A DNA stretch of 64,000 nt from the NCBI GenBank assembly GCA_000424365.1, contig AUJT01000001.1, forward strand, positions 1 to 64,000. Direction: 5' to 3'. Of this stretch, positions 1 to 64,000 are shown in pieces. This stretch comes from Lachnospiraceae bacterium NK4A144 (GTDB taxonomy: Bacteria; Bacillota; Clostridia; Lachnospirales; Lachnospiraceae). Position numbers and translations under genes: made by a program. The notes beneath the pieces are model-generated. The model made no database searches and had not been told where the DNA came from. It worked only from the letters and a program-made list of their open reading frames with translations. Numbering within the stretch: the stretch's first letter is position 1; each line of letters opens with the position of its first letter.

Positions 1-150
1 TGTACCTCCAACATACCCTATCTCAATTATACTATTAAAAAAGGTAATGTATTAAGTTTTCAAGGTTCAAGTGCCCCATTTGTCGGGCGACTCATATAAT
101 TAAAATATCAGAGCCAGATGTAGAAGACGATTGAGGAAGACTTGGTTGCT

Positions 151-693
151 ATGAACAAAATTGAGCTAATAAACGCATCCTGTGCAGATCAGACTGTTGA
201 TGCAGTGGTCAATGCCGCAAATGATGGTCTCTGGGCAGGTGGCGGAATATGCGGTGTGATTTTCAGTAAAGCCGGAAGAGCAGAGCTGACAGAAGCTTGT
301 AGCAAGTAGAAAACTCCGCTTAATGATGGGGATGCTGTTATTACACCTGCTTTTAAGATGACTAATGCCAAGGCAATCATTCATGCGGTGGGACCGAATT
401 TTGCAGTGACACCTACTGCATTCAAGGAATTGTTCGATGCGTATTATAACTCGCTGGTGGTGCTGAAGGATAACGGTTATCACAGCATATCTTTTCCACT
501 TATCAGCTCCGGGATATTTGGCGGATCGCTTGATAATCCTGTGGCAGAGTCCACGAAACAGTGCCTGAGAGCATATAGGAAATTTACATCTGATTATCCG
601 GAATATGACATAGACGTAAAGCTGTGTGCTTTTACGGCATCGGAGATGAAGGAAGCAGAGCATGAATACGAAGCATTTAAGCAGGCGAATTAG
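151..693 (+). pseudogene. Macrodomain (ADP-ribose-binding) gene with in-frame TAG
   Basis: The reading frame from ATG 151 encodes a classic macrodomain: NAAN at residues 21-24, a glycine-rich GGGICG loop, IIHAVGP and a C-terminal SSGIFGG loop. These bind ADP-ribose in MacroD-like hydrolases. The frame is broken by TAG at 307-309 and then continues without a shift to the stop at 693, so one substitution explains the break. TAG is used as an ordinary stop by neighbouring genes, so recoding is unlikely. The part after the stop could be re-initiated at ATG 358 but would lack the NAAN and GGG loops. The gene overlaps the next one by 32 bases. Most likely a recent pseudogene; a sequencing error cannot be excluded. 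Confidence 0.8.
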
Positions 694-1780
694 CTTAAGA
701 TTATCAATATTGTTGGGAGTGTGTCTGATGTTTTCGTTATTTGGATGCGGAAAAACCGGGCAGGTAATGGATGGAGACGGCATGGTGAGAGAACTTACCT
801 ATGCTCAGATATCACAGGACGAGGCCAGGCTTATGATGCAGGATGATGATGGTCATGTCGTCGTGGATGTTCGGAGAGCTGATGAATATGCACAAGGTCA
901 CATTCCGGGCGCAATCCTGATTCCGAATGAGAGTATTACCGATACTCCGCCGGAAGAGTTACCGGACAAAAATCAGATCATACTAGTATATTGCCGTACC
1001 GGCAGAAGAAGCAAGGAAGCTTCACAAAAGCTGGCAGATATGGGATATGTGAATGTTTATGAGTTTGGCGGAATAGAGGACTGGACTGGAGAAATCGTTA
1101 CGGAAGAGGCAAGTGATAATGCCGGTGGTGAGAAAGCAAAACTTAGCTTTGAGTCTTTTGATGGAGGCGGTCCCGATTTTAATGTATTGATCGCTGACGA
1201 AGGCATTGTTTCCTACGAAACTGAGGTGAAATATCATAGCTCTGATCACGGGGAAATGGACGGCTCCGGTTTTGATAAGATCATAACTTTTACCGGAATA
1301 AAACCGGGTGAGACGACGGTGGTTGTAGAGGAAAGGTCACCTATAGCTGATAATCTTGATCACAAATACAAAGTGACAGTGGATGAAGAGCTTAATGTAC
1401 AGATTGAGCTGCTGTCTGTAAAAGATATAAATGGAGATGAAGGTGAAAGTATGATCTTAATGATTGATGGTGAAGAATGCCCGGTTGAATGGGAAGAAAA
1501 TGAGTCGGTAGAAGCATTGAAGGAACTATGTCCGCTGACTGTGAAAATGTCTATGTACGGTGGATTTGAGCAGGTTGGATCACTTGGGGAAAGCCTGCCG
1601 AGAAATGATGAACAGATCACGACCGGATATGGAGATATCGTCCTGTATTCCGGCAATCAGATTGTAGTCTTTTATGGTTCAAACAGCTGGGCATATACGA
1701 GGCTTGGCCATATCGACATGACACAAGAGGAACTAGCCGAGATGCTGGGAAATGGTGATGTGGAGATTACTCTCGAGTAG
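662..1780 (+). CDS. Lipoprotein with rhodanese and cyclophilin-like domains
   Basis: A 372-residue secreted lipoprotein. A signal peptide ends in a lipobox with Cys29 (LFGC). Residues about 42-145 form a rhodanese domain with the active-site loop YCRTGRRS (Cys111), expected to hold a persulfide. Residues about 158-250 form a beta-rich module resembling chagasin-like inhibitor folds (weak call). Residues about 262-372 are a cyclophilin-like fold domain with MSMYGGFEQVGS, LYSGNQIVVFYGSNSW and RLGHI motifs. The same last domain occurs in the lipoprotein at 7835-8497. The start overlaps the macrodomain relic and follows GAAGGAAG. Likely acts outside the membrane in sulfur or redox chemistry; substrate unknown. 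The fusion of these three parts is unusual. Confidence 0.8.
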   Translation: MNTKHLSRRISLRLSILLGVCLMFSLFGCGKTGQVMDGDGMVRELTYAQISQDEARLMMQDDDGHVVVDVRRADEYAQGHIPGAILIPNESITDTPPEELPDKNQIILVYCRTGRRSKEASQKLADMGYVNVYEFGGIEDWTGEIVTEEASDNAGGEKAKLSFESFDGGGPDFNVLIADEGIVSYETEVKYHSSDHGEMDGSGFDKIITFTGIKPGETTVVVEERSPIADNLDHKYKVTVDEELNVQIELLSVKDINGDEGESMILMIDGEECPVEWEENESVEALKELCPLTVKMSMYGGFEQVGSLGESLPRNDEQITTGYGDIVLYSGNQIVVFYGSNSWAYTRLGHIDMTQEELAEMLGNGDVEITLE

Positions 1781-1801
1781 GGAGCAGATAAGAGGTGCCG
1801 G

Positions 1802-2905
1802 ATGAAATACAGAGAGAACCGAAGAACCGGAGATAAGATCAGTGAGATAGGTATGGGGACTGCTTACATCGCAGAGGCTGAAAGGTCAGAAGCTGTAAAG
1901 ACTGTCAGACATGCCTATGAGAGTGGGATCAATTATTACGACCTTGCCGCAGGAGACGGAGCAGCATTTGCAATATTTGGCGAGGCTCTGTCTGATGTAA
2001 GGGATGAGGTGATGTATCAGATCCATTTTGGAGCTAATTATTCAAAGGGCACATATGGATGGACACTTGATCTGGATACTGTGAAGAGATCAGTAGATAA
2101 GCAGTTGAAGGATTTAAGGACTGATTATATCAATTACGGCTTCATCCATTGTCAGGATGAGTCGAAGGATTGGGAGAAGTATCAGAAGAACGGCATACTT
2201 CAGTACCTCTTGGATATGAGAGACCAGGGTGTGGTGAAGCATATAGGAGCATCATCCCATACACCTTCTGTAATACAGGAGATTCTGGATACAAATCTCA
2301 TAGATATGTTGATGTTTTCAGTTAATCCTGCATATGACTATAACCACGGTGAGTATGCTTATGGCGGCGTGGATGAGAGAGCAGATGTATATAAGAGATG
2401 TGAAAAGCTGGGAGTAGGTATATCGGTTATGAAGCCCTTTTCCGGAGGTCAGCTATTAAGCGATAAGACCTCGCCCTTTGGAAAGGCACTTACACAGTAT
2501 CAGTGCATAAAATATGCGCTCGATAAGCCGGGGATCCTTACTGTATTGCCCGGAGCACAGAGCGTATCAGAGATAGATGCGCTTCTGAAGTATTATGAGA
2601 AATCTGAGGAAGAGCTTGACTACAGTATCATCGGAACTTTTGCACCACCGGAAGCAAGCGGCAAGTGTGTATATTGCAATCATTGTGAGCCTTGTCCTGC
2701 AGGAATAGATATAGGAACGGTGAATAAGTTCTATGATCTGGCACATATTGGCGATGATATGGCGAGAGAGCATTACATGGCACTTGAAAAGAATGCCGCT
2801 GATTGTATCAACTGTGGTCATTGTAACAGTAGATGCCCGTTCTCTGTGGATCAGGTGAGCAGGATGCAGGAGATAAAGGAGTTTTTCAGCAATGGAGTTG
2901 CATGA
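1802..2905 (+). CDS. Aldo/keto reductase-like protein with C-terminal 4Fe-4S domain
   Basis: 367 residues. The N-terminal 280 residues are an aldo/keto reductase TIM barrel. The tail holds two cysteine clusters (CVYCNHCEPCP and CINCGHCNSRCP) expected to carry two 4Fe-4S clusters. Of the usual AKR tetrad, Asp47 and the His of the GFIHC strand are visible. The Tyr position after DLAA reads Asp52 (usual form DTARSYG), and the Lys strand reads MYQIHFG. The canonical hydride-transfer Tyr and Lys therefore look absent, which suggests a ferredoxin-linked subfamily with different chemistry. It lies 21 bases after the lipoprotein gene, probably in the same transcript. Substrate unknown. Confidence 0.82.
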   Translation: MKYRENRRTGDKISEIGMGTAYIAEAERSEAVKTVRHAYESGINYYDLAAGDGAAFAIFGEALSDVRDEVMYQIHFGANYSKGTYGWTLDLDTVKRSVDKQLKDLRTDYINYGFIHCQDESKDWEKYQKNGILQYLLDMRDQGVVKHIGASSHTPSVIQEILDTNLIDMLMFSVNPAYDYNHGEYAYGGVDERADVYKRCEKLGVGISVMKPFSGGQLLSDKTSPFGKALTQYQCIKYALDKPGILTVLPGAQSVSEIDALLKYYEKSEEELDYSIIGTFAPPEASGKCVYCNHCEPCPAGIDIGTVNKFYDLAHIGDDMAREHYMALEKNAADCINCGHCNSRCPFSVDQVSRMQEIKEFFSNGVA

Positions 2906-3005
2906 AAGACTTTCCTTTGCAGAGCCGCAGGTAATCCCTGTCGTGCGATCCGTAAGATCACGGAAGCTGATAAGGAAAAATATCCGATATACAGAGGAGG
3001 ACAGA

Positions 3006-3788
3006 ATGAAACAGTATATAGTTGATGCATTTACAAATAAGCCATTTTCAGGGAATCCGGCCGCAGTATGCGTAATGGATAAGTGGCCTTCGGAAGAATT
3101 CATGAAGAACCTGGCAATGGAGAATAATCTGAGTGAAACAGCGTTTATCGTGAAGGAAGAGCAGGGGTATCATCTCAGATGGTTTACCCCGGGATCGGAG
3201 GTTGAACTCTGCGGACATGCCACACTGGCATCATCGTTTGTGATCCTGAACTATGTTGAGCCGGAAAAGGATATTGTGGAGTTTCATACGCTGAGCGGGA
3301 AACTGACAGTCAGGAAGAAGGACAACCTGTATGAGATGGATTTCCCCACATATGAACAGAAAGAGATCCCGGTAACGGATGAGATGGAGAGTGCTTTTGG
3401 AGTTCGTCCCGTCAAGGCTGTTCTGGGACCGGATCTTTTATGCATATTTGATTCCGAAGAGCAGATCCGCAACATGAAACCTGATCAGAGTAAACTCGCT
3501 GATCTTCCCGGGCGTGGACAGGATGTAACTGCAAAAGGAGAGGATACGGATTGTGTTTCCAGAAGTTTCTTCCCGAAGCTTCTTGTGGCAGAGGATCCGG
3601 TATGCGGTTCGGCGCACTGTCAGATAGGGGACTACTGGTCAAAAGAACTAGGCAAGCTCAGTATACACGCATATCAGGCTTCTAAGAGAGGCGGGCATTT
3701 GTACTGCGAGATGCTGGAGAACGGGAGGATAGCAATAAGCGGAGAAGCAACTCTCGTGGCAGTTTCAGAAATAATAGCTGAAGATTAG
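3006..3788 (+). CDS. PhzF family isomerase/epimerase
   Basis: 260 residues beginning MKQYIVDAFTNKPF, with family signatures GNPAAVC, NLSETAFI (containing the catalytic Glu), FTPGSEVELCGHAT and EDPVCGSAHC. PhzF proteins are two-domain isomerases of the diaminopimelate epimerase fold; most have no known substrate. I chose ATG 3006 because GAGGAGG lies just upstream. An open frame extends further upstream (from 2892) but that extension has no family similarity. It follows the Fe-S reductase and precedes a flavin reductase in the same direction. Confidence 0.88.
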   Translation: MKQYIVDAFTNKPFSGNPAAVCVMDKWPSEEFMKNLAMENNLSETAFIVKEEQGYHLRWFTPGSEVELCGHATLASSFVILNYVEPEKDIVEFHTLSGKLTVRKKDNLYEMDFPTYEQKEIPVTDEMESAFGVRPVKAVLGPDLLCIFDSEEQIRNMKPDQSKLADLPGRGQDVTAKGEDTDCVSRSFFPKLLVAEDPVCGSAHCQIGDYWSKELGKLSIHAYQASKRGGHLYCEMLENGRIAISGEATLVAVSEIIAED

Positions 3789-3818
3789 CTTCTATAGGAT
3801 AAAAGGAGGATTTAAGCA

Positions 3819-4382
3819 ATGAAACAGGAAATCAAGACAACAGAAGCGATTTTTCCGATGCCGGTACTTATGATATCGACATTCAATGAGGACGGCAGCG
3901 TGGATGTGATGAACGCAGCCTGGGGCACGATGCTCGACAGAGATAAAGTAGCCCTTAACCTTACAGAGACGCACAAGACAGTCCAGAACATCAAGGCAAG
4001 AAAGGGCTTCGTAGTTCATATCGCTGATGCTAAGCATGTGGTTGAGGCTGACTATTTCGGTATTGCAAGCGGAAATACCGAAAAGGAGAAGTTTGCAAAG
4101 AGCGGTATGACCTTTACAAAATCTAATCTTGTGGATGCTCCGGTGATCAATGAGTTTCCTATCGCAATGGAATGTGAGTTCATAGAGTATCAGAGCGATG
4201 ATACTGGTCTAGGTGTTATCGGAAAGGTTTTAAGAACGTCTGTTGAGGAAGCCAACATGAAAGACGGCAAGGTGGATATTGATTCTATTGAAGCTATTGC
4301 TTTTGATCCTTATACGCATGGATACTATAAGGTAAATGGAAGAGTTGGAGAGGCTTTCAAGGATGGCCTTAGATTGAAGTAA
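3819..4382 (+). CDS. Flavoredoxin / flavin reductase family protein
   Basis: 187 residues matching the flavin reductase-like FMN-binding fold: MPVLMIST near the N-terminus, NAAWGTMLD, a HKTVQNI segment and FVVHIADA in the core. Members bind FMN and pass electrons from NAD(P)H or act as flavoredoxins in anaerobes. Start ATG 3819 follows AAGGAGG at good spacing. It is the last gene of the rightward run that starts at 662; a hairpin at 4412-4436 separates it from the convergent LysR gene. Confidence 0.85.
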   Translation: MKQEIKTTEAIFPMPVLMISTFNEDGSVDVMNAAWGTMLDRDKVALNLTETHKTVQNIKARKGFVVHIADAKHVVEADYFGIASGNTEKEKFAKSGMTFTKSNLVDAPVINEFPIAMECEFIEYQSDDTGLGVIGKVLRTSVEEANMKDGKVDIDSIEAIAFDPYTHGYYKVNGRVGEAFKDGLRLK

Positions 4383-4411
4383 CTCTTCACGCACATTTAC
4401 GGAATATAACA

Positions 4412-4436
4412 GAGCTCACCTTCATCGGGTGAGCTC
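4412..4436. terminator. Hairpin between convergent genes
   Basis: A perfect 9-bp stem, GAGCTCACC paired with GGTGAGCTC, with a 7-base loop. It lies between the flavoredoxin gene and the convergent LysR gene. The T-tract is poor on both sides, so termination strength is uncertain. Confidence 0.6.
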
Positions 4437-4444
4437 TAAGCATT

Positions 4445-5317
4445 TTACTTGAAAGCCCTTTTTATTTGCTCCAGAAACTTTTCGGCAATAGGAGTAAAGG
4501 TCTGATACTTATTCCATATCATGTATAACTCTGACTTTAGCTCTGGAGAAAGAGGTCTGAATACCATGTCAGTTCCTTCGGTGTTTATCAGGTTCTTGAA
4601 AGTAAGTAAGATTCCAAGGTTTTCCCTTGCAAACACGGAACCGTTATAGGACAGTCTGAAAGAGCCTTCAAGCTTAAGTTCCTGATATCTGTCTTTCGCC
4701 CACACTTTGATCTCATTGTTCCAGCTCTGCTCTGAAACAAATAGGGGCTCTCCTATCAGGTCAGAGACACGGATGGATTTTTTTTCTGAAATGGGATGAG
4801 ATGAAGGTATGATTGCTCCCCACACATCAGCTTCCGGAAATTTTACATATTCATATTTATTGCTGTCAGGTGTTTCACATAGTACAGCAAAGTCTAAAAT
4901 GCCCTTATCAAGCTTTTCAGTAACCTGCTCAGTATCTCCGCTGGTTATATGATAAGTGAGGTTAGGGTATTTTTCTTTTAACTTATAGATCTCTCTGGCA
5001 AGGTATCTGATCTGATAGCTCTCAGCAAGTCCAAAATAAATATCCCCACCTGTTATATCATCCAGGGAGTTAAATTCCTGTTCTATCTTATCGGACATGG
5101 CAACAAGATCCTGAGCCCTGTCACGAAGGAGCATACCTTCGTCCGTAAGCGAAATGCTGAAACTGTGCCTTACAAACAGTTTCTTTCCAAGTTCTTCCTC
5201 TAATGCTTTTAACGTCTTTGAAAGAGTGGGCTGTGATACATGAAGCTGATCAGCAGCCTTTGACATATTTTCTTCCCTTGCAACTGCAAGAAAGTATTTG
5301 AGATTTTTTATTTCCAT
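4445..5317 (-). CDS. LysR family transcriptional regulator
   Basis: 290 residues beginning MEIKNLKYFLAVAREENMSK, with a winged HTH carrying SQPTLSKTLKALEEELG and a C-terminal periplasmic-binding-like effector domain. An ATG 12 bases upstream (5329) is in frame, but the sequence ATGGAGGTTTTCATG shows that the upstream ATG overlaps the ribosome site GGAGG of the inner ATG. I therefore start at 5317. It is divergent from the operon 5439-8497 and probably controls it through the palindrome at 5363-5376. Effector unknown. Confidence 0.9.
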   Translation of the reverse strand: MEIKNLKYFLAVAREENMSKAADQLHVSQPTLSKTLKALEEELGKKLFVRHSFSISLTDEGMLLRDRAQDLVAMSDKIEQEFNSLDDITGGDIYFGLAESYQIRYLAREIYKLKEKYPNLTYHITSGDTEQVTEKLDKGILDFAVLCETPDSNKYEYVKFPEADVWGAIIPSSHPISEKKSIRVSDLIGEPLFVSEQSWNNEIKVWAKDRYQELKLEGSFRLSYNGSVFARENLGILLTFKNLINTEGTDMVFRPLSPELKSELYMIWNKYQTFTPIAEKFLEQIKRAFK

Positions 5318-5362
5318 GAAAACCTCCATAAAGCTGACAATTTATGTGTTATTCCAAAAACG

Positions 5363-5376
5363 AATATCATGATATT
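5363..5376. promoter_or_regulatory. Palindrome in LysR divergent promoter region
   Basis: A perfect 14-bp palindrome AATATCATGATATT with LysR-box form (T-N11-A). It is 46 bases from the LysR start and 62 bases from the start of the divergent operon. Probable LysR binding site; inference from form and position only. Confidence 0.55.
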
Positions 5377-5438
5377 TATTTTATTCATTAGCGAAAATCT
5401 GGTCAAGGATTTACTATGAAGTCAGAAGGAGCAAAAAG

Positions 5439-5654
5439 ATGAATACAGAAAAGATTCTTGAAGGCCTTTCGGACATGGGCTGCAATGAGAAAGAAATAAA
5501 CTTTATGAAAAAGATGTATGAAGAAGGTGACACCGATACACTTCTTCGAGATCTTAGAAAATGCCGGTGCCATCTTATGGATGAGCTTCATGACAGCCAG
5601 AAAAAAGTTGATAACATGGATTTTTTGATAAGACAGATTCAAAAGGAGAAATAA
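5439..5654 (+). CDS. Small helical protein of unknown function
   Basis: 71 residues, mostly charged and helix-forming, with Cys15 and a CRC pair near residue 43. No domain recognised. Start ATG 5439 has GAAGGAG upstream. It is the first gene of a tight rightward operon divergent from LysR. Its place suggests a regulatory or partner role for the hydrolase that follows, but nothing in the sequence proves this. Confidence 0.7.
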   Translation: MNTEKILEGLSDMGCNEKEINFMKKMYEEGDTDTLLRDLRKCRCHLMDELHDSQKKVDNMDFLIRQIQKEK

Positions 5655-5674
5655 TTAAAACGGAGGAATGTAAA

Positions 5675-6676
5675 ATGATCAGAAAAGAAGAACTAAACCT
5701 TGTAACCGAGTGGGATAAGACCTTTAAGAAAAGTGATAAGGTTGACCACAGCAAAGTAACATTCGTAAACAGATATGGAATCACCCTGGCAGCAGATATG
5801 TATGTTCCTAAGAATGCAGAGGGCAAGCTTTCTGCAATTGCTGTATGCGGGCCATTCGGAGCAGTTAAGGAGCAGTGTTCCGGTCTTTATGCTCAAACAA
5901 TGGCTGAGAGAGGATTTTTGACGATAGCCTTTGACCCTTCTTTTACAGGAGAGTCCGGTGGGAATGTAAGATACATGGCATCTCCTGATATCAATACAGA
6001 AGACTTCATGGCAGCAGTTGATTTCCTTTCACTTAATGAAAAGGTAGATCCAGATAGGATTGGAATCATTGGTATCTGTGGTTGGGGCGGAATGTCAATC
6101 AATACGGCAGCTCTTGATACAAGAATCAAGGCTACAGCTGCTATGACAATGTATGACATGACAAGAGTAAATGCCAAGGGATATTTTGATTCAGAGGACA
6201 GTGAAGAAGCAAGATACCAGCATAAGGCAGCTATGTGCGCGCAGAGACTGGAGGACCTTAAGGCTGGTGAATATAAGCTTGGCGGCGGAGTAGTAGATCC
6301 ACTTCCGGAGGATGCACCTTTCTTTGTAAAAGATTACTATGACTACTACAAGACCGACAGAGGTTACCACAAGAGAAGTCTTAATTCCAACGGCGGCTGG
6401 AACGTGATCGGCTGTGAATCTTTTGTAAATCAGCCAATCCTTAAGTATAGTAATGAAATCAGAAGTGCTGTCTTACTTGTACATGGAGAAAAAGCTCATT
6501 CATGTTATTTCTCAAAGGATGCTTATGCAGACATGATCAAAGACAGCAAGTACGCAGACAATAAGGAACTTATGATAATCCCTGATGCTGTACATACTGA
6601 TCTTTATGATGGCGGGGATAAGGATTATATTCCTTTTGATAAGCTGGAAAACTTCTTTAAGGAGAACCTGAAATAA
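5675..6676 (+). CDS. Alpha/beta hydrolase (YcjY/dienelactone hydrolase-like)
   Basis: 333 residues with the alpha/beta hydrolase layout: [18 protein letters not shown] strand pair, [10 protein letters not shown], the elbow IIGICGWGG at residues about 130-138, and a late His in [11 protein letters not shown]. The elbow has Cys where Ser is usual, as in some dienelactone-hydrolase-like enzymes, and lacks the second Gly of GxSxG. It is either a Cys-nucleophile hydrolase or an altered enzyme. It lies in the LysR-divergent operon, 20 bases after the small helical gene and overlapping the acetyltransferase start by one base. Substrate unknown. Confidence 0.82.
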
Positions 6677-7266
6677 TGATAACGGTTGAAGAAATACTGT
6701 CATATCTTAATTCGGACAGAATAGCGGATATGACAGAGGAAATGCATGAATGTTCCATGAGGCAGAGCCAGGCTGCCATAAAGCAGACCATGGAATTAAA
6801 TACCAGGTACCATACGCCAGAGGAAATCGTCAGTATCATGACTGAACTGACAGGTGAGGAAGTGGATGAAAGCTTCAGATTGTTCCCACCTTTTTATACG
6901 GATTTTGGAAGAAACATTCACATCGGAAAAAATGTATTCATCAATTCCGGCTGTAACTTTCAGGATCAGGGCGGTATTTACATCGGCGATAATACCTTGA
7001 TTGGGCACAGAGTCGTTCTTGCTACTCTGGATCATGACTTGAATCCTTATGACAGGCATCTGATCTGCGCGCCTATACATATTGGAAACAGAGTATGGAT
7101 TGGAGCAGGAGCGATAATTACAAGAGGTGTGACAATTGGTGATGGAGCTGTAATTGCAGCCGGAGCAGTTGTGACAAAGGATGTGGAGGAAAACACCATT
7201 GTAGGAGGAGTTCCTGCAAAATTCATCAAGAAGATAGAGAATGTAGAACCGATAGAAAAGAAATAA
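6676..7266 (+). CDS. Maltose/galactoside O-acetyltransferase family protein
   Basis: 196 residues with an N-terminal maltose-acetyltransferase cap and a left-handed beta-helix of hexapeptide repeats ([53 protein letters not shown]), ending [13 protein letters not shown]. The conserved catalytic His lies in LDHDLNP. The family moves acetyl from acetyl-CoA to a sugar or similar hydroxyl. Its start overlaps the stop of the hydrolase gene, so the two are translationally coupled. Confidence 0.9.
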
Positions 7267-7279
7267 AGGATAGGATGAT

Positions 7280-7822
7280 ATGAGTAAAGTGTTAGTTATT
7301 TCAACAAGCCTTCGTAAAAATAGCAATTCAGATATACTTACTGAAAAGCTTATAGAGGGAGCAAAAGCGTCAGGTCATGATGTGGAGCATATAAGCCTAA
7401 AAGGGAAAAATATCGGATTCTGTATCGGATGTCTGGCCTGTCAAAATACACAAAAATGTGTCATTAAGGATGATGCTGTCACTATTGCAGAAAAAGTAAA
7501 GAATGCAGAAACTCTCGTTTTTGCAACACCTATTTATTATTACGAGATGAGCGGGCAGATGAAGACTCTTTTGGATAGGCTCAATCCGCTGTATCCTTCA
7601 GACTATAAGTTTAGGAATGTATATATGCTCTCTGTTGCGGCTGAGGATGAAGAGTTTGTGCCTGAAAAGGCAATTAGTGGACTCCAAGGGTGGGTTGACT
7701 GTTTTGGAAAGGCAGAATTTTCAGGGTCCTTATTCTGTGGAGGAATAGGTGATATGGGTGAGGCATCGAAAAAAACTGAAGAGTTAAACGAAGCCTTCGA
7801 ATTTGGTAAAGCTCTAAAATAA
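7280..7822 (+). CDS. NADPH-dependent FMN reductase / flavodoxin-like protein
   Basis: 180 residues with the FMN-binding loop STSLRKNSNSDIL at the N-terminus, the CIGCLACQ cysteine motif near residue 50 and ATPIYYYEMSGQMKTLLDR, typical of the iron-sulfur flavoprotein and NADPH-FMN reductase group. It probably reduces quinones, flavins or nitro compounds. It sits in the LysR-divergent operon between the acetyltransferase and the cyclophilin-like lipoprotein. Confidence 0.87.
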   Translation: MSKVLVISTSLRKNSNSDILTEKLIEGAKASGHDVEHISLKGKNIGFCIGCLACQNTQKCVIKDDAVTIAEKVKNAETLVFATPIYYYEMSGQMKTLLDRLNPLYPSDYKFRNVYMLSVAAEDEEFVPEKAISGLQGWVDCFGKAEFSGSLFCGGIGDMGEASKKTEELNEAFEFGKALK

Positions 7823-7834
7823 AGGAAGTCTGCG

Positions 7835-8497
7835 ATGAAAACGAAAATGATTTTTCTGGCATTCTGTATGACTATAATGTTTTGCATGAGCGCCTGTGCA
7901 GGGACAACCAAAAACACAAGTGATGATCAGGGTGCCGTAAATGAAATATCAGCATCAGAAAATAATGAAACGGAAAGTCCAGAAGAGAATGTCACGCCGG
8001 AGGGAACAACTATGTATCAGCTTGCCGCAGAAAATGAATCAGCAGAGGATGAAGCTATTGGAGATAGTTCTATGACAATGAAAATCGGCGATACAAAAGT
8101 TAATGTGGATTGGGAAGACAATCAGGCTGTAGAGGCGCTGAGGAATATGGCTGAAGACGGTGATGTTACAATTCAGATGTCAATGTATGGCGGTTTTGAA
8201 CAGGTGGGCTCAATTGGACAGAGTCTGCCGAGAGATGATAAGCAGACAACAACGAGTTCAGGCGACGTTGTACTATACTCCGGAAATCAGATGGTAGTGT
8301 TCTATGGGTCTAATAGCTGGTCATACACACGGTTAGGTCACATATCTGATAAGGATGAGGCTGGCATGACTGAGTTGCTTTCAAATGGCGATGTTACAAT
8401 AACTATTAGCATGATGTCAGGGTCAAAAGGTCAGAATCCGATTGTGCTTGCACAAAGAGGATTGAGACCTTGGGACCCGCAAAACACGAGCAAGTAG
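7835..8497 (+). CDS. Cyclophilin-like fold lipoprotein, tail altered by insertion
   Basis: 220 residues: signal peptide with lipobox (MSAC), a low-complexity acidic linker, then a cyclophilin-like fold domain (MSMYGGFEQVGSIGQ, LYSGNQMVVFYGSNSW, RLGHI) ending at DVTITIS. The last 26 or so residues, from MMSGSKG onward, are encoded by a 190-bp inserted element (8413-8602), which also provides the stop. Removing the element and one target copy gives a short natural end (ISMG then TAG). The domain is shared with the rhodanese lipoprotein at 662-1780. Last gene of the LysR-divergent operon. Confidence 0.85.
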   Translation: MKTKMIFLAFCMTIMFCMSACAGTTKNTSDDQGAVNEISASENNETESPEENVTPEGTTMYQLAAENESAEDEAIGDSSMTMKIGDTKVNVDWEDNQAVEALRNMAEDGDVTIQMSMYGGFEQVGSIGQSLPRDDKQTTTSSGDVVLYSGNQMVVFYGSNSWSYTRLGHISDKDEAGMTELLSNGDVTITISMMSGSKGQNPIVLAQRGLRPWDPQNTSK

Positions 8498-8602
8498 CGT
8501 TATTACGCGGAATGCGAGTGTTTTAGGATTGCGGGAATTGCGTAGCAATGAAGCAATCCGTGACATCAGTAAGGGGCAAAATTTACTTTTGACCCTTACA
8601 TC
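8413..8602. mobile_element. 190-bp MITE-like element with 17-bp inverted ends
   Basis: The ends GATGTCAGGGTCAAAAG (8413-8429) and CTTTTGACCCTTACATC (8586-8602) are inverted repeats matching 16 of 17. Direct copies of TTAGCAT(G) flank them at 8406-8413 and 8603-8610, a 7-8 bp target duplication. The inside has hairpins (GGATTGC...GCAATCC) and no transposase. It interrupts the 3' end of the lipoprotein gene. Only one copy was seen in this window. Confidence 0.8.
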
Positions 8603-8704
8603 TTAGCATGGGATAGGGATTATTAAAGTAGAAATATATTGGTACAAAAACGGTGGCTATAAGTCGAAAGATTTATAGTCACTAATTTTTTAAAAAATTA
8701 TTTT

Positions 8705-8743
8705 GATGTAACTATTGACGTTACATCTCTTAGGTGATATATT
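8705..8743 (+). promoter_or_regulatory. Promoter with overlapping Rrf2-type operator
   Basis: TTGACG (8715-8720), 17-base spacer, TATATT (8738-8743). A hyphenated palindrome GATGTAAC-N7-GTTACATC (8705-8727) covers the -35 box. A related site lies upstream of the Rrf2 gene at 9735-9757. The layout predicts repression of the SnoaL-like gene by the Rrf2 protein. A further half-site GTTACATC is at 8769-8776. The rest of 8603-8840 shows no gene. Confidence 0.75.
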
Positions 8744-8840
8744 TGCACTATCAGATGAAACCACAACGGTTACATCAATGGACTTTTTAACATTCGAGGA
8801 TAATTACCTCGCAGGGCAGAGTCCGGAAAGGAAAATAATC

Positions 8841-9611
8841 ATGACAAATAAGGAAAAAGCATTAGCACTCATCGGAACATTCGTATCAGGAGATACAGCA
8901 AAGGCAAAGGAACTTCTTGCACCAGGTTATATTCAGCATAACCTCGCATTTGGAACAGGGGCAGATGCATTTGTAGCAGCAGTTGAAGGACTTGCACAGG
9001 CACCTGTAAAAACAACAGTTAATAACATTCGTGCATTCGAGGATGGAGATAAGGTTTTCCTTCAGACAGTATATAATTTTGCAGGAGCAGGAGAGCAGGT
9101 CGGATTCGATGTTTTTAGATTCGATGCAGACGGTAAGATTGCAGAGCACTGGGATAATCTGGCAGACAAGGCAGCTCCTAATCCTTCAGGACATACTCAG
9201 ATTGATGGAACTCTTGAGAAGAAAGATGTAGACAAGGAAGAAACACGTAAGGTTGTTGCCGGATTTGTAGGCGATGTACTCCGCGGGGAGAATCCGGATA
9301 AGCTTACTTCATATTATGACGGAGACAAGTACATTCAGCATAACACAGCAATAGCAGATGGTCTTTCCGGTCTTGGAGCTGCACTTGAAGCTATGGCTAA
9401 GCAAGGTATTTCGATGGTTTACAACAAGACACATATGGTTCTTGCAGATGGAGATTATGCTCTTGCCTGCTCGGAAGGAACCTTTGGCGATGTACCTACA
9501 ACCTACTATGATCTGTTCCGTGTTGAGAACGGATTTATCGCAGAGCACTGGGATGTAATGGAGACATTAGCTGATAAGTCTACATGGGCTAATGAAAACG
9601 GAAAGTTTTAA
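8841..9611 (+). CDS. Tandem SnoaL-like (NTF2 fold) protein
   Basis: 256 residues beginning MTNKEKALAL, made of two similar halves. Each has a YIQHN motif and an IAEHWD motif, typical of the SnoaL-like branch of the NTF2 superfamily (predicted SnoaL-like aldol condensation enzymes, often stress-linked). An open frame runs back to 8715 but overlaps the promoter; ATG 8841 has GGAAAGGA upstream. It is the probable target of the Rrf2 regulator encoded just downstream. Reaction unknown. Confidence 0.85.
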   Translation: MTNKEKALALIGTFVSGDTAKAKELLAPGYIQHNLAFGTGADAFVAAVEGLAQAPVKTTVNNIRAFEDGDKVFLQTVYNFAGAGEQVGFDVFRFDADGKIAEHWDNLADKAAPNPSGHTQIDGTLEKKDVDKEETRKVVAGFVGDVLRGENPDKLTSYYDGDKYIQHNTAIADGLSGLGAALEAMAKQGISMVYNKTHMVLADGDYALACSEGTFGDVPTTYYDLFRVENGFIAEHWDVMETLADKSTWANENGKF

Positions 9612-9732
9612 CTCAGTCGGAGTACAAGCTCCGACTGAGTTAAACGCTCCGCGAGGATGCGCACGGATTCGGACAGGAATTTGTCTGCTGAAGCAGACCC
9701 GAATCCGGCGCGAAAGACTCGCGAGCGAGTCT
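9609..9732. other. Cluster of strong hairpins after the SnoaL-like gene
   Basis: Three back-to-back hairpins. A perfect 14-bp stem at 9609-9642 includes the stop codon. A nested structure joins GGATTCGG with CCGAATCC around GTCTGC-TGAA-GCAGAC. A 9-bp stem AAGACTCGC/GCGAGTCTT ends near 9732. None has a T-tract, so they are not plain terminators. No flanking target duplication was found. Possible dispersed palindromic repeat or mRNA-stabilising structure. Confidence 0.5.
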
Positions 9733-9734
9733 TG

Positions 9735-9757
9735 ACTGTAACCATTGCAACTACATC
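9735..9757. promoter_or_regulatory. Second Rrf2-type operator
   Basis: ACTGTAAC-CATTGCA-ACTACATC matches the 8705-8727 operator at 16 of 23 positions with the same N7 spacing. It lies about 95 bases before the Rrf2 start and beside a TTGACT box at 9732-9737. Predicted autoregulatory site. Confidence 0.6.
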
Positions 9758-9784
9758 TGCTACGAAGTAAAATGATGGCAGGAG

Positions 9785-9823
9785 GGCGCAGAACAATCGT
9801 CTAGTGGACGATTGTTCTGCGCC
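9785..9823. other. 17-bp perfect hairpin in Rrf2 leader
   Basis: A perfect 17-bp stem (9785-9801 with 9807-9823) and 5-base loop, ending 27 bases before the Rrf2 start codon, without a T-run. It could stabilise the mRNA or act as an mRNA-level control. Confidence 0.6.
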
Positions 9824-9850
9824 GACCGAAATGGAATGGAGAGATTAAAA

Positions 9851-10291
9851 ATGCAGATATCAAGCAGATTTACGGTTGCACTTCATATTTTTACATGTGT
9901 GGATACATTTAAGGATGAACACAAGGTAACGAGCGATTTTCTTGCAGCCAGTATAAATACGAATCCTGTCATCATTAGAAAGATACTTACTCAGCTTAAG
10001 AACGCAGGGCTAATAAATGTTATCAGAGGAACAGGCGGAATAGAGCTTACAAGAGATCTTAAAGATATAACTTTTTATGATGTGTATCAGGCAATTGAGC
10101 CTTTGGAGGATGGAGATTTATTTAGATTTCATGAATCACCAAATCCAGAGTGCCCTGTTGGTAGGAATATCCATTTACTTTTGGATGATAAGTTGAAAAG
10201 CATCCAGGAAGCGATGGAATCAGAGATGAAAAAATACACTCTTAATGATTTAAGATCCGGAATGCAAGAACTGTTGGCAAAAGAAGCTTAA
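9851..10291 (+). CDS. Rrf2 family transcriptional regulator
   Basis: 146 residues beginning MQISSRFTVALHIF, typical of Rrf2, with the winged HTH (LAASINTNPVIIRKIL, GLINVIRGTGG). The segment around residues 85-105 keeps only one Cys (NPECPVG), so it is probably not a [2Fe-2S] sensor of the IscR type. Start 9851 is preferred over in-frame TTG 9812 and ATG 9836 by homology and GGAGAG spacing. It probably represses itself and the SnoaL-like gene. A terminator follows. Confidence 0.88.
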   Translation: MQISSRFTVALHIFTCVDTFKDEHKVTSDFLAASINTNPVIIRKILTQLKNAGLINVIRGTGGIELTRDLKDITFYDVYQAIEPLEDGDLFRFHESPNPECPVGRNIHLLLDDKLKSIQEAMESEMKKYTLNDLRSGMQELLAKEA

Positions 10292-10296
10292 CAATG

Positions 10297-10328
10297 AGAC
10301 TCTGAGGTGTTTACTTCAGAGTCTTTTT
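10297..10328 (+). terminator. Intrinsic terminator after Rrf2 gene
   Basis: Stem AGACTCTGA (10297-10305) with TCAGAGTCT (10316-10324), followed by a T-run. Confidence 0.85.
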
Positions 10329-10334
10329 AGAAGG

Positions 10335-11057
10335 ATGCGGAAGCTGCTTATCTGTTTGTCCCCAGAGCTGTATCATTACTACCGGGATTCCGTATGTCAT
10401 AGAGCAGGAACATTGTCTGCACTTACGACATTTTGTCAGCCAGGCTATGGAAGATGTATTCAAATAATCCGCCTACAAGGTGGTTACACACAAGAGGAAT
10501 TTTCAAGATTGCTTGATACAGACAGATGTACGGTTGCAGTCTGGGAGTGTGAGTTTGAGGAAAGGCATCCTAAACCTCAAAGATTTGAAAAGATAAAAGA
10601 GATTGCAGGAAATTTATGAATAAGTTTAAGCAAACTTGTTGAGAATCCTGATTGCTATAAGGATGAATATACTTTATTTGTTGAAGGAAATTATGGTAAG
10701 AAAATAAGACAAATAAGGCTAGCAGCAACAATGACATATCAGGAATTTGCAATATCTATCGGTTGTGATTCTGAAACATTAGAGCATTGGGAAATAGGAT
10801 GGCAAAAACCATTAAGAAAGTATTTTGATGCCATAAAAGAAATTGCTATCAAGGTTGGAATAGAATTACAAAAATTAAACGACACCCCTGAGTATTTTGG
10901 AAGTCAATATCAAGATTTTATTGGTTATGAATGCGGTAAGAAAGTAAAAAGTATTCGTATGGCATATGGATACACTCAAGATCAGTTGGGGCAGTTGGTA
11001 GGATGCACAGGTGAAGCTATAGGAAAGTGGGAACGGGAATTAAGTGCCCCGACTTGA
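10335..11057 (+). pseudogene. Multi-HTH (XRE-like) gene interrupted by TGA
   Basis: One continuous frame from 10335 to 11057 encodes three tandem HTH_XRE-like repeats of about 60 residues (IRLQGGYTQEEFSRLL, IRLAATMTYQEFAISIG, IRMAYGYTQDQLGQLVG), each followed by a WE motif. A single in-frame TGA at 10617-10619 separates repeat 1 from repeats 2-3; the sequence on both sides stays coherent. The second half can be read from ATG 10731 as a 108-residue two-HTH protein. It may be a pseudogene or two separate products. It lies upstream of the macrodomain/sirtuin pair, for which it could once have been a regulator. Confidence 0.65.
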
Positions 11058-11101
11058 GTTATTTTAAAAGTCTGGAAAATAAAGAAGGGAGTTGATATCT
11101 C

Positions 11102-11884
11102 ATGAACCATACTGAACAGAGAATTTGGTTAATTAAAGAATTACAAAGAGATGAATCCCAGCTAAGTGATTATCCTATCCCAAATGATGAGCAAGGGCAG
11201 AAGGATTTACTTCGTGGTCTTATGAATATATGGGTACCTAAAGATCTAAGTGATGAATTTCTTAAGATACAGGATGAATATCTAACAGAAGAAAATAGAC
11301 GTGCCGGCATTACAGATATAAATGATTTAGAACCCATAAAAAGTGATAATCGTATATATTTATGGCAAGGAGACATGACAACACTTCGGGTGGATGCATT
11401 GACGAATCCTGCTAATTCAGAGCTTTTGGGCTGCTGGAGAATCCTGCATAATTGTGCGGATAACATTGTACACTCGAAATCCGGACTCATGCTAAGAAAA
11501 ACATGTAACTGCATCATGGAAAAGCAGGGACATCCAGAGCCAACAGGGCAGGCTAAGATTACTCCGGCGTATAATTTACCTTGTGATTATGTTATTCATA
11601 CCGTGGGCCCTATAGTTCAAGGACCTCTGACTAAAAAGCATGAGGAACTATTGGCATCCTGCTATAAATCATGCCTTGATATAGCAGAGGAAAACGGTGT
11701 TAAGAGCATTGCTCTTTGTTGTATTTCTACCGGTGTTTTCATGTTCCCTAATCAGAGAGCTGCTGAGATTGCTGTAGAGACAGTTAAAAACTGGCTTGAT
11801 GAGACAGGCAGTGAGATGAAGATTGTTTTCAATGTATTTAAGGATCTTGATTTTGAAATATATGAAAAACTGTTAAATGGTTAA
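11102..11884 (+). CDS. Zinc-dependent macrodomain protein-ADP-ribose hydrolase
   Basis: 260 residues. About 80 N-terminal helical residues precede a macrodomain of the zinc-containing type linked to class M sirtuins. Cys111, His116 and Cys118 (LLGCWRILHNC) fit the zinc ligand pattern, and NPANS (102-106) replaces the usual NAANS. Later motifs are PTGQAKITPAYNLP, VIHTVGP and CISTGVFMFP. The family removes ADP-ribose from proteins modified by SirTM. It has GAAGGGAG upstream and is followed 20 bases later by the sirtuin gene, so the two are surely co-expressed. Confidence 0.88.
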   Translation: MNHTEQRIWLIKELQRDESQLSDYPIPNDEQGQKDLLRGLMNIWVPKDLSDEFLKIQDEYLTEENRRAGITDINDLEPIKSDNRIYLWQGDMTTLRVDALTNPANSELLGCWRILHNCADNIVHSKSGLMLRKTCNCIMEKQGHPEPTGQAKITPAYNLPCDYVIHTVGPIVQGPLTKKHEELLASCYKSCLDIAEENGVKSIALCCISTGVFMFPNQRAAEIAVETVKNWLDETGSEMKIVFNVFKDLDFEIYEKLLNG

Positions 11885-11904
11885 GCTATAAGGAGTGTTT
11901 TATA

Positions 11905-12900
11905 ATGACAACGGCTAAGATCAGATCGTTTCAGCCAAATGGATATCAGGAAACAATAAAAAAAGGTTTAAGTGCCATACATAGCTTTAACAGCGGTATG
12001 TCCCTTGGGAAAGATGATGATATAGAGCAGCTTGACAGATTAAAAGAAGAAATAAAGACAGCTGATGCTATTGTTATTGGAGCCGGGGCAGGACTTTCTA
12101 CTTCCGCAGGGTTTACGTACAGTGGAGACCGGTTTAAAAAGTGGTTTTCTGATTTTGAAGAAAAATATGGTTTTCAAGACATGTATTCAGGAGGGTTTTA
12201 CCCATACAAAACCAAGGAAGAGTTCTGGGCATATTGGTCAAGGTATATCTACATCAACAGATACCTTGATGCACCTAAAGATACTTATACAAAACTTTAT
12301 AACCTTGTTAAGGATAAAGATTACTTTGTGATTACTACAAACGTGGATCATTGCTTTCAGAAAGCAGGCTTTGATAAGAAAAGATTATTTTACACTCAGG
12401 GAGATTTTGGTCTGTTTCAAAGTCTGAATCCTGCAATTAGGGAAAACTTTGATAATGAAGACTGGGTGATGAATGCCATGGAATCTCAGGGATTTGTTAA
12501 GGATGGGAATGGAATTTTTGCAATGCCATCTGGTGGTGGAGTCAGAATGGAAATTGACAGCAGTTTGATTCCAAAGTGTCCGATTGATGGCAGTGATGTC
12601 ACCATGAATCTTAGAAGTGATGATACATTCCTTGAAGATGGAGGCTGGCATAGAGCATCAGCGGCTTATTCTGATTTCCTTAGAAGACATGAAAAACTGC
12701 ATGTGCTTTTCCTGGAGCTTGGGGTAGGCAGCAATACACCAGTAATAATTAAGTATCCATTCTGGCAAATGACAATGGAAAATGAAAAAGCTACATATGC
12801 ATGCTTAAATTACAAAGAGGCATACTGTCCCAAAGAGATAGAAGATAGGAGCGTATGCATTAACAGTGATATAGATGAGCTTTTGGATAAACTGGCATGA
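11905..12900 (+). CDS. Class M sirtuin (SirTM-like ADP-ribosyltransferase)
   Basis: 331 residues of the Sir2 fold: NAD-binding GAGAGLSTSAG (59-69), TTNVDHCFQKAGF (144-156) and ELGVGSNTP (271-279). The catalytic loop reads TQGD, with Gln165 in place of the usual His, a mark of class M sirtuins, which ADP-ribosylate rather than deacylate. In known operons the target is a lipoylated GcvH-like protein made with LplA2; neither gene is here, so the target in this organism is unknown. Start ATG 11905 has AAGGAG. It pairs with the macrodomain hydrolase as writer and eraser. Confidence 0.88.
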   Translation: MTTAKIRSFQPNGYQETIKKGLSAIHSFNSGMSLGKDDDIEQLDRLKEEIKTADAIVIGAGAGLSTSAGFTYSGDRFKKWFSDFEEKYGFQDMYSGGFYPYKTKEEFWAYWSRYIYINRYLDAPKDTYTKLYNLVKDKDYFVITTNVDHCFQKAGFDKKRLFYTQGDFGLFQSLNPAIRENFDNEDWVMNAMESQGFVKDGNGIFAMPSGGGVRMEIDSSLIPKCPIDGSDVTMNLRSDDTFLEDGGWHRASAAYSDFLRRHEKLHVLFLELGVGSNTPVIIKYPFWQMTMENEKATYACLNYKEAYCPKEIEDRSVCINSDIDELLDKLA

Positions 12901-12929
12901 TTTCAGAAAAAGAAATTATCGGTATTAAA

Positions 12930-12955
12930 GAGAAAATACATTTCTCCCTTTTTTG
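12930..12955 (+). terminator. Short terminator after sirtuin gene
   Basis: GAGAAA (12930-12935) pairs with TTTCTC (12941-12946), followed by CCTTTTTT. Confidence 0.6.
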
Positions 12956-13010
12956 CATTTGTGTTGCTCATGATAGAATAATTAAGAATCGGTGTTTGTG
13001 AGGAACGGAT

Positions 13011-13505
13011 ATGAAAACAATATATCTGATTGGCGGTACAATGGGCGTCGGTAAAACGACGGTAAGTCAGCAGCTGAAAAAGGAGTTGCCGAACAGTGTT
13101 TTTCTTGACGGCGATTGGTGTTGGGATGCCAATCCGTTTCAGGTAACAGAAGAAACAAAAGCCATGGTCATGCGCAACATCTGCTTCTTGCTGAATAGTT
13201 TTCTCCACTGTACGGCCTATAAAAATATCATTTTCTGCTGGATAATGCATGAACAATCCATTATTGACGAAATAATCAATAGTCTGGACACAGGAGATGC
13301 GAGAGTCATAAAGATTTCGCTTATGATCGATGAAACCAATTTGCGTAAAAGACTCTTTGCTGACATCGCCAGGGGGATCCGTAGTAACGATGTAATCGAC
13401 AGAAGTGTTGCAAGAATCAACATGTATCAAATACTTGACACCATAAAAGTGGATACAGTCAATAAGAACGTTTGTGAAATCGTGAGCGAAATACTGACGC
13501 TTTGA
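13011..13505 (+). CDS. P-loop nucleotide kinase-like protein
   Basis: 164 residues with Walker A GGTMGVGKTT (8-17), a following LDGDWCWD segment as in small-molecule kinases, and RSNDVIDRSVAR, an arginine-rich lid-like segment. It resembles AAA_18/shikimate-kinase-like phosphotransferases found singly in Firmicutes, including near resistance or acetyltransferase genes. Substrate unknown. It stands alone between the sirtuin terminator and a leftward HsdS relic. Confidence 0.75.
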   Translation: MKTIYLIGGTMGVGKTTVSQQLKKELPNSVFLDGDWCWDANPFQVTEETKAMVMRNICFLLNSFLHCTAYKNIIFCWIMHEQSIIDEIINSLDTGDARVIKISLMIDETNLRKRLFADIARGIRSNDVIDRSVARINMYQILDTIKVDTVNKNVCEIVSEILTL

Positions 13506-13507
13506 TA

Positions 13508-13816
13508 TCAACAATTCCAGTTTACCGGGAAGTCGCCAAATCGGGCTTTGATTAGTTCATCCAGTTTCTGTAATTCCTCTTCTCTTGCAGAAATGATTCT
13601 TGAAACTTTATCAAGGTTATTGGATATCTCAGCTTGTATCTCCATTGATGGATATGGTATTAAAGTAGCATCAAAATCCTTCTTTACAATATGCTTCATT
13701 GTTGCACCATGTGTCTTTGATGCCATCTCATTCAGCTTTCGCCTTACTGCATAAACAAAATAGTTCTTATCAATTTCCAGTTTGCAGAGATGCCGTTGGT
13801 AAGAGAGGTATGCCAT
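13508..13816 (-). pseudogene. Type I restriction HsdS fragment
   Basis: A leftward 102-codon frame carries an internal piece of a type I specificity subunit: RRKLNEMASKTHGATM, KDFDATLIPYPSMEIQ, then the coiled-coil spacer EISNNLDKVSRIISA and LQKLDELIKARF. Both ends are cut: the usual MFGD continuation is lost (it reads FGDFPVNWNC then stop), and the upstream half ends at the GNAT start. About 90 codons of a gene normally near 400. It marks a former restriction locus and a recombination junction. Confidence 0.8.
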
Positions 13817-14357
13817 GATACTTGAAACGAAAAGATTGATCCTCCGACCGTGGGAAGAAAGCGATGCGGAGAATTTATTTAAATATGCAAGTCATCCTGA
13901 TGTGGGACCAATCGCAGGATGGGCGGTTCATACAAGTGTAGAGAATAGCCGTGAAATAATCAGGAGGGTTCTTTCAGCGCCGGAGACCTATGCTGTAGTA
14001 TTAAGAGAATCAGGCCAGCCTGTTGGCAGCATTGGACTTATGCTTGGGAAAGCCAGCAATATTGGCCTTCCTGATTCAGAAGGTGAAATCGGCTACTGGA
14101 TCGGAGTTCCGTATTGGGGACGAGGGCTGATACCGGAAGCAGTCAGGGAATTGATGCGCTACGGTTTTGAAAACCTGAAACTAAATAAAATATGGTGTGG
14201 TTACTTTGATGGGAATGAAAAGTCAAAGCGTGTTCAGGAGAAGTGCGGTTTTCATTATCATCATACGGCCTATAATGTGCCATGTGCCATAGAGGGCGTT
14301 CTCCGAACGGAACACATAACATGCCTTTCCAAAGAGGAATGGCAGTCTGTCAGATAA
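13815..14357 (+). CDS. GNAT acetyltransferase, RimJ/RimL-like
   Basis: 180 residues beginning [20 protein letters not shown], the usual RimJ/RimL start, with the acetyl-CoA loop [11 protein letters not shown] near residue 98 and [13 protein letters not shown] in the last strand and helix. It acetylates an amine, possibly an N-terminus or a small antibiotic. The start overlaps the HsdS relic on the other strand. The ribosome site (GAGAGG) is usable but weak. Confidence 0.85.
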
Positions 14358-14413
14358 CTTCAATTTGTCGGGCTGAAGTTGGCGTGTTATATCGGAAGTT
14401 ATGATATGTGTGC

Positions 14414-14463
14414 TTGACACAAATACTCCTATATCGTAGTATAAAACTACGATATAGGAGTAT
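14414..14463 (+). promoter_or_regulatory. Promoter with perfect 41-bp MarR palindrome
   Basis: TTGACA (14414-14419), 17-base spacer, TAGTAT (14437-14442). A perfect inverted repeat with 18-bp arms (14423-14440 and 14446-14463) and a 5-base centre covers the -10 box, the start site and the GGAG ribosome site. It predicts tight autorepression by the MarR protein and possible hairpin masking of the ribosome site. Confidence 0.85.
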
Positions 14464-14469
14464 TAAATT

Positions 14470-14907
14470 ATGAAGACAAATGGTGGATTTCTTGTTACAA
14501 AAATAAAACAGCTGGGTGATCGTATATTTGAAAGGATACTGGCAGAAAAAAACATTGATGCATTTAACGGAGCTCAGGGAAGGATTCTTTATGTCTTATG
14601 GCAGGAAGATGGTGTTCCTATTAAAATTATTTCCGAGAAAAGCGGACTTGCAATTACTTCACTTACAACCATGCTTGAGCGGATGGAAAAAAACGGACTG
14701 ATAAGCCGAAAAACGGATGAAGCTGATAAGAGAAAAACTCTTCTGTTCCTCACAGATAAAGCCAAAGAACTTAAAGAAGCTTATGACTCCGTATCCAATG
14801 AGATGGGGAATATTTATTATCGTGATTTTACGGATAAAGAGATTCTTCAGTTTGAAGAGTATCTTAACCGCATCAGGGTAAACCTTGAGGAATGGAGTGA
14901 CAAATGA
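14470..14907 (+). CDS. MarR family regulator of radical SAM mobile pair
   Basis: 145 residues with the MarR winged helix (IISEKSGLAITSLTTML, RMEKNGLISRKTDEADKRK). Its stop overlaps the next start (ATGA), so it is coupled to the two radical SAM genes. The three genes match the known radical SAM mobile pair module (MarR regulator plus proteins A and B). The operator palindrome directly upstream is probably its binding site. Ligand unknown. Confidence 0.88.
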   Translation: MKTNGGFLVTKIKQLGDRIFERILAEKNIDAFNGAQGRILYVLWQEDGVPIKIISEKSGLAITSLTTMLERMEKNGLISRKTDEADKRKTLLFLTDKAKELKEAYDSVSNEMGNIYYRDFTDKEILQFEEYLNRIRVNLEEWSDK

Positions 14908-15602
14908 GTATTTGTATTAAAGATCAGATTCAGAACATGAATCTTGTTATAGGGTGCACTGTTGGATGTCCGTACTGCTATGCCAGAAACAATACGAGGC
15001 GTTATCACATCATAGATGATTTTGAAAAGCCACAGTTTTTTCAAGGAAAGCTTCGTATGATGGAAAAGAAAAAGCCGCAGAATTTTCTGCTGACCGGCAT
15101 GAGCGATCTCTCGGGATGGCATGAGGAATGGAGAGAGGAAGTCTTTAAAAAGATAGCAGAGAATCCTCAGCACCAGTTTCTTTTTCTTACCAAACGACCG
15201 GATCTTCTGTCTTTTGAAACAGATCTTGATAATGCATGGTTTGGTGTTACAGTTACGAGAAAGTCTGAGTTATGGCGTATTGATGCACTGCGGAGCAATG
15301 TGAAGGCAAAAAAATATCATGTTACCTTTGAGCCTTTGTTCGATGATCCGGGTAAGGTTGATCTTACAGGCATTGACTGGATTGTGGTGGGAACCATGAC
15401 AGGTGCAAAGAGCAGGACTGTTAAAACAGATCCCGGGTGGGCTTATTCATTGACAGAACAGGCTCATGAACTGAACATTCCTGTATTCTGGAAAGAAGAT
15501 CTTGTTCCGATTATGGGAGAAAAAATGATACAGGAAATGCCGGATGCTTTTAACAAAGTGCTGGAGGAACAGAGGATATGGAACAACCAAAAATCAAAGT
15601 AA
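14904..15602 (+). CDS. Radical SAM mobile pair protein A
   Basis: 232 residues with an N-terminal CTVGCPYCYARN motif (Cys18, Cys22, Cys25: CX3CX2C) for a radical SAM 4Fe-4S cluster, followed by FLLTGMSDLSGWH, FLFLTKRPD and FEPLFDDPG, which also resemble DUF5131/Gp37-Gp68 proteins. It is always found with protein B in mobile contexts; the substrate is unknown. It overlaps MarR by 4 bases and protein B by 25. Confidence 0.85.
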   Translation: MSICIKDQIQNMNLVIGCTVGCPYCYARNNTRRYHIIDDFEKPQFFQGKLRMMEKKKPQNFLLTGMSDLSGWHEEWREEVFKKIAENPQHQFLFLTKRPDLLSFETDLDNAWFGVTVTRKSELWRIDALRSNVKAKKYHVTFEPLFDDPGKVDLTGIDWIVVGTMTGAKSRTVKTDPGWAYSLTEQAHELNIPVFWKEDLVPIMGEKMIQEMPDAFNKVLEEQRIWNNQKSK

Positions 15603-16501
15603 ATCATATAGAAACAAAAAGTGTAATGACAAAATCGAATACTCCTATTGGAGGATATTCGGTGAATCCCTATGTGGGGTGTCCCCATGCCTGTAAATAC
15701 TGCTACGCATCTTTTATGAAACGCTTTACAGGGCATACGGAGGAATGGGGAACTTTCATGGATGTGAAAGACTGGCCTGAAATAAAGAATCCAAAGAAGT
15801 ATGCTGGCCAGAAGGTAATCATTGGAACAGTTACGGATGGTTATAATCCGCTAGAGGAAACATATAAAAATACAAGAAGACTTCTGGAAGAACTAAAGAA
15901 CAGTGGTGCGGACATACTTATCTGCACAAAGTCAGACCTTGTACTAAGAGATCTGGATCTGCTAAAAGAGATCAATGAAAATAGCAGACTTACAGTATCA
16001 TGGTCAATCAATACTCTCGATGAAGAGTTTAAAGATGATATGGATGCGGCAGTAAGCATAGAAAGAAGGCTTGCTGCAATGAAAGAGGTATATGCGGCAG
16101 GCATTCGTACAATTTGCTTCATTTCACCCGTGTTCCCGGGGATTACGGATATAGAAGCAATCATAGACAGGACAAAAGATCAGTGTGACCTTGTATGGCT
16201 TGAGAATCTGAATCTTCGCGGAGGTTTTAAGGCAGATATCATGAAATACATTTCCGATAAACATCCAGATCTGGTGCCACTGTATGACGAAATCTATAAT
16301 AAAAAGAACCGCAGCTATTTTGAAGCGCTGGAAAAGAAAGCAGAAGAGCTGGCTAAAAAGTATGATTGCAGGTTTGTTGATAATGAAACTCCGTATGAGA
16401 GAGTAGAGAAAGGACATCCAACAATCGTAGATTACTTTTACCACGAAGAAGTAAGAGGAACTGCCAATAGTGGAAAGAGAAATGTAATACATAATCCTTG
16501 A
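15578..16501 (+). CDS. Radical SAM mobile pair protein B
   Basis: 307 residues with NPYVGCPHACKYCYA (Cys35, Cys39, Cys42) for the SAM cluster and SPL-like features (GTVTDGYNPLEETYKNTRRL, ICTKSDLVLRDLD). The end PTIVDYFYHEEVR is typical. It overlaps protein A, so the pair is probably made as a complex. The reaction is unknown; a resistance or nucleic-acid repair role is a guess. A decayed copy of its C-terminus lies at 32229-32309. Confidence 0.87.
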   Translation: MEQPKIKVNHIETKSVMTKSNTPIGGYSVNPYVGCPHACKYCYASFMKRFTGHTEEWGTFMDVKDWPEIKNPKKYAGQKVIIGTVTDGYNPLEETYKNTRRLLEELKNSGADILICTKSDLVLRDLDLLKEINENSRLTVSWSINTLDEEFKDDMDAAVSIERRLAAMKEVYAAGIRTICFISPVFPGITDIEAIIDRTKDQCDLVWLENLNLRGGFKADIMKYISDKHPDLVPLYDEIYNKKNRSYFEALEKKAEELAKKYDCRFVDNETPYERVEKGHPTIVDYFYHEEVRGTANSGKRNVIHNP

Positions 16502-16551
16502 TGGAAGAATAAACCGGAAGTTAATCGCACAACTTCAAATTGCCAGAGGAC

Positions 16552-16944
16552 ATGATGAGAAAGAAATTATTATTATTTATTATTTATGGTTTTATATTTA
16601 TATCTTTTTTTTATGGATTTAATCTTCAGGAACCTTCACTTTCGGTAGATTTTGGCGATGGTACTATGTACGCAGTATGTTATACAGAAGCGGGAAGGTT
16701 AATAAATAATATAGTTAGCGCTATTTTTGCAATCATAATGATTATTCCGTTGATTATAGATTTATTGAATAAAAAAATAAAATTAACGTATAAGATATGG
16801 CCTATATTGGTTAGTTATACCATTGCCTTGGGTATATGTTTTATTATGATTTTCCATTATAATCCTATAGCAGATTTATCACACAAGGCATTTATATTTT
16901 TTAATGAAAATGTCGTAAAGATGCAATATTTGGAAATCCTTTGA
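16552..16944 (+). CDS. Small AT-rich membrane protein, unknown
   Basis: 130 residues with three hydrophobic spans (about 4-24, 50-70 and 85-105) and no known motif. Start ATG 16552 follows AGAGGA. It and the LRR gene downstream are clearly more AT-rich than the surroundings, suggesting separate acquisition. The tail is polar and ends abruptly, so a truncated 3' end is possible. The following 220 bases hold only very short frames. Confidence 0.55.
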   Translation: MMRKKLLLFIIYGFIFISFFYGFNLQEPSLSVDFGDGTMYAVCYTEAGRLINNIVSAIFAIIMIIPLIIDLLNKKIKLTYKIWPILVSYTIALGICFIMIFHYNPIADLSHKAFIFFNENVVKMQYLEIL

Positions 16945-17168
16945 AACTATGCTTCTTGAATGGTGCAAAAATAGTACCAACGAATTGGAAGGACTGAAAA
17001 TATGTATAATGACCTGCAGGAATTCATAACAGGCTGTAACAATATCATTAGGGAAAAATAAGTTACGCATGAGGAGGTTATTGTTTATTTCATTTAATGA
17101 TGTTGAAGTATAAGTCTTACAGGTCATGAACATATAGAAAAAACTGAAGGATAAAGAAGGCGAAAGAT

Positions 17169-18722
17169 ATGCAAAGGAAGACTATACACATAATTGTAAC
17201 CGCAGTAATAGTGGTATGTTTTATTTTTGCGGCAAAATTGTTCATGCCTTCACGTAAAACAAAAAACAATATATTTGATGAAATCTACTATGAAAGACAG
17301 CGTAAAATAGAACCTGTATTTGCTACTTTTAAAGCAGAGGAGACTGTATATGATAAGTTGCCTCAATTCAAATATGAAGATCCTGAAAGAGAATACCGCA
17401 ATTTACATGAATATGAATCAATCACCTCCGAATACAGAGATGATGAGTTGAACCCAAATCAGGGTATAGTCATATATTATTACAAAAAACCAAGGTATAT
17501 ATCATTTGAATTATGTGAAAAATATGATAATGGTATGTATTACATGTACTTCAGATATGATTTGGCAGATTCCACACTCTCATTCGATAAAATACATCTG
17601 TATAAGATTGAAAATGGTAAGGTGTTATACGGTGAAGACGGCAATGCTATTGACTACAGTGAAGCAGAGATAATGGACTGGTTTAAAAGCAATGGAATAT
17701 CCGAAGAAGATCTCAAAAGGAAAAAGCATTGGTTTATCTATGATAAGGTACTGAAGGACTGGGTTATTTATAATGATAAGACTGCTTATAGTATTGATAA
17801 TTATGGTGATTATAAGGTGACAGATGATGATATGATAGATAATTATCAGTCAGAAAAAGCGGATTCTGAAAATCATAAAAGTATTCCACTTAATGAAGAA
17901 TACTTTCCTGACGAGTGTTTCAGAAATTATCTGAAAGAAAAATTCGATATGGATAAAAATAACATATTGTCAGGTGATGAGATCGGCCTTGCTGAAAGAC
18001 TATACATTAATTGTGACCAGGGATGTAGAAATATGGCGAGTCTTGCGGGGATAGAATACCTTACTGAATTAAAGTATCTTGATTGTTATGGTTCGTCGGT
18101 CAAAGACATTGATCTGTCAAAAAATGAGTTGCTTGAAAAACTCTATTGCAACGATACAGCGATAGAAAAACTTGATTTGTCACATAACGTCAATTTGCAG
18201 AAGTTAAAGTGTTCCGAGACCAAAATAACAGGACTGAATCTGTCAGAGAATAAGAAATTAACCGAACTCGTATTTCAGAACACAGAAATAAGCGCAATCA
18301 ATCTTTCATCAAATAAATCTATTGAATACCTGGATTGCAGTAAATCAGCCATGACAAGGGTAGAATTATCTGATTTGCCAAATCTGGAAACGTTTATTTG
18401 CGCAGGGAGCCGGATAAACGAGATTGATGTCAGTAATAATAAAAATCTCATGTATCTTGATATTTCAGATACAGATATAAGTGATACAGACTTTTCACAA
18501 AATAGTAAGCTTAGACATCTGTCATGTAGCAATTGTGCAGGTATAAAGGACATCGATTTAACTAATAACACTGAACTTGGCTATCTGGATATTAAAGGAA
18601 CACAGATTAAACAGATGGATTTATCACAATTCACAGAAATATATGGAATCAGATGCGATAGGGATACGGAGATTACAGGTGTTGACAGTGCATATATAAA
18701 TGATGGAATGGGTGCAGGATGA
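17169..18722 (+). CDS. Membrane-anchored leucine-rich repeat protein
   Basis: 517 residues. An N-terminal anchor (residues 5-24) precedes a unique region, an EF-hand-like segment (DECFRNYLKEKFDMDKNN) and about ten LRRs of about 21 residues of the form LEKLYCNDTAIEKLDLSHN. Extracellular LRRs of this class are common in gut Firmicutes surface proteins. The last codons run into the serine recombinase relic that starts near 18700, so the original C-terminus may have been lost. Partner unknown. Confidence 0.75.
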   Translation: MQRKTIHIIVTAVIVVCFIFAAKLFMPSRKTKNNIFDEIYYERQRKIEPVFATFKAEETVYDKLPQFKYEDPEREYRNLHEYESITSEYRDDELNPNQGIVIYYYKKPRYISFELCEKYDNGMYYMYFRYDLADSTLSFDKIHLYKIENGKVLYGEDGNAIDYSEAEIMDWFKSNGISEEDLKRKKHWFIYDKVLKDWVIYNDKTAYSIDNYGDYKVTDDDMIDNYQSEKADSENHKSIPLNEEYFPDECFRNYLKEKFDMDKNNILSGDEIGLAERLYINCDQGCRNMASLAGIEYLTELKYLDCYGSSVKDIDLSKNELLEKLYCNDTAIEKLDLSHNVNLQKLKCSETKITGLNLSENKKLTELVFQNTEISAINLSSNKSIEYLDCSKSAMTRVELSDLPNLETFICAGSRINEIDVSNNKNLMYLDISDTDISDTDFSQNSKLRHLSCSNCAGIKDIDLTNNTELGYLDIKGTQIKQMDLSQFTEIYGIRCDRDTEITGVDSAYINDGMGAG

Positions 18723-18880
18723 GAAGGATGAAGATCCGGAAGTCATTGTATCAATTATCAGAAGTATTGTTGAGAGAATTATTGTTACCCAGGAAGGCAA
18801 GGACAGTAATGTTCATCTGTTCCTGAAAGGACAGCCGGGTGAGAACTACGACGATTTTTTCGCCGATAGCGACACACTTA
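18700..18880 (+). pseudogene. Serine recombinase C-terminal remnant
   Basis: The frame from 18700 reads EDPEVIVSIIRSIVERIIV then SNVHLFLKGQPGENY, like the extreme C-terminus of large serine recombinases of conjugative elements. The catalytic and DNA-binding parts are absent. It lies at the junction between the LRR gene and a macrodomain fragment, and probably marks a past integration or excision event. Confidence 0.6.
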
Positions 18881-18922
18881 TCGATGCCGAGTCTCGCAGT
18901 GACAAGCTGTGTGATTCAGAAG

Positions 18923-19351
18923 GGTGTCGCAAATATTATTCACAGCAAAGCCGGGCTTTCTCTAAGATTTAAGTGCAATTGTATTATGAGAGCACAAGGG
19001 CATGAGGAACCTACAGGTAAAGCAAAGATTACTCCTGCATACAATCTTCCGTGTAAATATGTTATTCATACCGTGGTACCAATAGTGCAAGGATCGTATA
19101 CTAAAAGACATGAAGAGCTATTGGCATCATGTTATAGATCTTGCTTGGATATTGCAGAAGAGAATAATGTAGAGAGTATTGCACTGTGCTGTATATCAAC
19201 CGGAGTCTTTATGTTTCCAAATCAGAGGGCAGCAGAGATAGCTGTTGATACCGTAAAAGCGTGGCTGGCAGAGACCGGTAGCCAGATGAAGGTTGTATTT
19301 AATGTTTACAAGGATTTGGATTTAGAGATATATAGTGAATTATTGCAGTAG
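18923..19351 (+). pseudogene. Truncated zinc-macrodomain copy
   Basis: From about 18923 the frame matches the second part of the macrodomain protein at 11102-11884 (ANIIHSKAG, PTGKAKITPAYNLP, SIALCCISTGVFMFPNQRA, VFNVYKDLDLEIY), roughly 80 percent identical by eye. It lacks the N-terminal 120 residues, including NAAN and the Cys/His zinc ligands, and reads HTVVP where the intact copy has HTVGP. ATG 18839 could start a 170-residue product, but its first 28 residues are unrelated. Not a working hydrolase. Confidence 0.8.
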
Positions 19352-19449
19352 AAGGATGGTACTCAGTATTTGGGAGATCAAGAAAAAATATCAACATTAT
19401 TTCATTTTGTAACAAGCTATATTGAGATCCAGGTTAGCAGATAGGTTAC

Positions 19450-19487
19450 ACAGCATCGGATAGTCAAATGTCCGGTGCTGTTTTTTT
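19450..19487 (+). terminator. Strong intrinsic terminator
   Basis: An 11-bp stem, ACAGCATCGGA (19450-19460) with TCCGGTGCTGT (19471-19481), one wobble pair, then a T-run. It closes the macrodomain-fragment region. Confidence 0.88.
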
Positions 19488-19583
19488 AATGCCATGCTTC
19501 TATTAGCCAAAAGCAGAAAAAAATTAAAAATGGCTAATAGATATAAGATTCTGAATTTAAATGTAAATTATTTCTTATGCGGT

Positions 19584-19610
19584 TAAGGAAATCATTTAAT
19601 CTGTCGATAT
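19584..19610 (+). promoter_or_regulatory. Sigma-28-like (flagellar) promoter
   Basis: TAAG (19584-19587), 15-base spacer, GTCGATAT (19603-19610), close to the sigma-28/SigD consensus TAAA-N15-GCCGATAA. It precedes the gene at 19717. Inference from sequence only. Confidence 0.5.
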
Positions 19611-19626
19611 ACTAAATAGCGATGGA

Positions 19627-19676
19627 AGCGTGTTTTTCAATGGGTTGAAATTCGTTGAAAAATGCGCTTTTTCTTT
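19627..19676 (+). terminator. Leader hairpin with T-run before 19717 gene
   Basis: A 14-bp stem (19627-19640 with 19655-19668) including two G-U pairs, followed by T-rich sequence. It lies between the sigma-28-like promoter and the gene, so it may attenuate transcription. The remainder of 19352-19716 holds a 10-bp inverted repeat (19500-19509/19531-19540) and no gene. Confidence 0.65.
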
Positions 19677-19716
19677 TGAAGGAAACAAACGACGGCTCGT
19701 AATAAGGAGAAGCCTT

Positions 19717-20292
19717 ATGAATATATTTCTTAACCCGAATCATGAAGAGCAAAAAAGGATTACAACATCCAAAGAGCTTGCCCAATATATCTTACAAAGT
19801 GGAAATGATATAGAAAAGATGTCAGAGGAAGACCGCACTAAGATGGATGCCAAGATAACTGCCAAGCTTCAATCTGGTAAAAAGCTGTCACAGAAAGAGA
19901 TGGACTATCTAAGAAAAACCAATTCCATTCTGTACGCACATGCTTTGAGAGTACAGAGAATGGCAGAGGCTGTAGAGGAACAGCTAAAGCATGCAAAGAG
20001 CAAGGAAGAGGCTGACCAGATCATATCTTCTGCCCTAAGTGGCATATCAAAAAATGATCCTGACAGGGAGTACATCTTTGCGGCTGTCAATCGTATTTCG
20101 ACAGAATTTCATAAATCAGGTGCTTATGAGAAACTCCCGAATACAGTTGAAGAGGGAGATAAAGAGGGAAAAGAAAGCGGAGACGTCTTTTCTGATGCGG
20201 AAGATGATGAGGGCGAAGGTTTTGACCTTAAGAACTGGAGCCCACTTAGAGAAGTATATGACAGCATGCCCACATTTTCTGTAGGAGCGTAG
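19717..20292 (+). CDS. Helical protein of unknown function
   Basis: 191 residues beginning MNIFLNPNHEEQKRITTSKE, mostly charged helices (about 20-140) and an acidic C-terminal tail (EDDEGEGFDL). No signal peptide or membrane span. Start ATG 19717 has AAGGAG. It resembles short proteins found with DUF6033 and flagellar-associated genes in Lachnospiraceae, and its promoter looks sigma-28-like, so a motility-linked exported or chaperone role is possible. No known domain. Confidence 0.65.
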   Translation: MNIFLNPNHEEQKRITTSKELAQYILQSGNDIEKMSEEDRTKMDAKITAKLQSGKKLSQKEMDYLRKTNSILYAHALRVQRMAEAVEEQLKHAKSKEEADQIISSALSGISKNDPDREYIFAAVNRISTEFHKSGAYEKLPNTVEEGDKEGKESGDVFSDAEDDEGEGFDLKNWSPLREVYDSMPTFSVGA

Positions 20293-20477
20293 ATGAACGT
20301 AGATGTATTCAGGAAGAGATTTATCACAGGAGAAGTATAGAAGCTTTTCTTAATGAGCCGATGCTTGGCTCGGGGATATTTGCTTTCGGAGATACCACAA
20401 AAAACGTGTTAACAGCTTATGGAGTGATGATATAAATCCCTAATGGTTTTGATTTATAAGGAAAGGTTGGTGACGAT

Positions 20478-20699
20478 ATGAATAATACGATCAATGTAAA
20501 TGGTATGACGAGCTATTATAGCAGTTTTACCAAATCTGTTACTTCTCAGACGGCGGTGGATAAAGATTCGAAGGTTAATAGCGGGACTAAAATAGTATTT
20601 TATGTAACATATCAGGTATGGAATGCGGGAGGGTACAGAGCCTTCCCGCTTTGCATTTCACAACAAAAAAACTGCGGTTCACGTATCGGTGATCATTAG
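20478..20699 (+). CDS. Small ORF, probably truncated
   Basis: 73 residues. The first 40 (MNNTINVNGMTSYYSSFTKS...) look like the N-terminus of the small exported proteins seen in this locus. The rest runs through a hairpin (20622-20657) and a LytTR operator and is unlike protein sequence. Likely a gene whose body was lost. Upstream 20293-20477 contains only hairpins. Confidence 0.35.
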   Translation: MNNTINVNGMTSYYSSFTKSVTSQTAVDKDSKVNSGTKIVFYVTYQVWNAGGYRAFPLCISQQKNCGSRIGDH

Positions 20700-20721
20700 T
20701 GCGTCTGAAATAACCGATAAT
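20653..20721 (+). promoter_or_regulatory. LytTR operator 1 and promoter
   Basis: Direct repeats GCATTTCAC (20653-20661) and GCGGTTCAC (20674-20682) have starts exactly 21 bp apart, followed by a CGATAAT -10-like box at 20715-20721. The same arrangement occurs at 22901 and 23801. It precedes the response regulator gene, so autoregulation is expected. Confidence 0.75.
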
Positions 20722-20754
20722 ATAGATATAGTATGCCCAAAGGAAGGATGTTAT

Positions 20755-21495
20755 ATGAAACTGGCAATCTGTGATGATGATAAGAAAATACGGGAACTGA
20801 TTGAGGAGTCTGTCAGGGAAGTATCTGGAGATATGGAGATTGAAGTGTTTGCTGATGCAAGGGGTATCCTGGCTCCCGGATTCGACGCAGATATACTTTT
20901 TCTGGATATACAGATGCCGGGGATTGACGGAATGAATGCCGCAAGGATGATACGTGCGGATGGAAAGAAGACGGTCATTGTATTCGTTACAGCACTTGAG
21001 GAAGAGGTGTTCAAGGCATTTGAGGTCGGGGCATTTAATTATATCGTAAAGCCTTTTGGAAAGAAACGAATTACGGAAGTAATAAAACGCGCGATTGAGC
21101 AGGCTGATGAAGTCCGTTATATTGAAAAAACTCTCACGGAGAAAGAGGATGAAAAACATTCCGCCCATGTCATAACCGTAAGATCAGGCGGCTCAAACAG
21201 AAAGGTGATACTGTCGGAAATAGTGTATGCTGAAATCTTTGACAGACGGATAATTCTTCATATGAAGGATCGCGATAATGTTGACTATAACGGGAGAATA
21301 TCGGAACTGGAAAGCATTTCCGGTCAGGATTTCTTTCGGGTTCACAGGGCGTATCTGATCAATCTGGCTTATGTGAAATCCTATGATTCCAAGTCCGTCC
21401 GGGTGGGTGATGCAGAAATTCCCGTTGCCCGGGGAAAATATCAGGATCTTATAAAAGCTTACCTTTCCTATTACACACGGAGGGAAGGTCTATGA
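20755..21495 (+). CDS. LytTR family response regulator
   Basis: 246 residues: receiver domain (1-120) with acidic pocket CDDD (6-9), phosphoacceptor Asp51 (LFLDIQMPG) and the late Lys in IVKPFG. A LytTR DNA-binding domain follows (about 145-240: ITVRSGGSNRKVILSEIVYAE, FFRVHRAYLINL). It belongs to the AgrA/VirR type, which binds paired direct repeats one or two helical turns apart. Start ATG 20755 has AAGGAAGG. The stop overlaps the sensor kinase start (ATGA). Confidence 0.93.
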   Translation: MKLAICDDDKKIRELIEESVREVSGDMEIEVFADARGILAPGFDADILFLDIQMPGIDGMNAARMIRADGKKTVIVFVTALEEEVFKAFEVGAFNYIVKPFGKKRITEVIKRAIEQADEVRYIEKTLTEKEDEKHSAHVITVRSGGSNRKVILSEIVYAEIFDRRIILHMKDRDNVDYNGRISELESISGQDFFRVHRAYLINLAYVKSYDSKSVRVGDAEIPVARGKYQDLIKAYLSYYTRREGL

Positions 21496-22898
21496 TGGAA
21501 TATCTGGTTAATAATTTTCAGTCATATGCGGAAGCGTATATCCGTGTTCTTATTGAATTGTATATGTTGCTGAATGTGGCTCTTCTTATATATTGGCTCA
21601 GGCCGTTTATGTGCAACAAAAGATCCGTTTATGTCTCTGCGGTAGTGTACTATGCGCTGTGGCTGGTCTGTAACTATGCAGGAACAAGCAAGGAGATGGA
21701 CAGGATTCTGACTATCGGGTTTTTAGTTCTGGCAATTCTTATTGCCTGGCTCTTAGATAACAGAAGAAATCTGGTGCAGAAGGTCTTTCTGTTTTTTGTT
21801 TTTCGTCTGATAAGTTGGCTGTCTATAGAACTGTTTACTGAAATAGGCTTCTGGGAGAGGAATCTTGTTTTTAAATTCGATTGGTATCAGCATAGTGTAG
21901 AGGCTACTGTCATTGAATTCTTAGTATGGAATCCTGTTCAGTACGGACTTGCATTAATGCTCTTATATGCAGTCATAAGGATTCTCCATAAGACATACCG
22001 GTATAAGCGTGATGAACTGACATGGCAGGAGTTAATCCTGCTGCTTGCGCCGGCGGCAAGCCTGCTTTTGGTAAAACCGATCATGTCATCCTATTTTTTT
22101 CTATGGATGGACGGAATAGAAAACGGAAGCATCAAAGAGAACATACCGGCAAACCCATACAGGGCTCTTTTTTGCCTGGTGGCTTATGTGCCGATCATTG
22201 CAGTTATCGTGCTATACCAAAAGCTGAAGGAAAAGCAGGAAGAGGAGTATGTGAAGGACTCTGCCAGAAAGCAGGTTGGTGATATGGTCGGACATGTGGA
22301 ACACATCGAGGAAATATACGACAGGATGAGGGGGATCCGCCATGACTTTGGAAATCATCTGACGGTCATTGAAAGACTTGCAGAAGACGGAAAAACCAAG
22401 GAACTGTCCGATTATATCAGAGAACTTGGGGAGAATATCGAGAGCCTGCAGCCCATGATAAAAACAGGAAATGCAGTTACGGATGTAGTGTTGTCGGAGA
22501 CGGCTGAAAAATGTGAGAAAGAAGGGATCACTTTCGAAAGCGCATTTGCATATCCGGATGGTCTGGATATTAATCCGTTTGATATCAGTGTGGTGTTAAC
22601 AAACGCTCTGCAAAATGCCATAGAAGCGTCTTCATCAGTGTCAGATCCTCAGATCAGGATAAAATCGGTTCAAAAGGAGCGGGTATTTATCATAAATGTC
22701 AGAAACATTATTCAGGGAAGAGTATATATCACAGAAGACGGACTGCCGGAAACATCTAAGCGTGAATCGGGTCATGGATATGGGCTTAAAAATATAAGAA
22801 ATATCGCTGCGAAATATAAGGGTGATATAGAGATCAGGCAGGAAGAGAAGGATGGAAAGCTGTATTTCATTCTCAACATAATGCTGATGGGCGCTTGA
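21492..22898 (+). CDS. GHKL sensor histidine kinase (AgrC-like)
   Basis: 468 residues: five to six membrane spans in the first 245 residues, then a coiled linker and a kinase core of the GHKL type with MRGIRHDFGNHL (phospho-His near 282), the N box LTNALQNAIEAS near 370, and GHGYGLKNIRNIA. AgrC-like sensors bind peptides or small signals at the membrane. It is translationally coupled to the LytTR regulator. No peptide precursor or AgrB-like protease is visible next to it, so the signal is unknown. Confidence 0.9.
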   Translation: MMEYLVNNFQSYAEAYIRVLIELYMLLNVALLIYWLRPFMCNKRSVYVSAVVYYALWLVCNYAGTSKEMDRILTIGFLVLAILIAWLLDNRRNLVQKVFLFFVFRLISWLSIELFTEIGFWERNLVFKFDWYQHSVEATVIEFLVWNPVQYGLALMLLYAVIRILHKTYRYKRDELTWQELILLLAPAASLLLVKPIMSSYFFLWMDGIENGSIKENIPANPYRALFCLVAYVPIIAVIVLYQKLKEKQEEEYVKDSARKQVGDMVGHVEHIEEIYDRMRGIRHDFGNHLTVIERLAEDGKTKELSDYIRELGENIESLQPMIKTGNAVTDVVLSETAEKCEKEGITFESAFAYPDGLDINPFDISVVLTNALQNAIEASSSVSDPQIRIKSVQKERVFIINVRNIIQGRVYITEDGLPETSKRESGHGYGLKNIRNIAAKYKGDIEIRQEEKDGKLYFILNIMLMGA

Positions 22899-22900
22899 GT

Positions 22901-22968
22901 GCGGTTTACAACATAATAGATGCGGTTCGCGTAAAGGCACTTGATTCAGTGAAAAAACTTACGATAAT
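22901..22968 (+). promoter_or_regulatory. LytTR operator 2 and promoter
   Basis: GCGGTTTAC (22901-22909) and GCGGTTCGC (22922-22930) have starts 21 bp apart. A CGATAAT box follows at 22962-22968. It precedes the FliD-like gene. Confidence 0.75.
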
Positions 22969-23004
22969 CACAGTAGATACCTGTTTGGAGAGGAGGTGAA
23001 AGGG

Positions 23005-23736
23005 ATGATCAGGTTTAACAGTTTTAATTATGGCAGTCTGTTTGGGTACGGATCGGGCAGTTCTCTTTATAGCAATCTTTCACAGCTTTCAAGTGTGAGA
23101 TCCGGATCATACGCTAAGGCACTCAAATCCTATTATGGAAGGAATAATCAGACTGCTTCCACACAAAAGAACTCAGCTGTCAATAAGTATAATTACAGTA
23201 CCTACACACAGCAGAGTGGCCTGTCAAATGTTTCTAAGGAGAGCACCGATTTATCTGCGGCAGCAAAGAAACTGACAGATACGGGCAAGGAGGGTCTTTT
23301 TGCCAGTGAGGAAAAATATGATGCGGATGCAGCATATAAGGTAGCCAGTGATTTCGTGACAAATTATAATGAAACACTGGATGCGGTAAACAAGACCACG
23401 AATGCGGCTGTGAGCAGTGCGGCAGGAAGCATGACCAGGATGACCGGAGTAATGACCAAAAGCCTCAGCGGAATAGGCATTTCTGTAGGAAAAGATGGTA
23501 GAATGTCCATAAACGAGGAAGAGTTCAAGAATGCCGGTTTTGACAAAGTGAAGTCAATGCTTGGTACGAACGGATCTTTTGCAAGAATCATAGGATCTTC
23601 TGCGCAAAGACTCAGCTCAGCTGCGGAACAGCAGAGCCGTCAGATGTCATTGGGAAGTACCGGACTTTACGGCAGGTATGGATCTTATTTTGGAAATTAC
23701 GGCTTCGGTGGCTCTCGTTTTGATGGTTGGATCTAA
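23005..23736 (+). CDS. FliD-like secreted protein
   Basis: 243 residues. The N-terminus (SFNYGSLFGYGSGSSLYSNL) is Ser/Gly/Tyr-rich and lacks a Sec signal. The middle and end (ASDFVTNYNETLDAV, GIGISVGKDGRMSINEEEF, VKSMLGTNGSFA) resemble the C-terminal region of the flagellar cap FliD, though much shorter than the usual 400 or more residues. The Tyr/Gly-rich tail is unusual. I start at ATG 23005, since GAGGAGG is spaced for it rather than for GTG 22996. Driven by LytTR operator 2. Likely exported by the flagellar apparatus; function unknown. Confidence 0.6.
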   Translation: MIRFNSFNYGSLFGYGSGSSLYSNLSQLSSVRSGSYAKALKSYYGRNNQTASTQKNSAVNKYNYSTYTQQSGLSNVSKESTDLSAAAKKLTDTGKEGLFASEEKYDADAAYKVASDFVTNYNETLDAVNKTTNAAVSSAAGSMTRMTGVMTKSLSGIGISVGKDGRMSINEEEFKNAGFDKVKSMLGTNGSFARIIGSSAQRLSSAAEQQSRQMSLGSTGLYGRYGSYFGNYGFGGSRFDGWI

Positions 23737-23767
23737 GTGATTTCTCAAAGATGGAATAGTATCAGGT

Positions 23768-23800
23768 AAGGCGTTCTGTGTATAATCGGAGCGCCTTTTT
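23768..23800 (+). terminator. Terminator after FliD-like gene
   Basis: AAGGCGTTC (23768-23776) pairs with GAGCGCCTT (23789-23797), followed by T's, directly before LytTR operator 3. Confidence 0.8.
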
Positions 23801-23867
23801 GCCGTTCACAGCAAAATAAGTGCGGTTCACGCAAACATGGTTCATTGTGGCGTTCCGGTAACCGATA
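23801..23867 (+). promoter_or_regulatory. LytTR operator 3 and promoter
   Basis: GCCGTTCAC (23801-23809) and GCGGTTCAC (23822-23830) have starts 21 bp apart, with CGATA at 23863-23867 at the same offset as in operators 1 and 2. It precedes the coiled-coil gene at 23927. Confidence 0.75.
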
Positions 23868-23926
23868 CCCACTATATAAGGTATATAAGGAATTCCGGCA
23901 CGGAGGCCGGTGGAAAAGAGGTGCTT

Positions 23927-24718
23927 ATGAATGGAATCGCAGGAGTCTCTTTTCAGGAAGTTCCCGGAGGATTAAAAGTTCATGTAAGGAAGAGTCAAAA
24001 CAAGTCCTCGGCAGGAAAACTGAAGAAACGGTTACCATACAATTTCAAGCAGATGTCAAAGCAGATCATGCAGGCGAAGACATCTGATGCTGCGCGTCCG
24101 CTGGTGGCAAAAGCACAGGCAAAGCTTTCATGGCTATATAAGAAACTGCGCAGTGGTGAATATGGTGACAGTGAGATAGCTGCCGCTATCATACATGCCG
24201 CAGCTATGGAAAGGATCGCAAAGCGTAAGGTCAGGCATCTGGAAGAAGAGGAAGCCGCTGAAAATGAAAGTAGTGTGATGGGGGTTCCCGGTGAGGAAGA
24301 GGAGATATACGGAAAAGATGAATTAAAGGCTGGTCTTGAAGATAGTGAGGAGATCTCAGAGGAAATGATGAAACAGATGATGGAGGAGATAGAGGAACTT
24401 GAAGAAGAGCTGGCGGAAGATGTGATGTCAGAGCTGCAGGATATGATATCCTGTGCAAGCGGAGATATGACAGAGGAAGAAATAGAAGAGTTGAAACGAA
24501 AACACCGGAATGATGAGGAACGTCAGATCACGCGTGCAGATCTTAAATATCTGAAGGCACTGTTTGATAGGTTGGAGCAGGAGAAAAAACAGGTATCTTC
24601 CGGGAATATCGGGCAGACGTCGGGCTCATCAGAATCATTTTCCTGTGTCGTTGACTGCATTCCCGATGTGGAGGCAGTAGATGTTGGTGTTGGAAGTTTT
24701 GTAGATGCATGTGTATGA
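23927..24718 (+). CDS. Acidic coiled-coil protein, paralogue of 45792 gene
   Basis: 263 residues beginning MNGIAGVSFQEVPGG. A basic region (15-110) with LPYNFKQMSKQIMQAKTSD precedes a long Glu-rich coiled coil (about 125-235) and a low-complexity end. MTEEEIEELKRKHRNDEE and ADLKYLKAL closely match the protein at 45792-46853 (MSEEELEELKRKHRAAE, ADMDYLKGM), so they are paralogues. No signal peptide. Start 23927 has AAGAGG. Controlled by LytTR operator 3 and probably co-transcribed with the two genes below. Function unknown. Confidence 0.7.
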   Translation: MNGIAGVSFQEVPGGLKVHVRKSQNKSSAGKLKKRLPYNFKQMSKQIMQAKTSDAARPLVAKAQAKLSWLYKKLRSGEYGDSEIAAAIIHAAAMERIAKRKVRHLEEEEAAENESSVMGVPGEEEEIYGKDELKAGLEDSEEISEEMMKQMMEEIEELEEELAEDVMSELQDMISCASGDMTEEEIEELKRKHRNDEERQITRADLKYLKALFDRLEQEKKQVSSGNIGQTSGSSESFSCVVDCIPDVEAVDVGVGSFVDACV

Positions 24719-24756
24719 AATGGATTTCAGAACAAAAGTCAAAGGAGGGCAAATGT

Positions 24757-25716
24757 ATGGCAATTGATTTAACTACACTTAACACCACAGAGATCATACC
24801 GCAGAAGGTTTACAATTTGAACAATTCCTATAAGGCTGATCAGAATAAGATCAGGGAAAACTGGGAAGAGAAAAAGGCGACTGCTATAGATCTGATCGAG
24901 GAATCAAAAAAGAACGGAACATATAGAGAAAGTGCTTCGCTTGAAGGCACCGGTGTAAGTGGTCTTACTGCCGGGAAAGGTGCATATTGTAATTATTCGC
25001 TGGATGCGTTCTTTAGGAAAGATATGCCGCTTTTATCTGATGATAACGGAAACTTTACAGTTGGAGGAGCAACATTTACCAGAGAGGAACTTGAAGAATG
25101 CCGCGCTGTCATGAAGGCTGCTGTAGATGGAATTGGATGCGGAATTGGTAAGAATACGAACATAGATTACAGAAACTATGCAGAAATGGAGATTGCGGCA
25201 GGTGGTGTCAGGGCGTATGCCAGCGAGAATCTTACTGAAAAACAGGCGGCGGTAGTAAATAAAGCGATGAAGGAATACAACGACGCACTAATAAAACATG
25301 AAAAGGATACGCTTGAAAGAGCAGGCACCATTGATATATCGGGAAGTGATGTGTCCAAATATTATAGAAAAGCACAGCCTATCCCTAAAGAGATGCTTGA
25401 TCGTATACATAGTTTCAATAGTAACTCGAAACTAAATAGCGGCGATGTAGGGACTATTCAGTCTGCAACTAATGAGGATCTTATAAGTAAGATTAGGGAT
25501 ATGTTCTCGAAACTTGACTATTCTGACAGTTCATCGCTTGATACTGTTTCTGAAAAGTATAAGGAATACATTACTCCGGCTAAGATGTCACTTGGGGTTT
25601 CCTCTGCGAATGGATACTTGTCACAGGCTCTGAATCAGGACATATTGGGATTCCAAAGCCTGTTCAAGAACATGATGAATGTCATAAGGTATCGTTCAAT
25701 AGATTTCAGGATGTAA
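24757..25716 (+). CDS. DUF3879-like protein of unknown function
   Basis: 319 residues. The central part (TFTREELEECRAVMKAAVDG, IDYRNYAEMEIAAGGVRAYA, LTEKQAAVVNKAMKEYND) resembles the DUF3879 family of gut Clostridia (family call from memory, moderate). No membrane span or signal peptide. Start ATG 24757 has AAAGGAGG. It lies 38 bases after the coiled-coil gene, in the LytTR-controlled group. Role unknown; similar proteins sit with flagellar-type exported proteins. Confidence 0.6.
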   Translation: MAIDLTTLNTTEIIPQKVYNLNNSYKADQNKIRENWEEKKATAIDLIEESKKNGTYRESASLEGTGVSGLTAGKGAYCNYSLDAFFRKDMPLLSDDNGNFTVGGATFTREELEECRAVMKAAVDGIGCGIGKNTNIDYRNYAEMEIAAGGVRAYASENLTEKQAAVVNKAMKEYNDALIKHEKDTLERAGTIDISGSDVSKYYRKAQPIPKEMLDRIHSFNSNSKLNSGDVGTIQSATNEDLISKIRDMFSKLDYSDSSSLDTVSEKYKEYITPAKMSLGVSSANGYLSQALNQDILGFQSLFKNMMNVIRYRSIDFRM

Positions 25717-25798
25717 CTGATTAAATGGTGCTAAAGGAACAAACTATAGCAAATTTTTATTAGTAATATGCAATCATGAAGTAAAGGAGACTGATTTC

Positions 25799-26647
25799 AT
25801 GTCAATGGGAATTAAGGGTGTATCACAGGTGGGAGCCGTTGCGCAGTATGAGGCATCTGCTGTTAAATCAAGTGAAGACAAACTTTCAAAGAAAGCTCAA
25901 GACTATCTTGCAGATCTTAGGAGCAAGTATGGCGATTACGACTTTATTGTTGCTAACGACTCTGATGATAAGAAGGCTCTTGTTAAACAGAGCACAAAAT
26001 CAACATCTGTCGTATTCTCAACATCAGAGATGGAGAGAATGGCAAAGGATGAGAAGTATGCAGCACAGAAGCTTAAGAACGTAGATACCGCTGTTCGTAA
26101 TGGCAATAAGATTGCAGAGGGTCAGGGTGTTACTTATGAGAAGGGTAGCACACAGAGTTCCGGATTATATTCAATCAATAAAATGAGTAAAGCTGACAGG
26201 AGTGCGCTTGTAGATCAGCTCAAAGCAGATATGGAATCTAGGAAATCTCAGCTCATTGATCTTGTACAGAAGACTATTTCCGGTCAGGTTGACAGCTTTG
26301 GAAAGGCTTCCGATGAAAACAGCATTTGGAGAACTCTTGCAAGCGGTAAGTTTACTGTTGATGCAGCTACAAAGGCACAGGCTCAGAAGGATATTTCTGA
26401 AGACGGTTACTGGGGTGTAAAACAGACATCTCAGAGATTGTTTGACTTCGCAAGCGCTCTTGCAGGTGACGATGTTGATAAGATGAAGGAAATGCAGGCA
26501 GCTATGGAAAAAGGATACAAGATGGCTACCAAGGCTTGGGGTAGAGAACTTCCTAGCATTAGTAAGGATACTCTTGATGCTGCCAATAAGTTGTTTGATG
26601 ATTACTATAAATCCAAAGAACAGCAGAAGACAACCATCGAAGAATAA
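25799..26647 (+). CDS. DUF6033-like protein
   Basis: 282 residues beginning MSMGIKGVSQVGAV, then LSKKAQDYLADLRSKYGDYD, a conserved block matching the gene at 44879 (LSDKAKDYYSKLKSKFHNLD). SEMERMAKDEKYA matches EKLERMATDESFR there. The C-terminal half is helical. This is the DUF6033 type of core, function unknown. Start has AAAGGAGA. A separate transcript or the end of the LytTR group; a strong terminator follows. Confidence 0.65.
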   Translation: MSMGIKGVSQVGAVAQYEASAVKSSEDKLSKKAQDYLADLRSKYGDYDFIVANDSDDKKALVKQSTKSTSVVFSTSEMERMAKDEKYAAQKLKNVDTAVRNGNKIAEGQGVTYEKGSTQSSGLYSINKMSKADRSALVDQLKADMESRKSQLIDLVQKTISGQVDSFGKASDENSIWRTLASGKFTVDAATKAQAQKDISEDGYWGVKQTSQRLFDFASALAGDDVDKMKEMQAAMEKGYKMATKAWGRELPSISKDTLDAANKLFDDYYKSKEQQKTTIEE

Positions 26648-26658
26648 TGATTGATAAA

Positions 26659-26692
26659 TAGTGGCTGGGATTATCCCAGTCGCTATTTTTTT
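26659..26692 (+). terminator. Intrinsic terminator ending LytTR locus
   Basis: TAGTGGCTGGG (26659-26669) pairs with CCCAGTCGCTA (26675-26685), then a run of T's. Confidence 0.88.
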
Positions 26693-26702
26693 GCCTTGGC
26701 GT

Positions 26703-26751
26703 GTAGTCATTGACGACATTATAATTATAGTAGGATACACGCACTGACTAC
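26703..26751. promoter_or_regulatory. Promoter with GTAGTCA/TGACTAC inverted repeat
   Basis: GTAGTCA (26703-26709) and TGACTAC (26745-26751) flank a TTGACG -35 box (26710-26715). Likely operator for the HTH protein encoded 20 bases downstream. Confidence 0.5.
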
Positions 26752-26771
26752 ATAAGCGAAGGAGAGTGCCT

Positions 26772-27059
26772 ATGAAGACTGAGATATATAACGTAGAAGG
26801 AATTGAGATTGAGGTTGAAAGAACCTCTAAGGATGATACCGAAGCAGAGCGTCGTAAGATGGCTTATGCTTTTAAAATGATCAGAGAGCAGTCAGGTATG
26901 AATCGCAAGGACTTTTCCGATTGGCTTGGCATTCCTTATAGAACGATGCAGGAGTGGGAGCTTGGCCGTCGTGTTATGCCGGAGTACGTTCTTCGTTTGA
27001 TTGCTTATAAGGTTCTTAATGAGAAGAGAAAGGGGGCATTTGATCATGAGAATAGTTAA
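26772..27059 (+). CDS. HTH DNA-binding protein
   Basis: 96 residues starting at ATG 26772. A C-terminal XRE-type HTH (residues about 30-85) has REQSGMNRKDFSDWLGIPYRTMQEWELGRR, a pattern common in short regulators of Lachnospiraceae. It overlaps a 35-residue ORF by 14 bases. Probably autoregulated through the inverted repeat upstream. It may be part of a toxin-antitoxin-like unit, but no partner toxin is recognised. Confidence 0.8.
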   Translation: MKTEIYNVEGIEIEVERTSKDDTEAERRKMAYAFKMIREQSGMNRKDFSDWLGIPYRTMQEWELGRRVMPEYVLRLIAYKVLNEKRKGAFDHENS

Positions 27060-27153
27060 GATACTTATTGCACTTCCTATGATAGTATGGATCAAGGAAT
27101 TTGGGGAAAGACAGGTATGTGTAGGATGCCACGAGAAAGGTAATTCATCTTAA
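27046..27153 (+). CDS. 35-residue small ORF with CxxC
   Basis: Starts at ATG 27046 behind AGGGGG inside the end of the HTH gene. It has a hydrophobic N-terminal half (IVKILIALPMIVWI) and a CVGC pair near the end. A terminator follows at once, so it sits as a true last gene of the operon. Could be a small membrane peptide. Confidence 0.45.
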   Translation: MRIVKILIALPMIVWIKEFGERQVCVGCHEKGNSS

Positions 27154-27178
27154 TGCGGTCATATGACCGCATTTTTCT
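27152..27178 (+). terminator. Palindromic terminator
   Basis: Perfect 11-bp inverted repeat AATGCGGTCAT/ATGACCGCATT (27152-27173), then T's. Confidence 0.8.
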
Positions 27179-27227
27179 TGACCTTTTACGAACCTTGAGT
27201 ATAATATAAGTACACGGAGGTGACTGA

Positions 27228-27572
27228 GTGAGTAATCATGCGAGCACGACGGACATCGCCAGTTATCTTACAGAAGTTAAGAAGCTGCTTTCCGCAGGAA
27301 AATACGATTTTGTTCCAAGAAGAAAAAATATGCAAGCATTGGCGCAACATGGTCTTACAATCGCAGATGCAAAGAATGAGATTTTAGGGCTTGTTGTCGG
27401 TGATTACTACAAAGGCCCTAAGCAGGATTTCGATCCAAATCGTCCTGGCGACATATGGGAATTCAAGAAGAACATTGATGGAATGCAGTTTTACGTAAAG
27501 GTAAAAATTGTACAGGAAAACGGAGAGGATATCTTGAAATGTCTTGCGTTCCATGAGGACGATTTTGCTTAG
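27228..27572 (+). CDS. MqsR family toxin (mRNA interferase)
   Basis: 114 residues from GTG 27228 (GGAGGTGACTGA upstream). SYLTEVKKLLSAGKYDFVPR, LTIADAKNEILGL and DYYKGPKQDFDP, then a two-stranded end GMQFYVKVKIV, match the MqsR toxin fold of the RelE-like superfamily, which cuts mRNA at GCU-type sites. It precedes the antitoxin gene, as in the E. coli mqsRA order, with 17 bases between. Confidence 0.82.
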   Translation: MSNHASTTDIASYLTEVKKLLSAGKYDFVPRRKNMQALAQHGLTIADAKNEILGLVVGDYYKGPKQDFDPNRPGDIWEFKKNIDGMQFYVKVKIVQENGEDILKCLAFHEDDFA

Positions 27573-27589
27573 GAAAGGAGGTGGCGTCA

Positions 27590-28594
27590 ATGAGAAAATA
27601 TTGCGAGGAATGTGGAAGAGAAGTTGAAACAAAGGTCATTACAAAGAGAGAATCATATGACGTTTGTGGCGAATCTATTGAAGTGGATGCGCAGATATTA
27701 GTTTGTGCAGAGTGTGGTGAAGAGTTTTATTGTGAAGAGCTTGATAACGCCACTCTGATACGGGCATATAATGAGTACCGAAGAAGACATAAGCTCTTAT
27801 TGCCTGAAGAGATTAAAAAGATCAGAGAGCAATATGGACTTAGCCAGAGAAGCTTTGCAAAACTCCTGAATTGGGGAGATAAAACTATCTGCCGATATGA
27901 GAATGGATCAATTCAAGACAAAGCGCATAATAGTCTTCTGTTATTCTTGCGTGAGCCTGAAAATATGAGAACATATCTTACAGAAAACGAGATCGTTCTT
28001 GATGAAAGGCAGAAAGCAAAATTACTGGATACTGTTGATAAGCTAGAGCAGGATACAGAGTATCGAGCAGGTAGACGTTTTTTTGAAATTTTCTTTTCAA
28101 GAATTCCATCAGAGGAGAATGGATTCAAAGGCTTTGACTATGAGAAACTCTGTGCTATGGTGCTGTTTTTTGCACATAAAAGCACAGGGTTACTTAAGAC
28201 AAAACTAATGAAACTACTCAACTACTCGGATATGGTTTTCTATAAGGAAAATGGAATATCTATTTCTGGTTTGAGGTATGCACATCTTCCATATGGACCG
28301 GTACCAGATAATTTTGATATGATCTTGGGGAAGATGGCAGCGGATCACCTTGCTCATATTGAAGTTATATATGATGGAGCATATGAAAAACACCAGGTGA
28401 TTCCTGAATGTGATGTTCCTGAAGGTGTTCTTTCAGATTCAGAAGTAGAAATGCTTAACCGAATCTATGAAAAGTTTAAGAGTTTCGGCTCCGTGGAAAT
28501 CTCTGATTATTCCCATAAAGAGAAGGGGTACAATGCTACAAAGACGGGACAGATTATATCCTATGCATATGCGATGGATATTCAGCTGAATTAA
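27590..28594 (+). CDS. MqsA/YgiT-type antitoxin fused to Panacea (DUF4065) domain
   Basis: 334 residues: zinc finger (CEECGRE and CAECGEE), HTH (IREQYGLSQRSFAKLLNWGDKT, residues about 75-110), linker, then a SocA/Panacea-like domain (about 170-330: KLCAMVLFFAHKSTG, KLMKLLNYSDMVFYKENG, YAHLPYGPVPD). It neutralises MqsR and represses the operon. The Panacea fusion makes it about 200 residues longer than E. coli MqsA. Start ATG 27590 has AAAGGAGG. A terminator follows. Confidence 0.88.
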   Translation: MRKYCEECGREVETKVITKRESYDVCGESIEVDAQILVCAECGEEFYCEELDNATLIRAYNEYRRRHKLLLPEEIKKIREQYGLSQRSFAKLLNWGDKTICRYENGSIQDKAHNSLLLFLREPENMRTYLTENEIVLDERQKAKLLDTVDKLEQDTEYRAGRRFFEIFFSRIPSEENGFKGFDYEKLCAMVLFFAHKSTGLLKTKLMKLLNYSDMVFYKENGISISGLRYAHLPYGPVPDNFDMILGKMAADHLAHIEVIYDGAYEKHQVIPECDVPEGVLSDSEVEMLNRIYEKFKSFGSVEISDYSHKEKGYNATKTGQIISYAYAMDIQLN

Positions 28595-28609
28595 CCATAG
28601 AGCGCAAGT

Positions 28610-28650
28610 ATAGCGGCCCTCCGGTGATGAATCGGCAGGCCGCTATTTTC
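28610..28650 (+). terminator. Terminator after antitoxin gene
   Basis: ATAGCGGCC (28610-28618) pairs with GGCCGCTAT (28638-28646), followed by TTTT. Confidence 0.75.
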
Positions 28651-28653
28651 ATA

Positions 28654-28950
28654 TCAGTCTTTTTTATAAAAACATGTCTCGTAGCCGTCGGCGCGGAGCA
28701 GGATGTTCGGCATCCAGTCCGGAGATCTTCCCATCTGTTTGCAGATGACATTCAGATCAACAGCAGGGTTGTTTCATAGAAAAAAACTGCATATTTCTTC
28801 AGGGCTGTAGGACTGATTTTTTGTCCACCATTTTACTGTTTCTGCAAAATCACAAACCATATGATTGAGAAGATCATCTTTGGTTTCAAAATGACTGTAG
28901 AAGGTCGTTCTGCCAATATCAGCATTATCAATGATCTGCTGAACCGTTAT
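28654..28950 (-). pseudogene. TetR family regulator remnant
   Basis: Read leftward from 28950: [30 protein letters not shown], then EEICSFFL, an in-frame TGA (28774-28776), and PAVDLNVICKQMGRSPDWMP ending at 28654. The HTH of TetR proteins is clear. An upstream stop (28951-28953) removes the N-terminus. Two stops make it a decayed gene. It may once have governed the adenylation operon downstream. The 200 bases after it contain a small perfect hairpin (29041-29060) and no gene. Confidence 0.75.
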
Positions 28951-29158
28951 TTACTGAGGCGGATAACAGATGATAGGGTAAAGGCAATATTGGTGGTACA
29001 GATAAAAAATTTGTGCCAGATACACCGCATAGTCACACAAAAGTATCATCGGTGATACTTTGTTTCAAAAAACTGCGTACTTGTGTGGCTTTGTATATTT
29101 CCTATATCATATGCATTGTAACGAAGAGATATGTGTGAAATATAGGAGATACTAATAG

Positions 29159-30625
29159 ATGAATACAATAATTGAAAAATTCATGGCACAGGTAAATGAG
29201 AATAAAGATGCTTTAGCAGTTTTTGATAATGAAAGAAATCTTAGCAGAAAGGAACTGCTTTTACTGGCAGATACAATAGCTGCAAGACTTCCCAAAGGAT
29301 GCAAAAGAGTAGGTATAATGATGAATCATTCAGTTGAAATGATAGCATCCATATTTGCAGCATTGCGGGCTGGGGCAGCATATATACCTGTTGAACCATT
29401 TTTTCCAAAGGAAAGAGTCAGATACATGATGGAAGAGGCTGAGGTGAGCGTGCTTATCACAAATACGGAGTATGCAGACAGATTTCCCAAGTTAACAAAT
29501 ATAATTGTAGACAAAGGATTAGCTATAGAGGAAACAGCAGTAGGTGATGCTGAATATGACGAAAGGGATTTGGCTTATATCCTTTATACATCAGGAACTA
29601 CAGGGAAGCCCAAGGGTGTTTCTGTAACGAATGCAAATGTATGTCATTATGTGAGAGCATTTTGCAATGAGTTTCACCCAGCCTGTGGCGATATAATGCT
29701 TCAGCATTCTGTATGTTCCTTTGATATATTTGTTGAAGAGGTATTTACAACTCTTTTATCAGGAGCGGCCTTGGCGATTCCATCGGATGAAGAAAGAGCA
29801 GATGTTAAGAAGCTTATCGGATTTATCAAAAGAAATAATGTGACTATGCTTAGCGGCTTCCCATATCTTTTACAGGAAATCAATGACCTTCCGGAAATAC
29901 CTAAGAGCCTGAGACTCCTCATAAGCGGAGGAGATGTTATAAGAGCTTCCTATATTACAAATCTTCTTGGAGAGGTGGAAGTTTACAATACCTATGGTCC
30001 TTCCGAGACCACAGTGTGCGCTTCTTATTGCAGATGCACAAAGGATAATGTCCTTGAAGATGGCACATTCCCTGTCGGAAAGTCTGTGCTTGGAACAGAG
30101 ATCAAAGTCATGGATGAGGAAGGAAAAGAACTTCCGGATGGAGAAGTCGGAGAACTCTGCATCTTCGGAGGCGGCGTTTCTAACGGGTATATAGGAAACC
30201 GTTTTGAGGAGAATAAAGCATTTGTAAATACTGCAAACGGAAGAATGTATAAAAGCGGTGATCTTGGTTACTATCTGCCAGATGGCAACATTGCTTTTCT
30301 TCACAGAAAAGATACCCAGATAATGATTAAGGGAAAAAGAGTTGAGGTAAGTGAAGTTGAAAATATCCTTACCAAGTCAGAGCTTATCAAACAAGCATAT
30401 GTAGCACCAAAAGTTGATGACAATAATCTATCCTACATGGTTGCCTATGTGGTGCCGGAAAAAGAGAACGTCAAACTTGCGGATATTACAGATTACATGA
30501 AGGATTATCTGACAGATTTCATGATTCCGGAGTATTTTGTTGAGCTTAAGAGCCTTCCCCTTAATGCAAACGGTAAGGTTGATAAAACAGCACTCCCAAA
30601 CGTTTTAAGGAAGGTGGCAGCGTGA
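29159..30625 (+). CDS. Stand-alone amino acid adenylation domain protein
   Basis: 488 residues covering a full NRPS-type adenylation domain: YTSGTTGKPKG (A3), SVCSFDIFVEEV (A4 region with Asp), YNTYGPSETT (A5), YKSGDLGYY (A7), RKDTQIMIKGKRVE (A8) and NGKVDKTAL (A10). No carrier or condensation domain. It activates an amino or related acid as an adenylate. It is coupled by a 4-base overlap to a GNAT gene, and an HxlR and esterase gene follow. No carrier protein is encoded nearby. Confidence 0.9.
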   Translation: MNTIIEKFMAQVNENKDALAVFDNERNLSRKELLLLADTIAARLPKGCKRVGIMMNHSVEMIASIFAALRAGAAYIPVEPFFPKERVRYMMEEAEVSVLITNTEYADRFPKLTNIIVDKGLAIEETAVGDAEYDERDLAYILYTSGTTGKPKGVSVTNANVCHYVRAFCNEFHPACGDIMLQHSVCSFDIFVEEVFTTLLSGAALAIPSDEERADVKKLIGFIKRNNVTMLSGFPYLLQEINDLPEIPKSLRLLISGGDVIRASYITNLLGEVEVYNTYGPSETTVCASYCRCTKDNVLEDGTFPVGKSVLGTEIKVMDEEGKELPDGEVGELCIFGGGVSNGYIGNRFEENKAFVNTANGRMYKSGDLGYYLPDGNIAFLHRKDTQIMIKGKRVEVSEVENILTKSELIKQAYVAPKVDDNNLSYMVAYVVPEKENVKLADITDYMKDYLTDFMIPEYFVELKSLPLNANGKVDKTALPNVLRKVAA

Positions 30626-31113
30626 CAGATAATAATATAGCGATAAAAGAGCTTAAGGCAGATGATATGGAACTTTTGCTTTCACTTAGAATGGAGGTTT
30701 TGTCAAATGTCTTTTTTCAGGAAAAAGAAAAGCTCTCGGATGCTGAGTGGAATGATATCAGAAAAGAAAATGAAGAATATTATCAGGAAGAGCTTAAAAA
30801 GGGCGGTCATGTGGCTTGTGCAATATATGTGTCAGGAGAACTGGCGGGATGTGGTGGAGTTTGCCTGTATAGAGAGATGCCATCTCCGGACAATCGCAGC
30901 GGTAAATGCGCCTATCTTATGAATATATATGTCAGGCAGGAGTACAGAAGGCAGGGACTGGCAAAGGAGATATGCAGATATCTTATAGAGAGGGCGGCAA
31001 AGAAAGGTGCTGAAAAGATCTATCTTGAGAGCTCCGATATGGCTTTTGAATTATACAGATCCCTTGGATTTGAAGACATGAATGGCTACATGAAATTAAA
31101 TTCGATAAAATAG
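30622..31113 (+). CDS. GNAT family N-acetyltransferase
   Basis: 163 residues from GTG 30622. GNAT core: SGELAGCGGVCLYRE, YLMNIYVRQEYRRQGLAKEI (acetyl-CoA loop), then EKIYLESSDMAFELYRSLGF. Overlap with the adenylation gene suggests it acts on the same product or on its amino acid substrate. Confidence 0.88.
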   Translation: MTDNNIAIKELKADDMELLLSLRMEVLSNVFFQEKEKLSDAEWNDIRKENEEYYQEELKKGGHVACAIYVSGELAGCGGVCLYREMPSPDNRSGKCAYLMNIYVRQEYRRQGLAKEICRYLIERAAKKGAEKIYLESSDMAFELYRSLGFEDMNGYMKLNSIK

Positions 31114-31156
31114 ATTTATGTAATATCGTAAATCTTGTTTGGAACGGAGGTATTAT

Positions 31157-31561
31157 ATGTCACAGAAAAACGAAGACTATATGTCATATGATGAATATTT
31201 GGTAAGGGTTAAGGAAGGAATACTAACAAAGGATGGGCATTGCCCCGTTACACCTCTTCTTGAGATGCTCTCGGGGAGATGGAAATCACAGCTTATGTAT
31301 GAACTATGCATCTATGACAGTGTGAGATTCGGACAGCTAAAGAAAGACCTGCCGGGGATAACAAATACAATGCTTACAAAGAGCCTTAGGGAACTTGAAG
31401 ATGACGGGCTGGTTACAAGAATCCAATTTAACGAGGTTCCTCCTCATGTGGAGTACTCACTTTCTGATATGGGGAAAGATCTTTTCCCTGTGTTTTACTC
31501 AATCATGAACTGGGGCTTTAAACATGAAAAAGAGATATATGAAGCAAAAGAGGATAAATGA
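31157..31561 (+). CDS. HxlR family transcriptional regulator
   Basis: 134 residues with the HxlR signature: CPVTPLLEMLSGRWKSQLMYEL, FGQLKKDLPGITNTMLTKSL and a wing with FNEVPPHVEYSLSD. HxlR proteins often sense electrophiles or aldehydes. Start ATG 31157 has CGGAGG. Its stop overlaps the esterase start (ATGA). It probably regulates this operon. Confidence 0.9.
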   Translation: MSQKNEDYMSYDEYLVRVKEGILTKDGHCPVTPLLEMLSGRWKSQLMYELCIYDSVRFGQLKKDLPGITNTMLTKSLRELEDDGLVTRIQFNEVPPHVEYSLSDMGKDLFPVFYSIMNWGFKHEKEIYEAKEDK

Positions 31562-32226
31562 AGGAAATGATAGCTGAAGGAAAGAATGTTTATTTATATG
31601 GTGACAGGAATAAATCTGTTCCGCTTGTGATTACCAACACATTTCAGGGGAATGGTAGCAGCATTTACAGTGCGCTTTGTTCAATGGCAGATAAGAAGGT
31701 GAATTTAGCGGTTATAAGCGATATTAACTGGGATGATGAGATGTCACCGTGGGAATGTCCGCCCTTAAGTAAAAATGACAGTCCATGCACAGGTGGTGCG
31801 GATAAATATCTTTATAAACTTACCGACAGCATAATCCCGGCAATAAAGAAGGAACTTGGTGCCGAACCGGAATATCTAGCCATAGCCGGATATTCTTTGG
31901 CAGGCTTATTTGCCATATACAGCCTGTACAAAACAGATATATTTTCAAGAGCCGTGAGTGCATCGGGTTCAATGTGGTTTCCCGGTTTTGTGGAATACGT
32001 CAGCAAAAATGATTTTGTGAGAAAGCCTGACAGGGTATATTTCTCTCTTGGAGATAAAGAGGCACGAACAAGAAATAACCTGCTTGGCACGGTTGAAGAT
32101 AAAACTAAAGAGACTTATGAGCATTACAAAGACAGCGGTATAGATACGGTTTTTGAGTTGAATCCGGGAAATCACTTTAAGGATGCTGATATTCGGCTTG
32201 CTAAGGGAATCGCCTGGATTTTGTGA
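31558..32226 (+). CDS. Esterase D/Fes-like alpha/beta hydrolase
   Basis: 222 residues with the nucleophile elbow IAGYSLAGLFAIYS (Ser near residue 109), an SGSMWFPGFVEY lid part, the Asp in YFSLGDKEART and a final His in NPGNHFKDAD. It resembles siderophore or peptide esterases (IroE/Fes type). Coupled to HxlR. With the adenylation protein it may form or release an acyl or ester product. Confidence 0.82.
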   Translation: MKEMIAEGKNVYLYGDRNKSVPLVITNTFQGNGSSIYSALCSMADKKVNLAVISDINWDDEMSPWECPPLSKNDSPCTGGADKYLYKLTDSIIPAIKKELGAEPEYLAIAGYSLAGLFAIYSLYKTDIFSRAVSASGSMWFPGFVEYVSKNDFVRKPDRVYFSLGDKEARTRNNLLGTVEDKTKETYEHYKDSGIDTVFELNPGNHFKDADIRLAKGIAWIL

Positions 32227-32228
32227 CA

Positions 32229-32309
32229 GATGATTATTTGGAGAAGGGCAAGATCATGGCAAACTATTTTTATCATGAGGGGGTAAAAAAGTCAGCAAAA
32301 AAGAAATGA
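32229..32309 (+). pseudogene. Relic of radical SAM pair B-like C-terminus
   Basis: The frame DDYLEKGKIMANYFYHEG then KKSAKKK stop mirrors the end of the protein encoded at 15578-16501 (VEKGHPTIVDYFYHEEV). Nothing of the radical SAM core remains. It sits directly before the DUF5131 gene. Confidence 0.5.
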
Positions 32310-32330
32310 GTATAAGAGGTGACAATCAGT

Positions 32331-33197
32331 ATGCATGATATCTGGAACCCGTGGCATGGGTGTATAAAATGCAGTGAGGGATGCCAAAACTGCTATATGT
32401 ATTACCTTGACAGCCTAAGAGATAAAGACGGCTCAAACATTTACAGAACCAAAACAGGGTTTAAGTATCCATTGTCAAAAGATCGTCAGGGAAATTATAA
32501 AGTAAAAAGTGGAGAGATGCTAAGGGTATGCATGACCTCTGACTTCTTTTTAGAGGAAGCAGATGACTGGCGGGACGAAGCATGGTCTATTATAGAAAGA
32601 CGACCTGATGTTAAATTTTTTCTACTTACAAAGCGTCCTGATCGCGTAGCTGAGCATTTACCCTTTAATTGGGGTGGAGGTTGGGAAAACGTATTTTTCA
32701 ATGTGACATGCGAGAATCAGAAAAGAACTGATGAAAGAATACCTATATTACTGGAACTACCATTTAAGCATAAAGGAATTATGTGTGCACCTTTTATTGG
32801 ACCTGTTTCTATACGTAACTACCTTAAATATGGTCAGATTGAACAGGTGTTATGTGATGGTGAAAATTACGGCGGAGCCAGACCCTGCCATTATGAATGG
32901 GTAAAATCTTTAAGAGATGAATGTGAAGCATATAATGTGACGTTTATATTCTGTGGTACAGGACGACGATTTTATAAAGATGGAAAGCTTTATAAAATTG
33001 AGGAACAGGGACTTCAGAGTGAGCAGGCACATCTATCGGGACTTAGTTTTATAGGCAAGCCGATGAAGTTTGATTTGCATGATGAATGGGGATATGAGAT
33101 ATCCGAGTCATATAAAAAGTTCTTTGGAACAAAGTGTCAAAGATGTGGAATGAAGCCAATATGTAACGGATGCAGTAATTGCGGAAAGTGCGGATAA
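32331..33197 (+). CDS. DUF5131 (Gp37/Gp68-like) Fe-S protein
   Basis: 288 residues starting MHDIWNPWHGC. CIKCSEGCQNCYMYYLD gives the clustered cysteines typical of DUF5131, followed by FFLLTKRPDRV, NVFFNVTCENQKRTDERIP and a Cys-rich end CQRCGMKPICNGCSNCGKCG. These proteins are common in phages and mobile elements and probably carry Fe-S clusters; activity unknown. An in-frame GTG at 32319 is less likely, as GAGGTG fits ATG 32331. It shows distant likeness to radical SAM pair protein A. Confidence 0.85.
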   Translation: MHDIWNPWHGCIKCSEGCQNCYMYYLDSLRDKDGSNIYRTKTGFKYPLSKDRQGNYKVKSGEMLRVCMTSDFFLEEADDWRDEAWSIIERRPDVKFFLLTKRPDRVAEHLPFNWGGGWENVFFNVTCENQKRTDERIPILLELPFKHKGIMCAPFIGPVSIRNYLKYGQIEQVLCDGENYGGARPCHYEWVKSLRDECEAYNVTFIFCGTGRRFYKDGKLYKIEEQGLQSEQAHLSGLSFIGKPMKFDLHDEWGYEISESYKKFFGTKCQRCGMKPICNGCSNCGKCG

Positions 33198-33262
33198 ACT
33201 AATCAGCATTAATATGAACTGTTACGGAAAATCTCTTTTAAAAAAAGATATGTAAAAAAGAG

Positions 33263-33318
33263 TTGACACTGTGTCAAATCGGTGATATTATCCAAACATC
33301 AACTGACACAATGTCAAC
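33263..33318 (+). promoter_or_regulatory. Promoter and TetR operators of aldo/keto reductase gene
   Basis: TTGACA (33263-33268), 17-base spacer, TATTAT (33286-33291). A perfect palindrome TTGACAC-T-GTGTCAA (33263-33277) covers the -35 box. A second, imperfect copy (CTGACACAATGTCAAC) follows at 33303-33318. The same motif lies before the TetR gene. Confidence 0.82.
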
Positions 33319-33335
33319 AGAAAGGAGAACTTAAA

Positions 33336-34274
33336 ATGGTAAAAGCATTACCGAAAATTGTACTTGGCGCATGGGCCTGGGGCAACGATGGAACCTTTGG
33401 TGGAAATTTAACAGCAGATTCGCTTAAGCCTATATTTGATGCAGCAATGAAGGCTGGGCTTAACCTCTGGGATACAGCTTATGTTTATGGGATGGGAACA
33501 TCAGAAAAGACACTTGGAAGTTTTATAAAAGATCTCCCGAGAGATTCATATATCATTTCAGACAAACTGACTCCTCAGTGTGCGGATTACACTTCCAAAA
33601 CTCCGGTTGAGGACATGTTAACGACTGAATATGAAATGCTTGGTATCAACAACATGGATATTTACTGGGTGCATAACCCTGTTGATGCTCCAAAGTGGAT
33701 TACAGAAGTTGCAAAGTATTTCGAAGGAAAAGAAAACGTACCTGTGATTGGTGTTTCAAATCACAATCTTGCCGAGATAAAAGAAGCAGATAAAATCCTA
33801 AAAGAGCACGGTCTTAAACTTGGTGCTGTACAGAATCATTACAGCTTACTCAACAGATCCTCAGAGGATTCAGGTATTGTTGATTACTGCAAAGAAAATG
33901 GAATTCAGTTCTGGGCATACATGGTTCTGGAACAAGGAGCTCTTTCAGGAAAATATGATACAAAGAACCCTATGCCTGCAGGATCGGGAAGAGCAGAAAC
34001 TTACAATCCGGTACTTGATAAACTTGAGATCATGAACGCGAAGCTTAAGGAAGTAGCAGATAAGTACAATGTAGCTCCGGCACAGATTCCCGTTGCATGG
34101 GCGATTGCAAAAGGGGCATTACCTATCATCGGTGTTACAAAGGTCAGCCATGTTGAGGATGCTGTGAAAGCCTGCAATGTAGAGCTTACCCAGGATGAAA
34201 TAAAGGTTCTTGAGAATACAGCAGATAGTCTGGAACTGAATCTTATCCGCATGTGGGAGAAGAAGATGGAATAA
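33336..34274 (+). CDS. Aldo/keto reductase
   Basis: 312 residues of the AKR barrel: LGAWAWGNDG, LWDTAYVYGMGTSEKTLG (Asp and Tyr of the tetrad), DKLTP (Lys) and MDIYWVHNP (His), so the catalytic tetrad is intact, unlike the Fe-S homologue at 1802. The NADPH site is near the C-terminal LPIIGVTKVSHVEDA. I start at ATG 33336 (AAGGAGAAC). Regulated by the downstream TetR through shared palindromes. Probable role in aldehyde or quinone detoxification. Confidence 0.9.
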   Translation: MVKALPKIVLGAWAWGNDGTFGGNLTADSLKPIFDAAMKAGLNLWDTAYVYGMGTSEKTLGSFIKDLPRDSYIISDKLTPQCADYTSKTPVEDMLTTEYEMLGINNMDIYWVHNPVDAPKWITEVAKYFEGKENVPVIGVSNHNLAEIKEADKILKEHGLKLGAVQNHYSLLNRSSEDSGIVDYCKENGIQFWAYMVLEQGALSGKYDTKNPMPAGSGRAETYNPVLDKLEIMNAKLKEVADKYNVAPAQIPVAWAIAKGALPIIGVTKVSHVEDAVKACNVELTQDEIKVLENTADSLELNLIRMWEKKME

Positions 34275-34290
34275 TTTTTTTGTCCTGCAA

Positions 34291-34319
34291 TTGACTGTGT
34301 GTCAACCAGACGATATTAT
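34291..34319 (+). promoter_or_regulatory. Promoter and operator of TetR gene
   Basis: TTGACT (34291-34296), 17-base spacer, TATTAT (34314-34319), with TTGACTGTGTGTCAA over the -35 box. It matches the 33263 operator at 13 of 15 positions. Autoregulation expected. Confidence 0.82.
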
Positions 34320-34354
34320 AAAAGTATTGATACACAGTTTAAGGAGTAAAAATC

Positions 34355-34969
34355 ATGGCAGTAGAAAATAAAGAAACAATTGACAAAAGAAGAGAGGAAA
34401 TAATGGATGCCTGTGAGAAGCTTTATGAAACAATGGGCTTTCAGAGCATTAACATAAAGGTTATCAGCACAGAGACCAGTTTTTCCAGACCTTCTATATA
34501 CAATTATTTTCAGACTAAGGAAGAAATCTTTTTAGGACTTTTGACCCGTGAATATATGAAGTGGAATGAAGCTCTTAAAAGCATTATCGGAAGAAACGCT
34601 GATATGGATAAAGATACCTTGGCGAGAGCAATAGCAAAATCTATGGAGGAACGTAAGACACTTCTGAAAATTTCTGCCATGAATCTGTATGAGATAGAGG
34701 AAAACAGCAGGGCTGAGCTCCTTATAGAATACAAGAAAGTTTTTAAGGATTCCGTAGAGCTGTTTGATGAATGCCTGAAAAAACATCTGGGTGTGTCGGA
34801 AGAGAAAAGCGCACAGATAAGATATGCATTCTTTCCTTATATGTACGGGATATATCCATACTCATATCCTACAGATAAGCAGATATCAGCAATGGATGAG
34901 GTAAAACTCTCTCATATGGATGTGACAATTTATGGAATGACTTATCAGTTTTTAAAGCTGATCTTATGA
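34355..34969 (+). CDS. TetR family transcriptional regulator
   Basis: 204 residues with HTH INIKVISTETSFSRPSIYNYFQTKEEIF at the N-terminus and a helical ligand domain. It probably represses itself and the aldo/keto reductase via the TTGACAC-type palindrome. Start ATG 34355 has AAGGAG. The two redox genes after it (35030, 35416) may be read from the same promoter. Confidence 0.9.
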   Translation: MAVENKETIDKRREEIMDACEKLYETMGFQSINIKVISTETSFSRPSIYNYFQTKEEIFLGLLTREYMKWNEALKSIIGRNADMDKDTLARAIAKSMEERKTLLKISAMNLYEIEENSRAELLIEYKKVFKDSVELFDECLKKHLGVSEEKSAQIRYAFFPYMYGIYPYSYPTDKQISAMDEVKLSHMDVTIYGMTYQFLKLIL

Positions 34970-34988
34970 TTGAAGAAAGGAACTTAAA

Positions 34989-35030
34989 ATGAAGAAGAAT
35001 ATTGGAGCAACACTTATCGGAGGTTTATGA
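34989..35030 (+). pseudogene. 13-codon start of a lost flavin reductase gene
   Basis: MKKNIGATLIGGL then TGA, behind GAAAGGAAC. The first seven residues equal the usual start of small NADPH/flavin reductases (MKKNIGA...), after which sequence is lost. It overlaps the next start and may act as a translated leader. Confidence 0.35.
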
Positions 35031-35359
35031 TGAGCATTACAGTTAATTTACGTTATAAAGGAACAGATGGTGCTGCAAAAAGATTTGCAGAGGAAATGAC
35101 AAAAAGCGGAACGGTTGAAAAAATACGAAATGAGGCAGGAAATCTTAAGTATGAGTATTATCAGTCTTTGGATGACCCTGAGACAATTCTTCTAATAGAT
35201 AGTTGGGAGGATCAGGAGTCTATTGATGTCCATCATGCTTCACCTATGATGCAGACTATCATGGAACTTCGCGAAAAATATGATCTTCATATGACTGTAG
35301 AAAGGTATGTCTCTGACAACAGTATGCCGGATAAGGATAAAGATTTCATAAGAAAATAA
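35030..35359 (+). CDS. Antibiotic biosynthesis monooxygenase (ABM) domain protein
   Basis: 109 residues, a single ferredoxin-like ABM domain: SITVNLRYKGTDGAAKRFAE, YEYYQSLDDPETILLIDSW, and HASPMMQTIMEL with the conserved His. YgiN-like members handle quinols. ATG 35027 is an alternative start. It lies in the TetR locus, consistent with quinone or electrophile defence. Confidence 0.85.
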   Translation: MSITVNLRYKGTDGAAKRFAEEMTKSGTVEKIRNEAGNLKYEYYQSLDDPETILLIDSWEDQESIDVHHASPMMQTIMELREKYDLHMTVERYVSDNSMPDKDKDFIRK

Positions 35360-35415
35360 TTTCAATTAAAGAACTGGTTAACAGGATTAGAGCTTGAATA
35401 GAAGGAGTGAGGAAT

Positions 35416-36165
35416 ATGAGCGAAAAGATTGTACAGACAGCTGGAAGAGAACAGCTTGGAGAATTTGCACCGGATTTTGCGCATTTTAATGATGATATTT
35501 TATTTGGAGAGAACTGGAATAATCAGGACATTGATGTAAAGACAAGGAGTATCATTACAGTTGTGGCACTAATGTCTCAGGGAATTACAGACAGCAGTCT
35601 GAAATATCATATCATGAACGCTAAAAATCATGGCGTTACTCAAAAGGAAATGGCTGCTGTTATTACACATGTTGCTTTTTATTCCGGATGGCCGAAGGCA
35701 TGGGCTGTGTTTAACCTTGCAAAGGAAGTATATAATGAGCCTGTCACTGAGATTACAGACAAGGATCGTTATCAGAATACTATTTTCTTTCCCATAGGGG
35801 ATCCAAATGATGCTTATGCTCAGTATTTTGATGGACAGAGCTATCTTGCACCGGTTTCTACAGAACAGATTCCTATTTACAATGTGACTTTTGAACCCGG
35901 ATGCAGGAACCATTGGCATATACATCATTCAAAGAATGGCGGAGGACAGATGCTTATCTGTGTCGGAGGCAGAGGATTTTACCAGGAAGAGGGAAAAGAA
36001 GCACGAGAACTTCATCCCGGGGACGTAGTAAATATACCTGCTAATGTAAAGCACTGGCATGGTGCAGCTGCTGACTCATGGTTCTCACATCTTGCCATTG
36101 AGATAGAAGGCGAGGAGACAAGTAATGAATGGTGTGAATCGGTGGCAGAAGAGGATTATCTGTAA
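35416..36165 (+). CDS. Carboxymuconolactone decarboxylase-cupin fusion
   Basis: 249 residues. The N-terminal part (1-115) is a CMD/AhpD-like domain (DVKTRSIITVVALMSQG, HIMNAKNHGVTQKEM, FYSGWPKAWAVFNLA) that lacks a CxxC pair. The C-terminal part is a cupin with metal ligands HWHIHHSKNGGGQ and a later HWHG. Common in Firmicutes next to aldo/keto reductases. Its stop codon lies inside a 146-bp mobile element: before insertion the frame would have run three codons longer (Lys-Ile-Gln). Probably still active. Confidence 0.9.
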   Translation: MSEKIVQTAGREQLGEFAPDFAHFNDDILFGENWNNQDIDVKTRSIITVVALMSQGITDSSLKYHIMNAKNHGVTQKEMAAVITHVAFYSGWPKAWAVFNLAKEVYNEPVTEITDKDRYQNTIFFPIGDPNDAYAQYFDGQSYLAPVSTEQIPIYNVTFEPGCRNHWHIHHSKNGGGQMLICVGGRGFYQEEGKEARELHPGDVVNIPANVKHWHGAAADSWFSHLAIEIEGEETSNEWCESVAEEDYL

Positions 36166-36307
36166 CAGTTCACACGTAAACGGAGCACTACGCTGCGGAG
36201 TTTACGACCAAGAAAGATGAAAAGCCATTGGATTTTGCCCATCGCCGGAGGCGATTTAATTGGCAAAATTCGTTACTTGAGCGAGCTGGAAGCGAGTGAA
36301 CAGTAAC
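36162..36307. mobile_element. MITE-like element, copy 1
   Basis: 146 bp with ends GTAACAGTTCA and TGAACAGTAAC, flanked by a perfect 8-bp direct repeat GATTATCT (36154-36161 and 36308-36315). Three internal hairpins: CGTAAAC/GTTTACG, ATTTTGCC/GGCAAAAT enclosing ATCGCC/GGCGAT, and CGTTACT/AGTAACG. No coding capacity. It differs from copy 4 at about two positions. Confidence 0.92.
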
Positions 36308-36345
36308 GATTATCTGAAAATCCAGTAAATATGGATATTGGTAGA

Positions 36346-36374
36346 TTGACATAACCCGAATTATTAAGTAACAT
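36346..36374 (+). promoter_or_regulatory. Promoter of SMR exporter leader
   Basis: TTGACA (36346-36351), 17-base spacer, TAACAT (36369-36374). It predicts a leader transcript of about 200 bases before the exporter gene. The MITE copy 1 ends just 38 bases upstream. Confidence 0.6.
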
Positions 36375-36380
36375 CAGAAC

Positions 36381-36580
36381 AGCTGAATTAAAAAGACGCC
36401 CATTGCTACCGAGTAGTGGGATAAACGTCATTCCTTTGCCGTTAGGTCTTAGCAGGTAAGGGAATGGCGTATTTTATTTTCGGAGCACTTAGCGAGGTAT
36501 TTTCGAGCTTAGTGCGTGTTATGCAAGTTCGCTTGGCGAGGTTTTGTCGAGCCTAGCGTAACTTGTTATATGGAGGTTTT
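36381..36580 (+). ncRNA. Structured leader, candidate riboswitch, before SugE/Gdx gene
   Basis: The leader holds an early stem GACG-CCCA...TGGG...CGTC (36395-36429). Its 3' strand is also the 5' arm of a 16-bp terminator (36425-36470), so the two are mutually exclusive. Past the terminator come two tandem hairpins (36485-36515 and 36524-36565) with near-identical 13-base loops (GAGGTATTTTCGA, GAGGTTTTGTCGA). Both share a T-T mismatch at the same place and a covarying A-T/G-C pair. The gene exports guanidinium, so a guanidine-sensing leader is possible. I do not recognise the exact class: the mini-ykkC loop ACGR is absent. Confidence 0.5.
36425..36480 (+). terminator. Leader terminator
   Basis: A 16-bp stem, 36425-36440 with 36455-36470, three wobble pairs, then ATTTTATTTT. 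It lies upstream of the exporter gene, so read-through must be regulated or partial. Confidence 0.78.
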
Positions 36581-36583
36581 CTA

Positions 36584-36904
36584 ATGAAATGGATCTATCT
36601 GTTTATTGCAGGAGCTCTTGAAATAACATGGGCGGTAACAATGAAAATGTCTAACGGATTTACTGTGCTGATTCCATCAATTATTACCGGTGTGGGGTAT
36701 ATAGCCAGTGCTGTGTTTTTGTCGATCGCACTTAGGCAGCTTCCTTTGGGAACAGCTTATGCTATGTGGACAGGCATGGGAATCGTGGGTACTACGCTGC
36801 TTGGGATTTTTCTTTTTAATGAGAAATTGTCAGTTCCACAGGTTATATGTGTTATTTTAATTGTAGTTGGAATTGCAGGATTAAAACTATTAGCAAAGGA
36901 TTGA
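36584..36904 (+). CDS. sugE: SMR family guanidinium exporter (SugE/Gdx type)
   Basis: 106 residues, four membrane spans, beginning MKWIYLFIAGALEITWAVTMK with the essential Glu13. SNGFTVLIPS and LPLGTAYAMWTGMG mark the Gdx/SugE branch rather than multidrug EmrE. It works as a dual-topology homodimer that exchanges guanidinium for protons; a single gene fits this. Start ATG 36584 follows TGGAGG. Its long structured leader supports ligand control. It shares a transcript with the NimA-like gene. Confidence 0.88.
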   Translation: MKWIYLFIAGALEITWAVTMKMSNGFTVLIPSIITGVGYIASAVFLSIALRQLPLGTAYAMWTGMGIVGTTLLGIFLFNEKLSVPQVICVILIVVGIAGLKLLAKD

Positions 36905-36912
36905 GGTGTACT

Positions 36913-37389
36913 ATGTTTAGAAAGATGAGAAGATTTAAGCAACAGATTACAGATGAACAGTGTATTGAGGTGCTGAAAAATTCAAAGAGAGGAGTCCTGT
37001 CCCTGATTGGCGAGGATGGTTATCCGTATGGCTTACCGATTAACCAGTGGTATTGTGAAGAGGATGGGAAAATCTATTTTCATGGGGCTAAGGAAGGTCA
37101 CAAGATTGATGCAATTAAGGCTTGTGATAAAGTCAGCTTTTGCACCTGGGATGAAGGCTATCGGAAAGACGACGATTGGGCTTTAAATATTAACAGCGTA
37201 ATTGTATTTGGCAGAATCAAGCTGGTTGAGGATGAGGATACTGCAATAAAAATCTGTACCAATCTCACAAAAAAGTTCACGGATGATGAAGAGTATTTAC
37301 AAAAGGAATTGAAAAATGCTCTGCCGAGAGTACAGTGCCTTGAACTCATTCCTGAGCATATGACAGGGAAGCTGGTTAATGAATCATAA
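36913..37389 (+). CDS. Pyridoxamine 5'-phosphate oxidase-like (NimA-type) flavoprotein
   Basis: 158 residues of the split-barrel FMN fold: MRRFKQQITDEQCIEVLKN, RGVLSLIGEDGYPYGLPINQWY, KIYFHGAKEGHKIDAI, and VSFCTWDEG. It resembles NimA-type nitroimidazole reductases common in gut anaerobes. Located 8 bases after the exporter gene, so co-transcribed. Substrate unknown. Confidence 0.87.
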   Translation: MFRKMRRFKQQITDEQCIEVLKNSKRGVLSLIGEDGYPYGLPINQWYCEEDGKIYFHGAKEGHKIDAIKACDKVSFCTWDEGYRKDDDWALNINSVIVFGRIKLVEDEDTAIKICTNLTKKFTDDEEYLQKELKNALPRVQCLELIPEHMTGKLVNES

Positions 37390-37423
37390 ATAATAGAGCG
37401 GAGTAATCATCAATGCTGATGTA

Positions 37424-37460
37424 AGGCGTGTAGACCATATGGTTTATGCGTCTTTTTCTT
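37424..37460 (+). terminator. Terminator after NimA-type gene
   Basis: A 14-bp stem (37424-37437 with 37440-37453) with several G-U pairs, followed by TTTTCTTTT. A second hairpin with a T-run follows at 37468-37490. Confidence 0.75.
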
Positions 37461-37525
37461 TTGTCTGAAAGTACAACGTCATTGTACTTTTTACTCCATA
37501 AGTCCAACCTTTTATCTCTTTTAAG

Positions 37526-38182
37526 GCTCAGGGACACCTCATTACGGATGCGCTTTATCAGTATACCTGCGATCTGCTTGCCAAAGGAACGTACACAAAC
37601 AAGCAGGTGGCTGAGATTACCGGGCTTGGAGAAAACACCGTCAAAGAGATTGATAAAAAGCGTCTCCAGAGCATCTATACAAGCGATAATGGAAAGAAGC
37701 TTATAAAGCCTGAGAAACAGGCTAAATATCTCGGAATAGATGAATTCAAGCTTCGTAACGGTCGCCGTTACGCTACACATATCATTGATCTTGAAACTGG
37801 TCATGTTCTTTGGATCCAAAATGGTAAATCGAAGCAGGTCGTCTATGACTTCATAGAGCACGTTGGGATGGCTTGGATGTCCGGAGTTGAAGCTGTTGCC
37901 TGCGACATGAACTCTGATTTCCAGGAAGCATTTGAAGAAAATTGTGATTGGATCCAGCCGGTATTCGATTACTTTCATATCGTCAAGAACTTCAATGACA
38001 AAGTGGTCAGTGAAGTTCGCAAGGATGAACAGAGGCGTCTCTACGAGGAAGGTAATGTAGAGGCAGCCAGAGCTCTTAAGAAGACCCGTTATATCCTGAT
38101 GTCGAATAGGTCAACACTCCAAAAGAAGGATGAGGATGCGATATCCGAGAGGGTCATTTATAAGGGAAGTTATCTTTTTTAA
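37526..38182 (+). pseudogene. ISL3 family transposase fragment
   Basis: The frame from about 37526 reads AQGHLITDALYQYTCDLLAK, then the HTH TYTNKQVAEITGLGENTVKE and the start of the DDE domain (YLGIDEFKLRNGRRYATHII, VACDMNSDFQEAFEE, YFHIVKNFND). ISL3 transposases are about 400-550 residues; only about 220 remain. The N-terminal zinc region and the C-terminal Glu part are missing. Its 3' end abuts the DJ-1 relic, indicating insertion followed by deletion. No terminal inverted repeats found. Confidence 0.85.
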
Positions 38183-38628
38183 AACAGAGGATATAAAGCG
38201 CAAGGGCGGTTATGAAGCAAAGTACGATACCCTCTTGCGGTAATCACGTATTCTCCGATGACCAGATCTTCTTTAACAGAGTGAGTTGATTCTATCCCAT
38301 TAAGGATACCTGCGTTATCTAGTTCATCTACACCATTACATATACCCGCAACCAGATGCTTATTATCTACAACAGCACGAATAAATGAGTATACTTCTTC
38401 ATTGGCGATGGATGAAATATCGCCGTCAGGTACTAGAAGGAGTTCTACCTCTTTAGGATCAATTTCACTTAATGCACAGGTCGCATTCAAAGAAAATCGC
38501 TCTTGCGCAGTAACTGCCTTTCCATCTATAGTAGCAAAAACTATTTCATGTCTGGTGCACTGAAGAAAATAATGCTGAATGCTGCTTGTCACTGGATTGA
38601 TGGTTGATTCTTGCTGTTGTAAAATCAA
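38179..38628 (-). pseudogene. DJ-1/PfpI family gene, truncated
   Basis: 149 codons read leftward. LLLVPDG, FIRAVVDNKHLVAGICNGVDEL (nucleophile Cys) and NAGILNGIESTHSV are DJ-1/PfpI motifs. The end departs from the family after VITARG, at the junction with the ISL3 fragment, and the N-terminal first strand is missing. It was probably broken by the insertion sequence. Confidence 0.75.
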
Positions 38629-38796
38629 ATCATAATACCTATGAGGAGATTACGATGGCAAAGCTAATGATGAAAATAATCCAAACATTGATGTACATAA
38701 TGTTTTGTTTGGAAATAATAAGATGATCATGAGAGTAATGGAATGTAGTAAAGAGCGCGATCCTTTTAAAGCAACTTTTAGGGAAAGGAAATCATC

Positions 38797-39564
38797 ATGG
38801 ATATAAAAACAACTATAATTTCGATCATTGCTTCATTACTTGCCTTAGTTATCTGTGGATTTATTTACCTTCGAATGATCAAAAGGGAAGTTCCTGTGCC
38901 TATAGGGAAACTCCAGGCAATCCTGCCGATAATTTTGGGCGGAATTTGCGTACCGTTTTCCGGTCCTGCCGGTCTTGGTTTAGTATATTCATTTAAAAGC
39001 ATTGGGATAGCGGGTGATGCAATGGAAAATCTGCCGGCAGCTTTTTATACAGCTTTCTTCGTAGCGGGAGGCGTGGAGGAACTGTTTAAATTTCTTGCGA
39101 TCGTCATTACAATCGCCATTTTAAAAAATAAGATATGCAACGTTTATGAGTATATTCTACTTGGTGCGGCTGTGGGACTTGGCTTTACAGTTGTGGAAGA
39201 CTTTACTTTTGGAGCGTCGATTCTTGTATTGTTGATCAGAACTCCTTTAATGTTCACTCATATGACACTTAACATGATCATGGGAGAGTTCATTGGCAGG
39301 GCAAAGTATAACAAGCAAAAGAGCCAAGGACAGACTGCATTATACTGGGCTTTGGCGCTCATCATCCCAATGGCATTACATACTCTGTATGATGCCGGAA
39401 CAGTTTTTAATTATCCTGCTATAAGGGGCAGCGATTTTGTTGTAGGCGGCATACTTGGCGGCGTAGCAGTTTTGACAAATATAGTTGTTTTGATCAACGT
39501 GCTGGTAAGAGCCAAGAAGAATGCGGAAAAGTTCTCTGGTCTTTCAATATTTGTATTGCAATGA
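38797..39564 (+). CDS. PrsW-like glutamic intramembrane protease
   Basis: 255 residues with about seven membrane spans. The active-site motifs FVAGGVEELFKF (Glu-Glu), GLGFTVVEDF, HMTLNMIMGEF and MALHTLYDAG fit the PrsW/Abi-related membrane protease family, which cuts membrane proteins such as anti-sigma factors. The target here is unknown. It is preceded by a 160-base gap holding only a 23-codon ORF (38655) of doubtful meaning. Confidence 0.82.
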   Translation: MDIKTTIISIIASLLALVICGFIYLRMIKREVPVPIGKLQAILPIILGGICVPFSGPAGLGLVYSFKSIGIAGDAMENLPAAFYTAFFVAGGVEELFKFLAIVITIAILKNKICNVYEYILLGAAVGLGFTVVEDFTFGASILVLLIRTPLMFTHMTLNMIMGEFIGRAKYNKQKSQGQTALYWALALIIPMALHTLYDAGTVFNYPAIRGSDFVVGGILGGVAVLTNIVVLINVLVRAKKNAEKFSGLSIFVLQ

Positions 39565-39631
39565 CGTATTATCTGGGCAAGTGCGACAAGGCCGCTATCG
39601 GTACATTTTTTTGTGTAAGTGGAGGTGGTGT

Positions 39632-39727
39632 ATGACTTCTATAAGAGCTGATGTCGAAAAATATATAAAGAAAATATCGAAATATTACAATATTGTTATA
39701 AAAAGGATGGTAGTATGTTATACTTGA
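39632..39727 (+). CDS. 31-residue small ORF
   Basis: MTSIRADVEKYIKKISKYYN followed by 11 residues, basic and amphipathic, behind a strong GGAGGTGG site. It may be a small peptide; it may also be chance. It lies between the PrsW-like gene and the bidirectional terminator. Confidence 0.35.
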   Translation: MTSIRADVEKYIKKISKYYNIVIKRMVVCYT

Positions 39728-39755
39728 TGGCCTAAAATAATCATGGATAAAAAAT

Positions 39756-39810
39756 ATAGCCGTACGGTGATGTTTTACACATTGGTGTAGGAATACCATC
39801 GTACGGCTAT
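39756..39810. terminator. Terminator for MATE gene (and possibly PrsW side)
   Basis: ATAGCCGTACG (39756-39766) pairs with CGTACGGCTAT (39800-39810). On the minus strand the stem is followed by a run of T's, fitting the end of the leftward MATE gene. Confidence 0.75.
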
Positions 39811-39837
39811 TTCTATGTCGAATCTGATTAGGGTTAT

Positions 39838-41178
39838 TTAGTGTGCCTTGCGATAGCATATATGCCATAAGAAAAACATGGCAATGGTCGTTATTCCCCA
39901 TGAAACAGGGAAGATAAGGTACAGGTTTTCGAGGGTCCTGAAACTTTGCCAAATGGTGCCTATGTAGAAAAGTCTGACCCCCACGATACCAATGAGCATA
40001 GCAACGACGGGAGTGGTGCTGAAGCCCATTCCGCGGAGAGAAGAGGCCGGTATATCAAGGAGTGCGTTTATCCATAGCCAAAAGACCACAAACCACATGC
40101 GGAGCATACCGGAGATGATGACGTCAGAGTCATTTGTGTACAGCGACAAGAGTTTCGGACCAAAGAGCCAGGATGCTCCGCCTACTATGAAGGACACTAC
40201 TACATTCAAGATGCAGAAGATGTACATGATCTTTTTTATACGGGCCCATTCTCTTGCTCCCCGGCATTGGGAGGTAAAAGTTGTGCATCCTTGTGAAAAA
40301 GCCTGCATACCGATATAAACGAAATTTTCTATATTCTGTGTGGCACTGTTACCTGCAACAGAAATAGAGCCAAAGCTGTTTATGGATGACTGGATAACTA
40401 CGTTTGAAATGCACCACATCATACCCTGAAGCCCCGCAGGAACACCGATCTGAAGGATAGAACTGAAAAATTCAGGAACCGGTTTGATCTTATTTAGGAA
40501 GAGCTTGGTGCTGTCAGTCTGCCGCATAAGGCTCAGAGTGATAAGGACTGCTGAAAGAATCTCGGATATAACGGTTGCCGCTGCAACTCCTGCGACACTC
40601 ATATTAAAACCGATAACAAATAACAGATTCAGGAACACATTCAGAACACCGGATATCACAAGTATCACAGTAGGACCAGTCGTATCGCCGCGTGCACGCA
40701 GGATAGAGGAACCAAAGTCATATATCAGGAGTGGTATGCTTCCTATAAAGTAGATACGCATGTAAAGAGTGCTGAGAGCGATTATGTCAGGCGGTGTGTT
40801 CATGAGTTTAAGAACAGGGGATGAACAAAAGAAACCGACGATGCTCAAGAGGAGTCCGCCTGTTATTGCCATAAAATAGGCGGTATGAACGGAATCTGAA
40901 ATCTGTTTGTTCTCTTTTTTACCTATCTGCGTGGCAATAAGGATATTTGCACCAACAGAAAGACCATTAAAGAGGGCGACAAGGAGGCTTACAATGGAAC
41001 CGGTGGCTCCGACTGCGGCTAGTGCCTGTTGCCCTGAAAATTTTCCTACAACGATAGTGTCTGCCGCATTAAATGCGATCTGCAGCAGGTATGAAAACAT
41101 TAATGGAACGCAGAAAATAAAGATATTTTTCATTAGAGGCCCGTGGGCCATATCCATAGCTGTGCTATTTTTTGTCAT
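39838..41178 (-). CDS. MATE family efflux transporter
   Basis: 446 residues starting MTKNSTAMDMAHGPLMKNIF with 12 membrane spans. VPLMFSYLLQIAFNAADTIVVGKF and VGATGSIVSLLVALFNGLSVGAN are typical of MATE helices 1 and 2, and YIGMQAFSQGCTTFTSQCRGA of the second half. It exports cationic drugs or metabolites using Na+ or H+. The start at 41178 is preferred to GTG 41190 because AAAGGTGG is correctly spaced. It stands alone; MITE copy 2 lies in its upstream region. Confidence 0.92.
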   Translation of the reverse strand: MTKNSTAMDMAHGPLMKNIFIFCVPLMFSYLLQIAFNAADTIVVGKFSGQQALAAVGATGSIVSLLVALFNGLSVGANILIATQIGKKENKQISDSVHTAYFMAITGGLLLSIVGFFCSSPVLKLMNTPPDIIALSTLYMRIYFIGSIPLLIYDFGSSILRARGDTTGPTVILVISGVLNVFLNLLFVIGFNMSVAGVAAATVISEILSAVLITLSLMRQTDSTKLFLNKIKPVPEFFSSILQIGVPAGLQGMMWCISNVVIQSSINSFGSISVAGNSATQNIENFVYIGMQAFSQGCTTFTSQCRGAREWARIKKIMYIFCILNVVVSFIVGGASWLFGPKLLSLYTNDSDVIISGMLRMWFVVFWLWINALLDIPASSLRGMGFSTTPVVAMLIGIVGVRLFYIGTIWQSFRTLENLYLIFPVSWGITTIAMFFLWHICYRKAH

Positions 41179-41274
41179 TATGATTACCACCTTTGAGATT
41201 TAGCGATAATACACTAGCACTTTACAGAAAAGTGCGCAAACACGTGCATTCACGCGCTGACGTGATGAAATGTG

Positions 41275-41421
41275 GTTGCTGTTCAGACGCAACCGGAGCA
41301 CTACGCTGCGGAGGTTGCGACCATAGAATAAGGTGAGCCATTATGATTTTGCCCATCGCCGTAGGCGATTTAATTGGCAAAATCAGTTACTGGAACGAGC
41401 TGATAGCGAGTGAACAGTAAC
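41275..41421. mobile_element. MITE-like element, copy 2
   Basis: 147 bp with ends GTTGCTGTTCA and TGAACAGTAAC, flanked by a perfect 8-bp repeat GAAATGTG (41267-41274 and 41422-41429). The first internal stem reads CGCAACC/GGTTGCG, two base pairs changed on both sides relative to copies 1 and 4. It lies 97 bases upstream of the MATE gene; the rest of 41179-41560 shows no gene. Confidence 0.92.
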
Positions 41422-41560
41422 GAAATGTGTGAGAGAAATATTTAATTTTGTCTTAAATATAATAAACTTGAATGTTTTATGTTGGGAATCAGCGTAAAAT
41501 ACCATTCTAGATGCACAAAAATTTGCGTGAAAAATCATCATTGAAGAAGTAGGTGTTTTT

Positions 41561-42904
41561 ATGGGAACAAAATTTTGTAACATGAATATATATAATCCAA
41601 GTAACATGGAATATATACTCCCGGCGGGATATTCAATCAAAAAAATCGTTAATGGATGGGATACTATTCTTGAGGACGAATGTGAGATTGATTTTAAGAA
41701 GATGGAAAAGATTGCAAAAACTCTTTCAAAAGATCTGAACACATCTGTAATTACCGTCAACTATTTTGATGATGATGTTTTTGAATTGTATGTAACGGTG
41801 GATGGTCGGAAGACAGCATATAGCTGTGTTAGTATTGACGATCGTATCAGTAAAAAAGTGCCGGTACTAGTGGAGGCACTTAGGCTAAATGATAAAGATG
41901 CAAAGGCTTTTCGATATCTCTTAAAAAATAATAATGGACCTCAAGATGCAATTTTTAAGATAAGTGCAATTTGTCAGTTGCCTTTATATATAGACAGTTA
42001 TATTTATGAAGATTTACAGGAAAATATCGTTCCGGATAAGAATACTGTCCTTGATGAAATAAAAAAAGAAAAAAGTAGAAATAAAATAAAATCTACAAGA
42101 CCTGAGTTACTCGCAGAGTTTCCCGGGGATGTCGTAAGTTACTATACGTCCGGATCAGAAAGTGATGATCATCAGGGAATTATAAGAACCGTTGAACCTA
42201 CAAGGGACGGTATCGACTACGGAAAGGTCAATTGTTATCAGGTAACCGTGGGTGAAAATCCATATTTAAAAAAGGTTTTTGATTATTATATTCCAATATC
42301 TGAATTAACCGGAGAACCGAAAGGGACAAATATTTGGATATTTGGGGATCCAAAAGATAACTTGGTGTTTTTGGAACCGCCCTGTATGTGTCATTATTTC
42401 ATCGATGATCCGAAAAAAATCAAGGAAATTGGTGATGTTGGGATAATTCCGAAGGAAAACTTAAGTAACCCACCTTATGACTTTGAAAAGATTAAAAGTG
42501 TTTCGAATGAGGAATTTCCTGAAGAACCAAATCCTGAGTTGGCTAAGGTAAAGGATTCGGATATATATACAGATTTATTTTGTCTTTCTCTTGATATGTA
42601 TATAATTGATGGTTTCATCATAAGGGTTAGCGAATATAATCAATACAAAAAACATGAGAATAGCAGGTATGCGCGTTTTGACCTATTTGACGATAATAAG
42701 AAGTTCATAAAAACTGTACTGATTCCGATAGAACAATCTATGAAATTTCGTATAGTCGGCGCAAGATATACATATTTGCCGGAAAGAAATTTGGTTATCT
42801 ATGATGATTTTGTGGTCGACCTAAAGGATAGAACTATTATTCAAAATGAAAATCTACCTAAGTCGTACACATTTATAGAAAAGCGCACAGCAAAAAACTA
42901 CTGA
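41561..42904 (+). CDS. Hypothetical protein, AT-rich
   Basis: 447 residues, no signal peptide, no recognised domain. Mixed beta-rich sequence with aromatic segments (YIDSYIYEDLQENI, GTNIWIFGDPKDNLVFLEPP, YARFDLFDD, YLPERNLVIYDDFVV). The gene is more AT-rich than its neighbours, suggesting transfer. The ribosome site (GAAGAAG) is modest. A C-terminal fragment of what seems another protein follows at 42907, so the region may be a remnant of a polymorphic or immunity-type locus (guess). Confidence 0.6.
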   Translation: MGTKFCNMNIYNPSNMEYILPAGYSIKKIVNGWDTILEDECEIDFKKMEKIAKTLSKDLNTSVITVNYFDDDVFELYVTVDGRKTAYSCVSIDDRISKKVPVLVEALRLNDKDAKAFRYLLKNNNGPQDAIFKISAICQLPLYIDSYIYEDLQENIVPDKNTVLDEIKKEKSRNKIKSTRPELLAEFPGDVVSYYTSGSESDDHQGIIRTVEPTRDGIDYGKVNCYQVTVGENPYLKKVFDYYIPISELTGEPKGTNIWIFGDPKDNLVFLEPPCMCHYFIDDPKKIKEIGDVGIIPKENLSNPPYDFEKIKSVSNEEFPEEPNPELAKVKDSDIYTDLFCLSLDMYIIDGFIIRVSEYNQYKKHENSRYARFDLFDDNKKFIKTVLIPIEQSMKFRIVGARYTYLPERNLVIYDDFVVDLKDRTIIQNENLPKSYTFIEKRTAKNY

Positions 42905-42906
42905 TA

Positions 42907-43131
42907 TTCGGAACAAGCAGATATGTTCGGATTTTTGATCATGACTTCAATCGCTTGTGCGCATACAGCGTTGTAGGTAAGTTTGTTAACTGGTTTTATG
43001 ACGCCGAGGACAATATGTATGTAATCACCAGCTCGATCATTCATGGCGCTGATGACCGTGGAATGATCGAAAAGGATAGGGTGAGAATGTATAAACTGCC
43101 ATTAGCCCTGTATGGAAGGACAGATGCCTGA
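42907..43131 (+). pseudogene. Orphan C-terminal protein fragment
   Basis: A 75-codon open frame without its own start reads FGTSRYVRIFDHDFNRL, then AYSVVGKFVNWFYDAEDNMY, then SSIIHGADDRG, and stops at 43131. It looks like genuine coding sequence with the rhythm of a beta-propeller blade. It begins right after the stop of the 41561 gene and is too long to be chance. Parent gene unknown. Confidence 0.5.
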
Positions 43132-43192
43132 AAGGCTTTTTTACTTTTGAACTTTATATCATTATAATAAAGTTACTAGAGAGGGGGTTATG

Positions 43193-44746
43193 ATGAAGAA
43201 TAAACGTGCAAAATTGATGTGTATAGTGATGGCTTTAACTTTGTCTTGCATTGTCGCAGGATGCGGGGGGAATAAAGAGCAGGACAGGTTAGTTGGTAAT
43301 GAAGGGGAACTTAAGGAAAAAGTTGAGACCAGTGCATCTGCCGCAGAGGGGGAAAGTACTGAATCCACGGATGCTGTATCGGATATAGACCTTGATGCAC
43401 CTATAAATTATACATATGAAAATCATCCGTATTCCTTTGTTGCCGGAGAGAAAGAACTTGCAATGAGCAATATGTATAGTATCGAGCTCGATAGCAGCGG
43501 CAAAGCGATGTTTCCCAAGCTGCAGACAAAACTCGATGAGATTGCAGAGGATGACAAAGAGCAAATACTGGATTTCTTTACAGGCAGCGAAGATGATATC
43601 GCAGAAATGATAGCTTCAGGATGGTTTCTCCCGTATGAGCTTGATCATGGCTATACGCCCATTCGAGCTGATGGCAGAGTGTTCTCCTTTTCACTTTTGG
43701 AGTATACATACCTTGCAGGAGCCCATGGTGTTGCAAGTTTTAAGGGGTGTAATCTTGATCCGGTAACCGGCGAATCCATAGCTTTTTCTGATGTGGTAAA
43801 AGAGACGAAAAACTTGCCTGAAATAATTGCGGATGAGCTTCAGAAGCAGAATGAGGATCTGCAAGACTATTTCGAGTCCTGTCCAAGTGATCTTCAAAAC
43901 CTCAAGGATGGAATTCCCGAAAGGCTTTCAGATAACGCTAAAAACCTTGCCTGGGCATTGGATTATGACGGAATCGTGATCTACTTTGAGGACTATGCCA
44001 TGGGAAGCTACGCGATCGGATCCCAGAGCGTAAAATTAAGCTTCAAGGATTATCCTGATGTCTTTACGGAGACTTATAACAACTACGAAGACTTACAGAT
44101 CCCTGATATCGAGACTTATGCAAAAGAGCTTAAGGAAGCGGATAAAACAAAAGTGGAAGCATCGGCTGATTTTGACAATTCTTCAGATGAATATGCTTCA
44201 AAAGTCGACGAACTATTGACAACAAAGCCGGTTACTCCTTCTAATGCCGAAACGCTTTCTGAGATGGCGGATTGTGTGACCTTTGGAAGAGTCCTTAATA
44301 GTGGTGGTGTTGTTTTTTCAAAAATGGATAATATGGACAAAGAATCACTTAGGCATCAGATTACGGACAGTGTCCTGCTGCTTAATGGTAATCTTCATGA
44401 AGATCTGGCTGTCAAAGTAAATGACGAGACAGCGGTTCCTTTGGAGAAGGCAGAAAAGCTGTTTAAGGACTTTTATGGCGAGGAAGACTTTACTGCCTTC
44501 GAAGATGAAAGAGTTGAGCATGGATTTTTCTATCCCCTGATGGCTGATGGGGAAGGCTGGGTAAGGATCACCGAAACTAAGTACTATGAGGATGACGATC
44601 ATATTCTCCTTACAGGTCCTTCTTACTATGAGAGCAATGGTGGTGATGAAGATTATATGGGCTATGCGGATATTCTCTTTTCAAAAAATCCTGACAGCAG
44701 ATATGGGGTAACACTTCTTTATGGAAGATACCGCGATGGAGACTAA
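43193..44746 (+). CDS. Lipoprotein with DUF3298/RsiV-like domain
   Basis: 517 residues: signal peptide with lipobox (VAGC), a low-complexity linker, then a region with SFSLLEYTYLAGAHG, DPVTGESIAFSDVV and LAWALDYDGIVIYFEDYAMGS, typical of DUF3298/PdaC/RsiV-like extracytoplasmic domains. The C-terminal 200 residues are unique. Start ATG 43193 or 43190, behind GAGAGGGGG. Probably a surface protein, perhaps signal-sensing or carbohydrate-binding; function unknown. Confidence 0.75.
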   Translation: MKNKRAKLMCIVMALTLSCIVAGCGGNKEQDRLVGNEGELKEKVETSASAAEGESTESTDAVSDIDLDAPINYTYENHPYSFVAGEKELAMSNMYSIELDSSGKAMFPKLQTKLDEIAEDDKEQILDFFTGSEDDIAEMIASGWFLPYELDHGYTPIRADGRVFSFSLLEYTYLAGAHGVASFKGCNLDPVTGESIAFSDVVKETKNLPEIIADELQKQNEDLQDYFESCPSDLQNLKDGIPERLSDNAKNLAWALDYDGIVIYFEDYAMGSYAIGSQSVKLSFKDYPDVFTETYNNYEDLQIPDIETYAKELKEADKTKVEASADFDNSSDEYASKVDELLTTKPVTPSNAETLSEMADCVTFGRVLNSGGVVFSKMDNMDKESLRHQITDSVLLLNGNLHEDLAVKVNDETAVPLEKAEKLFKDFYGEEDFTAFEDERVEHGFFYPLMADGEGWVRITETKYYEDDDHILLTGPSYYESNGGDEDYMGYADILFSKNPDSRYGVTLLYGRYRDGD

Positions 44747-44775
44747 ACTTTTTTATTAAGAAATCATCATATCTA

Positions 44776-44801
44776 TAGAAAACTGCATGACGTGCCGATA
44801 T
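44776..44801 (+). promoter_or_regulatory. Sigma-28-like (flagellar) promoter
   Basis: TAGA (44776-44779), 14-base spacer, GCCGATAT (44794-44801), an exact match to the sigma-28 -10 element. It precedes the DUF6033 and coiled-coil pair. Confidence 0.65.
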
Positions 44802-44878
44802 AAAGAAAGAAGACCCTAAGTGTTTTTGTGTGATGAAATGGATTTCGGCAGTTCCACGATACAAGGAGGTGGCACGTC

Positions 44879-45772
44879 ATGTCAGGCTTAATGGGTATCT
44901 CTGCATATATGCAGATGAATGAATCATGGAAAAACGTGAATAAGAGGTCTGATAAGGTTTCGGAAAAACGACCTCAGAAAGCGGATCATGATAATCTTGC
45001 AAAGGAGACGGAAGCCGGTGAAGTTGAGGTACAGCGCTGGTCTCCTATCGATACGAATAGTTCCCTGGTTCCGAGACAAACTGAATATGGAAACACAATT
45101 GGAAATGTGCAGCTTTCTGATAAGGCAAAGGATTATTACAGCAAGCTGAAATCGAAATTTCATAATCTCGATTTCATTGCCGTGAGCAAGGATATGAAGG
45201 CCCAGGTGCAGCAAAATGCGGCATCATATGGCAATTCAAAGAGAATGGTTGTTTTGATCGATGAAGAAAAACTGGAACGCATGGCAACAGACGAATCCTT
45301 CAGAAAAAAGTATGAAGGAATAATAGCCATATCACAAAGTAAGCTTTCTGATGCAAAGAACAGCCTTGTCAGCAGCGGCGCGAATGTAAAGAACTTTGGA
45401 ATGTCTGTAGATTCAAATGGAAAAGAGAGTTTCTTTGCAACAGTAGAAAAATCTCAGGATTTGCAGAAAAAGCGCATTGAGAAAAAGGCTGCTGAGAAGA
45501 AGGAAAAGAAGATCCACGATAAGAAGGCTGCTGAAAAGAAGGCACGTGAAGAGCGTATACGAAAGAGACAGGAAGATAAAAAAGCTGACAAGACCGAGGA
45601 TTCTGATAAAGATTTAAGGGATATAGATGATAAGGAATTTGTCACGATAGGATCGGATTCCTTGGATAATCTCATTTCAAAAGTTCAGAAGTATTCGTAT
45701 GCAATGGCTTCAGACCGTGTTCTTACAAATGAAGAGCGTATGATAGGCAGACAGGTTGATTTTAGAGGATAG
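44879..45772 (+). CDS. DUF6033 family protein
   Basis: 297 residues. The conserved core (about 78-180: VQLSDKAKDYYSKLKSKFHN, RMVVLIDEEKLERMATDESF, KNFGMSVDSNGKESFFAT) is followed by a very basic Lys/Glu-rich helix (195-245) and an end IGSDSLDNLISKVQKYSYAM. No signal peptide. Start has AAGGAGGTGG. It is coupled to the coiled-coil gene 45792 and preceded by a sigma-28-like promoter, so a flagellar-class gene of unknown function. Related to 25799-26647. Confidence 0.75.
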   Translation: MSGLMGISAYMQMNESWKNVNKRSDKVSEKRPQKADHDNLAKETEAGEVEVQRWSPIDTNSSLVPRQTEYGNTIGNVQLSDKAKDYYSKLKSKFHNLDFIAVSKDMKAQVQQNAASYGNSKRMVVLIDEEKLERMATDESFRKKYEGIIAISQSKLSDAKNSLVSSGANVKNFGMSVDSNGKESFFATVEKSQDLQKKRIEKKAAEKKEKKIHDKKAAEKKAREERIRKRQEDKKADKTEDSDKDLRDIDDKEFVTIGSDSLDNLISKVQKYSYAMASDRVLTNEERMIGRQVDFRG

Positions 45773-45791
45773 GACGAACGGAGGGCGTGAT

Positions 45792-46853
45792 ATGGATATT
45801 ACGATTTATGCACAAACTCTGAATTCTTCTTCGTTTCTGAAAAAATCCGGAGGAAACAAAAAAAAGTCTGATAATGCTGCGGTCAGGACCACAGAAAAGA
45901 CAGGAGCCGGTACCGGTCGCTCTGAGGAGATGCGGGAGCTTATAAAGAATCTTAGTACGAAAAAGACTGAAGGCCCCAAGACTTTTGTAGGAGTTTCTCA
46001 GGATAAGGTAAAGGGTTATCTGGATCTGTCGACTTCATCCACGAGCAAGAAAACAGAGAAAGTTAAAAAGCCGGTCAGATATAGCTATAAAGAAGTCTCG
46101 GCAAAGATACTCAGGGCAAAGACCTCTGTGAGTGCGGGGCAGGCGGTACTCGCGGCTAAAAGAAAGGTCGTGGAAGTCAGGAGACAGATCTCATCCGGCG
46201 ATGGGGATGCGGAAGAATTGCAGCTGGCACTTACTCATGCAAAACGTATGGAAATGGTCGCACGGAAGAAAAAACATCATCTGGAATTGGAAGAGATGGT
46301 TGTTAATACGCAGCGGCGTGATGAAAACATGGATAAGATGGAAGAAGCATCTGACGATATCCAAAGTGCTTTAGTATCCGCAGAGGAAGAAAAAGTAACT
46401 AAGGAAGAGGATGAGATCTTTGAAGAGCGTCAGGAGATGCTGGAAGAAGCGGCAGCTGAGGCAGAAGAACGAAGCTCTGAAGTTTCGGAAGAAATGCTTG
46501 ATAAGCTGAATAAGATGATCTCTGACTTTGGTGAGGAAGAGCTGAAAGAACTCGAGGAACAAATGGAAATGCTCGAAAATATTGAAATCATAGATCCTCA
46601 TATGAGTGAAGAAGAACTTGAAGAGCTAAAGCGGAAGCATAGGGCAGCGGAGAGCCGCGCTATAGTTAAAGCTGACATGGATTACCTAAAGGGCATGATA
46701 AAGCATCAGATGGAAAAAGGTAATTCAGTGTCGGGAGGTTCGTCTGGAGGAAATACTTTTAGTATGCCGTCAGTAACCTACACATCGAGCGTAGAGGTAT
46801 CGATGCCGGCGCTTGCAGGCGCAGATGGAATGACGCTTGATATACAGGTATAA
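45792..46853 (+). CDS. Acidic coiled-coil protein, paralogue of 23927 gene
   Basis: 353 residues starting MDITIYAQTLNSSSFLKKSGG. A Ser/Thr/Lys-rich first part, basic helix (YSYKEVSAKILRAKTSVSAG), Glu-rich coiled coil (about 180-300) and a Gly/Ser end. MSEEELEELKRKHRAAESRA and ADMDYLKGM match the protein at 23927. No signal peptide. It follows DUF6033 by 19 bases behind CGGAGGG. Probably partners DUF6033, as the same two families recur at the LytTR locus. Confidence 0.7.
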   Translation: MDITIYAQTLNSSSFLKKSGGNKKKSDNAAVRTTEKTGAGTGRSEEMRELIKNLSTKKTEGPKTFVGVSQDKVKGYLDLSTSSTSKKTEKVKKPVRYSYKEVSAKILRAKTSVSAGQAVLAAKRKVVEVRRQISSGDGDAEELQLALTHAKRMEMVARKKKHHLELEEMVVNTQRRDENMDKMEEASDDIQSALVSAEEEKVTKEEDEIFEERQEMLEEAAAEAEERSSEVSEEMLDKLNKMISDFGEEELKELEEQMEMLENIEIIDPHMSEEELEELKRKHRAAESRAIVKADMDYLKGMIKHQMEKGNSVSGGSSGGNTFSMPSVTYTSSVEVSMPALAGADGMTLDIQV

Positions 46854-46918
46854 AGATCACGAATACACGACATCGAGAGATTCAGAGGAAAAAAATAAAT
46901 ATGATCAGCAATATGCAG

Positions 46919-46967
46919 AGCACCTGACAGGAGTACAGTTTTTTTCTTCTGTCAGGTGCTTGTTTAT
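46919..46967 (+). terminator. Terminator after DUF6033/coiled-coil pair
   Basis: AGCACCTGACA (46919-46929) pairs with TGTCAGGTGCT (46950-46960), 20-base T-rich loop, then TGTTTAT. Confidence 0.75.
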
Positions 46968-46973
46968 AGGAAT

Positions 46974-47120
46974 GTTACTGTTCACTCGCTTACAGCTCGT
47001 TCCAGTAACTGATTTTGCCAATTAAATCGCCTACGGCGATGGGCAAAATCATAATGGCTCGCCTTATTCTATGGTCACAACCTCCGCAGCGTAGTGCTCC
47101 GGTTGCGTCTGAACAGTAAC
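46974..47120. mobile_element. MITE-like element, copy 3 (inverted)
   Basis: 147 bp in the opposite orientation to the other copies, with perfect 11-bp ends GTTACTGTTCA and TGAACAGTAAC and a perfect 8-bp duplication ATAGGAAT (46966-46973 and 47121-47128). It differs from copy 2 at about five positions. It lies between the coiled-coil gene terminator and the LysR gene; the rest of 46854-47256 shows only the LysR site. Confidence 0.93.
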
Positions 47121-47198
47121 ATAGGAATTTCGTTAGAATAAATATTTCCTACGAAAGTGGTGTAATTTAATTGGTTAAAGTGTTACAATACTAGCGGC

Positions 47199-47216
47199 TC
47201 ATAGTTAAACTTATGA
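47199..47216. promoter_or_regulatory. Candidate LysR binding site
   Basis: TCATAGTTAAACTTATGA, a near-perfect inverted repeat of LysR-box form, about 40 bases before the LysR start. Possible autoregulatory site. Confidence 0.45.
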
Positions 47217-47256
47217 CCTTGTCATCATAGTAATAAATGAATGAAGGTAGGAAAAA

Positions 47257-48162
47257 ATGAACGTCTCACAGTTAAAATATGTTCTCGAAGTTGCATCATC
47301 ATCATCCATGAGAGAGGCTGCTACAAAGCTTTTTATCTCCCAACCGGCGCTTTCTGCCAGCATAAAAGAGCTGGAAACAGAACTTGGTATTTTGATATTT
47401 GAAAGGACAAATAAGGGTATATCGATCACTGATGCGGGACGTGAATTTATCACATATGCGCAAAAAGTTGTCGGTCAGTACGAGATACTGGAAGAAAGAT
47501 ATCTCTCAAAGGACAGTGACAAAGAGAGGTTTTCGGTTTCGACCCAGCACTATAATTTTCCGATAAGAGCGTTTTCTGAGGTAATAAAAAAGAACTATCC
47601 GGATAAATTTATCTTCTCTATCCATGAGACAAAGACAAAGGATATCTTAGAAGATGTTAAAAATATGAAGAGTGAGGTCGGTATCATCTCTTTTTCACGG
47701 ACTAATGAAGACCTGATAAAGAAACTCATAAAAGAATACGGCCTGGAATTCACACCGCTCATGGTCAAAGAAACCTATGCTTATGTATGGAAAGATCACA
47801 AATTTGCAGGCAGAGATGAAATATCTATCGAGGAATTATCGGATTATCCCTGCGTGTCCTTTGATCAGAGTAATGACAGTAATTTTTATCTTACGGAAGA
47901 AGCGATGGCCGATTATGACTTTGAGAAAATGATAAAGTCTGATGACCGCGCTACCACTATGGAACTCATAGCAGAACTTCATGGATATTCCATAGGAACC
48001 GGATTATTAACAGGCGAAGACGTGATACTTGATGGATTCAGATCGATAAAACTAAAGGAAGAAGATCCGCTTACTATAGGATATATTTTGAGAAAGGGCA
48101 GTACGATGTCCACCTATGGTAAAGCATACGTAGAAGAGCTGCTGAAATACAAAGAAGTTTAA
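47257..48162 (+). CDS. LysR family transcriptional regulator
   Basis: 301 residues: HTH (MREAATKLFISQPALSASIKELETELG) and effector domain (IFSIHETKTKDILEDVKNMK, GIISFSRTNE). This subgroup is common in Clostridia; ligand unknown. Start has GAAGGTAGG. No divergent partner; MITE copy 3 lies upstream. Target genes are not evident. Confidence 0.9.
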   Translation: MNVSQLKYVLEVASSSSMREAATKLFISQPALSASIKELETELGILIFERTNKGISITDAGREFITYAQKVVGQYEILEERYLSKDSDKERFSVSTQHYNFPIRAFSEVIKKNYPDKFIFSIHETKTKDILEDVKNMKSEVGIISFSRTNEDLIKKLIKEYGLEFTPLMVKETYAYVWKDHKFAGRDEISIEELSDYPCVSFDQSNDSNFYLTEEAMADYDFEKMIKSDDRATTMELIAELHGYSIGTGLLTGEDVILDGFRSIKLKEEDPLTIGYILRKGSTMSTYGKAYVEELLKYKEV

Positions 48163-48302
48163 GAGTTCGAAAAAAGGGTTCTATGTACTTTATTTTGTAA
48201 TTAATAAAATATCAGATAACAACCCATACTATCCGATAAATAGAAGTATAAGAATGTCTAAAAAACCAGTTTTTCTGGATTAGGTCAAGGGGTAAGGATA
48301 GT

Positions 48303-50342
48303 ATGGGTAGATTTTTAAAAAATATTAGATCCGAAAAACGTAAGAATTACTTAAGTGTTTCAAAACAGATATTGCTTAATGTAATTCCGTTGCTCATGGT
48401 CATAGTTTTTGTGATCTTCTTTATAATATTTACCAGGGTAAGAACAAGTTATACAAAGCAGCTCGAAAAGGGAATGATGAGCAGCTGTGAAAGCGTGAGC
48501 CGAAAAATCGAGGTATGGAGTAATTACTGTATATCGACACTTGAGCTCATAGCTAATCAGTATGAAACAGGTTATCTTGGTGATGAGAATAACTATACTG
48601 CCTATATGGAAGAATGGGCAGCGACGATCATGACCGGAAGTGAAGGCGTCTATGTAACGTATAATGATGAAAATGGAACGACGCTTTCCCATGACGGAAA
48701 AGAAGAGTGGCCGGAGTTTATAGGGTCTGACTGGCTGACTTTTGGTCTGACCTGTGATACAGCCCAGTTTGATAAGTGTTCATATTTTGAAACCGACACA
48801 GACTATACCGTAACCTGTATAAAGAACTTAAAAGACAAAGACGGAAATGTTATAGGTGTTGCTGCCTCAGACCTTCATTTTGATGATATACGAAATACTG
48901 TAGAAGAAGAAAGTAAGAAGCTGGATTCTTCATTTTTGCTCATAGATGATAAGAGTGGAATGGTCATAGCTGCCAGCGATCTTGATTACTGTGGTAACAC
49001 AAGGCTTGATACAAAGGATGAATTTCTGATCGGCCTTCTCGATGGTTTTGATAAGAATGTTCCCAATAAAGTGATCAGTACTGTGAAGGGGAGATATGTT
49101 ACTACGGTTAATAATGTTGAAGGTACTGATTGGTATCTCATGATATATGAGAGTGAAAAGAACGCTTATGCCACTCTTGTAAGCCTGCTCACATGGCTTG
49201 TGATCGCTGCACTGGCTATTTTCTTTATAATAACCATGATCGTAACCATAACTGTAAACCGAATGATGGTAGGACTCAAGAAAGCTGCTGATGGTATCAA
49301 TGAACTGGCGGCAGGAAATCTGAGAGTTGACTTTGATCCGAGCCATAAGGGTGTTGATAATGAGATAACAGATATCAATAATAGTCTTCATGCATATATA
49401 AAAAAGATGAGATCTATTATTACAGATGTGGATAATACATCAAATGATCTGCAAGAACATGCTATAGCATTTGATGATATGGCAGGCGGACTAAACGATG
49501 CTACTATAGCACAGAAAATGTCGCTTGATGAGATCTCTGATGAAATGCAGCGTATAAATGAAACAATTCAGAATCTTTCAACTGATTCGGCAAGTTTGTC
49601 GCAGATAGCGGATGAGACCTCAGCATCCAGCGATGAAGCAAAGATGCATATGGGATCTTTGAATAGTGATTCCGAAGAAACGGCAGAGAACCTGAACAGA
49701 GTAACTGAGACCATGCATGTGGCGCAGGAATCCATTAACGAGCTGGTGTCTCATGTAACTAATGTTGAAAATTCTGCCGAGCAGATTTCTTCCATTACGT
49801 CTGTTATCAAAGATATCGCGTCTCAGACAAACCTGCTGTCGCTAAATGCATCCATCGAGGCAGCCAGAGCGGGAGAAGTGGGACGAGGATTTGCTGTAGT
49901 TGCAGAAGAGATAAAGGAACTTGCGGAAACCAGTAATGAAAATGCCGGAATGATCGAAGAACTTATCAGTAATATTTCAGATCTCATGGCAAAAACAGGC
50001 ACTGCTACGAGAAAGAGTGCTGAGGATATAAAAGCCGGAGTGGAGATACTTGAGACTATAGTTGGTTCCTATGGAAATACTGTCGATCAGGTAAAGGCAA
50101 CCGGCGAACAGCTGGGGAAGATGCTTGGAAATGCGAATGAGGTCGATGAGATTTCCGGTAGAATGGTAGAAGTAACAAATGTCCAGGCGAGCGGAACTGA
50201 AAGCATGCTTTCAAGTACTATGGGACTCAGCGCAATGATCGATGACACGGAGAAAAAGAGTGCCATGCTTAAGGAAGGCGCGGAGAACCTAAAGGAAATC
50301 TCAGAAAAGCTTCATAGACAGATGGGATTCTTTAAGGTCTGA
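48303..50342 (+). CDS. Methyl-accepting chemotaxis protein
   Basis: 679 residues: membrane span (about 20-42), extracellular sensor of the Cache type (45-290, with GVYVTYNDENGTTLS, DLHFDDIRNTV), second span (about 292-318), HAMP, and a C-terminal signalling coiled coil with the hairpin tip IASQTNLLSLNASIEAARAG and VVAEEIKELAETS. It directs CheA activity. Upstream TCCGATAA at 48232-48239 resembles a sigma-28 -10 box, but a -35 at correct distance is not clear. Ligand unknown. Confidence 0.93.
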   Translation: MGRFLKNIRSEKRKNYLSVSKQILLNVIPLLMVIVFVIFFIIFTRVRTSYTKQLEKGMMSSCESVSRKIEVWSNYCISTLELIANQYETGYLGDENNYTAYMEEWAATIMTGSEGVYVTYNDENGTTLSHDGKEEWPEFIGSDWLTFGLTCDTAQFDKCSYFETDTDYTVTCIKNLKDKDGNVIGVAASDLHFDDIRNTVEEESKKLDSSFLLIDDKSGMVIAASDLDYCGNTRLDTKDEFLIGLLDGFDKNVPNKVISTVKGRYVTTVNNVEGTDWYLMIYESEKNAYATLVSLLTWLVIAALAIFFIITMIVTITVNRMMVGLKKAADGINELAAGNLRVDFDPSHKGVDNEITDINNSLHAYIKKMRSIITDVDNTSNDLQEHAIAFDDMAGGLNDATIAQKMSLDEISDEMQRINETIQNLSTDSASLSQIADETSASSDEAKMHMGSLNSDSEETAENLNRVTETMHVAQESINELVSHVTNVENSAEQISSITSVIKDIASQTNLLSLNASIEAARAGEVGRGFAVVAEEIKELAETSNENAGMIEELISNISDLMAKTGTATRKSAEDIKAGVEILETIVGSYGNTVDQVKATGEQLGKMLGNANEVDEISGRMVEVTNVQASGTESMLSSTMGLSAMIDDTEKKSAMLKEGAENLKEISEKLHRQMGFFKV

Positions 50343-50346
50343 TGCT

Positions 50347-51186
50347 TCACCTGTCTTCTCCGACCTGAGGATGTTTCCTATATTCACTTGGAGAAAGACC
50401 CTTGTAGTTTTTAAATGCTTTTGAAAAAGTAAAAGAATCTGAATAACCAACAAGTAAGGCGATCGAGTTTATGCTTTCGGAAGTTTCCAAAAGCATCTCG
50501 GTCGCTTTTTTCATGCGGTAAGAGCAGAGATAAGACTGTGGAGTGTAACCGGTTGCATGCTTGAAAAGGCGTGTTAAATAGCTGCGGTTCAGTCCGCTTG
50601 CTGCTGCAATTTCTTGTACGCCTATCGGCTCGGAATATTTAACACGGATAAAATTGATGGCGCTTTTAACATAGGTAAGACGAGGATCTGCATGTGTCTG
50701 CACACGGTTTGCAGAGGTTGAAACAATGCAGTCAAATAACTCATAGACCTTTGAATAGCAATAACATTCTTTGCTGCTGTTATCGTATATCGCGTCTATA
50801 CATCTGACGATCACGGAGGCATCGGAAACAGGAGTAAAAATAGGATTTTCGTGATTTACACCTGCATTATTAAAAAGCTCTGCGGTTCTGGGACCATCTA
50901 CGTGGATCCATGCATATTCCCAGGGTTCGTTTTCGTCAGCTTCATAATAAGCCTTGCAGCCTGCAGGGATTAAAAATCCCTGCTTTGCATGGATATCAAA
51001 TCGTTTGTCATCAAGTATCAGATAGCCTTTTCCTGAAATGACATAGTGAAAAATTGTATTAGTCCTGACGATAGGACCGTAGCTGTAGCATGGAACACAT
51101 TTATATTTTCCGACTTCGTACAAATAGAAGTCATTTGATTTTGTATAGTCCAAAAATTTGCATTTATCAACTCCGGTAACTATCAT
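50347..51186 (-). CDS. AraC family regulator of galactoside operon
   Basis: 279 residues from ATG 51186, preceded by GGGGA; GTG 51252 gives a 22-residue longer form but has no ribosome site. N-terminal cupin-like sugar-binding domain (FHYVISGKGYLILDDKRF, GFLIPAGCKAYYEAD) and two C-terminal HTHs (GVQEIAAASGLNRSYLTRLF, SINSIALLVGYSDSFTFSKAFK). It is divergent from the alpha-galactosidase gene and matches MsmR/RafR-like activators, so it probably activates the galactoside genes. MITE copy 4 now separates it from them. Confidence 0.85.
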   Translation of the reverse strand: MIVTGVDKCKFLDYTKSNDFYLYEVGKYKCVPCYSYGPIVRTNTIFHYVISGKGYLILDDKRFDIHAKQGFLIPAGCKAYYEADENEPWEYAWIHVDGPRTAELFNNAGVNHENPIFTPVSDASVIVRCIDAIYDNSSKECYCYSKVYELFDCIVSTSANRVQTHADPRLTYVKSAINFIRVKYSEPIGVQEIAAASGLNRSYLTRLFKHATGYTPQSYLCSYRMKKATEMLLETSESINSIALLVGYSDSFTFSKAFKNYKGLSPSEYRKHPQVGEDR

Positions 51187-51337
51187 TTTGTATCCCCAAT
51201 CTAAAAAACTTCTCGTGTAAGCACGATCATTTTTCCGTTTGTCCAAGTTCACATGTCACATATTGACATTATTATAAAGTATTTTGCCATCAACATACAG
51301 TGATCATGTTTCTATAATGATGAAAGATAGTTGAGAC

Positions 51338-51483
51338 GTAACAGTTCACACGTAAACGGAGCACTACGCTGCGGAGTTTACGACCAAGAAAGATGAAAAG
51401 CCATTGGATTTTGCCCATCGCCGGAGGCGATTTAATTGGCAAAATCCGTTACGTGAGCGAGCTGGAAGCGAGTGAACAGTAAC
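51338..51483. mobile_element. MITE-like element, copy 4
   Basis: 146 bp with ends GTAACAGTTCA and TGAACAGTAAC, flanked by a perfect 8-bp repeat GTTGAGAC (51330-51337 and 51484-51491). Nearly identical to copy 1. It sits in the intergenic region between the AraC regulator and the alpha-galactosidase gene and may alter their control. No gene in 51187-51537. Confidence 0.93.
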
Positions 51484-51537
51484 GTTGAGACAATATTTTG
51501 AACATTATTATAGCAAAATTGCTCTGTAGGAGGAACG

Positions 51538-53751
51538 ATGGGAATAATAATTCACGAAAAAGAAAAGCAGTTTCATCTTTTTAATTCAAAGATGAGCTAT
51601 TGCATAGGAGTTTGTCCTGATGGTGAGATTGGGCAGTTGTATTTCGGAAAGAAAATAAATGAAGATCAGATCATTTCATATCCACAGACAAAGGGGATCA
51701 GGCCTGTTTGCTGCAATCTGAAAGAAAATGAGAACTATTCAAAAGAACTGGCTCTTCTGGAGTATCCCGCGTTTGGAAACGGAGATTTTAGAAAACCGGC
51801 ATATGAGATCATGCAGAAAACCGGATCAAGAGTCACAAATCTGGTATATAAAACGCACAGCATTTATCACGGAAAGAAGGCTATCCCGGGGCTTCCTTCA
51901 GCCTATACAAATTCAGATGATGAAGCAGCGACGCTCGAGGTATTATGCGTGGATGAAGTTGCCGGCTTTGAGGTAACGCTGTTTTATACGATCTTTGAAA
52001 ACTATCCGGTGGTTTGCAGGCATACAAGGATAAAAAATACCGGAAATGATGAGGTAAAGATCACTAAGGCACTCAGCTGCTGTATCGATCTGCCGGACAA
52101 TGAATACAACTGGCTTCAGTTTGAAGGGGCATGGGGAAGAGAAAGGTATCCTGCAGAAAGGAGTCTTTCCCATGGCATAACATCTATTGAGAGTATGCGT
52201 GGACATTCCAGCGCAAATTATAATCCTTTTGTAATAGTAAAAAGGGAAAACACTGATGAGGATCATGGCGAAGCATTCGGACTGAATCTGGTTTATAGCG
52301 GAAATTTCATAGCCGAAGCGGAGGCGGATACATATGGCAAACTCAGGATCCTTATGGGTATAAATCCCGGATGGTTCGAGTGGCCGCTGAAAACAGGAGA
52401 AGAATTTGAAACACCTGAAGTTATCATAAGTTATTCGGATGATGGTATGAACAGTCTTAGTCAAAGTATTCACCACTTTATGAATAACAATCTGGTCAGG
52501 AGTCCTTACAAGAACAAACCCCGTCCGATCCTTCTTAATAACTGGGAAGCGACAGAAATGGATTTTGATGAGGAGAAGATTCTGAAGATCGCCAGGAAGG
52601 GAAAGGAAGCCGGTGTAGAACTTTTTGTACTGGATGATGGATGGTTCGGAAAAAGAAATGACGACTATGCAGGACTTGGTGACTGGTTTGTAAATACGGA
52701 GAAGCTTCCCGAGGGTATAAAAGGCCTGTCAGAGAAGATCAATGAACTCGGACTGAAATTTGGCATATGGATCGAGCCTGAAATGGTCAATGAAGATTCT
52801 GATCTTTACAGAGCACATCCCGATTGGGTTCTTGGAGTTCCGGGAAGTACCAAAACTCTCGGACGACACCAGATGGTTTTGGATTATTCCAAAAAGGAAG
52901 TCGTTGACAATATCTATTCACAGCTTTATGAGGTTTTCTCAAATGCAAGCATCAGCTATGTGAAGTGGGACATGAACCGTTCCATAACTGAGTGTTTCAG
53001 TCAGGGCGAAAATGCTGAGGCACAGGGAACGGTTTATCATAAGTATATTTTAGGCGTTTATGATCTTTATGAGAGACTTATGAAAGCTTTTCCGGAGATA
53101 CTTTTTGAATCATGTGCAAGTGGCGGCTCACGTTTTGATGCGGGTATGATGCATTATGCGCCGCAGGCATGGTGCTCGGATGATACGGATGGGCATGAGA
53201 GAGTAAAGATCCAGTACGGAACGAGCTATGGATATCCGTTATCGACTGTCGGCGCTCATGTATCAGCTTCTCCGAATCTGCAGACAGGCAGGAGTATGAG
53301 CATCGCCGACAGGGCAAATATCGCATGTTTCGGAACTTTTGGATATGAGTTGGATCTGAATGAAATCCCCGATGAAGAGTTTGATACTGTTAAAGAGCAG
53401 ATAGCCTTTATGAAAGAGTACAGGGAATTGCTTCAGTATGGTGATCTTTACAGGCTTAGTTCTCCTTTTGAAAAAAATCTCGCTGCGTGGATGGTTGTTT
53501 CTGAGGATAAGAAAACAGCGATCGTAGCTGTATATAAAAATCTGAAAAGCCCGAATGAAGGACAGCAGCGCATCAGACTCAGAGGACTTGATGAGGATCG
53601 CAAATATATCGTGAACGGAAAGGGGGAAATTTTTGGTGATCTCCTGATGAACGGAGGATTATCCATACCGGACGGAGATGAGCCTTGGTATATGGGAAAT
53701 GGCGATTTTTCCTCGAAATTGTATGTGCTGAAGAGCGATGTCACAAAATGA
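51538..53751 (+). CDS. Alpha-galactosidase, GH36
   Basis: 737 residues of the GH36 layout: N-terminal beta-sandwich, then a barrel with LFVLDDGWFGKRNDDYAGLG, FGIWIEPEMVNEDSDLY, YVKWDMNRSITE (nucleophile Asp near 477) and ESCASGGSRFD, then WCSDDTDGHER (acid/base Asp near 547). No signal peptide, so it cleaves imported raffinose-family sugars or melibiose in the cytoplasm. Start has TAGGAGG. Followed by its ABC importer. Confidence 0.95.
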   Translation: MGIIIHEKEKQFHLFNSKMSYCIGVCPDGEIGQLYFGKKINEDQIISYPQTKGIRPVCCNLKENENYSKELALLEYPAFGNGDFRKPAYEIMQKTGSRVTNLVYKTHSIYHGKKAIPGLPSAYTNSDDEAATLEVLCVDEVAGFEVTLFYTIFENYPVVCRHTRIKNTGNDEVKITKALSCCIDLPDNEYNWLQFEGAWGRERYPAERSLSHGITSIESMRGHSSANYNPFVIVKRENTDEDHGEAFGLNLVYSGNFIAEAEADTYGKLRILMGINPGWFEWPLKTGEEFETPEVIISYSDDGMNSLSQSIHHFMNNNLVRSPYKNKPRPILLNNWEATEMDFDEEKILKIARKGKEAGVELFVLDDGWFGKRNDDYAGLGDWFVNTEKLPEGIKGLSEKINELGLKFGIWIEPEMVNEDSDLYRAHPDWVLGVPGSTKTLGRHQMVLDYSKKEVVDNIYSQLYEVFSNASISYVKWDMNRSITECFSQGENAEAQGTVYHKYILGVYDLYERLMKAFPEILFESCASGGSRFDAGMMHYAPQAWCSDDTDGHERVKIQYGTSYGYPLSTVGAHVSASPNLQTGRSMSIADRANIACFGTFGYELDLNEIPDEEFDTVKEQIAFMKEYRELLQYGDLYRLSSPFEKNLAAWMVVSEDKKTAIVAVYKNLKSPNEGQQRIRLRGLDEDRKYIVNGKGEIFGDLLMNGGLSIPDGDEPWYMGNGDFSSKLYVLKSDVTK

Positions 53752-53828
53752 CATGAATTGTATCTATTATCCCATACATAGGGGAAGAAAATAAATGTAA
53801 TATTTATTTAGTAGTTACGGACAAAAAA

Positions 53829-53857
53829 ATGTCACTGTAACAAGAACTGTATATAAT
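53829..53857 (+). promoter_or_regulatory. Promoter of sugar ABC operon
   Basis: ATGTCA (53829-53834), 17-base spacer, TATAAT (53852-53857), just before the binding-protein gene. Confidence 0.55.
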
Positions 53858-53875
53858 ACTACGGGAGGTTAAAGT

Positions 53876-55219
53876 ATGAAAGCAAGGAAACTGGCAGCGT
53901 TACTGATGAGCGCTGTGATGACTCTGTCTCTGGCAGCATGTGGATCATCCGGATCCGCACAGAGTACAGAAGCAGGAAATGATGGAGCAGCATCGGCAGC
54001 ATCAACAGCAACAGAAGCAGCGACAGATGCAATGAAGGGAAGCGTTGAAGGAGAGCTTACTGTTACGATCTGGGATGAAAACCAGAGAGCAGGACTTCAG
54101 CAGATCATCGATGAGTGGTCAGCTCAGTCCGGCGTTAAGGCTACTATCCAGGTTGTTAAGTGGGATAATTACTGGACACTTCTCGAGGCAGGTGCAACGG
54201 GGGGAGAACTTCCGGATGTATTTTGGATGCACTCCAATCAGGCTCAGAAGTATATGGAAAATGACATGCTGATGGATCTTACAGACAAGATCGCAGCAAG
54301 TGACAAGATAGATATGGCTAACTACTATGAAGGAATAGTAGACCTCTATCAGTCAAACGGCAAACAGTATGCGGTTCCGAAGGATATTGATACTATCGCT
54401 CTCTGGTACAACAAGACAATGTTTGATGAGTGCAACGTTCCTTATCCTGATGATACATGGACATGGGATACATTTGTAGATGCAGCAGCTAAGCTTACAA
54501 CAGATGATCACTGGGGATATGCGATCGCACCGTCAAATAACCAGGATTCTTTCTATAATGCAGTTTACTCCATGGGCGGAAACATCATCAGCGATGATAA
54601 AAAGAAGTCCGGTTACGATCAGCCCGGTACCATCAAGGCTATAAAGATGTTTGTAGATATGGTTAAGGCAGGAAGCTGTCCTGATCTTAATACTATCGCA
54701 GAGTCAGGTGCAGATGTCCTCTTTGAGTCCGGCAAGGTTGCTATGGTTACTCAGGGATCATGGATGGTTGCAGGCTTTAAGGACAATGAATATACAGCTG
54801 AGAATTGTGATGTAGCTGTACTTCCTAAGGATGCAGAGACAGGCAAGAGAGTATCTATCTACAATGGCCTCGGATGGGCAGCATCTGCTAATACAAAAAA
54901 TCCTGATGCAGCATGGAGCCTCATTGAGTGGCTTGGTTCTAAGGAAATGCAGGAAAAGCAGGCTGAACTCGGTGTAACAATGTCAGCATATAAGGGATGC
55001 TCTGATAAGTGGGTTAACTGCACAGATAAGTTTGATCTGAACGGTCATATGAAGATGCTGGATGCAGATCTCGTATTCAGACCTTACTCAAAGTACACAA
55101 CTGTTTGGGAGGATATGCAGACAGAGAAGCTCAAGGAAGCATGGACAGGCGATAAGGATGTAGAGACTGTATGTGCAGAAATTTGTGAAAGCATGAACGG
55201 AACACTTAGTGAAGAGTAA
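53876..55219 (+). CDS. Sugar ABC transporter substrate-binding lipoprotein
   Basis: 447 residues: signal peptide with lipobox (LAAC, Cys22), an Ala/Thr/Ser linker, then a cluster B binding protein (LTVTIWDENQRAGLQQIIDEW, GELPDVFWMHSNQAQKYMEN, DTIALWYNKTMFDE, ALIEWLG-like end). Likely binds alpha-galactosides, given the GH36 gene. Codon use is strongly optimised, as expected for a highly made binding protein. A hairpin after it probably sets the ratio to the permeases. Confidence 0.92.
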   Translation: MKARKLAALLMSAVMTLSLAACGSSGSAQSTEAGNDGAASAASTATEAATDAMKGSVEGELTVTIWDENQRAGLQQIIDEWSAQSGVKATIQVVKWDNYWTLLEAGATGGELPDVFWMHSNQAQKYMENDMLMDLTDKIAASDKIDMANYYEGIVDLYQSNGKQYAVPKDIDTIALWYNKTMFDECNVPYPDDTWTWDTFVDAAAKLTTDDHWGYAIAPSNNQDSFYNAVYSMGGNIISDDKKKSGYDQPGTIKAIKMFVDMVKAGSCPDLNTIAESGADVLFESGKVAMVTQGSWMVAGFKDNEYTAENCDVAVLPKDAETGKRVSIYNGLGWAASANTKNPDAAWSLIEWLGSKEMQEKQAELGVTMSAYKGCSDKWVNCTDKFDLNGHMKMLDADLVFRPYSKYTTVWEDMQTEKLKEAWTGDKDVETVCAEICESMNGTLSEE

Positions 55220-55280
55220 AGTTAATTTACGTAACCATTCAGAAACAAGGAATCTGAACAGTTACGATTCACAAACAGGT

Positions 55281-55360
55281 GGAGCGGGGGAGTATTCCTC
55301 TGCTCCCTATTTAGAAACAAAGAACTGTCAGTTACGATGCTTCGCGGCGGTTCTTTTTGT
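55281..55360 (+). terminator. Intercistronic hairpins (partial terminator)
   Basis: A hairpin GGAGCGGGGGA...TCCTCTGCTCC (55281-55306) and a second stem AAGAACTG/CGGTTCTT (55320-55327/55348-55355) followed by TTTTT. Their place between binding protein and permease genes fits the usual partial termination. Confidence 0.6.
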
Positions 55361-55376
55361 TGGGAGGCTTTGGTTT

Positions 55377-56270
55377 ATGACAGGTAGACACAAAATGACA
55401 CCACGGGAAAAAAGTGAATTCATATGGGGATGGCTCTTTATACTTCCTACGATGATCGGTCTTATAATTCTGAACATCATTCCTATCTTTCAGACGATAC
55501 ATCAGAGCTTTTTTAAGACGGGAGATTTTGGCAAAGGAAATATCTACGTTGGGTTCGCTAACTATCAAAAAGTCTTTTCAGACTCAGAAGTATGGCAGGC
55601 TCTTTGGAACACTATAAAGTATGCTATAGTTGAGGTTCCCATATCTGTTTTCATTTCTCTTGTACTTGCTGTATTTCTAAATGGAAAGATAAAGGGAAGA
55701 AGTACTTTCAGAACGATCTTTTTCCTGCCTATGGTAGCTGCTCCTGCTGCAATAGCAATGGTATGGAGATGGCTCTATAATTCCGAATTTGGTCTCTTAA
55801 ATAATATTTTACATGTAAAGATAAACTGGATCTCAAATCCGTCGATCACGATCTATTCAATCGCGATAATCGGTATCTGGTCCATCATTGGTTACAACAT
55901 GGTTCTTTTCCTGGCAGGTCTGCAGGAAGTACCAAAGGACTATTATGAAGCTGCTTCGATAGACGGGGCTACCGGTGTTCAGCAGTTTTTTAATATCACG
56001 GTTCCGCTTATCTCACCGACGATATTTTTTGTTTTGGTTACAAGAATAATTGCAGCGATGCAGGTATTTGACGTGATCTACATGGTAATTGATAACAACA
56101 ATCCGGCACTAAATAAGACTCAGTCTCTTGTGTGCCTTTTCTATAAGTATTCATTCTCACAGAGTAATAAAGGTTACGGCTCCACAGTAATAGTTGTTCT
56201 GCTCGTGGTGATTCTGATAATCACGATCCTGCAGATGATAGGTCAGAAAAAGTGGGTTCATTATAATTAA
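55377..56270 (+). CDS. Sugar ABC transporter permease (MsmF-like)
   Basis: 297 residues starting MTGRHKMTPREKSEFIWGW with six membrane spans and the EAA loop (YYEAASIDGATGVQQFFNITVPL) that docks on the ATPase. ATG 55377 has GGGAGG; an upstream open extension (55209) overlaps the hairpins and is not real. It forms the channel with the next protein. No ATPase gene is present; a shared MsmK-type ATPase elsewhere is expected. Confidence 0.93.
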   Translation: MTGRHKMTPREKSEFIWGWLFILPTMIGLIILNIIPIFQTIHQSFFKTGDFGKGNIYVGFANYQKVFSDSEVWQALWNTIKYAIVEVPISVFISLVLAVFLNGKIKGRSTFRTIFFLPMVAAPAAIAMVWRWLYNSEFGLLNNILHVKINWISNPSITIYSIAIIGIWSIIGYNMVLFLAGLQEVPKDYYEAASIDGATGVQQFFNITVPLISPTIFFVLVTRIIAAMQVFDVIYMVIDNNNPALNKTQSLVCLFYKYSFSQSNKGYGSTVIVVLLVVILIITILQMIGQKKWVHYN

Positions 56271-56283
56271 GGTGGTGAGAAAG

Positions 56284-57105
56284 ATGCGAGATAGAAAGAA
56301 GATTGTAATATATATAGTTCTTGTAATAATGTCTTTTATAATGCTGGTGCCTTTTGCATGGATGGCTCTTACAGCGTTTAAGACTGTTGGTGAATCTACT
56401 CAGGTTGATCCGTTTGTGATCTTTCCGTCGAGACTCAGAACTGAAAACTTTGTTGAAGTCATGAAAAACGTAAATTTCGTGAGGCTCTACTTCAATACTA
56501 TATTGATGATCTTTTTGAGAGTGCTCTGCGCGGTTCTAACTGCGACTCTTGCAGGATACGCTTTTGCGAGACTTAATTTTGCAGGCAAAAATCTGATGTT
56601 TGGACTTGTGCTTTTCCAGATGATGATCCCTTCACAGATCTTTATCATCCCGCAGTATGTAATGGTGAGTAAGCTCGGCTGGACTAACAGCATGATGGGA
56701 CTGTTGTTTCCGGGTCTGGTAACAGCCTTTGGAACCTTTCTTTTGAGGCAGGCTTACATGGGACTTCCGAGAGAACTTGAGGAAGCTGCGAGACTTGATG
56801 GCTGCAATATCGGTCAGACATTTTTATTTATCATGTCACCGCTTACAAAGTCATCCATGGTCGCACTCGGGATCTTCACCGCAGTTTTCGCGTATAAAGA
56901 TCTTATGTGGCCGATGATCGTCTGCCCTGATACCAATAAGACAACTCTAGCGAGTGCGCTTGCGAAGATGCAGGGACAGTTCACTGCGAAGTATCCGGAA
57001 CTCATGGCAGCAGCACTTATCGCTTGTATCCCGATGATAGTTATCTACGTATTCTTCCAGAAGCAGTTTATCGAAGGTATCGCAACTTCCGGTGGAAAGC
57101 TGTAA
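56284..57105 (+). CDS. Sugar ABC transporter permease (MsmG-like)
   Basis: 273 residues with six spans and the EAA loop (ELEEAARLDGCNIGQTFLFIMSPL), ending KQFIEGIATSGGKL as is typical. ATG 56284 is preferred to GTG 56272; AAGGTGG is upstream. Partner of the MsmF-like permease. Last gene of the galactoside operon. Confidence 0.93.
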   Translation: MRDRKKIVIYIVLVIMSFIMLVPFAWMALTAFKTVGESTQVDPFVIFPSRLRTENFVEVMKNVNFVRLYFNTILMIFLRVLCAVLTATLAGYAFARLNFAGKNLMFGLVLFQMMIPSQIFIIPQYVMVSKLGWTNSMMGLLFPGLVTAFGTFLLRQAYMGLPRELEEAARLDGCNIGQTFLFIMSPLTKSSMVALGIFTAVFAYKDLMWPMIVCPDTNKTTLASALAKMQGQFTAKYPELMAAALIACIPMIVIYVFFQKQFIEGIATSGGKL

Positions 57106-57195
57106 ATAAAATTGGGTAGGAGAGCGTGCTTAGCTCTTGTCCTCTAATAGCACCGTACATTCTTGTATACTGTGATTTCAATAGTTGACATGCAC

Positions 57196-57249
57196 AGACT
57201 GATAGACTGTGGCTAAATCATAAAAGCCACTGTTTATCAGTCTTTTTTG
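57196..57249 (+). terminator. Strong terminator after galactoside operon
   Basis: An interrupted long stem (57196-57214 with 57225-57243: AGACTGATA...GTGGCT / AGCCAC...TATCAGTCT) followed by TTTTTT. It is about 90 bases after the last permease. The rest of 57106-57545 contains a promoter and no supported gene. Confidence 0.85.
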
Positions 57250-57434
57250 ACATGGCATGCTTTACCGATGTTAGATTGGAGCAAAAATCAATGTCCCCAT
57301 GGGAAAGGAAAATGATTATTTCTTATAATAATCAAAATATTGAAATATTAATCCATGCTAAGGCATTGACGTCCATTCTTACTTCCCCCAAAAAAATTGT
57401 ACAAATCTTAGTCCACTGTGTCGTATCTAAACAG

Positions 57435-57443
57435 TGCTATAAT
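57435..57443 (+). promoter_or_regulatory. Extended -10 promoter
   Basis: TGCTATAAT, an extended -10 box, about 100 bases before the HD-GYP receptor gene. No good -35 box at the right distance. Confidence 0.55.
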
Positions 57444-57545
57444 TAATATGGTTTTTTGTAAATTTTTATATATGATCCGAGAGTTAAAGATACAAAGCCA
57501 TGCATGATAAAGGGGTTCGTGCACGGCACAAGGGGGAAGTATCAT

Positions 57546-60500
57546 ATGAAGGAATGGAAAGTCGGTAAGATTATTCTGTTTGTTGCGCTATGCGTATGTA
57601 TGAATGTTTTCGGAAGACTTCTGTCTGTCTCGATAGGGCTGCCTCTTTGGACCGATTCATTCGGCACGGCAATGTGTTCCTGTGTTGCCGGGCCGGTCTG
57701 CGGTGCCATTGTGGGCGTAACAGGAAATCTTGCATACGGCGTGGTGAATCACATTTCTGCCGCATACTCTGTCACCAGTGTCGCTCTTGCCTTTATCATA
57801 GGAAGGGCAGCAAAGAAGCATTGGTTTGATCATTTCTACGGCTTTATGGTTGCCGCTTCTTTAGCTATGCTCACGGCACTGATCGTTTCTGTGCCCGTCA
57901 ATCTCATTTTTTCAAACGGATATACCGGTAATATATGGGGTAACGGTGTCATTGATTATCTTTTAGATAAAGGATGGCCGCCTTTTATATGCACGGTTTT
58001 AGGACAGCTCACGATTGAATTTCCCGATAAGATTCTTACTATGGCTGCAGTATATGTGACTCTTATGATAATGGACAGCAGAGGCGAAACCGGTAAAAAA
58101 GGTAACATCTCTGCTTCAGGCAAGACTGCTGCAGGTATCACGTTATTCCTGTGCACGTCGATGGTTCTGTCCCTTATCATATCCTCTCCCGCTGAAGCTC
58201 GAAATCAGTCAGATTCCATAGATTACAACGACTACGTTCAAAGCATTTACAGCAGTAATAACGGTCTACCTTGCGGCGAAGCCAATGACATTGCCCAGAC
58301 TAATGACGGCGTTCTCTGGATAGGCACTTATGCCGGACTATACCGATATAACGGACGCGAATTCCGCTGGGTGGATAACTTTGAATCTGTTAAAAATGTT
58401 AACTGCCTTTATGTAGATGAAGAAGGACGTCTCTGGATAGGAACCAACGACAATGGCCTGTCTATCATGATCCATGAAAAAATAGTAAATGTCCTGGATC
58501 AGTCCTCCGGCCTGCCATCCAATTCTGTCCGCAGCATCGTACGCGCTTCCGACGGCTATTATTACATCGGCACCACAAACAGCATGCTTGTTGTGGCCAT
58601 GAATAACGGCCTGAAGGCTTCAAACACCCTCGATGAAGTGAAATATGCTGGCAGCATAGCAGCAGACCAAAATGGCCATGTAGCAGCAGTTACCTCAGAC
58701 GGAAATCTTTTCCTGATGGAAAATGGTAAAATTCTGGACTCTCTATCATTGCCGGATGAAGAAGAAATTTTTAACTGCTGCGTCTTTTCTTCTGATGGAA
58801 AACTGAAAGTCGGATCATCAGCAGATCATATCTACACCTACGACATTTCCGGAGGCAAATTTAAGCAGCAGCACGAAACCACCCTCGATGGTGTAAACAG
58901 CATAAATGATCTGAGTTACTTAGATAACGGAACACTTTTTGTCTCTGCAGACAACGGTGTATCCTATGTAGACGACACGGGTTATCATCCATTAAATACA
59001 AATACATTCGATAATTCCATTGATAACATGCTTTGTGACTATCAGGGAAATCTATGGTTTTCGTCCTCAAGACTTGGTCTCCTTCGACTGTCCAAATCTC
59101 CTTTCAAGGATGTTTATGGATCTATCGGAATGGAACGACGGGTAGTAAACGCTGTTGTAAGCTGGCAGAATTCCTACTACATCGGCACGGATACAGGTCT
59201 TGATGTTGTTGACAAGAATTGCCGCAAACAGATTTTTAATGAATTGACCGAAGCTCTGGATGGAAAACGTATCCGCTGTATGTATGTGGACAATAGTGAT
59301 CATCTCTGGGTATGTACCTATGGAGATGGCCTGCTGGAATACTCCTCAAACGGAGAAACATGGCAATATAATTCCGAAAGCGGAAGCTTCGGCAACCGTG
59401 CCCGTATAGTAACAGGTCTTTCTGATGGTACTATCCTCGCAGCAGGAGATACAGGAATAAGTTTTATCCGAAACCATGAGATAACGCAGACAATAAAAGG
59501 TGAAGACGGGCTTATCAATTCCATGATCCTGACACTTACAGAACGTGATGACGGCTCTATTCTCGCAGGAACAGATGGCGACGGCATTGCCGTTATCAAA
59601 GACGGTAAGATACAGAAGATGCTAACCCGGGATGACGGACTAAGCAGCGGCGTAATATTACGAACCGTAAAAGATCCAAAGTCCGAAGGAGTTTTCATCG
59701 TCACCAGCAACAGCCTGTGTTACCTCGATCCTGACGGAGCAATTAGAATTCTTGATAAGTTCCCATATTTCAACAACTATGATATATGGGTCAAGGATGA
59801 AGATACATTGTTTGTCATGTCAAGCGCAGGAATTTATGTTGTAGAGCGCGACGAACTGGTAGCCGGCGGTGAGATCGCGTGGGAACTTCTGGATGCTAAA
59901 AGAGGTCTTGGCACCTCTCTCACTGCTAATTCCTGGAATTATTATAACGGAAGCAGTGAATTATTCCTTCCCTGTGATATGGGTGTATATATCATTGATG
60001 TAGATAAATACAACAGCGACATACGTTCCTACAGAATGCAGATCGCGTCTGTACGCCTTGACAATGTACTCCAGCCACTGCCCCGCACCGGAGTCATATC
60101 TGTCGGAAGAAGCGTAAACCGCGTGGAACTTGACCCTGAAATATTGAATTACACTATCCAGGAACCCAACGTTGGTTATTTTCTGGATGGTTATGATACT
60201 CAATGGACAATAGTTCCTCAGAATAGTCTAGGTAGTATCATATACGGCAATATCCCCTCCGGAGAATACACCTTCCATCTCGCCATTATTGACAGTGCAG
60301 GCGAAAAAGTTCTTGAGGAACGTACCTTTGAACTGATAAAAGAAGGGGAAATATATGAAAAACCGGGATTTATGGCATATGTTCTCATTCTTCTGATACT
60401 ATTCATCGTCTGGTTCACCTGGCTTGTAGTACAGCGTCAGCTTAACCAACAGCAGATAAAGTTAAATATGGCAAACGAAACCGTTATGGCGATCGCTAAT

Positions 60501-61208
60501 GCAGTTGATGCAAAAGACGTCCGTACACACCAGCATTCTTCAAGGGTTGCTGAGTATTCCGTACTGATCGCCGATGAAATGAACTGCTTCAAGGGTCCAC
60601 ACAGGAAAAAAGAGCTTTCAAGTCTGCGTAAAGCCGCCCAGATGCATGATATTGGAAAGATAGGAATACCGGACAGCGTTCTGAACAAAGTCGGACGGCT
60701 TACCGATGAAGAATATGCCAAAATGAAATCCCACGTTATTGGCGGTTCGGAAATCCTAAAGGACTTCACCCTTGTAGAACATGTTCTGGATGGAACCAGA
60801 TACCATCATGAACGTTATGACGGCCGTGGATATCCTGATGGATTAAAAGAAGAAGAAATCCCGCTGTTTGCACGTATTATCGCAGTTGCTGATGCATTTG
60901 ATGCCATGACATCTAACCGTGTTTACAGGAAACACATGGACACAGATTATGTCATGAACGAAATGAAACGCGGAAGGGGAACCCAGTTTGATCCGGATGC
61001 ATTGGATGCATTTTTACGGTTAGTGGATAGAGGCGTTATCGATCTGGATGCACTTTATGCAGAAAAACAGAAAGAAGCTCAGAATCTGGATAAAGATTCA
61101 GAAAAAGAACTTACACGCCGTGTTGAAGAAGATAAAAAAATTCAGGCTGCTGAAATGCAAAAAGATGTACAAAAAGATTCGGCAGATGAGAAAGGAGCTA
61201 AGGAATGA
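57546..61208 (+). CDS. ECF-like membrane / beta-propeller / HD-GYP receptor
   Basis: 1220 residues from ATG 57546 (GGGGGAAG upstream). Residues 1-177 form 5-6 membrane spans like an ECF transporter S component, with another span at about 195-213. An outside sensor of two-component-regulator propeller repeats follows (about 228-850: NDGVLWIGTYAGLYRYNG, EGRLWIGTNDNGLSI, LWVCTYGDGLLEY). A Y_Y_Y-like domain (about 860-930) and a membrane span (about 940-962) precede an HD-GYP domain (about 980-1120: HDIGKIGIPD, GYPDG). Predicted c-di-GMP hydrolase controlled by an outside signal. Codon use is more C-rich than in neighbours. It overlaps the BMP gene by 4 bases. Confidence 0.85.
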   Translation: MKEWKVGKIILFVALCVCMNVFGRLLSVSIGLPLWTDSFGTAMCSCVAGPVCGAIVGVTGNLAYGVVNHISAAYSVTSVALAFIIGRAAKKHWFDHFYGFMVAASLAMLTALIVSVPVNLIFSNGYTGNIWGNGVIDYLLDKGWPPFICTVLGQLTIEFPDKILTMAAVYVTLMIMDSRGETGKKGNISASGKTAAGITLFLCTSMVLSLIISSPAEARNQSDSIDYNDYVQSIYSSNNGLPCGEANDIAQTNDGVLWIGTYAGLYRYNGREFRWVDNFESVKNVNCLYVDEEGRLWIGTNDNGLSIMIHEKIVNVLDQSSGLPSNSVRSIVRASDGYYYIGTTNSMLVVAMNNGLKASNTLDEVKYAGSIAADQNGHVAAVTSDGNLFLMENGKILDSLSLPDEEEIFNCCVFSSDGKLKVGSSADHIYTYDISGGKFKQQHETTLDGVNSINDLSYLDNGTLFVSADNGVSYVDDTGYHPLNTNTFDNSIDNMLCDYQGNLWFSSSRLGLLRLSKSPFKDVYGSIGMERRVVNAVVSWQNSYYIGTDTGLDVVDKNCRKQIFNELTEALDGKRIRCMYVDNSDHLWVCTYGDGLLEYSSNGETWQYNSESGSFGNRARIVTGLSDGTILAAGDTGISFIRNHEITQTIKGEDGLINSMILTLTERDDGSILAGTDGDGIAVIKDGKIQKMLTRDDGLSSGVILRTVKDPKSEGVFIVTSNSLCYLDPDGAIRILDKFPYFNNYDIWVKDEDTLFVMSSAGIYVVERDELVAGGEIAWELLDAKRGLGTSLTANSWNYYNGSSELFLPCDMGVYIIDVDKYNSDIRSYRMQIASVRLDNVLQPLPRTGVISVGRSVNRVELDPEILNYTIQEPNVGYFLDGYDTQWTIVPQNSLGSIIYGNIPSGEYTFHLAIIDSAGEKVLEERTFELIKEGEIYEKPGFMAYVLILLILFIVWFTWLVVQRQLNQQQIKLNMANETVMAIANAVDAKDVRTHQHSSRVAEYSVLIADEMNCFKGPHRKKELSSLRKAAQMHDIGKIGIPDSVLNKVGRLTDEEYAKMKSHVIGGSEILKDFTLVEHVLDGTRYHHERYDGRGYPDGLKEEEIPLFARIIAVADAFDAMTSNRVYRKHMDTDYVMNEMKRGRGTQFDPDALDAFLRLVDRGVIDLDALYAEKQKEAQNLDKDSEKELTRRVEEDKKIQAAEMQKDVQKDSADEKGAKE

Positions 61209-62398
61209 AAAGGGTTTACATTGCCACCCTGTTAACTTGCCTTGTATTACTGGCAGCTTTCATTGGCTTTTTTCATATTTTTAATTTTACCGGAGGAAAG
61301 GACAGTCTTAAGGTCGGCTTTATCTACGACAACGATGAGAGTACTCTATACACCTACAATTTTTCACTTGCAAGAGACGCTCTTGAAAAGAAATATGGCG
61401 AAAAAGTCCAGATCTTAACCTGCAGCAATGTCCTTGATGATGAAATGGAGGAACCCCTTCGGGATCTTGCAGATCAGGGCTGCGACATCATTTTTTTCAA
61501 CGGCTACAGTGAGCTTGTAATGAAGCTGGCTCCGGAATACCCTAATACTCAGTTCTGCCAGACTTCATACATGGATATGAGCGGACAAAAAGTCCCCGCC
61601 AATTACCATACTTTTAAGGGAGAAGCCTATCAGGGACGATACGTAAGCGGCATTGCTGCCGGCATGAAGATCGACCAGATGATAAAAGACGGGATCATCA
61701 CAAAGGATCAGGCTCTTGTAGGATTTGTTGCCGCCTTTCCAACATCAGAAGTCATTTCAGGCTATACGGCTTTCATCCTGGGAGTACGGTCAGTTGTGCC
61801 TGAAGCTGTGATGAAGGTATCATACACTCATACCTGGAGCAGTTATGCTGAGGAAAAAAGCGCAGCACAACGTCTTATAAATAACGGCTGCGTGATCATT
61901 TCCCAGCATACAGACACTATTGGTCCTGCCATTGCCTGTGAAGAAAACGCGGGAGACGGAATGGTCTTCTTCGTCGGATACAATCAGAGCATGTCAGAAG
62001 TAGCCCCTGTATCCTCTCTCGTCACCTCAAGAATTTGCTGGGAACCCTACGTACTGGAAGCTGCAGATGCAGTTATGTCCAATAGAAAGATCGAATCTGT
62101 TGTTTCAGGACACATACATGGTACAGATGTATCTGCCGGATTTGAAAAGGGCTGGGTAGAAATGATCGACCTGAACCACCAGGTTGCAGCTCAGGGAACT
62201 GAGAAAGCCATGAATAGTGCTATTGAAAAGTTCAAACGTAAGAAAGTAGATTTCGTATTCAAGGGAGATTACATCGGAATCGATCCGGATGATCCATCAA
62301 AAACCATCGATCTAAGAAAGGGTTACATAGAAAACGAGAACACTTCGTATCCTACGTTTAATTACATTCTTTCAGACATCATCACGATAACGAATTGA
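61205..62398 (+). CDS. BMP family (nucleoside-type) binding protein
   Basis: 397 residues with one N-terminal membrane anchor (about 7-27) and no lipobox, then a BMP/Med-like periplasmic binding domain: LKVGFIYDNDEST, GCDIIFFNGYSELVMKLAPEYP, GEAYQGRYVSGIAAGMKIDQM, IGPAIACEENAGDGMVFFVGYNQ. BMP proteins bind purine nucleosides. Overlap with the HD-GYP receptor gene (ATGA) indicates joint function, probably as ligand-binding partner rather than transporter, as no ATPase or permease gene is near. Confidence 0.85.
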   Translation: MKRVYIATLLTCLVLLAAFIGFFHIFNFTGGKDSLKVGFIYDNDESTLYTYNFSLARDALEKKYGEKVQILTCSNVLDDEMEEPLRDLADQGCDIIFFNGYSELVMKLAPEYPNTQFCQTSYMDMSGQKVPANYHTFKGEAYQGRYVSGIAAGMKIDQMIKDGIITKDQALVGFVAAFPTSEVISGYTAFILGVRSVVPEAVMKVSYTHTWSSYAEEKSAAQRLINNGCVIISQHTDTIGPAIACEENAGDGMVFFVGYNQSMSEVAPVSSLVTSRICWEPYVLEAADAVMSNRKIESVVSGHIHGTDVSAGFEKGWVEMIDLNHQVAAQGTEKAMNSAIEKFKRKKVDFVFKGDYIGIDPDDPSKTIDLRKGYIENENTSYPTFNYILSDIITITN

Positions 62399-62416
62399 TC
62401 CTTTTGTATAGTGTTT

Positions 62417-62453
62417 AAATGGCAGCCGCAATAATCATTTGCGGCTGCCATTT
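62417..62453 (+). terminator. Terminator after BMP gene
   Basis: A perfect 15-bp stem (62417-62431 with 62439-62453) and 7-base loop; the 3' arm ends in TTT. Confidence 0.82.
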
Positions 62454-62613
62454 GTTGTGACAGTTTTTTTACTTATACAAATGAAGGTTTATTAGGAGAA
62501 AAACACTATATGGAACAATATCATAACATAGTACTGTGCCGGTGTTGCATAAACATAACATTGACTGTTGACCTCAATTTGCTTTGTGATAAAATGTAAT
62601 CAGGAAGGAAGTG

Positions 62614-62952
62614 ATGGATATGACTACATTACTGGGTGATCGTATAAAGGTTTTGAGAACATCAAGGAATTACACGCAGGAACAGGTTGCAGAACGTCTC
62701 GGAATTAGCAGACAAAAATATGCACGTATTGAAAACGGTACTAATAGCATTACACTGGATATCCTTGCGAAGATTGCAGAATTATTGGATGTGACGGTCG
62801 GTGATATTACAAGGGTTCTTGATGAAGAACCTGTAATAGAGTATCGTTCGGGAACTGACGGGAATTCTTCCGAAAAGATTTTTGATATGCTGGATCTTTT
62901 CTATGCAAATAAGCACATGTATACGAAATTACAGCATAAAGAAATGGAATAA
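62614..62952 (+). CDS. XRE family HTH regulator (antitoxin-like)
   Basis: 112 residues with a clean XRE HTH (LGDRIKVLRTSRNYTQEQVAER, ISRQKYARIENGTNSITLDIL) and a short acidic tail. GTG 62611 and ATG 62620 are alternative starts. It lies 10 bases before an ImmA/IrrE protease gene; such pairs usually work as repressor and protease that cleaves it. Confidence 0.88.
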   Translation: MDMTTLLGDRIKVLRTSRNYTQEQVAERLGISRQKYARIENGTNSITLDILAKIAELLDVTVGDITRVLDEEPVIEYRSGTDGNSSEKIFDMLDLFYANKHMYTKLQHKEME

Positions 62953-62962
62953 GGAGCATTAT

Positions 62963-63781
62963 ATGCATAGCAGAAGGAAAAGGGAAATCCGGATACAAGC
63001 TGATTCCTTCAGAGAAAAATGTAAGATCAGTCGATATGGGATCATAGATCTTTTTAAGGAATGTGATCGCCTGGGGTATAAACTACTTAGATATCCGCTG
63101 GGAGAGGATGCGGATCTGGGCTTTGCTTTGTTAAAAGATGATGATGTTATCATCTTCATAAATACGAGTATTAGACTTTCAAGAGAGATTTTTACTCTGG
63201 CCCATGAAATAGGACACGTTATTCTTCACATAAATAGTGAGAAATCTTTTATTGATAATAATTCAACGATTGCCGGAATTAACGTCGATGAAAAAGAGCA
63301 GGAAGCAAATTATTTTGCAGCTTGTTTGTTGATGCCGTCAGAAGTGGTTGAGCGTTTTATTGATCTTGAACTTCCGGATTTTGAGGAGAATGGATTGTCT
63401 GGCATGGATATAGCCAGGATGATGTCTGAGTTTAATGTCAGCTATGATGTGGCATTAAATCGGCTTGAGTCTTTGGGGATAATTGATATAAATCAAAAAA
63501 CACGTCTTCAAACCGAGCGGACTGAAAAAAGGGTCGGAAATCTTCTTAGAAGTATTGGAGGAAATGCGCGATTAAATGTTTCTGGGAATGAAATAGTTAT
63601 CCCTTATGAGTATATAGATTATGTTATATATAATTACAATCATAATGCGGTTCCAAAAGAAACGCTGGAAAAAGTGTTGGATTATTATCAGCTCACTATA
63701 GAAGATATAAGCGACAGACTTGTTGATTTTCCCTCGGAAGATGATGATCTGGATGATCTGATTGGAGGACTGGAAGATTGA
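62963..63781 (+). CDS. ImmA/IrrE family metallopeptidase
   Basis: 272 residues from ATG 62963 (AAGGAG). IFTLAHEIGHVILH is the zinc site (HExxH), followed by EQEANYFAACLLMP with the third ligand Glu, and a helical C-terminal region with an acidic end (DDDLDDLIGG). It probably cleaves the XRE protein upstream. The next gene starts within its stop codon, so a three-gene unit is likely. Confidence 0.92.
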   Translation: MHSRRKREIRIQADSFREKCKISRYGIIDLFKECDRLGYKLLRYPLGEDADLGFALLKDDDVIIFINTSIRLSREIFTLAHEIGHVILHINSEKSFIDNNSTIAGINVDEKEQEANYFAACLLMPSEVVERFIDLELPDFEENGLSGMDIARMMSEFNVSYDVALNRLESLGIIDINQKTRLQTERTEKRVGNLLRSIGGNARLNVSGNEIVIPYEYIDYVIYNYNHNAVPKETLEKVLDYYQLTIEDISDRLVDFPSEDDDLDDLIGGLED

Positions 63782-64000
63782 GAGCCTCTTTGGATACAAA
63801 TGTTATCATACATCTATATAAAGCGGGGCTTCAACGTGTATTGTTCGATGTTTTTGACGAGGGCGTTTTTATATATGAGCAAATCCGGAATATAGAGCTT
63901 GAAAACCATGGGAGAAATGTACTTGAAATAGTTGATGCAGATATTGCTTCAGGAAAAATTGAGATATACACTGATCAAAAGTTAAAAGATTTGGCAGTTT
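63778..64000 (+). CDS. PIN domain-like protein, partial at window end
   Basis: The open frame from TTG 63778 (GGAGG upstream) begins LRASLDTNVIIHLYKAG, with the first acidic residue of PIN nucleases in LDTN, followed by EQIRNIELENHGR. It continues past the window end. Its start overlaps the ImmA/IrrE stop (TTGA), so it is translationally coupled. Likely an RNase toxin regulated by the XRE/ImmA pair, or a third partner; incomplete. Confidence 0.7.
   Translation, partial: MRASLDTNVIIHLYKAGLQRVLFDVFDEGVFIYEQIRNIELENHGRNVLEIVDADIASGKIEIYTDQKLKDLAV

Follow-up and report, generated by a model that had tools for sequence, protein, structure and literature searches.

Candidate LytTR operators upstream of sigma-28-like promoters at a two-component locus of Lachnospiraceae

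A two-component locus of Lachnospiraceae bacterium NK4A144 carries three paired direct repeats with the geometry of LytTR operators, and each pair is followed at a near-constant distance by a box that resembles the -10 element of sigma-28 (FliA) promoters, a promoter type that normally serves late flagellar genes. We favour, with moderate confidence, a model drawn from sequence comparison in which the LytTR regulator of the locus activates weak sigma-28 promoters from these repeats, such that two inputs would be needed for expression. An AgrA/LytR-type response regulator would bind the 9-12-9 repeats, which lie 10–11 bp ahead of the -35 in weak sigma-28 (FliA/SigD) promoters, and would thereby rescue these promoters. 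Besides its own kinase operon, it is predicted to control genes for various proteins that lack signal peptides, among them FliD_C-like, coiled-coil and DUF6033-like ones; DUF6033 genes are also found behind ordinary sigma-28-like promoters. The first input would be active sigma-28, i.e., a flagellar programme beyond its checkpoint, and the second the phosphorylated regulator, responding to a signal sensed by the GHKL kinase.

Paired repeats at the two-component locus

A sequence-only reading of the window (the whole 64,000-nucleotide stretch analysed) had described a motif recurring with a 21 bp period at 20653, 22901 and 23801, 5′ of the response regulator, a FliD-like gene and a coiled-coil gene, with CGATA following the second GTTC at 38, 37 and 38 bases. 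The window sequence agrees on the motif, the gene order and the spacing (CGATA starts at 20715, 22962 and 23863). The pairs are GCATTTCAC-N12-GCGGTTCAC, GCGGTTTAC-N12-GCGGTTCGC and GCCGTTCAC-N12-GCGGTTCAC, all of them 9-12-9 bp direct repeats with a period of exactly 21 bp (Table 1). Conservation across sites extends to a CANNA within the spacer and to the T immediately before the second half, so that the operator comprises more than two 9-mers. The pairs lie 102, 104 and 126 nt from their genes, with likely starts at 20755, 23005 and 23927. The hairpin and T-run before pair 3 were recognized by eye and are absent from the terminator scan list.

Table 1. Positions of the candidate operators, promoter elements and genes in the window
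Feature	Position	Strand	Remarks
Sigma-28-like promoter GTTAAGG...TGTCGATATA	19582–19611	+	Contrast, without operator pair; 5′ of gene 19717–20292
Terminator-like hairpin	20625–20649		Adjoins operator pair 1
Candidate LytTR operator pair 1	20653–20682	+	5′ of response regulator; kept upstream of regulator in relatives
Sigma-28-like -10 CCGATAA	20714–20720	+	Site 1; without conserved T at -21
LytTR response regulator, 246 aa	20755–21495	+	Pfam PF00072 71.6 bits, PF04397 48.7 bits
GHKL sensor kinase, 468 aa	21492–22898	+	Pfam PF14501 81.7 bits; RHDFGNH box
Candidate LytTR operator pair 2	22901–22930	+	Starts 2 bp past kinase stop codon
Sigma-28-like -10 ACGATAA	22961–22967	+	Site 2; T at -21 present
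FliD_C-like small protein, 243 aa	23005–23736	+	PF07195 21.8 bits, cut-off 25.4
Candidate LytTR operator pair 3	23801–23830	+	Immediately 3′ of long-loop hairpin and T-run
Sigma-28-like -10 CCGATAC	23862–23868	+	Site 3; T at -21 present
Acidic coiled-coil protein, 263 aa	23927–24718	+	Target of site 3
Gene without family assignment	24757–25716	+	Downstream of coiled-coil gene; possibly in site 3 operon
DUF6033 protein	25799–26647	+	PF19498 56.4 bits
Sigma-28-like -10 GCCGATATAAA	44794–44804	+	Contrast, without operator pair; 5′ of DUF6033 gene 44879–45772

The pairs are rare. The pattern GCNNTTYACNNCANNANNNNTGCGGTTCRCG, derived from the three window sites themselves and allowed ≤3 mismatches, matches only these sites in the whole window (0 matches in 100 shuffles). 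Many genome hits of equal score would have counted against a small regulon; the pattern scan of the 4.09-Mb genome found the 3 perfect sites, no other full match and one 3-mismatch site (C37:5454) adjoining a second LytTR operon, with 0 matches to a reversed-pattern control. Across the 48 genus genomes, the window's own included, a pair pattern lacking CGATA matches 24 times (4 of them in the window's genome) against 1 control match; CGA(T/A/C) stands at the same offset in 21 of the 24 and is absent in 3. The same arrangement occurs in rumen Lachnospiraceae relatives, Pseudobutyrivibrio among them. An order-wide scan of 392 genomes for the pair gave 46 matches, spread over 37 of them, and 36 control matches, which is close to chance except in the window's genome, one other genome (G399) and some Pseudobutyrivibrio-like genomes.

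The regulator has a receiver (Response_reg) and a LytTR DNA-binding domain, both over the Pfam cut-off, and 9-12-9 direct repeats upstream of its own operon, as the rule given in the available portion of PMC6193735 leads one to expect of a LytTR regulator. Its partner kinase has five TM-like stretches by hydropathy and a GHKL domain above cut-off, and scores 35.8 bits against the AgrC equivalog model (cut-off 500). The reading of the pairs as LytTR operators is well supported, and the regulator presumably binds them. The genome encodes seven LytTR domains, and another of these regulators, or several, might occupy the repeats. We consider this very improbable: the sites recur next to this regulator in relatives and inside a near-identical block, the C37 paralogue has a pair of its own that is spelled differently, and simple scans of the regions before the remaining five LytTR genes gave only weak repeats of another spelling. 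The position of pair 1 suggests that the regulator may activate its own operon.

The CGATA box as a sigma-28-like -10

The published Butyrivibrio consensus sequences are TAAA N16-17 MCGATAa for sigma-28 and TTtACA N19 cATAAT for sigma-43 (PMC3720852, in excerpt). CGATA is present at all three window sites, in agreement with the sigma-28 -10. Across 48 non-redundant sites, picked by their repeats with CGATA playing no part and not independent events, since many of the source genomes are related, CGATA occurs at offset 58–64 in 34 (shuffle mean 0.60, maximum 4). The remaining 14 comprise seven with CGAAA/CGAAT, one with CGACA, one with CGATT, two Pseudobutyrivibrio regulator promoters and three apparent chance matches; CGAAA, CGAATA and CGACA thus occur as variants at some sites. 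In a set of 67 sites, CGA[TA]A is missing at offsets 60–62 in 16, and in 36 the top match to a flagellin -10 PWM falls where a -10 is expected and exceeds 6 bits (shuffles 0.7%). This PWM was trained on 10 flagellin stretches, taken from the 12 among 34 that carry [CT]CGATAT, with L115 and L121 omitted.

Upstream of this box a single T is kept. Of the 43 sites with CGA(T/A/C), 39 have it at -21 from CGA, or 37 when two sites are aligned on an upstream CGAC, over a nearby background of 36% T; two of the three window sites have it. The canonical -35 TAAA is not conserved, and we consequently label these promoters ‘sigma-28-like, activator-dependent’ rather than canonical sigma-28 promoters. FliA itself is encoded in the window's genome (C11:85799, 265.7 bits), and a FliA-family match was found in 30 of 30 carriers searched, above cut-off in 27. 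A flagellin match is present in all 48 genus genomes, so the presence of a flagellar system hardly discriminates.

These observations bear on a rival explanation, which we judge rather unlikely: that the regulator activates ordinary housekeeping sigma-A promoters whose -10 is GATAAT. CGATAAT, found at two of the three window sites, does contain GATAAT, one mismatch away from the housekeeping -10, but the letters conserved across sites are CGATA preceded by C or A, and AT follows CGATA in just 10 of 34. A sigma-70 scan proposes TTGATT-16-GATAAT at site 2 and CTGAAA-16-TATAGT at site 1, yet nothing at site 3, and its 12 sites in the window compare with 8.0 ± 3.0 in shuffles. TATAAT-like hexamers are enriched overall (21 of 48 sites; shuffle mean 11.6, maximum 19), whereas those outside the CGATA frame number 12 of 48, about the chance level for any such hexamer. 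The LRS promoters tabulated in the available part of PMC6193735 are mostly sigma-A-like, and at Pseudobutyrivibrio-type loci TATAAT follows the regulator's own pair at roughly the same distance, with CGATA kept at the target sites there. The T at -21, by contrast, coincides with its position in flagellin promoters, and two DUF6033 genes of the window's genome have sigma-28-like promoters. A housekeeping -10 was rejected as the main reading on the TATAAT counts against shuffles and the sigma-70 scan, and is retained as a rival. The best reading of the CGATA box is a sigma-28 (FliA) -10, so that sigma-28 would be used and a plain LytTR promoter of the housekeeping type is improbable. This corrects the sequence-only reading, which had named the box as -10-like.

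Comparison with flagellin promoters

For comparison with the repeat sites we used oriented stretches of 350 nt from upstream of 38 flagellin loci in the genus, chosen without regard to the box. [ACT]CGATA is present in 29 of these and absent in 9; [ACT]CGATAT is present in 27, of which 26 have T at -21. Flagellin promoters and repeat sites share the -10 core and the T at -21. They differ in the extended box: CGATATA occurs in 25 of the 38 flagellin stretches and in 4 of the 34 CGATA-bearing repeat sites, and the repeat-site promoters consequently look weaker. In the window's own genome CGATATA lies upstream of only three of nine flagellin-domain loci. At the 14.5 threshold, a scan for repeat pairs is negative in all 38 flagellin stretches (highest score 13.5 of 16.5).

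The regulator might instead repress or modulate sigma-28 promoters, given that position does not prove activation and that the flagellin promoters of the genus have no such repeats. This is improbable in our estimate. The repeats do not overlap the core promoter and are placed 5′ of it, at a distance reported for LytTR autoactivation in the portion of the literature available, and the weaker -10 is as expected for activator dependence. Activation appears the better interpretation of the arrangement.

Target genes and a possible export route

The targets belong to families of unassigned function. FliD_C matches at E ≤ 0.05 are found in seven of nine members of the FliD_C-like family, including the window protein (best 2.7e-8). 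Strict FliD (hook-associated protein 2) membership was rejected for the window protein, with its Pfam score under the cut-off. Foldseek with its AlphaFold2 model (mean pLDDT 66.8) gave no match at E ≤ 0.001, and a sequence search against the PDB yielded 13 weak hits, for the most part kinesin heavy chains (best E 0.022). Homologues of the coiled-coil protein stand behind repeat pairs in L133, with CGATA, and in L136, with CGATT. DUF6033-like genes are likewise targets of such paired sites in relatives; a literature search on DUF6033 found no paper.

The locus had earlier been described as a self-activating switch for exported proteins. The LytTR regulator, the phased operators, the small regulon and the site before the regulator's own gene all stand, but the ‘exported-protein locus’ is not supported: hydropathy finds no hydrophobic N-terminus in any tested locus product except the kinase (the FliD_C-like protein included), nor in any of the 34 targets, regulators apart, that follow sites carrying CGA[TA]A, and Sec export is accordingly unlikely. 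Export through the flagellum is possible. We offer only as a tentative conjecture, more doubtful than probable, that a two-key gate of LytTR signal and sigma-28 checkpoint controls a new class of flagellum-linked proteins, whose members, lacking signal peptides, would leave via the flagellar export gate and serve rumen Lachnospiraceae as effectors or as proteins of the cell surface.

Relation to known systems

To our knowledge, sigma-28 promoters are usually regarded as activator-independent. Two exceptions with activated sigma-28 promoters are described, both in E. coli (PMC2859248, PMC12781870). At aer and trg the activator CRP (centred at -49.5 at aer) binds 5′ of the sigma-28 promoter, as proposed here for the LytTR regulator (PMC2859248, in excerpt). 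There a global regulator acts on chemosensor genes, whereas the present locus has a LytTR two-component system dedicated to it, with one site ahead of the regulator gene. At flgBP2 a poor sigma-28 promoter is rescued by MarA, much as we suggest, although MarA binds between the -35 and -10 and the repeats here lie upstream (PMC12781870, in excerpt). Our literature search, which covered partial texts, found CRP and MarA as known activators and no LytTR-activated sigma-28 promoter.

Among LytTR systems, the LytTR-family operators tabulated for LRS are mostly 9-12-9 and biased to 10 bp before the -35, and HdrR, BrsR and other regulators likewise show autoregulation and paired 9-bp direct repeats with a usual separation of 12 bp (PMC6193735, in the portion available). 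The present system differs from HdrR and BrsR in its sigma-28-like core promoter and in its targets, which are function-unassigned families, some flagellum-associated, rather than bacteriocins. The C. difficile agr system also connects a LytTR regulator with the expression of flagellar genes: an agrA mutant has lower levels of fliA and flgM transcripts, and both genes are suggested as direct targets (PMC3754575, in excerpt). Here, by contrast, the operators stand at the sigma-28-like promoters themselves.

Implications

If the model is true, expression of the regulator, the kinase and their neighbours depends on a signal as well as on the flagellar programme. LytTR-controlled sigma-28 promoters would then extend across several genera, and late flagellar genes of gut anaerobes could be split into signal-dependent subsets. 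The arrangement would also provide a testable handle on several function-unassigned protein families, DUF6033 included.

Repeat pairs and genes of the locus

The sequence-only reading had placed three repeat pairs around a two-component system, with a 21-bp period and CGATA 37–38 bases past the second GTTC, and direct reading of the sequence bears out these positions and distances. Each pair, a predicted LytTR operator, consists of two 9-bp direct repeats 12 bp apart. Site 1 abuts a terminator-like hairpin, site 2 begins just past the kinase stop codon, and site 3 is preceded by a long-loop hairpin, identified by eye. A shared pattern derived from the three sites themselves matches only these sites in the window (shuffles, 0), and with up to three mismatches it finds one further match in the 4.09-Mb genome, at position 5454 of contig C37. 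Beside this match lies a second LytTR operon; its regulator and that of the window share 37% identity. The second two-component operon (L052:4192-7615) has separate downstream genes; its pair is spelled differently (CCGTTTAC/CCGTTCAC) and is followed at the same offset by CCGAA.

Genes and predicted operators of the LytTR locus
Feature	Position	Remark
Site 1, repeat pair	20653-20682	
LytTR response regulator	20755-21495	receiver and LytTR domains
GHKL sensor kinase	21492-22898	
Site 2, repeat pair	22901-22930	
FliD_C-like protein	23005-23736	243 aa; sub-threshold FliD_C match; downstream of site 2
Site 3, repeat pair	23801-23830	
Acidic coiled-coil protein	23927-24718	downstream of site 3

FliD_C matches at E≤0.05 occur in seven of nine members of the FliD_C-like family, including the window protein. 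Two further genes follow the coiled-coil gene, the second encoding a DUF6033 protein. Among the locus products tested, the kinase alone has a hydrophobic N-terminus, and none was found in 34 non-regulator targets of CGA[TA]A sites (33 distinct sequences); any export is putative. Downstream of the locus, the product of 27581-28594 combines MqsA-like antitoxin and SocA/Panacea domains.

Conservation across relatives

Close relatives of the regulator occur in rumen Lachnospiraceae, Pseudobutyrivibrio and Butyrivibrio fibrisolvens 16/4, among the named genomes scanned. In 48 genomes from the genus, counting that of the window, the pair pattern without CGATA has 24 matches against one for the reversed control. 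CGA(T/A/C) lies at the fixed offset in 21 of them; the other three look like chance matches. A relaxed pair-score scan, covering part of the relatives' loci (L125-L157 of the 80) plus earlier loci, yielded 67 distinct sites; 51 of them have CGA[TA]A, at offset 60–62. By similarity, the downstream genes form seven clusters in addition to the regulator itself, although one cluster mixes an unrelated protein with regulators and one single protein is a chance match's target; the same architecture therefore precedes unlike genes.

The Pseudobutyrivibrio-type loci, nine in all (L139-L147), carry TATAAT after the regulator's upstream pair, at roughly the usual distance, and retain CGATA at the downstream target site. 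Pairs thus seem to be found with both −10 types, the target retaining what resembles the sigma-28 type. Three tandem half-sites with a 21-bp period lie upstream of one of these regulator genes (L139:5885-5936).

The CGATA box and sigma-28 promoters

The box fits a sigma-28 −10 element. The reported B. fibrisolvens consensus sequences are TAAA N16-17 MCGATAa for sigma-28 and TTtACA N19 cATAAT for housekeeping promoters (PMC3720852). Of 48 non-redundant pair sites, 34 have CGATA at the fixed offset (shuffle mean 0.60), and 39 of the 43 sites having CGA(T/A/C) carry T at −21. For comparison, we took 38 oriented flagellin upstream stretches of the genus, without selection for any box: [ACT]CGATA occurs in 29 and [ACT]CGATAT in 27, and T occupies the same −21 place in 26 of those 27. 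Site 1 lacks this T, and the −35 of pair-bearing promoters is non-canonical. FliA is encoded by the window's genome, and all 30 searched genomes carrying the regulator or a relative have a FliA-family match; 27 pass the cut-off, and the three below it have top matches that appear split or cut. A further LytTR-domain gene of the window's genome, at C3:29672, has GCCGATATATTATA, a candidate sigma-28 −10, right before its possible start (about L010:950).

Use of sigma-A, the housekeeping factor, is an unlikely reading that nonetheless keeps some weight: CGATAAT includes a hexamer close to the housekeeping −10, and among the 12 matches of a sigma-70 scan of the stretch (8.0 ± 3.0 in shuffles) one falls at site 2 and another slightly downstream at site 1. 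Excluding a hexamer starting inside CGATA, housekeeping-like hexamers occur at 12 of 48 sites; the shuffle mean for any such hexamer is 11.6.

Probable horizontal movement

Isolate NK4A179 (L126:5843-8986) shares a 3.1-kb block (20597-23740) with the window at 97.3% DNA identity. The near-identity stops where the FliD-like gene ends, whereas the FliA proteins of the two genomes are only 64% identical. Conversely, the genome of locus L128 has a closer FliA (82%) but a regulator only 71% identical. By this contrast, the block of operator, regulator, kinase and first target probably moved horizontally in a recent exchange, perhaps by replacement of an allele. A small reading frame (20479-20649), whose start by eye resembles the locus's target proteins, meets the block's edge (20578-20597); it seems to be cut short at this point and may be a target gene that the exchange interrupted. 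In RGIG4306 (L156:5824-6193), 97.6% identity spans site 1 and the regulator start only; this copy looks broken, its regulator frame continuing into other sequence.

Weaker cores and proposed activator dependence

CGATATA occurs in 25 of 38 flagellin stretches versus four of 34 CGATA-bearing pair sites; sites 1, 2 and 3 read CGATAAT, CGATAAT and CGATACC. No flagellin stretch among the 38 has a pair at threshold. Within the window, CGATATA without a pair precedes gene 19717-20292 (GTTAAGG...TGTCGATATA) and, as a sigma-28-like promoter without LytTR repeats, the second DUF6033 gene (44879-45772). By eye, a gene resembling the site-3 coiled-coil target follows the latter, the two together spanning 44879-46853. 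The genome's third DUF6033 gene, on contig C23, has CTAAA...TGCCGATATAAA.

Among the openly licensed papers listed for LytTR together with sigma28, FliA or SigD, none describes, judging by title and abstract opening, a LytTR regulator at a sigma-28 promoter. AgrA has been linked to flagellar genes, with fliA and flgM suggested as direct targets (PMC3754575). CRP is reported to activate sigma-28 promoters from −49.5 (PMC2859248). The pairs here lie 10–11 bp before the downstream −35 position, compared with the 10-bp bias reported for LytTR autoregulatory operons (PMC6193735). Sigma-28 reportedly requires near-consensus promoters, and MarA rescues a poor one (PMC12781870). We infer that LytTR proteins bind the pairs and activate the promoters, and that sigma-28 uses the boxes. 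A weaker core downstream of an activator site is the pattern that should be expected of activator dependence.
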